Shown one piece after another: positions 1-36,109 of a stretch of DNA of 36,109 nt (positions within the stretch are counted from its first letter, which is position 1; every line of letters starts with the position of its first letter). Position numbers and translations under genes: made by a program. This DNA is from Rhodocyclaceae bacterium (GTDB taxonomy: Bacteria; Pseudomonadota; Gammaproteobacteria; Burkholderiales; Rhodocyclaceae), in assembly GCA_003157035.1 (NCBI GenBank), contig PMIF01000239.1:1-36109 (forward strand), read 5' to 3'. The notes beneath the pieces were generated by a model, which saw only the letters and a program-made list of their open reading frames with translations, did not search any database and was not told the DNA's origin.

Positions 1-1
1 G

Positions 2-205
2 CAGCGCAAGCGCCAGTTCCGCGCCCTCTGGATTGCCCGTATCAACGCCGGTGCCCGTGAGCTTGGCATGAAGTACAGCACCCTGATGAATGGCCTCAAG
101 AAGGCTGCCATCGAGGTTGATCGCAAGGTGCTCGCCGATCTGGCGGTGTTCGACAAGCCGGCCTTTGCCGCCCTGGCGACCCAAGCCAAGGCCCATCTGG
201 GTTAG
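2..205 (+). CDS. rplT: 50S ribosomal protein L20, C-terminal part (cut by window edge)
   Basis: The frame open from base 2 encodes 67 residues of L20, a 23S rRNA-binding protein needed for early 50S assembly. The visible part contains the typical run [18 protein letters not shown] and ends AHLG before a TAG stop. The N-terminal half lies outside the window. Its position just upstream of pheS matches the common infC-rpmI-rplT-pheST order. The terminator that follows separates, at least partly, the ribosomal operon from pheST. Identification is by sequence recognition and is firm. Confidence 0.96.
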
Positions 206-212
206 TTTGTAA

Positions 213-1325
<1,113 letters not shown>

Positions 1326-1331
1326 ACCGAC

Positions 1332-3707
1332 ATGCAATTTCCCGAATCCTGGCTGCGCGCCCTTGTCGATCCACCCCTGTCGACCGATGAACTCTGCCAC
1401 CTGCTGACCATGGCCGGCCTGGAGGTTGAAGAGGCGAAGCCTGTTGCCGCCGAGTTCTCCAGCGTCGTCGTCGGCCGCGTGCTGAGCACCGAAAAGCATC
1501 CCGATGCCGACAAGCTCAAGCTGTGCAAGGTCGACACCGGTGCATACGGCGTACTGCAAATCGTTTGCGGTGCGCCCAACGTCGCGCCGGAGATGCGCGT
1601 GCCCTGCGCTCTGGTCGGCGCCAAGCTGCCGGGGCTAGAGATCAAGCGCGCCAAGGTTCGTGGCATCGAGAGCTTCGGCATGCTCTGCTCGGCGCGCGAA
1701 CTCGGTCTCTCGGAGGACCACGGCGGCCTGTTGGCGCTGCCCGCTGATGCGCCGATCGGCGCCAATGTGCGCGACTACCTGAATCTCGGCGATACGCTGA
1801 TCACGCTCAAGCTGACCCCCAATCGCGCCGACTGCCTTTCGCTGACCGGCATCGCTCGCGAAGTCGCCGCGCTTACCGGCGCCACGCTCAGGCTACCGGT
1901 CATCGAACCCGTGGCCGCGACGCTCGCTGACACGCGCGCCGTCATCCTCGATGCCCCGGATGTATGTCCGCGTTACTGTGGCCGTATCGTTCGCGGCGTC
2001 GATGCCAAGGCAGCGACGCCGGACTGGATCAGGCAGCGCATCGAGCGCTGCGGCATCCGCTCGATTTCCGCCCTGGTCGATGTCACCAACTACGTGATGC
2101 TGGAACTCGGTCAGCCGCTGCATGCCTTCGACGACGCCGAACTGGCGGGCGCCGTTCATGTCCGTTGCCCGCAGCCGGGCGAGAAGCTGCTGCTGCTCAA
2201 CGAACAGAGCGTCGAACCGTCGCGCGACACCGGACTTATCGCCGACGACGCCAAGCCGCTGGCGCTGGCCGGCATCATGGGCGGTGAGCATTCGGGCATC
2301 AGCGATGCCACCACCGACTTGTTCCTCGAATCCGCCTTCTTCACGCCGACCGCCATTGCCGGCAAGGCGCGGGCTCTGGGCTTCAGCTCCGATGCCTCGC
2401 ACCGCTATGAGCGCGGCGTTGATTTCGAGTTGCAGCGTCCCGCCATCGAACGCGCGACGCAACTCATTATCAGCATCTGCGGCGGCCAGCCTGGTCCGGT
2501 GGTCGAGGCGGTATCGCCCGCACATCTGCCGGCACGCACGCCGGTGCGGCTGCGCAGTGCGCGTGCCGCCAAGGTGATCGGCGTGCCTTTCTCCGCCGAT
2601 ACGATCGCGACGCTGATCGGCGGCCTCGGGGCGAAGATCGAACGCCAGGGCGACGAGTTTCTGGTGACGCCGCCGGCGCATCGCTTTGACATGGAAATCG
2701 AAGAAGACCTGATCGAGGAGATCGCCCGGCTGCACGGCTATGACAACATTCCGGCAGCGCCGCCGCAGGCGCAGCTCGCCATGCTGCCGCTACCGGAGGA
2801 TCGCCGTGGGCCGATGCAGGTGCGGCGCCTGCTCGCTGAACGCGGCTATTTCGAAGTCGTCACCTACAGTTTCGTCGAGGCGGCCTGGGAGGCCGACTTC
2901 GCCGGCAATGCGGCGCCGATCCAATTGGCCAATCCCATTGCCAGTCAGATGGGCGTAATGCGCTCGACGCTGATCGGCGGTCTGGTTGGTGTACTCGCAG
3001 CCAACCGCAAGCGCCAGGTCGAGCGCGTGCGCGCCTTCGAGATCGGTCGCGTCTTCTCGCGCCGCGCCGACGGTCATCCCGTGACCGGCTTCGCCCAGCC
3101 CTTACGTATCGCCGGCCTGGCCGGCGGCACCGCGCTGCCGGAGCAGTGGGCAGCGCCGGCGCAGAAGGTGGACTTCTTTGACGTCAAGGGCGACCTCGAA
3201 GCGCTATTCGCACCGCGGGCGCTGAGCTTCGACAAGGCCAGCCATCCGGCGCTGCACCCCGGGCGGTCCGCCAGCGTCAGCCTCGATGGCCGGGCAATCG
3301 GTGTCGTCGGCGAATTGCATCCGCGTTGGGTGCAGCAATACGAACTGGGCTCGGCGCCAGTGTTGTTCGAGATCGATCTCGACGCCTGGCTGGCGTTGCC
3401 GATGCCGGCCTTTGCCGAGGTCTCGCGCTTCCCGATCGTCACCCGCGACCTGGCGCTGATCATGCCCAGGGAGCAGGCGCTGGCGCCGCTTCTGAGTGCG
3501 CTTCGCGGGGCGGCGACGGACTTCGTCTGCGACGTGCGGCTATTCGATTTGTATCAGGGCGACGGCCTGCCGCAGGGGCAAAAAAGCCTTGCGTTTCGTA
3601 TAGTTATGCAACATACTGAACGAACCTTGGCTGACGAAGAAGTCGACGCCGTGATCTCGAAGTTAGTAGAGGCTGGGCGGCGTTACGGCGCCGTTCTACG
3701 TACTTAA
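1332..3707 (+). CDS. pheT: Phenylalanyl-tRNA synthetase beta subunit
   Basis: PheT is the large structural and editing subunit paired with PheS. The 791 residues, a normal length, show the expected order: short N-terminal region, EMAP/tRNA-binding domain (about 40-150, VVVGRVLSTEKHPDADKLKLC), B3/4 editing domain (about 210-390, including ALVDVTNYVMLELGQPLHAFD), B5 domain (about 400-475, ending EEIARLHGYDNIP), catalytic-like core, and C-terminal ferredoxin-fold anticodon-binding domain starting near FPIVTRDLALI. It begins six bases after the pheS stop, so the two are translationally close. ihfA follows after 21 bases. Confidence 0.97.
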   Translation: MQFPESWLRALVDPPLSTDELCHLLTMAGLEVEEAKPVAAEFSSVVVGRVLSTEKHPDADKLKLCKVDTGAYGVLQIVCGAPNVAPEMRVPCALVGAKLPGLEIKRAKVRGIESFGMLCSARELGLSEDHGGLLALPADAPIGANVRDYLNLGDTLITLKLTPNRADCLSLTGIAREVAALTGATLRLPVIEPVAATLADTRAVILDAPDVCPRYCGRIVRGVDAKAATPDWIRQRIERCGIRSISALVDVTNYVMLELGQPLHAFDDAELAGAVHVRCPQPGEKLLLLNEQSVEPSRDTGLIADDAKPLALAGIMGGEHSGISDATTDLFLESAFFTPTAIAGKARALGFSSDASHRYERGVDFELQRPAIERATQLIISICGGQPGPVVEAVSPAHLPARTPVRLRSARAAKVIGVPFSADTIATLIGGLGAKIERQGDEFLVTPPAHRFDMEIEEDLIEEIARLHGYDNIPAAPPQAQLAMLPLPEDRRGPMQVRRLLAERGYFEVVTYSFVEAAWEADFAGNAAPIQLANPIASQMGVMRSTLIGGLVGVLAANRKRQVERVRAFEIGRVFSRRADGHPVTGFAQPLRIAGLAGGTALPEQWAAPAQKVDFFDVKGDLEALFAPRALSFDKASHPALHPGRSASVSLDGRAIGVVGELHPRWVQQYELGSAPVLFEIDLDAWLALPMPAFAEVSRFPIVTRDLALIMPREQALAPLLSALRGAATDFVCDVRLFDLYQGDGLPQGQKSLAFRIVMQHTERTLADEEVDAVISKLVEAGRRYGAVLRT
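3589..3617 (+). promoter_or_regulatory. Possible ihfA promoter inside the end of pheT
   Basis: TTGCGT (3589-3594) and CATACT (3612-3617) are separated by 17 bases in a locally AT-richer stretch of pheT about 110 bases before ihfA. In Escherichia coli ihfA also has a promoter inside pheT, which makes the site plausible. The match is only moderate. Confidence 0.3.
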
Positions 3708-3728
3708 GAAAAGAAACTGGGAGCTGCA

Positions 3729-4043
3729 ATGACGCTGACAAAGGCGGAACTCGCCGACTTGTTGTTCGACAAGGTTGGCCTCAACAAGCGGGAAGCCAAG
3801 GACATGGTCGAGGCATTCTTCGAAGAGGTGCGCATTGCCCTCGAGCGAGGCGACGGCGTGAAGCTGTCGGGCTTCGGCAATTTTCAGTTGCGCGACAAGC
3901 CGCAGCGTCCTGGACGTAATCCGAAGACCGGCGAAGAAATTCCCATCACGGCGCGCCGCGTCGTGACCTTTCATGCCAGCCAGAAGCTGAAGAGCGGCGT
4001 TGAGACGGCGGACCTGGATGAGCGAGCCATCGCCGAGGGCTGA
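3729..4043 (+). CDS. ihfA: Integration host factor alpha subunit
   Basis: IHF-alpha pairs with IHF-beta to bind and sharply bend DNA, assisting recombination, replication and transcription. The 104-residue product has the full HU/IHF fold: N-terminal helices ([27 protein letters not shown]), the [27 protein letters not shown] beta arm, and the [16 protein letters not shown] end. The [10 protein letters not shown] arm carries the conserved proline that intercalates into DNA. GGGAG at 3719-3723 is a good ribosome binding site for ATG 3729. The last codons overlap the downstream MerR gene, showing coupled translation. Confidence 0.97.
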
Positions 4044-4386
4044 GCTGCCGCCGATCCCCGCCAAGCGTTATTTCACGATTGGCGAGGTCAGCGAACTATG
4101 CGGCGTCAAGCCGCATGTGCTTCGTTATTGGGAGCAGGAATTCACCCAGCTGAAGCCGGTCAAGCGGCGGGGCAACCGCCGCTACTACCAGCACCACGAA
4201 GTGCTGCTGGTACGCCGCATCCGCCAGCTTTTATACGACGAAGGCTTCACCATCAGCGGCGCCCGTAATCGCCTCGAGGACGCCGCGACTGTTCTCGAAT
4301 CTTCCGTGGTGACAAGGGCCGCAATGGCCGGGATGCCGCCCCTGCGCGCTGAGCTGGCCGAAATCATCGCCCTGCTGCGCGTCTGA
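4018..4386 (+). CDS. MerR-family transcriptional regulator
   Basis: A 122-residue protein with an N-terminal MerR-type winged helix-turn-helix: [27 protein letters not shown], then the wing [31 protein letters not shown]. The C-terminal part is short and lacks the cysteine set of metal-sensing MerR proteins. A MerR-like gene directly after ihfA and before tRNA-Pro is a recurrent arrangement in betaproteobacteria. ATG 4018 is chosen over TTG 4000 because family members start just before the HTH; it overlaps the ihfA end by 26 bases. The ligand is unknown. Confidence 0.88.
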
Positions 4387-4426
4387 GCGGCGGCAGGGCC
4401 CCCTTCTCTGCTACAATTCGCGCCGT

Positions 4427-4503
4427 CGGGGCGTGGCGCAGCCTGGTAGCGCACTTGCATGGGGTGCAAGGGGTCGAAGGTTCGAATCCTTTCGCCCCGA
4501 CCA
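4427..4503 (+). tRNA. tRNA-Pro (anticodon GGG)
   Basis: The 77-base gene folds as a complete cloverleaf: acceptor CGGGGCG (4427-4433) pairs with CGCCCCG (4493-4499), followed by discriminator A and an encoded CCA. The anticodon arm CTTGC/GCAAG holds the loop ATGGGGT, giving anticodon GGG, and GGTTCGAATCC forms the T arm. A -10-like TACAAT lies at 4412-4417. It stands at the boundary between the core block and accessory DNA, so its 3' end is a candidate integration site, but no second copy of that 3' end was found in the window. Confidence 0.97.
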
Positions 4504-4511
4504 AGACTACA

Positions 4512-4546
4512 AAAGGGTTTTCAGTCACAAGCTGGAAACCCTTTTT
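4512..4546 (+). terminator. Intrinsic terminator of tRNA-Pro
   Basis: A 13-bp stem (4512-4524 with 4532-4544, one wobble pair) with a seven-base loop, ending in a T-rich run that continues as TTTTTCTTTGGTTTTT. It is the strongest terminator in the window and closes the core block. Confidence 0.92.
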
Positions 4547-4665
4547 CTTTGGTTTTTGCTCCAGGGGAACCGCTGGGGGAACTGGCGACGAAAGCGACCT
4601 CGCAAATTAGGTCTCCGAGTCCGTGACTGCCAATTCGATAATCGCCAGCTTGCCGCAAACCAAGC

Positions 4666-4689
4666 AAGGTGCTACCGTAGTAACACCTT
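4666..4689. promoter_or_regulatory. 24-bp palindrome, probable operator of the ParDE-like module
   Basis: AAGGTGCTAC-CGTA-GTAACACCTT is a near-perfect inverted repeat (9 of 10 pairs) that ends 21 bases before the antitoxin ATG. Ribbon-helix-helix antitoxins normally repress their own operon from such a site. A weak promoter (TTGCCG at 4650, TACCGT at 4673, 17-base spacer) overlaps it. Confidence 0.6.
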
Positions 4690-4710
4690 TCAAGTAAAGG
4701 AGTTGTCGGC

Positions 4711-4995
4711 ATGGTTACGACATCTTTGAAACTCCCTGGTGAACTCAAGCGACGTGCCGCATTGGCAGCGGAGACTCAGGGTATTTCTCCGCACGCGTTT
4801 ATGTTGAACGCTATCGAACAGGCTGCCACCGCAGCCGAACGACGTGCCGGCTTTGTGGCCGATGCTCTAGCTGCCAAGGAAAAGTTGATGGCGACCGGCA
4901 AGGGATACGATGCCGACGAGGTTCATGCCTATCTGAAGGCGCGTGCATCTGGAAAGCAATCCGACAAACCGCGGGCTAAGACTTGGCGGCGCTAG
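4711..4995 (+). CDS. Ribbon-helix-helix antitoxin (ParD/CopG-like)
   Basis: A 94-residue protein. The N-terminal third (VTTSLKLPGELKRRAALAAE) is a beta strand plus helix typical of ribbon-helix-helix DNA-binding proteins, followed by TQGISPHAFMLNAIEQAATAAERR. The basic, flexible C-terminus (about 70-94) would wrap the toxin. AAGGAG at 4697-4702 gives an ideal ribosome binding site for ATG 4711, and the palindrome just upstream supports autoregulation. The toxin gene overlaps the end by 13 bases. It lies directly behind the tRNA-Pro terminator, a frequent spot for mobile stabilising modules. Confidence 0.85.
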   Translation: MVTTSLKLPGELKRRAALAAETQGISPHAFMLNAIEQAATAAERRAGFVADALAAKEKLMATGKGYDADEVHAYLKARASGKQSDKPRAKTWRR

Positions 4996-5297
4996 TCTAT
5001 TCAGCGAAGGCGCTTGCCGACCTTGAGCGCCTAACGGATTTTCTGCTTGAAAGCGACCCACGGGCGGCAGTGGAATCGATTGACCTGATTGAAGAGGCCG
5101 TGATCTTGCTCAAGCGCCACCCGCTGATTGGCAGGATTGTCGAGCACGGACTACGAGAATTGGTGATCTCCCGTGGCCGCACTGGCTACGTCGCGCTATA
5201 CAGCTTCGAGGAAGCGCAAGAGACAGTTCTAGTCCTGGCAATTCGCCACCAGCGTGAGGCCGGCTATTGGAACTCGGGCGAGACTGACGAAGCTTGA
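4983..5297 (+). CDS. ParE/RelE-superfamily toxin
   Basis: A 104-residue product starting at TTG 4983 with translational coupling to the antitoxin (13-base overlap). The sequence LVYSAKALADLERLTDFLLE, then PLIGRIVEHGLRELVI and YVALYSFEEAQETVLVLAIRHQREAGY matches the ParE/RelE fold, with the characteristic C-terminal strand and basic IRHQREA segment. ParE-type members poison DNA gyrase and RelE types cleave mRNA; the sequence alone does not decide. The reading frame is intact. Confidence 0.85.
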   Translation: MAALVYSAKALADLERLTDFLLESDPRAAVESIDLIEEAVILLKRHPLIGRIVEHGLRELVISRGRTGYVALYSFEEAQETVLVLAIRHQREAGYWNSGETDEA

Positions 5298-5479
5298 TTC
5301 CTCGAAACTGAATCGCAACTTCGACAGCCGGTCAATCGTCGCACTTGCAATGACTCCCTGAAGCACAGAGCCCTGCGAACGTTCAAGGTCCGGTGTCGTA
5401 ACAGAAACGGCCTTACATACACGGGGGAAGTCGTTGAAATGGTCGGCAGTCCCCGGCCATCAAGAGACATAGCGGCAGG

Positions 5480-5710
5480 ATGCATTGCGCTCATTGTCAC
5501 GAGGTTGAATTCGACGCGGGAGAAGGCGAGCGGTTCGCTGGTGTCATCAAACGCATCGCCGCTGAGATCGACGCCCGAGAGTCTGCCGAACTGGCGAGAA
5601 TCCGCAAGAAGTTGAAGCTGACGCAACTCGGAGCGGCGCGCATCACCGGCGGCGGTCCGAATGCCTTCTCGCGGCAGTCTTTGCCTTGCACCGCGCCGCC
5701 TGACCCGTAG
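5480..5710 (+). pseudogene. Truncated MqsA-type antitoxin
   Basis: The frame encodes CAHCHEVEFDAGEGERF, resembling the second CxxC zinc knuckle of MqsA/YgiT antitoxins, and IRKKLKLTQLGAARITGGGPNAFSR, a clear match to the MqsA helix-turn-helix. After NAFSR the expected tyrosine and C-terminal helix are replaced by unrelated residues and a stop; the IS end starts a few bases later. The first CxxC is not found in frame upstream (5380-5480 looks frame-shifted), and no mqsR toxin is present. It is a remnant that marks where the IS landed. Confidence 0.6.
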
Positions 5711-5712
5711 TA

Positions 5713-5768
5713 GAGCGCAGTCAAAACCGGAGGCAGCGCTAGGCAATAAGTTGGCAGCGATCGTCACG
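5713..5768 (+). repeat. Solo 56-bp end of the ISKra4-family element (left copy)
   Basis: These 56 bases match 13531-13586 at 53 positions, in the same orientation. The first 23 bases are the terminal inverted repeat of the element at 13530-14689 and the rest is its inner edge, including codons for the transposase C-terminus. The match stops at 5768 and the enzyme cluster begins. The rest of this IS copy was lost, so the cluster is bracketed by two directly repeated IS ends 7.8 kb apart. Confidence 0.88.
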
Positions 5769-5829
5769 GATGTGCAAAAATTGGCGCATTAGACGGCCGC
5801 TGGACGGCACACTCCCCGCAGAGCAGAAA

Positions 5830-6966
5830 ATGGCAACCCCCAACTATCTACATACCGCGCTACCCGACTGGTGCGAACCGTCCGATCCGGCCCGTACGGC
5901 CGTCATAGGCGTCCTGACCGGCGAAGGCGTCGGTTCCGAAGTCATTCCAGTCACGCTGGCGCTGCTGGAACAGTTGATGACTTGTACCTCGCGGCGTTTC
6001 GAACTGCGCCGGGGCGGAGACATCGGCAAGTCTGCGCTGGCAGCCCATGGCTGCAGCTTGTCCGACGAGGTCGCAGAGTTCTGCCGGAACGTGTTTGCCG
6101 ATGGCGGTGCCATCCTGTGCGGCCCCGGGGGCGATCGCTTCGTGTATGAACTGCGCGCCCGTTTTGACCTGTTCTGCAAATTCACGCCGCTCAGGCCCTG
6201 CCCCGCCTTGCGCGATGCCGGCGTCTTGCGACCCACGGCGCTGGATGGTGTGGACATCGTGGCGGTGCGGGAAAACGTCGGTGGTATGTACTTCGGCGAG
6301 TGGGGGCGGCACCGCAATGCGGCGGGCGGCTCCACGGCCTACCACCGCTTTGCCTACGAAGAGAGGGACGTGGAGCGAATCCTGCGCGTGGCGCTGAATC
6401 TTGCCCGGCAGCGGCGCGGACGGCTGTGCGTCACCGTCAAGCCGGGCGGCGTGCCTTCCATCAGCATGCTGTGGCAGGAAAAGGCCGGACAACTGGCGCC
6501 GGCGCACGATGTGCAAGTGACCATCATGGAGATAGACAACGCCGCCTATCAGTTGATCGCCGACGCCCGGCAATTCGACGTCGTCGTATCGCCCAACATG
6601 TTCGGCGATGTCCTGGCCGATTGCGGGTCCCTATTGCTGGGATCGCGCGGCATGTCGTTTTCCGGCAATTTCGGCACCGGCGGCCGTGCCGTCTACCAGA
6701 CCGGCCACGGGGCGGCGCACGACATCGCCGGCGCCGACGTGGCCAATCCGATCGGACAGATCCATTCGCTGGCCATGCTGTTGCGCGAGAGCCTTGCCTG
6801 GCCCGAGGCCGCCGACGCGCTCGAAAGGGCCGTTGCGACAACGCTGGCCCGGGGCTATCGTACGCGCGACATCGCTGCCGCCGACTCACGGGTAGTGGGT
6901 ACCCGCGAGCTCGGCCAACATATCGGCGCGGCACTCGCCGAGCAACTCGACGGCGTCGCACTTTGA
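5830..6966 (+). CDS. Isopropylmalate/isocitrate dehydrogenase-like protein with altered active site
   Basis: A 378-residue member of the beta-hydroxyacid oxidative decarboxylase family, which normally oxidises and decarboxylates malate-type substrates with NAD(P). Recognisable are VLTGEGVGSEVIP (28-40), the LRARFDLF segment (108-115), VRENVGGMYFGEWG (146-159, like the VRELTGGIYFGE of LeuB), metal-site aspartates D236, D260 and D264, and the dinucleotide loop DIAGADVANPIGQ. The catalytic lysine of the usual VDKAN motif is not in place: the segment reads VKPGG, so K204 sits one residue early and P205 occupies the lysine position. It is therefore a divergent paralogue rather than LeuB. ATG 5830 is chosen because ATG 5770 lies at the IS scar without a ribosome binding site. 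First gene of the plus-strand operon. Confidence 0.8.
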   Translation: MATPNYLHTALPDWCEPSDPARTAVIGVLTGEGVGSEVIPVTLALLEQLMTCTSRRFELRRGGDIGKSALAAHGCSLSDEVAEFCRNVFADGGAILCGPGGDRFVYELRARFDLFCKFTPLRPCPALRDAGVLRPTALDGVDIVAVRENVGGMYFGEWGRHRNAAGGSTAYHRFAYEERDVERILRVALNLARQRRGRLCVTVKPGGVPSISMLWQEKAGQLAPAHDVQVTIMEIDNAAYQLIADARQFDVVVSPNMFGDVLADCGSLLLGSRGMSFSGNFGTGGRAVYQTGHGAAHDIAGADVANPIGQIHSLAMLLRESLAWPEAADALERAVATTLARGYRTRDIAAADSRVVGTRELGQHIGAALAEQLDGVAL

Positions 6967-6990
6967 GACCGCCGATCAGGAGGTGGATTC

Positions 6991-7581
6991 ATGTTTCATG
7001 ACATCCCGGACACGATGCTGGCGTGCATGCGTACCCTCGAGTCCGCCGATGCCGAAGAGCGCCGGCTGAAGGTCCCGGCACCGCAAAGGCTTTGCGCGGT
7101 GCCACCGGAAACCGGCCGGTTCCTCGCCATCCTGGCCGCCGCCGCGCCACCCGGGGCACTGATCGAGATCGGCACCAGCGGCGGCTATTCGACCTTGTGG
7201 TTGACGCGCGCGGCGCTGCTGCGCAAGCAGCAGGTACAGAGCTTCGAGATTTCTCCCGCCAAGCTCGCCATCGCGCGCGATACGTTTGCCAGGGCCGGCG
7301 TGAACGATCTTGTCCGAATCACCGAGGGCGACGTTCGCGAATTTCTGGCCGACCATGAACCGGTCGGGTTCTGTTTCATGGATCACGACAAGACGCAATA
7401 CCTGGAATGCTATGAGCGCTTGCTGTCGATCCTGGTCAAAGGCGGCATTCTTGCCATGGACAACATTCTCAGTCACAAGGAAGTCCTTGCACCTTTCGTG
7501 AATCATGTGATGGCGGACCCGCGCGTCGACGCCGAAGTGATCCCGATCGGCAAGGGGGTGCTCGTCGCCCGCAGGAATTGA
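6991..7581 (+). CDS. Class I SAM-dependent O-methyltransferase (caffeoyl-CoA OMT type)
   Basis: A 196-residue Rossmann methyltransferase. IEIGTSGGYSTLWL (58-71) is SAM-binding motif I, FMDHDK (129-134) and MDN (156-158) are the paired acidic positions that bind the divalent metal in CCoAOMT-like enzymes, and LVKGGILAMDNI is the usual post-motif strand. Such enzymes methylate vicinal hydroxyls of catechol-like or related small molecules. AGGAGGTGG at 6979-6987 is a near-consensus ribosome binding site for ATG 6991. It follows the dehydrogenase-like gene by 24 bases, so both share an operon. The substrate is unknown. Confidence 0.88.
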   Translation: MFHDIPDTMLACMRTLESADAEERRLKVPAPQRLCAVPPETGRFLAILAAAAPPGALIEIGTSGGYSTLWLTRAALLRKQQVQSFEISPAKLAIARDTFARAGVNDLVRITEGDVREFLADHEPVGFCFMDHDKTQYLECYERLLSILVKGGILAMDNILSHKEVLAPFVNHVMADPRVDAEVIPIGKGVLVARRN

Positions 7582-7582
7582 G

Positions 7583-7639
7583 ATGAGCCACGCCGTCAGC
7601 CTGCCCGTCGGGAGCGCCACCGGAGAAGCACGGCCGTGA
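7583..7639 (+). CDS. Possible 18-residue leader or coupling peptide
   Basis: ATG 7583, one base after the methyltransferase stop and preceded by AGGA at 7573-7576, opens MSHAVSLPVGSATGEARP. Its TGA (7637-7639) overlaps the GTG start of the U32 gene in a GTGA arrangement, which would allow ribosomes to terminate and reinitiate. It may exist only to couple translation; a role as a small precursor peptide is speculative. It could also be chance. Confidence 0.3.
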   Translation: MSHAVSLPVGSATGEARP

Positions 7640-8775
7640 GCGAGCATGCGCTTGAGTATTCGATCGCCACGTCATGGGACGATGCCCTGCTCCATGACCT
7701 CACCGCCCTGAATGGCAAAGCCAACGGCGCACGGATCGGCGAGATCTACGGCTCCCACCGGATAACCCCGATCGGTAGCGGGCGGCCCACGTACCGCTTG
7801 CCCGATGTCTCCGCTGAAGCCTTCACGAGGCATCTGGCGCTTGCGCGCAAGCTGGGATTCGGCTTCAACTATGTGCTCAACGCCCCGTCGTTCGACGGCC
7901 GCGAGCGCTCGACCGAGTGGTTGCGCGAGATTGCCGGCTTCATCGAGGGCCTCGTCGCGGCCGGCGTGGAGCGTGTCACCATCGCCAATCCTACGCTGCT
8001 TGGCTTCGTGCGCGAGCGCTTCCCTGCCTTGCGCATCAGCGTCTCCCTGATCGCTGGCGTCGATACACCGGATGCGGCCCGTCGTTTCGAAGACATGGGC
8101 GCGGATCTCATCGTCCTCAGCCCGTTCACGGTAAATCGCGACTTTGCCACCTTGCGCGCGATTCGCGCCGCGGTGGGCTGTCAACTCGAGTTGTACGCGA
8201 ACATTCCCTGCCTGGATCGCTGCTCCATGCGCGACGCCCATTACCGATATTCGGGACGGGCCTCGCAGGCCGACGTGAAGACCGACGTTACCTACGATCC
8301 TTTTCTGCTCAAGTGTTCGCTGGCCTACCTGTCCGATCCGGTGAATCTGTTGCGCAGCCCATTCATCCGCCCCGAGGATATCGAGGCCTATGGCGAGATC
8401 GGCATCAACGTAATCAAGCTATCCGACCGCACGGAATCGTCCGCCTTCCTGCTCGAGACCGCCGGCGCCTATCTGGCGGGGCACTACGACGGCGATCTGT
8501 TTCACCTTGTCTTCCGCGCAGGGCGAAAGTTCCGCGCCGGACTGGGCAGAAACGCCTCCACTATCGCCGATCTGGCGTTGCCGGTGCGGATCGACAATGC
8601 ACGGCTCAGCGCCCTGAACTTCATCGAGCACATTCGCGACGTTCCGGAAGCCGCCTTGACGGACTTCTACGAATACGCCACGCGGGAAGCGGTGAGCGTA
8701 CCCGATGAGGGTACTTTGTCCCGGTGGCGAACGGTGCTCGCGGCCAACCCGATCGCCGCGGACCTGTCGAGATGA
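7636..8775 (+). CDS. Peptidase U32 family protein, UbiV/UbiU-like candidate Fe-S hydroxylase
   Basis: A 379-residue TIM-barrel protein of the U32 family, recognisable from FGFNYVLNAP, the GADLIVLSPFTVNRDFATLRAI repeat unit, ELYANIPCLDRCSMRDAHYRYSGR and the IRPEDIEAYGEIGINVIKLSDRT strand. Four cysteines fall at C182, C192, C196 and C227. Characterised relatives UbiU, UbiV, TrhP and RlhA carry a [4Fe-4S] cluster on four cysteines and hydroxylate ubiquinone precursors or RNA without O2; the C-x3-C pair here resembles that of UbiV. A role as an oxygen-independent hydroxylase is inference. The start is GTG 7636, overlapping the small ORF stop. Last gene of the plus operon; it converges on the fusion gene at 8846. 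Confidence 0.75.
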   Translation: MSEHALEYSIATSWDDALLHDLTALNGKANGARIGEIYGSHRITPIGSGRPTYRLPDVSAEAFTRHLALARKLGFGFNYVLNAPSFDGRERSTEWLREIAGFIEGLVAAGVERVTIANPTLLGFVRERFPALRISVSLIAGVDTPDAARRFEDMGADLIVLSPFTVNRDFATLRAIRAAVGCQLELYANIPCLDRCSMRDAHYRYSGRASQADVKTDVTYDPFLLKCSLAYLSDPVNLLRSPFIRPEDIEAYGEIGINVIKLSDRTESSAFLLETAGAYLAGHYDGDLFHLVFRAGRKFRAGLGRNASTIADLALPVRIDNARLSALNFIEHIRDVPEAALTDFYEYATREAVSVPDEGTLSRWRTVLAANPIAADLSR

Positions 8776-8845
8776 TGCTCGCGGCCGAACCCGGCGACCG
8801 GACCAGCCTGCCCCGGGGGGACCGCTGCCGACAGCGGATGCCTGG

Positions 8846-10879
8846 CTATCCCGGCGCGTGTACCGACCAGCCGTACAGTGCCTGCACCCGCGTGTAGAAC
8901 TCCTCGTCCCAGTGCCCGTGCTCGGGCGGTCCCAAGCCGGAGTTCTTCCAGCCGCCGAACGGCGCATCGGCGTGAACACCGGCTGGCGCGCAGTTGAGCT
9001 TGACCAGCCCGACCTCCGCTTCGGCGAAAAACTGCCGCTGGGCGGACTCGTCGTCGCTGTAGAGGGTTGCCACCAGCCCGTGGGGCACGGCATTGACTAG
9101 TGCCACGGCCGCGTCGATATCGTCAAAGGGATGGATCAGCGCCACCGGGCCGAAGGTTTCTTCGCGGAACAACGCGCTGTCCGGCGTGCTGTCCGCGACC
9201 AGGGTCGGTTCATACCAGCATCCTTCTTCAAGCCCAGACGGCACGCCGCCGCCGCAGAGGACACGCGCACCGCCGTTCACGGCAGCGGCAACGGCCGTGG
9301 CCACGGCTTGCTGCTGAGCACGGGAAATCAGCGGACCAACGTCCGTCGCCGCCAGCCCCGGGTCGCCCACGTGCAGCGCCCGCGTCGCGGCGACGAGGGC
9401 TTCGGTCAATTCCCGATAGCGTCCACGCTCGACCAGAATGCGCCTGGCGGCGGTGCAGCGTTGGCCGGCAAAACTGAACGCGGAGCGAGCGATTTCCTCC
9501 GCGATCCGCCCGACATCGGCATCCCCCATCACGACCACCGCGTTGTTGCCGCCCAGTTCGGCCTGGATCGGCTTCAACGTCGCCGCGCACGCCAATGCGA
9601 GCTGGCGGCCGGCGGCGACCGATGCCGTGACGCTGACCCGGTCGACGAGCGAGTGTCGCGCAAGCCGTTGCGCCACCTGGCCATCGCCGAGAACGACCGT
9701 AACCAGGCCATCCGGCAGCCCGGCCTCGGCAAGCGCTTCGACGACCAGTTGCGTCGTCTTCAACGCGGGCAGCGCCGGCTTCCATACCGCCGCATTCCCC
9801 AGCGCAAGTGCCGGAATCAGCTTGCCGATCGATATCGCCAGCGGATTGTTGAAGGGCGTGATCGCCGCCACCACACCGACCGGCTGCCGCCGTGCGTGCA
9901 CGTCCTTGGCGCACTCCTGCCATCGCGGCGGGATGCAAAAATCGGCGACGGCCACTTGCGTAAGCTTCACGGCCCGGTCGACTTCGCGCCCGGCATCGCC
10001 TATCGGCTTCCCCACTTCGGTGACCATGGCCTGGATCAGGGCCTCGCCTCGTGCTCGCAGCGCTTGCGCGAAAGCGGCGAGGTACTCTCCGCGTTCGTCG
10101 GGGACGCACATTCTCCACAGCCCCTGCGCTTGCGCGGCAGCAACAGCGGCTTGCTCGATCTGACCATCGGAAGCCTGGGCCACACTTTCCAGTCGTTCGT
10201 TCCAACGCGCCGGGTTGCGACGTTCCCACGGCCGGCCACCGCCGGTGAGCCAATGGTCGCCGATCCAGGCGGCATCCGCTGCGACGGTCGTCGCCTCCAC
10301 CTTCTCGCCGGCGCCGATCCTCGCCGCAATCTCGGCCCCGGAAAGGAATTCCATGCCCCGGCTGCCGAGGTAATCCCGGCTCAGTTCGGCATGCAGAACA
10401 TCGTAGGAACCGACCGCATCGTCGGCGATCCAGACGCGGTAGCCGGACTGATAGGCAGCCAGGGCGGTTTCGCGCACGCAGGCGTGCAGATGCAAGCCCG
10501 CAATGATCAGGACGTCGGCGCCGACGGCGCCAATGTGCCGATGCAGCGAGGAATTCGTGAAGGCATTGAAGACGTCCTTGTAGAAAACGCCCTCGCCGGC
10601 AGCGGGAGCCGCTTCCGGCGGCGATTCCGCGCCCGGCGTTCCCTCGACGCACCACCAGATGCCGTCACGCCGGAGGTGCGCCATGCGGTTGGAACCGTCG
10701 CGATTGATGCGCGTATGCACGTGCACGACGGGGATCCCGCGCGCACGGCAGTCGGCCAGCAACTGCGCCATGCGCTGGAGCAAGGGTCCGGCAGCCGGGG
10801 TCAAACCGGGGCGAGCAAGGTAGTCTTGCTGCACGTCCACCAGCAGCAGCATCGGCTTCGTTTTACAAGAATGGCTCAT
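8846..10879 (-). CDS. Isochorismatase-like cysteine hydrolase fused to aldehyde dehydrogenase
   Basis: A 677-residue fusion. Residues 1-195 are an isochorismatase-superfamily hydrolase with the expected triad D15 (LLLVDVQQDY), K101 (FYKDVFNAF) and C134 (LHLHACVRETA); such domains hydrolyse amides, carbamoyl groups or vinyl ethers. Residues 200-677 are a complete NAD(P)-dependent aldehyde dehydrogenase with TPFNNP (N344), WKPA, general base E441 (ELGGNN), nucleophile C475 (FAGQRCTAARR), EETFGPV and FGGWKNSG. Both sites look intact. ATG 10879 is preferred over an upstream start at 10927, which would run back into the preceding gene. Third gene of the minus operon. The reading frame runs uninterrupted across the join, so the fusion is not an artefact of ORF choice. 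Confidence 0.85.
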   Translation of the reverse strand: MSHSCKTKPMLLLVDVQQDYLARPGLTPAAGPLLQRMAQLLADCRARGIPVVHVHTRINRDGSNRMAHLRRDGIWWCVEGTPGAESPPEAAPAAGEGVFYKDVFNAFTNSSLHRHIGAVGADVLIIAGLHLHACVRETALAAYQSGYRVWIADDAVGSYDVLHAELSRDYLGSRGMEFLSGAEIAARIGAGEKVEATTVAADAAWIGDHWLTGGGRPWERRNPARWNERLESVAQASDGQIEQAAVAAAQAQGLWRMCVPDERGEYLAAFAQALRARGEALIQAMVTEVGKPIGDAGREVDRAVKLTQVAVADFCIPPRWQECAKDVHARRQPVGVVAAITPFNNPLAISIGKLIPALALGNAAVWKPALPALKTTQLVVEALAEAGLPDGLVTVVLGDGQVAQRLARHSLVDRVSVTASVAAGRQLALACAATLKPIQAELGGNNAVVVMGDADVGRIAEEIARSAFSFAGQRCTAARRILVERGRYRELTEALVAATRALHVGDPGLAATDVGPLISRAQQQAVATAVAAAVNGGARVLCGGGVPSGLEEGCWYEPTLVADSTPDSALFREETFGPVALIHPFDDIDAAVALVNAVPHGLVATLYSDDESAQRQFFAEAEVGLVKLNCAPAGVHADAPFGGWKNSGLGPPEHGHWDEEFYTRVQALYGWSVHAPG

Positions 10880-10898
10880 AGCCGCTGCATTCCCGGCT

Positions 10899-12221
10899 TC
10901 ACACGAAGTTGCGCAAGCTGCCGGCACGGCGCACGGCGAACGGCGAACACACCGGCTGTAGCTGCCAATCGGCCCCGGCGGGCGCCGGGTAGGGCTTGGC
11001 GAGCACTAGGTGCGGGGGCACTTTCTCGAATAGCCCGAGATCGAGCCACACTGCCTGTAGGCCGCGAATGCTGGCGATGCTGCGCTGCATCGTTGCCGGA
11101 ACGCGCTGCCCCTGGGCCGCGTGGACGCGGAAGGCCGAAAGGCTCTCCGTCAGATAGACGGCATCGCCCTTCACCAGCAGCGCGGCCCAGGTCACCATAT
11201 CGATGATGGCACGCCCGTATTCACCATTGAAGCGAAAATAGTGGGGTGCCTGATCGAGCAGGTCAGCCTTGCGAAATAGCGCCGTGCTGGGTTCGCCGAT
11301 CACGTTGAGTCCAGCCATCACCATCATGTTGGCCAGGGTGTAGCCGGCGATCAAGGTGTTGTCGGCGACGATGGGCATTGTCGCCGGCTGGTCGGCCAAA
11401 CGATTCCCGTGTTCGTCGATGCGCTGACGGTGGGACGTCGCCAGCGTCACGCCCGGCGCCCGCCGGAACGTATCGAGCAGGGTCTCGACGCAGTTCGGCG
11501 CCAGTAGGTCATCGTCGCAGAGGAACTTGACGAATTCGCCGCGCGCACGCTCGAAGCATTTGATGAAATTGCCGCGTGGTTGCAGGCGGACCTCGTTGCG
11601 CAAGTAGCGAACCTCTCGATACGCTGCGCGCGCCCGCGCCATGGCCTCGATCTCGCCCCCATCCGAATCGTCGCAGACCACGATCTCGATATTGGCATAG
11701 GTCTGCGCCAGCGCGCTGTCGAGGGCTGCCGCGAAGAAGCGCGGGTTATACGCGGGAATAACAACCGACACCAGCGGATCGCCAACGACAAGCCGATCGC
11801 GCTTCGTGTATTCGCGGGTGACTCCGCGCTCACCACCCGCGTCCAATGCCGCAAGTGCGGCGCGGCGGCCGGCGGCGCCCGGCACGGTATCGACCGGTTC
11901 GAGGCCGAGCATTGCGATATCGGTGTTACCGTCGATCGCGGCGTCTGTGATGCCGGCAGGACCCGTGGCGGGCAGACTGAGTAGACCTCCCGGTCTGAGC
12001 ACGCGCCGACATTCGAGCAGGAACCGAATGCGACTCTGGCGTGGCATGGAAGTGATGGCGTCTCTGCAGGCCATGACCTCGACCACATTGTCCTCGAACG
12101 GGAAATCGTCGCCTGCACGAATCCTTGCATCGGCTTCGTCCCGCTCGGACAGGCTCAGCCAACCGGGAGGACAAAGGTCGAAACCGCCGACGCAGACGAG
12201 GAGGCCGGACTCATCGCTCAT
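10899..12221 (-). CDS. Methyltransferase-like domain fused to family 2 glycosyltransferase
   Basis: A 440-residue protein. Residues 1-85 resemble the second half of a class I methyltransferase (FPFEDNVVEVMACRDAITS, then LLECRRVLRPGGLLSL), but no SAM-binding glycine loop is visible, so this part is probably non-catalytic. Residues 150-390 form a GT-A glycosyltransferase: VSVVIPAYNPRFF, IVVCDDSDGG, the metal-binding CDDDLLAPN (DDD at 236-238), and a late HAAQGQRV segment. The sugar donor and acceptor are unknown. It starts three bases after the ATP-grasp stop, inside a tandem 7-bp repeat (GATGAGC) that contains both signals, so translation is coupled. Confidence 0.78.
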   Translation of the reverse strand: MSDESGLLVCVGGFDLCPPGWLSLSERDEADARIRAGDDFPFEDNVVEVMACRDAITSMPRQSRIRFLLECRRVLRPGGLLSLPATGPAGITDAAIDGNTDIAMLGLEPVDTVPGAAGRRAALAALDAGGERGVTREYTKRDRLVVGDPLVSVVIPAYNPRFFAAALDSALAQTYANIEIVVCDDSDGGEIEAMARARAAYREVRYLRNEVRLQPRGNFIKCFERARGEFVKFLCDDDLLAPNCVETLLDTFRRAPGVTLATSHRQRIDEHGNRLADQPATMPIVADNTLIAGYTLANMMVMAGLNVIGEPSTALFRKADLLDQAPHYFRFNGEYGRAIIDMVTWAALLVKGDAVYLTESLSAFRVHAAQGQRVPATMQRSIASIRGLQAVWLDLGLFEKVPPHLVLAKPYPAPAGADWQLQPVCSPFAVRRAGSLRNFV

Positions 12222-12224
12222 CGC

Positions 12225-13358
12225 TCATCGCCGGCGCCGCCAGACCCGGTCGCGCTCGAACAGCGCGACATCCACGGGGTCGGCCACGCGGCCGACGACA
12301 CAGTCGAAGGTCTCGACCGCCTCCGGAGGCGGTGTGCGATCGGCCGGAATCGGGCGGCCAGTGAATCGCTCGAACGTCGGGCCGACTTCGTCGAAGCCCA
12401 CCAGCCAGCGCGACAAAGTCCCGCCGGTGAAGCGGCCGTTGAATTCGTGAATGAATAGCCCGCCGTCCGGGGCACGCTGGCACTGGATGTTGAGCGGGCC
12501 TCGCCAGCCGGCCTGGGCGAAGGCATGCGCACACTTGGCACCGATCTCGCGCGCCGCCGAGTCCGTATCCGGCCCGGCCCATTTCGAACGCCGGCGGTCC
12601 TGGCGCGTAAGCGTGCAGATCACGTGGGCGATCGATCCATCCGGAGCGATCAGCACCTGAATGGAATGCTTAGTTCCCTGGAGCGTGTAACACAAGGGGA
12701 TGCCCCTAGCCTCCATCGCCGCCAGATAGTCGGTCACGACCTGCGGATCGCCGAGGAACTGCTGAACGATATACTCGTCCTGATCCAGCGTCCTTTGCAA
12801 CTGGCCTTCGTTCCAGATCAAGTAGACGTCGAGCGAAGCATAGCCGCGGCGCGGCTTGGCCACCAGCGGGAACCCGTGACGTGCGACGAAGGCCGCACGC
12901 TCGGCCACACTGCCGCCGATGATCGACGCCGCAAAGGGGAGCTCGTGTCGAGTGCAAAACTCTGCGCTCAGCCACTTGTCGCAGATAACGCGCGCCGGCT
13001 CAACGCTGCCGCACAGCAGGCGGTGCGCCAGCTCGGGGCGTCGCTCACCCAGAGCCGCGAGAAAGACGACATCATCGTCACGGCAGGGAATAACGAGGTC
13101 TACCCGTTCGCGGTCCATGATGTCGAGCAGGGTGCCTTCGAAAGCATCGCCCTCAACCGTCGGCGGCACTCGGTAGACGACATCGAACTCGAATAACGAC
13201 GGCTCATTGACGACGCTCGACGTTGCGATAAGCGTAAGACCGTGGCGGCGGCCGGCGAGCGTGGCCAGGATGTTCTGCCCGACCCCGGTTCCTGCGGCGA
13301 GAACGAGAAGTCGGAGGTCTGCGCTGGTGCCTGCGTCGTTCTCTTTGCCTGTGTCCAT
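12225..13358 (-). CDS. ATP-grasp enzyme (carbamoyl-phosphate-synthase-like ligase)
   Basis: A 377-residue protein with an N-terminal Rossmann-like domain (LLVLAAGTGVGQNILATLA, then VDLVIPCRDDDV) and a central ATP-grasp fold (FPLVAKPRRGYASLDVYLI; EYIVQQFLG; SIQVLIAPDGSIAHVIC; and the metal-binding LFIHEFNGRFTGGT). Architecture resembles PylC/CarB-type ligases that activate a carboxylate as acyl phosphate and join it to an amine. AGGAAG eight bases before ATG 13358 gives the start. First gene of the minus operon ATP-grasp / GT2 fusion / hydrolase-ALDH fusion. The substrate cannot be read from sequence. Confidence 0.85.
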   Translation of the reverse strand: MDTGKENDAGTSADLRLLVLAAGTGVGQNILATLAGRRHGLTLIATSSVVNEPSLFEFDVVYRVPPTVEGDAFEGTLLDIMDRERVDLVIPCRDDDVVFLAALGERRPELAHRLLCGSVEPARVICDKWLSAEFCTRHELPFAASIIGGSVAERAAFVARHGFPLVAKPRRGYASLDVYLIWNEGQLQRTLDQDEYIVQQFLGDPQVVTDYLAAMEARGIPLCYTLQGTKHSIQVLIAPDGSIAHVICTLTRQDRRRSKWAGPDTDSAAREIGAKCAHAFAQAGWRGPLNIQCQRAPDGGLFIHEFNGRFTGGTLSRWLVGFDEVGPTFERFTGRPIPADRTPPPEAVETFDCVVGRVADPVDVALFERDRVWRRRR

Positions 13359-13455
13359 GAATTGGCTTCCTGAGGTTTTGGGCGGAAGCTTACCGGATCA
13401 GGGGCCGGAGGTCAGGATTTTCGCCAGATCAACCCGGCGCGTTCCACAGCAAAAA

Positions 13456-13520
13456 GTGAAGTTGGTACTGTTCGACTTCGTCGAAACAAGCACTTACAGA
13501 ACACGGTGCCAACTTCACTT
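13456..13520. repeat. Inverted repeat upstream of the ATP-grasp operon
   Basis: GTGAAGTTGGTAC (13456-13468) faces GTGCCAACTTCAC (13506-13518), 12 of 13 positions pairing, around a 37-base centre that itself contains TTCGACTTCGTCGAA. It lies between the operon start (13358) and the IS (13530). It could be a regulatory hairpin, a paired operator or a small repeat element; no second copy was found in the window. Confidence 0.6.
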
Positions 13521-13530
13521 ACACGACTTG

Positions 13531-13586
13531 GAGTGCAGTCAAAACCGGAGGCAGCGCTAAGCAACAAGTTGGCAGCGATCGTCACG
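13531..13586 (+). repeat. 56-bp IS end, right copy of the direct repeat flanking the cluster
   Basis: Matches 5713-5768 at 53 of 56 positions in the same orientation. Recombination between the two would delete the whole six-gene cluster in one step. Confidence 0.88.
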
Positions 13587-14496
13587 TTTCCGCTTTGCGG
13601 GGAATCGTCGCGGCTCAGGCGCTTCTCGCATTTTCAGCTCGCCGTTCAGAACGGCTGCCCGGACCAGAACGGATTCCAAGTACCAATACGTTCCGCGAAG
13701 ATTCCTCCACAGCGGCATGCTCGCCGAGCCTTCCGGGACGGGACCGAACATGTCATGGATGCTCTTGACTCTTTCGACGGCTTTTTCAAATTCGCCAGCG
13801 CCGTCTGAAACAATCGTGATCTCTTGATCCTTCGCAGCACCTTGCTCCGAGAGAAAGTGATCCAGTCGAATCGCTGCGGAGGTGACTTCCTTGTTGACGT
13901 ACCCATAAACTCTGCAGCTGCCATCCTCACGAACGGCACGGCCAGCAATGATGTTCACGTGTCGTCCCGTCGGTAGCAGGGGCTTGGAACGGTAATACTG
14001 CGCTCGTCGGGCCGCGTCTTTCTCTTGATGTGTAAGACGGTGCCGCGGCCACGCCGAATCCACCGCAAGGGCAACAATCTTGGCCTAGCCACCGGCCGGC
14101 GGATACTCTAGTTCGCCGCGAATGGCGCTCTCGGCTTTGTTATCCAGCTCTTGGGCGACTGCCCATACGCGATTCCTCAACCCGGATGTGGAGATCGCCT
14201 GATCAACCGGCAAAATCTCTTTCAGTAGGGCCTTGGCAACGGCATAGGGAGATGCGCAGCCCACGTGACTTGAAGGTATTCCAGTTCGGGGCTGACGCGC
14301 ACCTGCACACGCGCAGCTGCGGGCTATCGATCGTTACTTTGCCGAATACCGTTCGGTATTGGATTGTGTGTGTCGTCTTGATCGACAGTGCTGCGCCACA
14401 CCGCGGGCAAATTCTCGAAGCGTTGATAACTGCGCGGGTCTGAGCGTTGACCAAAGCCCGTTGCGCCTCGTGCACCAGACTTCTGCCATCGGCCAA
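13557..14496 (-). pseudogene. ISKra4-family transposase, broken
   Basis: The N-terminal piece (14496-14203) contains ICPRCGAALSIKTTHTIQYRTVFGKVTIDSPQL in part, the zinc-knuckle and RTVFGKV signature of ISKra4 transposases. After a disruption the strand reads ILPVDQAISTSGLRNRV, then an in-frame stop, then 14063-13557 with RHVNIIAGRAV, GYVNKEVTSAAIRLDHFLS and IVSDGAGEFEKAVE. The expected DWFHIAMK catalytic block and the SSSIAES region are missing; the sequence jumps to VLVRAAVLNGEL near the C-terminus. Family assignment rests on these shared segments. Confidence 0.8.
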
Positions 14497-14688
14497 ACTC
14501 AGACCCAGTTGCCTCAGATCCCGTCGGCTCTTTCAAATTCAGCTAATTGGACCGGCGCGCTGCCGTCAGCGCCACCTTCCAGTCGCGCCTCAATGACCAT
14601 CCGCATGACGACCTCCCCAGGTACTTGCAGGCCAACAAACATATCCCCCAATCTGGCTCTTCGGTTGCCTCCGGTTTTGACTGCACTC

Positions 14689-14781
14689 CTCGGCGAGGAC
14701 ATGAATTCGTTCTTGCAACGGGTCGACGATGCGCTCTATGCGGCAAAGGCGAACGGCCACAACAGGGTCGAGACGCTATGA
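14689..14781 (+). pseudogene. C-terminal remnant of a GGDEF diguanylate cyclase
   Basis: Immediately after the IS right end the plus frame reads FLQRVDDALYAAKANGHNRVE and stops at 14781. This is the standard last helix of a GGDEF domain. The catalytic part is absent and is not found on the other side of the IS, so the upstream portion was lost or moved. The intact GGDEF gene at 17527 ends with the related ALARADRAVYRAKSAGKRRI but is a different gene. Confidence 0.7.
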
Positions 14782-15152
14782 GCAACATAGCCAGTACGTC
14801 TTGCGGTGCTTCTCGGCTTTCACCCCGAAGAAGTTTTCCTCTTCCTTGCCGTAGCAGGGAGCGCGCCAAAGCATGGCTACGCTGCCGGCATTCACAGGCA
14901 GGAATGGAGCCAGGGGTCATCTGCCGGCCTGGCTGCGCGCCGCGGAACGGGCAAGTCGCGGCAGTGTCGGGTGGCTCTTCTAAGGCGTAGAGCAGTCATT
15001 GGTCATGCCAATCGCTTATGGCTCTTCCGGGCACTGAGCACTCGGTGACGACTGCGGCTTTCGGGAAGCGAAACGTCACTGACTGGTTTCCGCCGATGAA
15101 TCCGAAGAGGCGGCGGTTGCTTGCGTGGCCATCTCGGCCAAGACTCATTGCT
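14782..15152. other. Gene-free stretch with a dispersed repeat
   Basis: No coding frame with family resemblance is visible on either strand. The right part (15061-15129) holds a repeat also found at 21332-21399. The left part is GC-rich and unremarkable. Confidence 0.6.
15061..15129 (+). repeat. Dispersed repeat, copy 1
   Basis: TCGGGAAGCGAAACGTCACT followed by GGTTTCCGCCGATGAATCCG and AAGAGGCGGCGGT matches 21332-21399 in the same orientation with a few differences. Both copies lie in non-coding DNA close to gene ends. A looser relative may occur near 29526 (ACCGGCTTCCGGCGAGCCG). Confidence 0.75.
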
Positions 15153-15955
15153 TCAGGGCCTGAGCGTACCTAGATATGCGGCAATCGCGATCATGTCCTC
15201 ATGGTCCAGCTTTGCCACGTTCTCTGTCATCGGCTGTATCGCCGTCCCAGCCCGGACGCCTGTCTTGATTTCGTGAAGCTGGCGAAATATGTAGGTCGGC
15301 GAGCGGCCAGCAATCGACGGAATCGCATCAAGACCACGTAAATCTTTTCCGTGGCAGTTCGCGCACGCGGGTGCTTTGCCAACGTCCTGGCCAGTAACAA
15401 GCACTTCGCCCCTCTTGATGCTCAATGGCGGCACATAAGCGGTGAAGGTGGCATGGCCATCGCGATTCTCGAAGTCTTCCAGATTGTCCGGCACCTCGAT
15501 GATCCGCTGACCAATAGCCTCAGTCTCAGTCGAGTGCGACTTGGCGAGAATCCAGCCGGAAACATAGGTCTTTGGCACTGTTTCGCTTTCGACGACCCGT
15601 ATGTTGGCCCGTGGCTTGAGACTCGAAAAATAGCTTGCAGCTTCCAGCGCATCCGCGTCTGATATTGCCTTCGCCCCTGAAACCATCAGGGTATGCGGCG
15701 CTCGATTTGGCACCGCCGTCGACCTGGCGCCACTCTTGAAGTCGGCCAGTTGCCGCACGATATAGGCGAACGGCAGGCCGGCGATGCGCGCGTTTTCTGG
15801 CCCGCCACTCCCTTCTGCGCGATGACAGTAACCGCAAGCCGAGACATCGGGTTTACGGCCGATGGCAACGACTGCTGGCATCTGCGGATGGTCGGCGGGA
15901 TGCCCCTCAACCCAGTCAGAGCGAAAATCAGCAAGCAAAGAAGGATCCGGTCCAT
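15153..15955 (-). CDS. Di-haem c-type cytochrome, signal peptide apparently out of frame
   Basis: The main frame (15938-15153, 261 residues) has two CxxCH haem sites, CGYCH and CANCH, each followed by a RIAGLPFAYIVRQLADFKSG- or SIAGRSPTYIFRQLHEIKTG-type segment, the duplicated cytochrome c4-like pattern with methionines as likely distal ligands. Such proteins are periplasmic electron carriers. In this frame no ATG or signal peptide exists, only TTG 15938. ATG 15955 in another frame encodes MDRILLCLLIFALTG, a good signal peptide, which then runs out of frame with the haem domains. A one- or two-base indel near 15900-15940 would repair the gene. It follows the NTF2-like gene by 45 bases, probably as an operon. 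Confidence 0.75.
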
Positions 15956-16000
15956 GATGGCCCCCACGGAACTACCACTGCAAAGCAAAGCAGTATCCGA

Positions 16001-16471
16001 TTACTTTGGAATTGGCTGCGCGTGATGCGAGGTCATGAGCCAATGGTTTCCCTGCTTTTCGAAAGTATTCGTAACGAACGTCTCGAACGTGAGCGGATCA
16101 CCGCCACTCTTGGGCTGAAGCGATGCTTTTTCGGTGCCGACAACCCAGGCGATCTTTCCATTGCTCTGGAGTTGTACAACTGTCGATGACACGTTGATCT
16201 GAGAGAACTGATCAAAGGGCACGGGCCAATATTTCGTCACGGCATCGGCGTATCCGACCGCGACGGAATTGTTGCGCGGCCCGATGTTGACGACGTACGC
16301 CTTGTTCGCCCAGAGGCTCTCCATTGCTCTCAGGTCTCTGGCAGACAGTGCCTTATAGAAAGCCTGGTTCGCCACCTTTATTGCGTCGAGATCGGAAGGT
16401 TGTTGCGCTGCAGCCGTTGTCGAAATCAGCGCCAGTCCAGCCACACTCATAAGAACAGTACGTCGGTCCAT
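16001..16471 (-). CDS. Exported NTF2/SnoaL-like protein
   Basis: A 156-residue protein with an N-terminal signal peptide (MDRRTVLMSVAGLALISTTAAAQQ, cleavage after AAA or AAQ). The mature part has the cone-shaped alpha+beta NTF2-like pattern: IKVANQAFYKALSARDLRAMESLWA, then AVGYADAVTKYW, IAWVVGTEKASL and NHWLMTSHHAQPI at the end. SnoaL-like folds bind or transform small molecules; no specific substrate is evident. AGGAG seven bases before ATG 16471 supports the start. It is the first gene of a likely two-gene operon with the cytochrome c. Confidence 0.75.
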   Translation of the reverse strand: MDRRTVLMSVAGLALISTTAAAQQPSDLDAIKVANQAFYKALSARDLRAMESLWANKAYVVNIGPRNNSVAVGYADAVTKYWPVPFDQFSQINVSSTVVQLQSNGKIAWVVGTEKASLQPKSGGDPLTFETFVTNTFEKQGNHWLMTSHHAQPIPK

Positions 16472-16779
16472 TTATCGCTCCTCTTATCCATGGTTGTGAT
16501 TCTTATTGATTCAGCAGCGCGACGCACTGCACGGTCTAAACAACTGCGGTGTAAAGCCCCCGTTGGGTATTGCCCGTCTTCTCATCCCTGATACGTCAGA
16601 TGGGGAGCTGGTCAAATCCATAATACGCCATACCATAGCAAAGCAGTCAAGTATAAGCCGCAATTGCGTTCCAACCGTGCGGTCATGGCTCCTTGTGAAG
16701 CTAGACGCGCGGGTGCCGGAATCGCAATGGCCGTTTTCCGGCGATAAATCTCGGACAACGAATTTCGGCAGCGTGCCCT

Positions 16780-17255
16780 ATGCGCCCGGTTTCTCCGAAA
16801 CGGTCATTGAACTTGCAAGAATTATTGATCCACGCGGCCTTTCTTGCGGAGGGGGAGCGCAAGGTGACGATTGCCGAGTTCGAGGCGCGCACCCAGGTCA
16901 AGGCGGCCGAAGGCAATGCGCAGTCGAAGAAGCTCAACGCGGAGGCCGATGCCGCCGTGATCAAGACCGTCGGCGAAGCCGAAGCGGCGCGCGCCAAGAT
17001 TCTGTCGGTGGGGGGGCGGAAGCGGACCTGATCCGGCAAGAGGTGAGTTCCATGGAAGCCGGAAACTTTGCTGTCGTACAGGTCGCCGAAGCGCTCGCCA
17101 AGGGCGGCGTCAAGACTGTTCCCGACATCGTTACCGGTGGTACTGATGGCACAGGTGGCGGGCTCGTGAATGTCTTGCTCGGCAATCCAATCTATCAGGA
17201 ACACTTCAAGCGCGCCGCTTCTCTGATCGCCAGTCAACCGCCGACGACAAGTTGA
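16780..17255 (+). pseudogene. SPFH/flotillin-like gene fragment with frameshift in a G run
   Basis: The frame from 16780 reads AFLAEGERKVTIAEFEART, then VKAAEGNAQSKKLNAEADAA and VIKTVGEAEAARAKILSVGG, an Ala/Glu/Lys-rich coiled coil of flotillin-like SPFH proteins. At the run of seven G residues at 17010-17016 the frame shifts and the adjacent frame continues AEADLIRQEVSSMEAGNFAVVQVAEALAKGG with PDIVTGG to the stop at 17255. Joined, these give the C-terminal third of such a protein. The membrane segment and SPFH domain are missing upstream, so this is a 5'-truncated, frameshifted remnant. Confidence 0.65.
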
Positions 17256-17526
17256 TCGCGGCATGCCAAGCTGCCGGGCAGGAATTGCCGCACCGGCAGC
17301 TATTGCCGCCCACCGCGAGCGCGCGCCGCACTGTCGACGTCCACCCGGTCATGACGGTCAGCGCCTGGATGCTGGCCGCCGGACGGTTTGGCGACCTGTG
17401 ATCTCAGGCATGGGAAATGCTGATCTGCCTTCGAGGCCAGGCAGCCCAGTCGCCGTACTGAACGCAGTTCGGCGTTTTTCACCGTCAAGATCAATCGAAT
17501 TAGCGCCGCAGGCAAGAAGCGTCAAG

Positions 17527-18189
17527 ATGAAAATGAGCAAGACAGAAATCAGTAACGCGGCTCCGCGTTTACGGATGGTTGACCCGGCGGTCCGTCACCC
17601 GGAGATCCGTTTCGAATCCCCGATGCACGGCGGCATGGCCTTGCAACTGGCGGCGGCCGAAGCCCGAATTGCGGAGCTTCAATCGGCCCTCCGCGAAGCC
17701 TACAAAGTGGCCAGCCGCGATCCATTGACCGGAGCCTTCAACCGCCGAGGGATGGAAGAGGCGTTTGCCCGTGAAGCCGCGCGTGCCGGCCGGACCGGTC
17801 GGCCTCTCACGCTCGCCCTGATCGACTTGGATGATTTCAAGAGCATCAATGACCAGTACGGTCATGGTGTCGGAGATGCGGCGCTCGTCCATTTGACGCA
17901 AATGATCGGCGAAGCGCTCCGCCCCACCGATCTCTGCAGTCGATTGGGCGGCGAAGAATTCGTGCTGATGTTGCCGGACTCAGACTGTGCGGCCGCCAAG
18001 CGGGCCTTGGTTCGTCTGCAAGCGGAGCTTGCCGTACGGCCGGTCGCCGATACTGCGGTGACCTTGGCCTTCAGTGCCGGCTTGGTTCTCAGGGAAAACG
18101 GCGAATCGCTGGAGCAAGCGCTGGCGCGTGCCGACCGCGCGGTCTACCGAGCCAAGTCCGCAGGCAAGCGACGCATTGTCTGCGGCTAA
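17527..18189 (+). CDS. Diguanylate cyclase (GGDEF domain)
   Basis: A 220-residue cytosolic protein: a short helical or coiled-coil region (38-58, MALQLAAAEARIAELQSALREA) and a full GGDEF domain from DPLTGAFNRRGMEE, with LIDLDDFKSINDQYGHGVGD and the active-site motif GGEEF (141-145). RPTD (132-135), five residues before GGEEF, is a canonical inhibitory I-site, so product feedback by c-di-GMP is expected. The active site looks complete. ATG 17527 is taken because the open frame upstream to 17263 has no domain character. No sensor domain is attached. Confidence 0.88.
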   Translation: MKMSKTEISNAAPRLRMVDPAVRHPEIRFESPMHGGMALQLAAAEARIAELQSALREAYKVASRDPLTGAFNRRGMEEAFAREAARAGRTGRPLTLALIDLDDFKSINDQYGHGVGDAALVHLTQMIGEALRPTDLCSRLGGEEFVLMLPDSDCAAAKRALVRLQAELAVRPVADTAVTLAFSAGLVLRENGESLEQALARADRAVYRAKSAGKRRIVCG

Positions 18190-18570
18190 ACAACCTTAGA
18201 TGGTCGTCCCCGATCTGCCAAGCGAGTTGTACGCTCAACTCCCTGACCCGTTGCCTGAACAGACCAACGGTGTCCACTTGGTTTCACGGTCCAGATCTAG
18301 CAACACGATCGCTGTTCCCTGAAACCGTCAGAGCGCGCCCGCACCATGGGGGTTACAAAGCACCGCGATGACCTCCGCTGGCCGGGGCCTGCCCGTGAGT
18401 CGCCGAAGCTGAACGGCTGGGTAACTGCGCACAAGAGCCGTTCAGGCCGAATTATGCTATGGACATCTTGAGTGGCCAATTTCTGATTTCAGGTGTTCAC
18501 TGCGAATGGCCGCTTCTTCCATGCCAAGACTGTTGGGGCGCACGCTTTGGTATCGGAGAGTCCATGACAA
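18190..18570. other. Gene-free stretch between GGDEF and subtilase genes
   Basis: No supportable gene. One hairpin, GAACGGCT...AGCCGTTC (about 18411-18445), is visible. The two flanking genes converge here. Confidence 0.55.
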
Positions 18571-20904
18571 TTACCACATGAACTTGCTCAAAGCCTTGGG
18601 CGTTTCTCCCGGCAATGTAATTGTGCCCGTCGTCGAGGTAGTAAAGCTCAGGGTGACGGTTCCGACATCACCGGCTGGCGTCGCAGGTTTGAAGGTTCCC
18701 CCAAGTGAAGTCCCGCCTTGGTATTGATACATATCGGCGATGAAAACGCTTCCTGACATATTGCCTGCCGCCAAAGCCCACATTCCATTTCCAGTAGATT
18801 GATAACCATAGTAGGTCAGCACAAGAACCCCGGAATGCTGCTCAATCTGAAAGCCGCGACCACTCTGGCCGTTGTTCTCGGCATCCACTACCCAAAGGCC
18901 ATTCGCAGGGACAACAGTTGGTGTTGATGTACCGTTGAAGGTGAACTTGCTGATTGACTTTGGTGACTCGCCTGGCAAGGTAATAGTACCCGTAGTCGCA
19001 CTGGTGAAATTGAGCAAGACGGTACCGAGACTTCCGGCAGACGTGGCCGGCGCGAAGCTACCTCCGAGGACAGTTCCACCTTGGTATTGACTCAAGCCGG
19101 CCGAAAAGGTCGAGGCGTTCGTCAGCCCGGCGGCCAGCCCCCACATGCCAGCCCCAGTCGCCAAGTAACCGTAGTACGTAAAGACGACTGTGCCGTTGCG
19201 CGCTTCTATCTGGAAGCCGCGCCCACTTTGGCTGGTGTTCTCGGCGTCGATTGCCCATAGGCCCACTTCTGGTACGGGTGAATGCTTCGAGGAAATTGCA
19301 GCCGCTACTGCTGCCGTTACGTCAAGCATCCCGGCGCCACACGTGGAAGCCGTACAGTAGCACTCCAGTTGGTCCACGGTCGTGGGTGCGTGGCAAACCG
19401 GAATGGGGTCTGCAGCGGACCCGCTTGAAGGAAATGCGCGGGCCGAGCTATGCAGTAGGGCTTTGACAGCTGCCGGCCCAAGTGACTCATTTGCCGACAA
19501 CATAAGGGCAATCGTACCGGTTACCAACGGGGCAGAAAAACTGGTTCCGACGCTAGCATTAAAGCTATCGGTATAGGTTGAGGTGATGGGTCCCGTAATT
19601 CCTGTGTTGGTCGCCGCAAGAATCGGGTAGAGGCAAGGCAAGGTCGGGTCCGTGTTAACGCAGTTACCTGCCGGCGCGCTGATGCTGATTTCTAGGCCGA
19701 CATCAGCGTAGCCAACTTTGGTTCCCGTATGACGCAGTCCACCGACCGCGATCACACCTGGGCAATTGGCCGGAGTGGCCACCGCTTGCCCAGCACTGTT
19801 GCCCGCCGCGACCACGACTACGGCAGGATTTGATTTGGTCGTCACCGCTCCGATGGCATCGATATAACTTTGCGTGCAGGTTCCGCTGCTGCCTAGACTC
19901 ATATTGATTACGCGGGCAGGATTCGGATTGGTGGGAATCCCCGGCACTGGTAAACCGGCAGCCCAGTTCATCCCGGCAATGATGTCAGAATCATAGCCGC
20001 CACACTTGCCCATCACTCTTACTGGCAGCAGTCCCACACCCCAGGCAACTCCCGCCATACCAACCCCGTTGTTTGTCGTCGCCCCAACAAGGCTCGTGGT
20101 CATGGTCCCGTGCCACGAACTGTCCGACGCACCACATTGATAGAAGGGGCTTGACCGATCGTTGGACTCGGCAGCGGTTACCCAGTCCCCCGGATCCGAT
20201 GGATCGGCATCACGTCCATTGCCATCATTGGCTTGTAGCGGATCGCTAACCATGTCGTAGCCGGGCAACAACCGATTGGCAAGATCAGGGTGTTCTGGTC
20301 GGACCCCGGAATCCAAAATAGCGGCGACGATGGTAGCAGTACCGGTGGTGACATCCCAAGCTCCCGGTGCGTTAATGCTTGACAGCACCTGCCCTGCGGG
20401 CGCACGCAAATACCACTGGCCTGCTGCTGGACCACCTGAGCTACCTGAAATAGCCGGACCAGTCGAATACAGAGGATCGTTGGGAACGGTAAAATGCGTC
20501 CGGCGCACATCCTCCACAGCGTATTCAACATCTGGCTCAGTAGCCAAACGTGCCGCCAAGTCAGGACTACCAATCTTGGTTGCGGTTACAACTTGAATGC
20601 GATCGCTGATCGCGCGCCCTGCGGCAAGGCTCATACCAATGCGTGTCCCCAGCGATCCTGCCCGAGCCCTGACGGTATCGGCGACTTCCGATGGGCCCGC
20701 CTTAGCCGACAAGGCATGCTCGCGCAATAATGTCGAGTCCGATCGAAACTTAACGATCAACCGCGCCGAACCACCAGAATGCGCAATCCCCGCCGCGTAA
20801 ACCGGATCCGCCCCCGATTGCGCGATGACGGCAGTTGAACAAAGACCGACGAGAAGGGGTAGTCCAGTGAAAAGTGCATCACGAAGTGTCGGAATGGCAT
20901 GCAT
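18571..20904 (-). CDS. Secreted S8 family serine peptidase with two C-terminal beta repeats
   Basis: A 777-residue subtilase from ATG 20904. A signal peptide (about 1-29, LFTGLPLLVGLCSTAVIAQ) is followed by a propeptide (about 45-135) and the catalytic domain with D198 (AAILDSGVRPEHPDL), H265 (SSWHGTMTTSLVGATTNN), oxyanion N369 (VVAAGNSAG) and S455 (VGTSFSAPLVTG). The last 225 residues are two homologous units, each starting GLW(A/V)(I/V)DAEN, then QSGRGFQIE, TYYGY, GMW(G/A)LAAG, and ending TTGTITLPGE(S/T)PK with a hydrophobic finish. These resemble the widespread extracellular ESGWG-type beta domain, with the core changed to QSGRG. Likely an extracellular protease; the repeats may mediate binding. 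Confidence 0.9.
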   Translation of the reverse strand: MHAIPTLRDALFTGLPLLVGLCSTAVIAQSGADPVYAAGIAHSGGSARLIVKFRSDSTLLREHALSAKAGPSEVADTVRARAGSLGTRIGMSLAAGRAISDRIQVVTATKIGSPDLAARLATEPDVEYAVEDVRRTHFTVPNDPLYSTGPAISGSSGGPAAGQWYLRAPAGQVLSSINAPGAWDVTTGTATIVAAILDSGVRPEHPDLANRLLPGYDMVSDPLQANDGNGRDADPSDPGDWVTAAESNDRSSPFYQCGASDSSWHGTMTTSLVGATTNNGVGMAGVAWGVGLLPVRVMGKCGGYDSDIIAGMNWAAGLPVPGIPTNPNPARVINMSLGSSGTCTQSYIDAIGAVTTKSNPAVVVVAAGNSAGQAVATPANCPGVIAVGGLRHTGTKVGYADVGLEISISAPAGNCVNTDPTLPCLYPILAATNTGITGPITSTYTDSFNASVGTSFSAPLVTGTIALMLSANESLGPAAVKALLHSSARAFPSSGSAADPIPVCHAPTTVDQLECYCTASTCGAGMLDVTAAVAAAISSKHSPVPEVGLWAIDAENTSQSGRGFQIEARNGTVVFTYYGYLATGAGMWGLAAGLTNASTFSAGLSQYQGGTVLGGSFAPATSAGSLGTVLLNFTSATTGTITLPGESPKSISKFTFNGTSTPTVVPANGLWVVDAENNGQSGRGFQIEQHSGVLVLTYYGYQSTGNGMWALAAGNMSGSVFIADMYQYQGGTSLGGTFKPATPAGDVGTVTLSFTTSTTGTITLPGETPKALSKFMW

Positions 20905-21113
20905 AGCAGTAAGAAGGCCTAGGAACAATCACGCTGATTGAGCGAACGTAGTCGCTCCAAGGTAAGCAATTTACGCTCGCCAGCCAGCGATGAATCAATC
21001 CCAGACGATTCGATCGTGTAAATAAGTGTAAGAGCGCTTACTGGGGGTCCGGGCGCCTGTTGTCAAGATGAGCGGCCGGTTTGGAGCAGAATTGCCAGCG
21101 TCAGGTTATGGGC

Positions 21114-21253
21114 GAGGCTGTGTCAAAACGCAGAACAAGGCCAATGACAAGGGCATGCACGCTCGTAAAACGCACTACGTTCGATTATTTTGACCTCGGG
21201 AATGGTCAAGACAGCCCCGCAACGGAGCCGATTTTGAGTTTTGACACAACCTC
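21114..21253. mobile_element. MITE-like element or IS remnant with 16-bp terminal inverted repeats
   Basis: GAGGCTGTGTCAAAAC (21114-21129) and GTTTTGACACAACCTC (21238-21253) pair at 15 of 16 positions and enclose 108 bases with no convincing gene. The GAGG(C/T)TGTGTCAAAAC terminus is of the kind seen at the ends of DDE-transposase insertion sequences. It may be a miniature non-autonomous element or the deletion product of a full IS. Confidence 0.7.
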
Positions 21254-21331
21254 GGCCGATTGGGTGAGGTAATCAACGGCCGCTTCGGAGCATTCAAATT
21301 CGAGAAACCTGGACTTGGCTGAACGGCCGGT

Positions 21332-21399
21332 TCGGGAAGCGAAACTTCACTGGCCGGTTTCCGGCGACGAATCCGAAGAGGCGGCGGTCGCATGCGTGC
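21332..21399 (+). repeat. Dispersed repeat, copy 2
   Basis: TCGGGAAGCGAAACTTCACT, then GGTTTCCGGCGACGAATCCG and AAGAGGCGGCGGTCGC; same orientation as 15061-15129. Confidence 0.75.
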
Positions 21400-21685
21400 C
21401 CTGAGGCGACACATGACCATGGCAAGCGATTTGGCAGGTGTGCCACGGAAAGCGGTCACTTGGTCTTGCCGACTGCTATTGTCCCGGCCCTTCTCGTTTC
21501 GGCAGCCAACCGCTAAAGGCGGATGGGGTGCGACTTTACGGGGTATTCCAAATCAATTCGAGCCTGACCCCTTTGGCTCGCGGACTGGATAAGCGCTCAG
21601 CATGAAGAGAAATTGGCGGCATAATGCCGTTGGGTTGGAAGACGACAAACCGAGGGAAGCTCAACTACGTTCATAGGGGACCGAC

Positions 21686-22678
21686 ATGTGCCACCGCAAT
21701 GGAATTGTTTTAGCGCTCGCTTTGTTTGCATTGCTGTTTGTCACAGTAGCTAGTGCTGAAGAACCCGCCGCTGCGCCGGTTGAAGGCGGTTTCTTCAGCA
21801 AACTTGTCGGCGCAGTCAAGAAGGGCGTGACGGATGGCGTGGATAGCGGCATGCAAATGTCCGGCAACGTCAAGGTGCTTGGCTACACGATGCAGCACAG
21901 CGACCTCGCGCGCAGCGATCAACCTGCTTTCTGTCTGGCAAATGCGGATACCGGAAAACTGATTACAGTGGTACCGGTGTTCGGCAGGCCTTATCAACGG
22001 GCCGATGGCACCACCGGTTTTACCCAAATGGCGCAACCGGTCGATCCGCATCACAACAAGATCGAAGTGAACGTGCTCAATGTCTTGCCGGGACTGAACT
22101 GCGCCGATTTAATTGCGAAACACCAACTGAACGCTTCCTCCGCTTCGACAGGACAAAGCAACACAGGCTCAGGGTCCGGAGGTACTTCGGGGCACAGCGA
22201 CGCTAGTACGTCCGCCGTCGGCACGATAACCTCAGGCAAAGACCTTAAGTTTGCAGATTGTTATGGACGTTTTACAGAACCCGCCGAACAGAAGCAGATC
22301 GTAAGTGCCGGCATGCCCCCGGATCCCTATAAGTTGTGCATGAACAGAGTCACAGGTGCCCCGGAAAGTCTGCTTAACCTCAAAGCCGATAACCGCCATA
22401 TGTATGATTTGCCCAAGGGCTTCGTAACGGTGAATGGAGTGCGCGAAGATGCCAGCGTGGCCGCCCCAACCAATGTGCAGGCCAGTTGGGACAAGGTGGA
22501 TCGCATTAAGAACGAGGGAATCAAGAAAAACGAGGCCGACAGCGCAGCACGGGACTCTGCGAACGCCGACAAAGACCTGATGCGCAAAGCTGCTTTTGAA
22601 AAGTGTAAACCGCTTATCAGCGGCGATAACTCACAGATGGACGCTTTTAAAGCTTGCTTCAAGAATGCAACCAAGTGA
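21686..22678 (+). CDS. Exported protein of unknown function
   Basis: A 330-residue protein with a clear signal peptide (IVLALALFALLFVTVASAEE, cleavage near residue 24). A short amphipathic stretch follows (GGFFSKLVGAVKKGVTDGVD), then a conserved-looking domain up to about 145, a Ser/Gly/Thr linker (about 150-180), and a second, more charged domain rich in Lys/Asp/Glu. Six cysteines in the mature part suggest disulfides in the periplasm or outside the cell. GGGGA at 21677-21681 serves as ribosome binding site for ATG 21686. No family was recognised. It appears to be a single-gene unit. Confidence 0.75.
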   Translation: MCHRNGIVLALALFALLFVTVASAEEPAAAPVEGGFFSKLVGAVKKGVTDGVDSGMQMSGNVKVLGYTMQHSDLARSDQPAFCLANADTGKLITVVPVFGRPYQRADGTTGFTQMAQPVDPHHNKIEVNVLNVLPGLNCADLIAKHQLNASSASTGQSNTGSGSGGTSGHSDASTSAVGTITSGKDLKFADCYGRFTEPAEQKQIVSAGMPPDPYKLCMNRVTGAPESLLNLKADNRHMYDLPKGFVTVNGVREDASVAAPTNVQASWDKVDRIKNEGIKKNEADSAARDSANADKDLMRKAAFEKCKPLISGDNSQMDAFKACFKNATK

Positions 22679-23172
22679 GTGGTGCGCGATGAAGAAGTTT
22701 TTTCCGTTAGCTTTCCTGATGGCTTAGTGCTTGAACGGATGTTTGCAATCAGAGAAACATCCGTCAACGACGCCCGAGACAGTCGTGCTATCTGGATGAC
22801 CGGTTTCCAGCCAGAAGCCGACGCACAGAGGCTGGAAGTCTATGCGTCATCAGCGTCTCTTCCTGGCCAATTGGTTTCCGTGCCCTGAGCGTCGGTTCAG
22901 GGCATGACAGCGGTCATCCATGTACCAGCACGCCAGACTCATGCGTACTTGATCGCCCATCAGCAACTCGCAGGCCGAGTCCAAAAGTCGCCACTGGGCT
23001 CAGGGCGCAGATCAATGTGCAATATTCACCTCGCACATTTGCACGCGCTGATTCTTGAGTAGGCAATAATAGACATTCCGGCCAGGATGCATATCCCAAT
23101 CCTCTAGAATGCTGAACTGGGGCGTAGAGCCATGATATACAAACGGAATGCATCGCCTCAGACTACCAATAG
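22679..23172. other. Non-coding stretch before the sigma factor gene
   Basis: No gene supported. A hairpin GCCCTGA/TCAGGGC (22882-22888 with 22897-22903) without a T run may end the preceding transcript. The part from 23030 to 23130 is AT-richer and probably holds the promoter of the sigma-kinase operon, but no clear -35/-10 pair was found. Confidence 0.5.
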
Positions 23173-23189
23173 TTTCGGTGGGACCGAAA
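23173..23189 (+). promoter_or_regulatory. Perfect hairpin overlapping the sigma factor start codon
   Basis: TTTCGGT-GGG-ACCGAAA is a 7-bp perfect inverted repeat whose last A is the first base of ATG 23189. The only purine-rich ribosome-binding candidate (GGTGGGA) lies in the stem and loop, so folding would hide both the binding site and the start codon. As DNA it could also be an operator. Confidence 0.5.
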
Positions 23190-23785
23190 TGAACCAAGAG
23201 CGGCACGCCCCGCCGACCGAAGGTAAAGTCACGCACCTGCTGGCAGCCGCCCGCCAGGGCGACGCCAATGCCATCGCCAACGTGTGCAGCCTGCTCTACC
23301 AGGACTTGCGTCGCCTCGCGCGCGCTCGTCTGCGCAGCCACCGACCGCTGACCTTGCTCGATACCACGGTCATGGTCCACGAATCCTTCTTCCGCCTGAT
23401 CAAGATCGGCCAAGTGGATATTGCCGACCGCAATCACTTCATGGCCTACGCGGCACGGGCCATGCGCTCGGTGATGATCGATTTCGTCCGGCGTCGGCGG
23501 ACCGAGCGACGCGGCGGCGACCACATTCACGTAAGGTTGGATACCAACATAGCCGGTTCCCTTGCGGCCCAGGAAGACCAGTTCGTGAATCTCAGCGACG
23601 TGCTCGACGAGTTGGCGCGAACGGACCCGCGCGCCGCCCAGGTGGTCGAAATGCGCTACTTCGCCGGCATGGTCGACCGCGAAATCGCCGATGTGCTGGG
23701 TGTCACCGAACGAACGGTATGCCGCGACTGGCGCAAGGCCAAGATGCTGCTGCATGTAGCACTGCGCGATGAAGGCAGACCATGA
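23189..23785 (+). CDS. ECF-type RNA polymerase sigma factor
   Basis: A 198-residue sigma-70 family protein of the type often paired with Ser/Thr kinases. Region 2 covers HLLAAARQGDANAIANVCSL, LYQDLRRLARARL, VMVHESFFRLIKIGQ and HFMAYAARAMRSVMIDFVRR; region 4 contains VVEMRYFAGMVDREIADVLG and VTERTVCRDWRKAKMLL, a clear HTH. ATG 23189 (MNQERH) fits the family start; ATG 23132 in frame would add a 19-residue non-conserved tail. The stop overlaps the kinase ATG in an ATGA arrangement, so the two are made together. No zinc-containing anti-sigma gene is nearby; the kinase may be the partner regulator. Confidence 0.9.
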   Translation: MNQERHAPPTEGKVTHLLAAARQGDANAIANVCSLLYQDLRRLARARLRSHRPLTLLDTTVMVHESFFRLIKIGQVDIADRNHFMAYAARAMRSVMIDFVRRRRTERRGGDHIHVRLDTNIAGSLAAQEDQFVNLSDVLDELARTDPRAAQVVEMRYFAGMVDREIADVLGVTERTVCRDWRKAKMLLHVALRDEGRP

Positions 23786-26337
23786 CTGCCGCCGCCGCCC
23801 AGCTGCCGCACCTCTCGTCATTGCTCGACGAACTCCTCGACAAGCCGGAGGAGCAACGCCTGGCCTGGCTGGCAGCACGCACCGACCTGTCCGAGGCACT
23901 GAAGGAGCAACTGCGCGATGTCCTGGCGCGGGATGCCGCCGGCGAGCTGACCCTGCCGCCGCCCCCGCGCTACGACGAGGCCGAACTCGACGAACTCGGC
24001 GCCGATGACGACGGCAATCCGCTGGCCGCCGATCAAACCGTGGGCTCCTACCGCCTGATCCGCCAGCTCGGCCGGGGCGGCATGGGCGTCGTCTGGCTGG
24101 CCGAACGTGCCGACGGCACTTTCGCCCGCCAAGTTGCCCTCAAGCTGCCACACAGCAGCCTCGACCGCCGGCAACTGGCCGACCGCTTCGCCCGCGAACG
24201 CGACATTCTCGCCAGTCTTGCCCACCCCCACATCGCCAGGCTCTACGACGCCGGCGTCACCGACGACGGCAGGCCGTGGTTGGCCATGGAATACGTCGAG
24301 GGACAAGCCCTGAGCGAGTACTGCCGCCAACGCAACATCGACCTTCGCGGCCGGCTCCGCCTCTTCCTGCAAATCCTGCGCGCCATTCAGTATGCCCATA
24401 CCGAACAGGTGATCCATCGCGATCTCAAGCCGGGCAATATCCTCGTCACCGCCGACGGCTACGTCCGCCTGCTCGACTTCGGCATCGCCAAACTGCTCGA
24501 TGACGAGCGGCGCGCCGCCGACACCCCACTTACCCAGTTCGGCGACCGGCCGCTCACCCTCCACTACGCCTCCCCCGAGCAGATCCTCGACCATCCGCTC
24601 GGCATCGGCGCAGACCTCTATTCCCTGGGTGTCATCGGCTACGAGTTGCTGGCAGAACACTCACCCTACCGGCCGGACCGCGACACTGCCAGCGCCCTCG
24701 AGGAGGCTGTCTTGCACGGCGAGCCCTGGCTCGCCAGTCAGGCCGCGGCCGGCAAGGTGCCCTGGGCCCGGCAATTGCGCGGCGACCTCGATACCATTTT
24801 CACCAAAGCCTTGAAGAAGGCCCCGGCGGACCGCTACCCTACCGCCAATGCCTTTGCCGAAGACATCGAGCGCTACCTCGCCGGCGAACCGGTACTGGCC
24901 CAGCCCGACTCCGTATGGTATCGGACTACCAAATTCGTCCGCCGCTACCGCTGGGGCGTCGCCGCCGTCACTGGCATCGTGCTCGCCCTCAGCATCGGCC
25001 TTGGCGTCGCGGTGTGGCAGGCGCGGGAGGCAAGAATGCAAATGGATATCGCCATGCGGCAGGAAGCCATTGCCCGCAAGGAAGCGCAGGTTGCCAATTC
25101 CGTCAAAGACTTCATTCGAGGAATATTTGTTGCCAACTCCAGCCAGCGGGCCGATCCGAGCAAGGCCCGCGAGGCAACCGCGCGCGAACTGCTCGACATC
25201 GGCGCACGGAAGATCGATAGCGCGCTGGCCGACGCACCCGAGGCTCATCAGGAAATGCTCATCACCTTTGCCGAGCTCTACTCCCAGCTGGGCCTGCCGG
25301 CCCGATCGCTGGAGTTCACCCGGCGACGGATCGAGCTCCTGCAAGGAATGAAGAATGTGAATGTGGAGGATCGCGTCTATTCGCAGTTGACGCATGCACT
25401 AATGCTGCGCAGCGTATCGATCGATAATCCCGACCAGCGGCAAGCATTCGAAGAAGCCGATGCCACGGCCAAGACGGCAATCGATCAGCCGGCGCTGCGC
25501 GGCGTGGTTCTGAGCATCGCTTCCGAGTATTTTGCCGACTACGATTTTTTCCGTGCCCTTGGCGATGCCCATCAGGCGCTCGCACTTGGCCACGGCAGCG
25601 ATGAATTTGCCGCAATTTCGATCGCCGCGGCGAAGGCCGATCTGGGGGCCGGCGATTTCGCCAGGGCCAAAGCCGAGGCTGAAGCCGGAATTGCCGAGGG
25701 CATGGCCTACAACGCGCGTGCCGGAGAAGGCAATGGCAGCTTCATGCAACTCCCCGTCTTATACGAATGCCTGGCCCGGGCCGAGGATGCATTGGGCGAC
25801 ATGGCGGGCGCCGAGGCGCATTTGCGCCAAGCAATGCAAGGGATAAGCAAGGTCTTTGGCGAGGGCGACCGGGAAGTCCTAAGCATCCAGGCCCGGTTGG
25901 CATTGTTTCTGCTGAGCCACGGCAAAGCCGCAGAAGGTAACGCGCTGCTAGCGCAGACAACCAGGCTGCTCGCCAAACCATCGACAGGCAGTTCCCGCCA
26001 TGCGTTTAGTGCACTTGCCGTTACTGGGGCAGCCCAGGCAGAGGCAGGTCGCTTCCGCGAAGCGCTGGCCACATTGACCAAAGCGTTGGCAATGCGCGCC
26101 TCCACCATTGATGCCTCGCCCTCTATCGCCGAGGTATTGCGCGTCCAGTCACGAGCACTGATCGGGTTGGGGCGGCGTGCCGAAGCGGCTCAGGTTCTCG
26201 CTCGCGCCGTCGCCATGAGAGAAAAGGCCGGCATTCAGGCGCCTGCAATGCTTCGAGAAGAAGCCATGCTGCGTGCCCGCCTGCTGACAGCCGACAACCG
26301 CCACCACCAAGCGACAGCGCGGCTCGCCAGCCGGTAG
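23782..26337 (+). CDS. Transmembrane Ser/Thr protein kinase with C-terminal TPR-like domain
   Basis: An 851-residue Hanks-type kinase. An acidic N-terminal region (1-85) precedes the kinase domain: glycine loop LGRGGMGVVW (96-105), K121 in VALK, HRDLKPGN with catalytic D214, DFG at 232-234, and YASPEQ in the activation segment. One transmembrane helix (391-412, WGVAAVTGIVLALSIGLGVAVW in part) separates it from an external part of about 440 residues made of helical TPR-like repeats, which would sense or bind partners. The kinase side is cytoplasmic. Overlap with the sigma factor gene by four bases implies one operon and a shared signalling role. The active site is intact. Confidence 0.92.
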   Translation: MTAAAAQLPHLSSLLDELLDKPEEQRLAWLAARTDLSEALKEQLRDVLARDAAGELTLPPPPRYDEAELDELGADDDGNPLAADQTVGSYRLIRQLGRGGMGVVWLAERADGTFARQVALKLPHSSLDRRQLADRFARERDILASLAHPHIARLYDAGVTDDGRPWLAMEYVEGQALSEYCRQRNIDLRGRLRLFLQILRAIQYAHTEQVIHRDLKPGNILVTADGYVRLLDFGIAKLLDDERRAADTPLTQFGDRPLTLHYASPEQILDHPLGIGADLYSLGVIGYELLAEHSPYRPDRDTASALEEAVLHGEPWLASQAAAGKVPWARQLRGDLDTIFTKALKKAPADRYPTANAFAEDIERYLAGEPVLAQPDSVWYRTTKFVRRYRWGVAAVTGIVLALSIGLGVAVWQAREARMQMDIAMRQEAIARKEAQVANSVKDFIRGIFVANSSQRADPSKAREATARELLDIGARKIDSALADAPEAHQEMLITFAELYSQLGLPARSLEFTRRRIELLQGMKNVNVEDRVYSQLTHALMLRSVSIDNPDQRQAFEEADATAKTAIDQPALRGVVLSIASEYFADYDFFRALGDAHQALALGHGSDEFAAISIAAAKADLGAGDFARAKAEAEAGIAEGMAYNARAGEGNGSFMQLPVLYECLARAEDALGDMAGAEAHLRQAMQGISKVFGEGDREVLSIQARLALFLLSHGKAAEGNALLAQTTRLLAKPSTGSSRHAFSALAVTGAAQAEAGRFREALATLTKALAMRASTIDASPSIAEVLRVQSRALIGLGRRAEAAQVLARAVAMREKAGIQAPAMLREEAMLRARLLTADNRHHQATARLASR

Positions 26338-26628
26338 CCGGGGAACAGCGCAAAGCCGAATTCGCTGGTCGCGGCCGGCGGTTCGGCGCCGGGCTGCGCC
26401 GCAGTGGCCAGGCCATCGGCGATGTGCGCCGAAAGCCGCAGACGCGGCTACCGGAAAAATTTCTTCGTCACGATGTCGTACCCCGGTTCGGAAGTGCGTA
26501 CTGGTCAACATGCATCGCCACGCAACCGGAGCACGAACGAAACAACCATCGACAAGACAGGTTCCCATACCTAGGTCAAGTCGGAAAACCGTCCTGCCAA
26601 ATCCACAACCCGCCCCACCGGAGAAATC

Positions 26629-27369
26629 ATGCTGATCAATAAGACAGTCATCGCAGCTCTCGCTTCCGTCTGCTTGAGCATTGGCCCTGCCTATGCGAAC
26701 ACCATCGATACGACGCCTGAGTGGACTGGCGGGCGAGGTGCAGGATGGGGCGTGGGTACCAATAACCCAGACACCTTCGGCGAAACCTTCCAGGCAGCCG
26801 GTAGCCAGCTCAATGACTTCGCGTTCTGGATAAACACTACCGGTGCCGATATCGCCGCACTGGCCCAAGTGTATTCCTGGTCGGGCGATCTCAAGGGGGT
26901 CGGGACGGCCACCGGGGCACCACTGTTCAGCAGTGTGGTCGATGTGTATGCCAACAGCCTGCTTCCTCTTAGCATCGGCACGGGCGGCTTGTCGCTGACG
27001 ACTGGCGCTCAGTATGTGGCCTTGTTGACGATAACGTCGGTGACTCTTCCTGCCAATCAGCCTGACTATTTTGGCGCTGAGTGGGCCCTCAATGATGGCC
27101 CTTCATTGGTACCGAACGACGGGCAATTCGTCTACATGAATAGCAACGGCGACTTGGCGGCACTCAGCAGTCAGCCATGGTATTCCAGTGGAACTAGCCT
27201 GTCGTGGATTGCCGATTTCTCCAGTGACGCGAACGTACCCGGCGGCAATGTTCCCGAGCCCGCAGGCATCGCCCTGCTTGCGATTGGCCTGGTGGGCATG
27301 GGCTTAGCCCGTCGCCGGGGCAGCACAACGCGAAGCCACTTCATTCAACCAGCAGGGAGCAACTCTTGA
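26629..27369 (+). CDS. PEP-CTERM sorted exported protein
   Basis: A 246-residue protein with a signal peptide (MLINKTVIAALASVCLSIGPAYA) and a C-terminal PEP-CTERM tripartite signal: VPEPAGIALLAIGLVGMGL followed by ARRRG. Such proteins are processed by exosortase/EpsH and delivered to the outer surface or exopolysaccharide. The middle part (NDFAFWINTTGADIAALAQ...) is beta-rich, low in cysteine and not assigned to a family. GGAG at 26619-26622 precedes ATG 26629. The 291 bases between the kinase stop and this gene contain no gene. The next gene overlaps its stop. No exosortase gene is in the window. Confidence 0.88.
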   Translation: MLINKTVIAALASVCLSIGPAYANTIDTTPEWTGGRGAGWGVGTNNPDTFGETFQAAGSQLNDFAFWINTTGADIAALAQVYSWSGDLKGVGTATGAPLFSSVVDVYANSLLPLSIGTGGLSLTTGAQYVALLTITSVTLPANQPDYFGAEWALNDGPSLVPNDGQFVYMNSNGDLAALSSQPWYSSGTSLSWIADFSSDANVPGGNVPEPAGIALLAIGLVGMGLARRRGSTTRSHFIQPAGSNS

Positions 27370-27650
27370 CCAAGACCATCCTTTTACCGCGCCTGTTGTG
27401 CGCCATCGTCGCGAGCGCGACTCTCTTCTGCGCCGCCGCGCACGCCGACGGCACCAACGATCCGGCCAAGGCGCGCGCCGATTGCCAAAAGCAAGGCCGC
27501 GCGACGACACCGACGGAGCTGAAGCAGTGCTGCGGGGACTACATCCTCGTTGCCGATATGAAGCGCCAGCGACAGCTCGAAGCGCAGTGCGCCGGCGGCG
27601 GTGATGCCAAACCGTCCAGCAAACCGGCAAAGACTGGCGGATCGTCCTGA
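27366..27650 (+). CDS. Small exported cysteine-containing protein
   Basis: 94 residues from TTG 27366, overlapping the PEP-CTERM stop by four bases (TTGA), so probably translationally coupled. It has a signal peptide (LLCAIVASATLFCAAAHA), then a mature part of about 67 residues with four cysteines (ADCQKQG, LKQCCGDY, EAQCAGG) and a Lys/Ser/Gly-rich tail. No family recognised. Position between two surface-sorted proteins suggests an envelope role. Confidence 0.6.
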   Translation: MTKTILLPRLLCAIVASATLFCAAAHADGTNDPAKARADCQKQGRATTPTELKQCCGDYILVADMKRQRQLEAQCAGGGDAKPSSKPAKTGGSS

Positions 27651-27705
27651 ATCGGCCATCTGCCTGTATCGACAACCTTCGGAACGACTTTTGGGGGAAG
27701 TACCA

Positions 27706-29037
27706 ATGATATTTTCAGTTCGCCAGCGCGTCGCGCTCCTGGCCATGCTCACCGCCGCCGGCACGGCGCTGGCGGCACCATTCGCCTACCTTACCGTTGG
27801 CTCGAACGAAGTCAAGGTCGTCGACATGGCGACCAATACCGTCACTACGACCATTCCCGTCGGCACCTTACCGTTCGGCGTCGCGGTCAATTCGGCGGGC
27901 AGCAGGGTTTATGTCAGCAACATCGGCGACAATACGCTCTCCGTCATCGATACCGCCAGCAATAGCGTGGTCGCCACGGTCCCCGTGGGCCAGTATCCTT
28001 ATGGTGTGGCGGTCAATCCTTCCGGGACACGGGCCTATGTGGTCAACGCCAACGATGGCACAGTCTCGGTCATCGATACCGCCACCAATACCGTAGCGGC
28101 GACCGTCGCGATTGGCACCAGTCCCCTTGGCATCGTGGTCAGTCCCGACGGAACGCGTGTGTATGTGACAGACAATTACGCCGTGACCGTGGTCGACACC
28201 GGTACCAACAGCGCCATCGCCACCATCCCCCTGACCGGGTACCCTTACAGCTATGGCGTTGCCATTAATCCGGCAGGCACGCGCCTGTATGTTACGGCCC
28301 CACAAGCCGATCAAGTGCAGGTCATCGATACCGGAACCAATTTGGTGATCGCGACTATTCCTGTCGGGCCACACCCAAATGGCATCGCGGTCAATCCGGC
28401 CGGCACACGGATCTATGTCACCAACAATAGCTCTCAGGCGAACTCGGTGTCGGTCATCGACGCCGCGACGAACGCCGTGGTGGCCACCGTTGGCGTCGGC
28501 TCGATGCCCCTCGGCATCGCGGTCAACGCGACGGGAACCGCCGTCTACGTCGCCAATGATGGCGATTTCAACGCAACGGTGATCAACACCGCGAGCAATA
28601 CCGTCACTGCCACTATCGCCCTTGGTAGCGTTCCCATCGCATTCGGCCAGTTCATTGCGCCCGCCGCCGGCGGTACTGCAGCCCCGACCATCGCCGGTAG
28701 CGCGCCCGGTGGCACGGTAGGGACCGCCTACGGCTTCGCGCCGACGGCAACCGGTTCACCGACTTTCTCGGCCACCGGCCTACCGCCTGGATTGAGCATC
28801 GACGGCGGCACTGGCGCCGTCACCGGCACGCCGACGACGGCAGGCAGTTTCAATCTGGTCGTCACCGCGACCAACGCCGGCGGCTCGGCGACGCTCAACG
28901 CCACCATTGTCATCGCGCCGGCCGCAACGGGACCGGTAGCGGCGACGTCGGTTCCGACCTTGTCCGAGTGGGGCGTAATGCTGCTTTCGCTGTTGCTGGC
29001 ACTGGGTGGCGTCCGGTTCGTACGCAGAGCGCGCTAG
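27706..29037 (+). CDS. YVTN beta-propeller protein with Ig-like domain and IPTL-CTERM anchor
   Basis: 443 residues from ATG 27706, with GGGGGAAG at 27693-27700 as ribosome binding site. After a signal peptide (VALLAMLTAAGTALAAP) come seven units of the YVTN type, each with a V(I/V)D-TNxV strand pair and a GxAVNPxGTRxYV(T/S)N turn, which would close a seven-bladed propeller (about 25-320). A putative Ig-like domain follows (about 330-405, ATGLPPGLSIDGGTGAVTGT). The C-terminus VPTLSEWGVMLLSLLLALGGV with RRAR is an IPTL-CTERM sorting signal. It is the second protein in this cluster with a dedicated C-terminal sorting tag. Confidence 0.93.
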   Translation: MIFSVRQRVALLAMLTAAGTALAAPFAYLTVGSNEVKVVDMATNTVTTTIPVGTLPFGVAVNSAGSRVYVSNIGDNTLSVIDTASNSVVATVPVGQYPYGVAVNPSGTRAYVVNANDGTVSVIDTATNTVAATVAIGTSPLGIVVSPDGTRVYVTDNYAVTVVDTGTNSAIATIPLTGYPYSYGVAINPAGTRLYVTAPQADQVQVIDTGTNLVIATIPVGPHPNGIAVNPAGTRIYVTNNSSQANSVSVIDAATNAVVATVGVGSMPLGIAVNATGTAVYVANDGDFNATVINTASNTVTATIALGSVPIAFGQFIAPAAGGTAAPTIAGSAPGGTVGTAYGFAPTATGSPTFSATGLPPGLSIDGGTGAVTGTPTTAGSFNLVVTATNAGGSATLNATIVIAPAATGPVAATSVPTLSEWGVMLLSLLLALGGVRFVRRAR

Positions 29038-29067
29038 GATCCGCCGCTTCGTCGCGCTGTTCGGCAC

Positions 29068-29094
29068 CCCATGCTGCAACCGGTGCAGCATGGG
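29068..29094 (+). terminator. Hairpin terminator after the YVTN/IPTL gene
   Basis: A perfect 11-bp stem (29068-29078 with 29084-29094) and a five-base loop stand 30 bases after the stop codon. The following bases (ATGCTTTCCTT) are only moderately T-rich, so strength is uncertain. Confidence 0.7.
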
Positions 29095-29734
29095 ATGCTT
29101 TCCTTCACGTCCCTGTTGGCGCAATCCAGCGCGTGGCTGGTGACGCCCTTCGATGCCCACGCCGCCCCTGGCAAGGTGTCGTGGAACCGGGCCTCGGCTT
29201 CGGCGTGTCGATCGAACCGTGGGCAGCAGTGCCTCCGACCGCAGGACGTGACGGCGGCATCGCGCCATGAGACGGTCGGACGCCTGCTATATGTCATCAT
29301 TCCTTTCAGGGCACCGGACTGCCGCACGATGGGCCCCGATCGGAGTGGTGGCAACGTGTTCGTCAACCGCCGGTGGAATTCCTCAATGTCGGGAATCCCT
29401 TGCATCACCGCCGTCCGAGCCGAGCAGAAAGCAGGGTCACGGAGGACAGGGCCCGGCCATCAACGGCCATACACCTTGCCGCCGAACCCGGCATTTGACC
29501 GGCTGGTCTCTGCCGTACATGAGACATTGACCGGCTTCCGGCGAGCCGAACTGCGACAAACGGTCGCGGTCATGAAATCTTCATTGACGAGACGTTGACA
29601 ACGTCGTATGCGATATGACATTAGCGGATGCTGATCGGCTACTGATGTGGTCGGAGTTGGCTAACCGCATTCCCAGAGAGAGTTGTTGATTAGGTTCGGT
29701 TCCCATTGCTCGCGTTGCCGAACGCGCAGTAAGC
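29095..29734. other. Gene-free stretch with a perfect palindrome
   Basis: Open frames here have no family character. Features are a degenerate repeat-like motif near 29526 and GACGTTG-A-CAACGTC at 29591-29605, a 15-bp perfect palindrome containing TTGACA (29595-29600), which could be an operator over a weak promoter for the broken gene at 29735. Confidence 0.5.
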
Positions 29735-29899
29735 ATGAGCGACATCAAACTATTCCGCGTTGTCGAAGGCCAGGCCGCCGAGCTTCGGCGCGCCGCCTCC
29801 GATGTAGAGAAACCCCTGCACCCGGGGGGCGGTTCCATGTGGTCGCAGGCCCGGAAGGGTAGCTACGGGCTGGAAGCTGGCCAGGGATGGTGGGCTTGA
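29735..29899 (+). pseudogene. N-terminal fragment of a DUF91/DUF5655-like nuclease-fold protein
   Basis: The frame opens MSDIKLFRVVEGQAAEL and continues RRAASDVEKPLHP, which matches the start of the MSDIKLFRI family whose members have a PDDEXK-like domain. After about 30 residues similarity ends at a G-run and 25 unrelated residues lead to a stop at 29899. The stop lies inside the promoter of the next gene. Likely a deletion remnant. Confidence 0.45.
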
Positions 29900-29924
29900 C
29901 TATGCCCAATATGGGCATTAAGAT
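29896..29924 (+). promoter_or_regulatory. Promoter of the nucleotidyltransferase/HEPN pair with operator in the spacer
   Basis: TTGACT (29896-29901) and TAAGAT (29919-29924) are 17 bases apart, and the spacer is exactly the palindrome ATGCCCA-ATA-TGGGCAT. The first in-frame ATG after the -10 begins seven bases later at 29932. Confidence 0.7.
29902..29918. promoter_or_regulatory. Operator 1 (17-bp palindrome between -35 and -10)
   Basis: ATGCCCA-ATA-TGGGCAT, perfect 7-bp arms. A protein bound here would block RNA polymerase directly. The obvious candidate is the HTH domain of the gene it controls. Confidence 0.65.
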
Positions 29925-29939
29925 GCCTGAAATGGGCAT
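29923..29939. promoter_or_regulatory. Operator 2, imperfect copy 21 bp downstream
   Basis: ATGCCTG-AAA-TGGGCAT repeats operator 1 with two changes in the left arm. The 21-bp centre-to-centre spacing is two helical turns, so two dimers would sit on the same face. It overlaps the likely transcription and translation start. Confidence 0.6.
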
Positions 29940-30549
29940 GACTACCAAAACACCGACCAAACAGACCAGCCTCGCCGATGCCTTGTTCTCCGGCACGCAG
30001 CAGCGCGTGCTCGGCCTGGTGTTCGGTCAGCCGGAGCGCAGCTTCTACGCTACGGAGCTGATCGGTCTTACCGGCGGTGGCTCGGGCGCGATCCAGCGCG
30101 AGTTGGCCCGGCTGGCGCAGAGCGGCCTGGTCACGGTGCATGCAGTCGGCAACCAGAAGCACTATCAGGCGAACCCGAAGTCACCGATCTTTGTCGAGCT
30201 ATGCGGTATCGCCCAGAAGACCGTCGGCCTGGGCGAGCCGCTACGGGAAGCATTGGCGCCGCTGGCGCGGAAGATCACCGTGGCGTTCATCTATGGTTCT
30301 GTCGCGAAGAAGAAGGACACGGCGTCGAGCGACATCGACTTGATGTTGATCAGCGACAAGCTCACCTATGCCGAGGTATTCGGCACGTTGGAAGCGGTAG
30401 GCGCGCAGCTTGGTCGGCTGGTCAATCCAACGGTCTATACGCGCAAGGAACTCGCCAAACGTGTTGCCGACGACAATGCCTTCGTCAAACGCGTACTGGC
30501 GCAGCCGAAGATCTGGCTGATTGGTAGCGATGATGACCTCGCCGTTTGA
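29932..30549 (+). CDS. HTH-nucleotidyltransferase (MNT-type) antitoxin and regulator
   Basis: A 205-residue protein from ATG 29932. The N-terminal 80 residues are an ArsR-like winged helix (LFSGTQQRVLGLVFGQPERS, YATELIGLTGGGSGAIQREL, ARLAQSGLVTVHAVGNQKHY). The C-terminal half is a minimal nucleotidyltransferase with IYGSVAKKKDTASSDIDLML, that is GSx...SDID with both metal-binding aspartates. MntA-type partners AMPylate and silence HEPN toxins. The upstream in-frame ATG at 29887 lies before the promoter and is rejected. The HEPN gene overlaps the end by 20 bases. The frame is intact. Confidence 0.85.
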   Translation: MGMTTKTPTKQTSLADALFSGTQQRVLGLVFGQPERSFYATELIGLTGGGSGAIQRELARLAQSGLVTVHAVGNQKHYQANPKSPIFVELCGIAQKTVGLGEPLREALAPLARKITVAFIYGSVAKKKDTASSDIDLMLISDKLTYAEVFGTLEAVGAQLGRLVNPTVYTRKELAKRVADDNAFVKRVLAQPKIWLIGSDDDLAV

Positions 30550-30958
30550 GAATCTGGTCGGCACCGGCAAGCCGCTGAAGGCCGAACCGCCTGACGCGAA
30601 GGAGTTTGCCGGGCTACGCCGTTCCGGCGTGGTGCGACTGACAGATGCCGTCAATGAATCGCTTTCGATTGAGGGCCGCTTCGACCTTGCTTACAACGCG
30701 GCCCATTCGTTGTGTTTGGCGGCCTTGCGCTGGCACGGCTACCGCTCGGCCAATCGCTACATTGTCTTTCAGTTGCTGCCGCATACCCTGGGGCTCGGTC
30801 CCGAAGTGTGGCGCGTACTGGCCAAGTGCCACGACATCCGCAATCTGGGTGAATACGAAGGCGACCTCGATGTCGACGATCGCATCCTTGCCGATTTGAT
30901 CGCCGCCTGTCGCGTGGTGTTGGTGAAGCTTGATCAACTGCCGGCCATTGCCCCCTGA
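30530..30958 (+). CDS. HEPN-domain protein, partner of the nucleotidyltransferase
   Basis: A 142-residue helical protein: VRLTDAVNESLSIEGRFDLA, YNAAHSLCLAALRWHGYRS and RVLAKCHDIRNLGEYEGDLD fit a HEPN fold, in which the end of the last core helix carries the RNase or interaction motif. Here that segment is H-D-I-R-N-x2-E-Y rather than a strict R-x4-6-H, as in several HEPN subfamilies, so catalytic competence is unsure. The gene overlaps the nucleotidyltransferase gene; ATG 30530 or 30533 are possible starts. Together they look like an MNT-HEPN toxin-antitoxin module. Confidence 0.75.
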   Translation: MMTSPFENLVGTGKPLKAEPPDAKEFAGLRRSGVVRLTDAVNESLSIEGRFDLAYNAAHSLCLAALRWHGYRSANRYIVFQLLPHTLGLGPEVWRVLAKCHDIRNLGEYEGDLDVDDRILADLIAACRVVLVKLDQLPAIAP

Positions 30959-31326
30959 CGATCGACGTCGCTTGCCTCCTCAACGCATACCAACTCGGCA
31001 TTGAATTGCGCCGACTTCGGTAGGCGACAACGGAATCACCAGGCTGTTTTTCGTCCTGGTGCTGGTCGGCTGAACTTACCTCCGGACCCGTCCAGATCCT
31101 CGGCCTGCGGGCCAGGCGGGGACTAGACCGCTGCGCTGCATAGGCTCGCGCCAGCCGGGAATCCTGCGGCATATCCTCGCTGCGCTTCGGTAATCCTCGG
31201 CTTCTTTCGCCGGCTGTCACTCTCCTTTGCTCCGTCCCTGTTTCGCCTGGCTTGTCCGCCGGCGCTCGTCCTCGTTGCGAGACGGCTCCGAAGAGCAAGT
31301 GTTCCACCGACAAGCAGGAGGAAATC
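30959..31326. other. Leader region upstream of radC
   Basis: No gene supported. A hairpin CACCAGG/CCTGGTG around 31035-31062 may terminate the HEPN transcript. The rest is pyrimidine-rich with repeated CCTCGGC(C/T)T motifs; a promoter was not identified. Confidence 0.45.
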
Positions 31327-31893
31327 ATGACGACCAAGCAGATCCGCAGCGCCAACCAGGAAACCGGCAACGTCACTTCGCGCGGTTCCTCGCACCCCGA
31401 GACTCACCCAGGAGCACGCTTGATGACGAGGCAAGGTGCGACCGGTACCAGTGATGACGACGCGATCATTGCCCGTGCGTTGAAGATCCTTGAATTCCGC
31501 GCCAGGTATGTCGAAGACGTTTCCATTTCGTCGCCGGGCGCGGCACGGGACTACTGGCGCCTGAAGCTGGGAAGTCTGCCGCATGAAGTCTTTGGCGTTC
31601 TCTGGCTCGATGCGCAAAACCGTCTGATCGCCTTCGACGAGCTGTGCCGAGGCACATTGACCCAAACGTCGGTCTATCCCCGCGAGGTCGTCAAGGCTGC
31701 CTTGGCCCACAACGCGGCCGGCATCATCCTGGCGCACAACCACCCGAGCGGCGTTGCTGAACCGTCGTGCGCCGATGAACTGCTAACGACTTCCCTCAAA
31801 CAGGCCCTGGCCCTCGTCGACGTGCGTGTCCTGGACCATCTGGTCGTCGCTGCCACCGCCGTAACTTCTTTCGCCGAGCGAGGGCTGATTTGA
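31327..31893 (+). CDS. RadC-like JAB-domain protein
   Basis: A 188-residue protein with the MPN/JAB metalloprotease-like fold: [40 protein letters not shown], then the metal site [15 protein letters not shown] (H137, H139, D150). RadC-like proteins are common on mobile elements and defence islands; despite the name their role in DNA repair is not established. The 55-residue N-terminus is not conserved-looking. CAGGAGG at 31315-31321 supports ATG 31327, rather than the upstream frame opening at 31252. The HhH domain of full-length chromosomal RadC is absent. Confidence 0.85.
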
Positions 31894-31895
31894 AA

Positions 31896-31915
31896 GTGCC
31901 GACGAAGGTCGGCAC
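31896..31915 (+). terminator. Hairpin just after radC
   Basis: GTGCCGAC-GAAG-GTCGGCAC, a perfect 8-bp stem with a GNRA-like loop, begins three bases after the stop. There is no T run, so it may stabilise the 3' end rather than terminate. Confidence 0.5.
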
Positions 31916-31982
31916 GGCGACTCTAGGCCGATCAGTTTGGCTGAGTGATAGATAAGCTGGACGAACAGCGATACTGTCGAGT

Positions 31983-32150
31983 GTGGCGGTTCGTCCCCAA
32001 GGCGATAACACCCTGAGCCGCTTCGTGACCCGCGTGGTCAAGATTGCGGAGGTATTCCCCGACGAGCAGATTGTTGCGACGCTGCCGCAAGAATTGACCT
32101 GGATGTCAGCATGTGATTGTGCCGGCAAGCCGCATTTCAGCCGCTGCTGA
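31983..32150 (+). pseudogene. Fragment of a YhcG-type (DUF1016) PDDEXK nuclease protein
   Basis: The frame reads LSRFVTRVVKIAEVFPDEQI followed by VATLPQELTWMS, a clear match to the N-terminal DUF1016 signature (FAExFPDxQIVATLSxQLSWSH). Similarity breaks right after TW, where WSHF is expected, and a stop follows at 32148. Both ends and the nuclease domain are missing. Confidence 0.6.
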
Positions 32151-32214
32151 CATTGGATTCAGCCTTAACGGCAAATGAATGGCGATCCGGCGCAGGAGCT
32201 TGTCTTCTCGACCG

Positions 32215-32658
32215 TCAGACCACTACTAGCTCGATCCGCTTGCCCAAGGCGTGCAACGCGCGTTCCAGCGCCGGGACCTTGGTGCCGTGCTTCGGGTCGA
32301 GCATGCGCCTGGTTTCCTTCTCATCCAGGCCCAGGCGACCTGCCAACTCGGCCTTGGATACGTTCTGCTCGCGCATCGATACATAGACGGCAGCCTTCAT
32401 CGCCGTGTTGATCGGCACACGTGCCAGATGTTCGCTGCGCTTCTTGGCTGAGGGTGCCGGGATATCCAAGCCATCCTCGATCCGCATTTCGATAGCTGCT
32501 TCCAGGGCGCCCTCGGCCTCGCTGATGGCGTCCTCGATGGCTTCACCTTGGGTCACTACTTCGGGAACATCGCGACAGGTGACGACATAGCCACCATCCA
32601 CCTTGTCGGCGGTCAGGGTCACAGGATAGGCGAACGTTAGAAACCGGCTACCTTTCAT
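32215..32658 (-). CDS. hicB: HicB-family antitoxin with HTH domain
   Basis: A 147-residue protein. The N-terminal half has the partial RNase H-like HicB fold (FAYPVTLTADKVDGGYVVTC, RDVPEVVTQGEAIEDAISEA, EGALEAAIEMRIEDG). The C-terminal half holds an HTH (VYVSMREQNVSKAELAGRLG, LDEKETRRMLDP) ending LERALHALGKRIELVVV. It is the DNA-binding antitoxin of HicAB modules. No hicA is found directly up- or downstream on either strand, so it is an orphan or regulates another locus. Start ATG 32658 lies seven bases after a -10 hexamer, so the mRNA is probably leaderless. Confidence 0.85.
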   Translation of the reverse strand: MKGSRFLTFAYPVTLTADKVDGGYVVTCRDVPEVVTQGEAIEDAISEAEGALEAAIEMRIEDGLDIPAPSAKKRSEHLARVPINTAMKAAVYVSMREQNVSKAELAGRLGLDEKETRRMLDPKHGTKVPALERALHALGKRIELVVV

Positions 32659-32665
32659 GACTTGC

Positions 32666-32694
32666 AGTATCGGACATTATTGTCCGCCTTTCAA
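32666..32694 (-). promoter_or_regulatory. hicB promoter with palindromic operator in the spacer
   Basis: On the minus strand TTGAAA (32694-32689) and GATACT (32671-32666) are 17 bases apart; the palindrome CGGACA-TTAT-TGTCCG (32671-32686) fills most of the spacer. ATG 32658 follows the -10 by seven bases. The -35 lies in the last codons of the integrase fragment. Confidence 0.65.
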
Positions 32695-33308
32695 GTTCTA
32701 TCGAAGTTGGTGATTCTGGCCGACGTGCGTGAGGCGGTCAGGCTGCGGCTCTTAGTCCGGTCGAGCGGAACCACGTTGCGATTCGTCGTCGTCAGCACTT
32801 CCAAGTGTTCGCCGAGCAGCTTCCACGCCTCGCGCATCTCGGGCCGCAAGGTCTGCCGCTGGTAAATGCGCTTGATCCTGTTCTGGTCGATGTGATTCAG
32901 ACATTTCTCGATGACGTCGGGCCGGACGCCACGGTTGCCCATGACGGTGGCGCCGGTTCGTCGCAGGTCGTGCGGCGTCCATCTGCCGCCAGGCAAAGTC
33001 AGTGAGTCGGTCATGGAGCTGCGTCGAGACATCGGCTTCTTGTCTTTCCGCTGCCGATCGCCGATTTGTTTGGCCAGGCTCTTCTCGCAGACATGGCCTT
33101 GATGCATTCGCGCGGGGAGAACGTAGTCCGAGACCTCGCGCTCGAGCTTCTTCGCGCTGGCCTCCGCCTCGGATCTGAGCTCGGCGAACTGACGGAGCGC
33201 AAACGCGGAGAGATTGACCACATGCTCGATGCCGTTCTTGCTGTTCTCCTTGGGAATCGTCCACTCCGCGGTCCCGAAGTCCACGTGCGCCCACTTGGCT
33301 TTTCCCAC
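32691..33308 (-). pseudogene. Tyrosine recombinase (integrase), C-terminal part
   Basis: About 205 residues beginning KAKWAHVDFGTAEWTIPKEN. The catalytic-domain residues visible are H113 and R116 in TPHDLRRTGATVMG, H139 in LNHID and the nucleophile Y149 in KRIYQRQ. The first catalytic arginine, normally just before the (E/K)AxWAxVD segment, and the whole N-terminal arm-binding and core-binding domains are missing: the frame joins directly to an AlpA fragment. The protein cannot be a working integrase. It is related to integrases of plasmid-like integrative elements with AlpA and HUH replication genes. Confidence 0.8.
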
Positions 33309-33415
33309 CAGGTCGATTTGCTGACCGGAATCAATGGCGGCAACGGCGGATCGGCCTTCGGGTTGCCGATGATTTGCGCCAGGCGAACGAAGCCAGTTTC
33401 AGGCAATGTCGGCAT
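33306..33415 (-). pseudogene. AlpA-like excisionase/regulator, N-terminal part
   Basis: MPTLPETGFVRLAQIIG followed by PLPPLIPVSKSTWW is the first half of an AlpA-family winged HTH protein (VR-L--I---IPVS-STWW). The expected continuation (GV-SGRFPKPVKL) is replaced by integrase-derived sequence in another frame at about 33306. It begins six bases after the Rep stop, as in intact elements. Confidence 0.6.
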
Positions 33416-33421
33416 GATCGA

Positions 33422-34126
33422 TCACTCCCACGAGCAGGCCCAGCCGGCCAGGTTCTGTTGATCCACCCAGACGAAGCCCACCGACCCACTGCGTTGACGC
33501 AATTGGCCGATCACATACGCGGAAACTTCCCCGCGCAAGTGATCGGGAATGGTGAGGTGCTCGCCCGGCACTTCGATGTTGAGCGAGGCGCGGTAGCGGT
33601 GACCGTTGAGTTCACAGTGACCTTGCTCGAATCCCTTCGCCAGATACTTGCCCAGGTATCTGACGATCGCCAGACGGCGGCTTCTTCCGCGCTTGGGTTG
33701 CTGCACATCGATATTGCCTTCGCCCACGACGTGTCGCCAGCAGCTTCGAAGCAGCGTCACGTCCTGCCGGCCAACCACCGCCAAGTGCCAGTGCCATGCG
33801 CCGCGCTCCTGGCGTTCCGCGACGGCAACATAGACCCAGTCGGGCAGATGTGTCCTGACATGGCGATTGAATCGCGTCAGGTCAGCGCAGGCCTGCCGAT
33901 ACTCGGTGACGTTCTCGCGATAGGTTAGCGTCAGCAGATGATCGGCCTTGGCGGCCAGGATCAGTTGGCGCAATCTGGAGCGTGCCCGGCGTACGGCGCG
34001 ATCCTCGTGGTCTTCGCGTTGACCGGATTCGCCGCGGCCCGCTTTGAAGGGCATCAGATTCGGAACGAGAAGGACCATCCGATTTCGCACAGCCCGCCAC
34101 CGTAGTCTCTGAAAATGACAGACCAC
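33422..34126 (-). CDS. Rolling-circle replication-associated (HUH) protein
   Basis: A 234-residue protein with the HUH endonuclease hallmarks: LLTLTYRENV (motif 1), AWHWHLAVVGR (HxH, H112 and H114) and RYLGKYLAKGF with Y157/Y161 as candidate nucleophiles. The family is found in small integrative elements and plasmids beside alpA and an integrase, where it probably starts plasmid-like replication after excision. GTG 34126 opens the frame; ATG 34054 (MPFKAG) is an alternative. The frame seems complete, unlike its neighbours alpA and int. Confidence 0.75.
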   Translation of the reverse strand: MVCHFQRLRWRAVRNRMVLLVPNLMPFKAGRGESGQREDHEDRAVRRARSRLRQLILAAKADHLLTLTYRENVTEYRQACADLTRFNRHVRTHLPDWVYVAVAERQERGAWHWHLAVVGRQDVTLLRSCWRHVVGEGNIDVQQPKRGRSRRLAIVRYLGKYLAKGFEQGHCELNGHRYRASLNIEVPGEHLTIPDHLRGEVSAYVIGQLRQRSGSVGFVWVDQQNLAGWACSWE

Positions 34127-34183
34127 TGCCCTTGTTCCCGGTCGAGATATGTCCTCTGTCGCGTGTGATTGCCATTAAGGCAT

Positions 34184-35425
34184 TCACATCGGAACTTCGG
34201 TTTCCTGCAGTCCTCCGTGCTTATCTCGCAAAGAAACCTTTATCAAGCGCCTGATTTTCAGCTCATACCGACCGCTCTGCAAACGTCTCTGATACTCCAT
34301 AGGCAGTTCGAAAGATTTTTGACTGCCATTAAATCTATAGCTGCACACCAGATTAACCCCCTCACTGATGAATATTTCATAATTTACCCCATCCGGGATG
34401 CCATCCACTTGAAATATCTGCATATCCATACCCCCAACACGATCGCGCGGATCGATTGACCTGGAGAGTTCCTTCGGCCAATCGCTGCCAGGCGAATCAA
34501 AGACACTATCGTGATGAACCATGGAAGTCTTCAAAAGTGGCCATACCTTTTCAGCCAAGAACCACTGATCCGCGTGCTTATTAGATAGGGCATGCGCACT
34601 TTCAATATAGGAATCCATCATTCCTCGGATACCAACCAATGATCTATCTCTGACGCCCCACATTCCGGCCAAGATCAAATCGGTATGCGTATACCACTCC
34701 CTAACGATATGAAATCTCTCTCGCTTGCTGCTGGACAACCATACATTTACCAACGTGCGATCCCGGTCGTTAATGATCGAATCAGCATCGCGCATCAGAA
34801 CGACATCGAAACGCATGTCTTCAAGGGCAAGAAATCTCCAAAAGCTTCCGGGATATTTGGAGGCATCAATGGTATTTATATGCACAAGGCTGACATAGGA
34901 GAAGGAGTGAAGTCGCTTCAATACAGCCACAGGAACGCTGTCGTCGTGATAAACCAATAATTTATAGTCGGGATAAATATTGGGAGCCACCTCGATATTT
35001 AACATCAGCGTTTCGCAATATTTTGGATTGTTGCCAAATAAGGAAAAGCTAATGCACCCATTTATCTTGGTGGATATTTTGCCGTAGTATCCGTCGTAAG
35101 ATTTGAGCGCCTTTTGTCCGTATGCCTTACCGTCAAATATATTTCCTCGCTTCCAAAGGGACCTGGCCATCCAGCCTAGAAGAAGGCCTTTGTGCTCGTT
35201 ATCGAGGAACAGTGGCTCGTATTTCTCCATATATCGCAGCGCAACATCCTCAGATCCCGTATTTAGGACTCCCTGAATGAAAACAAGGCGATGATAATCG
35301 TGCTCTCTGCTCACCTCGCCGCCAAAATGTCCAAGATATTTCTCTTCGGCAATTTCCCATTCGCCGAGCTTCAGAAGCTCAATCCAATTCATATCGGTCA
35401 AGACCTTGCCAATAGAGTGTTTCAT
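34184..35425 (-). CDS. TPR-glycosyltransferase-like protein, lower GC than surroundings
   Basis: A 413-residue protein. Residues 10-115 are helical with TPR-like periodicity (WIELLKLGEWEIAEEKYLGHF, ALRYMEKYEPLF, AYGQKALKSYDGYYG). Residues 120-330 resemble a nucleotide-sugar transferase: ISFSLFGNNPKYCETLMLNI, YPDYKLLVYHDDSVP, and a DxD-type motif in VVLMRDADSIIND (D213, D215), followed by ADQWFLAEKVWPLL and MVHHDSVF. The C-terminal 80 residues form a separate beta-rich module. Codon and base use are visibly AT-richer than in neighbours, pointing to horizontal transfer. The acceptor is unknown; a cell-surface glycan or protein is likely. Confidence 0.5.
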   Translation of the reverse strand: MKHSIGKVLTDMNWIELLKLGEWEIAEEKYLGHFGGEVSREHDYHRLVFIQGVLNTGSEDVALRYMEKYEPLFLDNEHKGLLLGWMARSLWKRGNIFDGKAYGQKALKSYDGYYGKISTKINGCISFSLFGNNPKYCETLMLNIEVAPNIYPDYKLLVYHDDSVPVAVLKRLHSFSYVSLVHINTIDASKYPGSFWRFLALEDMRFDVVLMRDADSIINDRDRTLVNVWLSSSKRERFHIVREWYTHTDLILAGMWGVRDRSLVGIRGMMDSYIESAHALSNKHADQWFLAEKVWPLLKTSMVHHDSVFDSPGSDWPKELSRSIDPRDRVGGMDMQIFQVDGIPDGVNYEIFISEGVNLVCSYRFNGSQKSFELPMEYQRRLQSGRYELKIRRLIKVSLRDKHGGLQETEVPM

Positions 35426-35500
35426 TGCATCTATCTGAGGGGTGCGCGAGAGCTCGGCAGGTAAGTGTGAACCGACATCAGCGCCAACTGTGAACTAATT

Positions 35501-35524
35501 GTCGCATGCAAAGCCTGATGCGAC
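35501..35524. repeat. Small hairpin upstream of the glycosyltransferase gene
   Basis: GTCGCAT (35501-35507) pairs perfectly with ATGCGAC (35518-35524) across a ten-base loop. Function unknown; the 212-bp gap it lies in has no gene. Confidence 0.4.
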
Positions 35525-35637
35525 TGGCGTCAACTCCTGGACTGAACTGTTGCCACTACTCCCATATTTTCCAGCCCTCTTCTACCTATTCGCAAGTGTG
35601 GTTGACCTGCTCAATACCCCATGAATGATGGCGCCCC

Positions 35638-35949
35638 TTGGGATTGGATCCGATACCTCGCGGTAGCGCTGACTATCCACGCCAGAGCGAACTGCTGGGG
35701 CAGTTGAGCCCGGACATCGACCAGGCGGCGCAGGCGCGGGCGCGCAAGTTCAACTGGCGCATTCAGCCTGCCGGTGACACGGCGCTCAACCTGCTCGGGC
35801 TCTCGACACAGGTGCCGGCGCTCAAGGCGCTGGGTAAGGAGCATATCGACGCTGCCGTGGTTGAAAAGCTCCGCCAGTGGCTGGACCCGAAGTTGCGCGC
35901 GCGCCTGCTGCGCGACACCCGCATGGTGACGAGCTGGATTGCCAGTTAG
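35638..35949 (+). pseudogene. AbiEi/DUF6088-like antitoxin with N-terminal and internal deletions
   Basis: The frame reads YPRQSELLGQLSPDIDQAAQ, then KFNWRIQPAGDTALNLLGLS and TQVPA, typical of the AbiEi-like antitoxin family, but jumps directly to LKALGKEHIDAAVVEKLRQW and ends TRMVTSWIAS. The central VYLSDGP... region of about 45 residues is missing and the N-terminal HTH is not in frame. The family provides the antitoxin of AbiE-type modules; no toxin gene is visible before the window ends. Confidence 0.5.
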
Positions 35950-35993
35950 CGTTGCCGCACGGCGTTCCTGCGCTACATGTGGGGACGGCAACG
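35950..35993 (+). terminator. Inverted repeat right after the AbiEi-like fragment
   Basis: CGTTGCCG starting directly after the TAG stop pairs with CGGCAACG (35986-35993); inner CAC/GTG pairs may extend the stem. No T run follows. Confidence 0.4.
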
Positions 35994-36049
35994 AGCGCCC
36001 TGCGATAGGTGGCCGCGGTTGAAGCTTTGGCGCGCAGTCGTTCATAGTG

Positions 36050-36078
36050 TTGCTTACCGAGCAGTGATTAGGTAGAAT
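36050..36078 (+). promoter_or_regulatory. Promoter for a gene beyond the window
   Basis: TTGCTT (36050-36055) and TAGAAT (36073-36078) with a 17-base spacer form a good sigma-70 promoter pointing out of the window. Confidence 0.6.
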
Positions 36079-36083
36079 AGCAA

Positions 36084-36108
36084 CACCCTGGCCTAGAATG
36101 CTAGGGTG
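36084..36108. promoter_or_regulatory. Palindrome over the predicted transcription start
   Basis: CACCCTGGC-CTAGAAT-GCTAGGGTG pairs at 8 of 9 positions plus one G-T. Its place at +1 suggests an operator for a self-regulated gene, as at the toxin-antitoxin modules nearby. Confidence 0.55.
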
Positions 36109-36109
36109 G

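Follow-up and report, generated by a model that had tools for sequence, protein, structure and literature searches.

The window analysed here is the whole stretch of 36,109 nt, positions 1 to 36,109 of contig PMIF01000239.1 (GCA_003157035.1), from a Rhodocyclaceae bacterium. It carries a gene that encodes a cysteine hydrolase and an aldehyde dehydrogenase (ALDH) as one protein, among the following features.

5770..6966, plus strand: divergent isopropylmalate/isocitrate-dehydrogenase-like enzyme (Iso_dh) with KFTP replacing NLRP (Pfam, alignment)
6991..7581, plus strand: class I O-methyltransferase (Methyltransf_3), co-directional with the dehydrogenase (Pfam)
7636..8775, plus strand: U32-peptidase-family protein (PF01136), co-directional with the dehydrogenase (Pfam)
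8846..10879, minus strand: fusion gene, cysteine hydrolase and aldehyde dehydrogenase, 677 aa from the ATG (Pfam, alignment)
10349..10852, minus strand: isochorismatase-fold cysteine hydrolase domain of the fusion (PF00857), triad D15-K101-C134 in the 677-aa numbering (Pfam)
10244..10348, minus strand: interdomain linker of about 35 residues with a partly conserved NPA motif (alignment; low-confidence model)
8879..10243, minus strand: aldehyde dehydrogenase domain of the fusion (PF00171) with N344, K367, E441, C475 and E574 (Pfam, alignment)
10899..12221, minus strand: family-2 glycosyltransferase, upstream of the fusion (Pfam)
12225..13358, minus strand: ATP-grasp-type protein, upstream of the glycosyltransferase, matching a 'carbamoyl phosphate synthase-like' profile at 115.8 bits against a cut-off of 218

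The minus-strand frame ending at 8846 could start at either a GTG at 10927 (693 aa) or an ATG at 10879 (677 aa), and the latter agrees with the starts of the homologues in the alignment and with the numbering of C475 and E441. The plus-strand translation of 8846-10879 is interrupted by an internal stop. The original prediction placed a complete D-K-C hydrolase and a complete ALDH in one frame; its coordinates are right and both Pfam domains are nearly complete. Isochorismatase (PF00857) matches residues 26-193 of the 693 with an E-value of 1.1e-29, over profile positions 2-169 of 175, and Aldedh (PF00171) matches residues 229-683 with an E-value of 5.5e-127, over positions 4-460 of 461. With PF00857 over the full domain and the D-K-C triad, the N-terminal part belongs to the cysteine-hydrolase branch, and with PF00171 over the full domain and the catalytic Cys, Glu, Asn and Lys, the C-terminal part belongs to the ALDH superfamily. 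The catalytic roles of the D-K-C triad and of the ALDH Asn, Lys, Glu and Cys residues are established knowledge. In all aligned fusions covering these positions, D15, K101 and C134 are invariant, as are N344, K367, E441, C475 and E574, so that the catalytic residues of both domains, including the predicted C475 and E441, are intact. A 691-aa open frame also lies antisense to most of the fusion gene (9131-11206, plus strand) and is probably a by-product of high G+C coding sequence.

Both fused domains, and the dehydrogenase described below, come from known superfamilies, and all three score below the NCBIfam equivalog cut-offs of the families listed. The hydrolase domain scores below the cut-off for all four equivalogs that it matched. 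The best two ALDH equivalogs, among the best 25 of 47 families, gave 313.3 bits (cut-off 750) and 306.6 bits (cut-off 770), the second being alpha-ketoglutaric semialdehyde dehydrogenase. The hydrolase shares its fold family and the D-K-C triad with the cysteine amidohydrolases of the isochorismatase superfamily (PF00857; 3hu5, 6xix, 3eef and the biuret hydrolase 6xjm); however, similarity is low (at best 105.6 bits with a five-sequence profile), and here the hydrolase is joined to an ALDH. Likewise, the ALDH part is complete and has the catalytic residues of superfamily members such as the 2,5-dioxovalerate/alpha-ketoglutaric semialdehyde, aminobutyraldehyde and betaine aldehyde dehydrogenases, but it carries an N-terminal hydrolase and remains far under their equivalog cut-offs. 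Enzymes of the PutA and AdhE types also combine an ALDH with an enzyme acting on a linked intermediate. In those proteins the partner is a proline or alcohol dehydrogenase, whereas here it is a hydrolase; fusions of ALDH and alcohol dehydrogenase are the subject of PMC12454647, according to the portion of that source consulted.

The fusion is real, rare and recurs in unrelated bacteria. Both domains are found full length in one uninterrupted frame in three further genomes, at loci L007 (a Nitrosomonadales MAG), L038 (genome G002) and L039 (G338), which are 46-48%, 45-46% and 41% identical to the window fusion, respectively. The original prediction had allowed for a sequencing error that merged two genes; since three other genomes carry the fusion at full length, such an artefact is excluded. 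At L008, in a Deltaproteobacteria MAG, the contig end truncates the gene, and part of the hydrolase shares one frame with the whole ALDH. This gives four full-length fusions, the window included, and a fifth that is truncated. In genome G092 the two ends of the fusion lie on two contig ends with the middle missing: L052 carries the hydrolase and the start of the linker, and L040 the last part of the ALDH. The draft genome G524 (L041) provided only an ALDH end of the fusion clade, again at a contig end.

Frequencies refer to matches that passed stringent E-value limits, 1e-25 with the hydrolase profile and 1e-65 to 1e-80 in the other searches, and weaker relatives are therefore uncounted. Within the family sample, under these limits, the fusion occurs in three of 199 genomes (the window genome, G002 and G092). 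Of the 369 genomes in the class sample, three gave matches: the fusion is present in the window genome and in G338, and G524 has the ALDH piece. The phylum sample (299 genomes, limit 1e-75) also gave three matches, with the fusion in the window genome and no further one; the matches in G581 and G844 are to the ALDH alone. The fusion is absent from four listed genomes of the window's genus, the plasmid collection gave no match to it at 1e-70, and searches around G524 (four genomes) and G338 (one genome) returned no new fusions.

Split homologues encoded as neighbours, which the original prediction proposed to look for, found no support. When the hydrolase profile was run against the 199 family genomes, the fused type appeared in three at E <1e-93; the next matches, a pair of hydrolases that stand alone, follow far behind at 1e-26. 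Around L059 and L060, the stand-alone hydrolases closest to the fused type (95-96 bits), the roughly 1.5 kb covered on either side has no ALDH match. At L030 an isochorismatase-type gene is convergent to an ALDH gene, but it was not counted as a split pair because with the fusion-type profile the hydrolase reaches only 58 bits, against 294-319 bits for complete fused domains, and its ALDH falls outside the clade described next. Every hydrolase domain of the fusion type that was found is either joined to an ALDH or cut off by a contig end once the linker has begun.

A maximum-likelihood tree was built from 40 ALDH rows, with 15 duplicate or superseded loci and pieces shorter than 200 residues left out; rows L040 and L005 are less than half-filled, and both L008 rows are of unusual composition. 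The fused ALDHs fall within one clade of nine rows (support 100/99), which also includes the G524 piece, the ALDH of L042 and a second ALDH of L008. L042, which has no hydrolase, nests beside L007 and L038 with support of 94/96, slightly below the tree's star threshold, and may have lost the hydrolase domain. The second L008 ALDH, fused to adenylation, carrier and thioesterase domains, pairs with the hydrolase-fused copy of the same locus. With the forks inside the clade partly open, one fusion event followed by one loss and one duplication is the simplest reading. The sister group of the clade in this sample consists of four actinomycete rows (L009-L012), of which the L009 ALDH lies, by eye, among sugar-uptake and sugar-oxidation genes. 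The L042 gene itself (9054-10427) stands beside protein-kinase-like and secretion-type genes (by eye), and the second L008 protein (1789-5841) is a 1350-aa chain, a second unusual ALDH fusion.

The most constant neighbour of the fusion is the divergent dehydrogenase. This subtype is encoded at all five loci whose upstream side is covered (the window, L007, L038, L039 and L052; the contigs of L008 and L041 end inside the gene), and the other copies are 50-59% identical to that of the window. At L007, L038, L039 and L052 it overlaps the fusion gene or ends no more than 10 nt upstream of it, and in the window it lies on the opposite strand, about 2 kb past the 3' end of the fusion. All three genomes of the family sample with a dehydrogenase match at E <= 1e-65 (of 199) also carry the fusion, in G092 as two contig-end pieces. 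In the class sample, matches were obtained in five of 369 genomes. Three of them (G270, G345 and G553; L053-L055) have no fusion, and their distant dehydrogenases (39-43% identity) retain NLRP and resemble LeuB, with scores of 271-276 bits where the subtype reaches 663-693. G524, a draft genome with its clade ALDH piece at a contig end, is not among these class-sample matches, and no partner dehydrogenase was found within the 19.6 kb covered around the hydrolase-less L042. This repeated association, missing from the original prediction, is the more informative observation.

The partner is not LeuB itself, because it reaches only 221.2-221.9 bits with TIGR00169 against a cut-off of 353.2, and a distinct LeuB, scoring 512.9 bits, is encoded on another contig of the window genome. 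KFTP stands at the NLRP position in five of five partner dehydrogenases, whereas the solved isopropylmalate dehydrogenases (IPMDHs) compared have NLRP. We take the arginine of NLRP, which is lost in KFTP, to bind a substrate carboxylate, as in IPMDH/ICDH structures. The metal and catalytic residues D256, D280, D284, Y174 and K224, together with R129 and R167, are kept in all five. The correspondence of these residues and of the two arginines was drawn by motif from the residues named in the portions of PMC8468904 and PMC3282623 consulted, and the latter names both arginines as substrate-binding in IPMDH. Thus, the partner shares with LeuB the fold family, the metal Asp residues, the Tyr/Lys pair and, following the same portion of PMC3282623, the two substrate-binding arginines, but differs from it in score and in the NLRP motif. 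The structure model of the dehydrogenase had a mean pLDDT of 68.8.

Adenylating enzymes of differing kinds adjoin six of the seven loci, the window being the exception. Stand-alone ligases, 48% identical to each other, directly precede the dehydrogenase at L007 and L038; L052 has an A-T protein with an aligned carrier, L039 a short ligase after the fusion, L041 a convergent A-T-TE protein and L008 the ALDH-A-T-TE protein downstream. Apart from the L007/L038 pair, these genes are only 22-31% identical where they match at all. The activation step therefore seems to vary around a constant core; equally, since they are mostly not close relatives, the adenylating genes may be unrelated neighbours. 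In A domains that activate amino acids, an Asp holds the alpha-amino group. The alignment places a Pro at this position in the L052 A domain, and the remaining A domains, by eye, also have no such Asp. A-T-TE NRPS-like enzymes using keto acids exist, and they have the same domain order as the L041 neighbour, but here such proteins are seen as neighbours, in two genomes (L041 and L008). No relative of the other loci's ligases was found in the window, and across the window genome the L038 ligase has no relative closer than 28% identity.

The wider surroundings differ from locus to locus. The ATP-grasp, glycosyltransferase, O-methyltransferase and U32 proteins of the window have no clear match near the other loci, the exception being a weak glycosyltransferase match at L039. 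By eye, the window U32 protein has a few cysteines of the kind that hold an Fe-S cluster in some of its relatives, and the glycosyltransferase frame starts with a partial Methyltransf_11 match (residues 33-82). Also by eye, L038 is near dTDP-rhamnose genes, its three-gene set (ligase included) lying amid housekeeping-like genes; L039 is amid glycosyltransferase, sulfotransferase and flippase-like genes; L041 is near a fucosyltransferase-like gene; and L040 has biotin genes and a dicarboxylate-type transporter within 9 kb of its fusion piece. At L007 (1065-9014) the cassette follows serC, pheA, hisC, aroF and tyrA (by eye), as if inserted in an aromatic amino-acid operon. The window cassette lies between tRNA-Pro (4427-4503) and short ORFs at 13557-14496 that by eye resemble transposase remnants and have no Pfam match. 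The flanking tRNA-Pro and transposase-like remains, together with the four listed genus genomes devoid of the fusion, would be consistent with acquisition of the cassette as an island. Just ahead of the cassette, at 4983-5297, is a gene for a ParE-type toxin (PF05016).

The original prediction held that two active sites in one chain imply substrate channelling, and suggested structure prediction to see whether they face each other. An AlphaFold2 model of the fusion, made with five sequences, had a mean pLDDT of 73.6, with values below 50 at residues 59-82, in the linker (193-232) and at 631-677, the last 47 residues of the ALDH. Because the linker falls below 50, the relative placement of the two sites and the domain orientation cannot be read from the model, and the model thus gives no backing to the channelling claim. 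The ALDH part, to which the comparison with solved structures is confined, aligned with known ALDHs over 409-430 residues with Z scores of 40.2-41.6 and rmsd of 2.2-3.0 (50 listed entries).

What the fusion may do can be approached from its parts. Enzymes of the IPMDH type oxidise a 2-hydroxy acid and then decarboxylate it, D-K-C hydrolases cleave amide-type C-N bonds, ALDHs convert an aldehyde to an acid, and A domains devoid of the Asp activate non-amino acids. Combined, these chemistries point to a pathway of few steps whose product, an amino-free acid, is subsequently activated. As the fusion recurs beside a modified dehydrogenase and often beside an acid-activating enzyme, it probably helps to make a carboxylic-acid building block. 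We thus propose, with roughly even confidence for and against, that the fusion is a bifunctional biosynthetic enzyme which, with the partner dehydrogenase, makes a non-amino carboxylic acid that is later activated. The N-terminal hydrolase would cleave the C-N bond of an amide, ureido or lactam group, and the C-terminal NAD(P)+-dependent ALDH would turn an aldehyde, on that intermediate or its neighbour, into a carboxylic acid. Its partner in this would be the divergent dehydrogenase, a beta-decarboxylating hydroxyacid dehydrogenase from the isopropylmalate-dehydrogenase family. The product would be an acid with no alpha-amino group, which an adenylating enzyme, differing in form between genomes (stand-alone ligase, A-T, A-T-TE), would then activate for attachment or release; in the window, activation might be performed by the ATP-grasp protein. 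We infer the biosynthetic role, the order of steps and the product class, and the fused sites may share an intermediate. Against the proposal stand the window dehydrogenase on the opposite strand, the lack of ligase relatives in the window, the low similarity among most of the adenylating genes, the G524 piece with no dehydrogenase match, the three class-sample genomes with distant dehydrogenases and no fusion, the transporter and biotin genes at L040, and L042, which has no hydrolase and, within the 19.6 kb covered, no dehydrogenase.

Different roles have to be weighed against this proposal. The fusion might be catabolic or detoxifying, in which case the hydrolase would strip an amide-aldehyde nutrient of ammonia or carbamate, and oxidation by the ALDH would let the aldehyde enter central metabolism. 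The best general ALDH matches are indeed semialdehyde and aminoaldehyde dehydrogenases (among the best 25 of 47 families), the sister actinomycete group includes L009 with its sugar genes, and in L040 the transporter (by eye) is 7.6 kb away from the end of the ALDH. However, the genes immediately flanking the cassette in the window, at L038 and at L039 include, by eye, no transporter or catabolic enzyme, and adenylating, carrier, thioesterase, methyltransferase and glycosyltransferase genes are present at one locus or another; we thus regard a catabolic role as unlikely. Alternatively, the fusion may serve only to keep two enzymes of a single pathway in equal amounts or assembled together, each working on its own substrate, with no channelling and no common intermediate. 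The linker of about 35 residues with its low model confidence would agree with this, as would the L042 ALDH that has no hydrolase and the second L008 clade ALDH that is fused to A-T-TE instead. Such an arrangement is doubtful in our view, however, as every fusion-type hydrolase found is ALDH-fused or enters the linker at a contig end.

A true isochorismatase, hydrolysing a vinyl ether in an aromatic-acid pathway, is a very improbable identity for the hydrolase domain. The EntB/PhzD-type isochorismatases are not known to have a nucleophilic Cys at the triad position, whereas Cys occupies this position in six of six sequences. Although the profile also matches EntB/PhzD-type enzymes at 61-70 bits, solved relatives with higher scores include 6xix, a cysteine hydrolase (84.5 bits), and 3eef, which is related to N-carbamoylsarcosine amidase (77.9 bits). 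The place of the L007 cassette directly behind the aromatic genes (by eye) would suit an isochorismatase, but inspection of L038 and L039 revealed no aromatic operon, and no gene for an isochorismate synthase caught the eye.

Returning to the biosynthetic proposal, the altered dehydrogenase and the fusion could even form an undescribed pathway to a new acid building block of a small molecule or surface polysaccharide, an idea that we offer as speculative and rather improbable. The loss of the arginine suggests a substrate that is free of, or masks, one carboxylate, which would explain the aldehyde and amide chemistry. The altered dehydrogenase, devoid of one carboxylate-binding arginine, would oxidatively decarboxylate a substrate whose carbinol carbon bears no carboxylate. 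This carbon might be a primary alcohol, so that decarboxylation would yield an aldehyde, or it might bear an amide; the fusion would then hydrolyse the amide and oxidise the aldehyde.

The original prediction did not know the pairing as a described fusion, and this agrees with our literature search, in which no description of the fusion or of the pairing was found in the titles and abstract openings of the part of the open-licence matches that was covered. The two-gene core of dehydrogenase and amidase-ALDH fusion, plus the stand-alone ligase in L038, is small enough for in vitro reconstitution, would define a reaction pair for which the literature searched holds no description, and could mark gene clusters with unpredicted products. 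Elsewhere in the window, a beta-propeller protein with an IPTL-CTERM sorting motif is encoded at 27601-29037.
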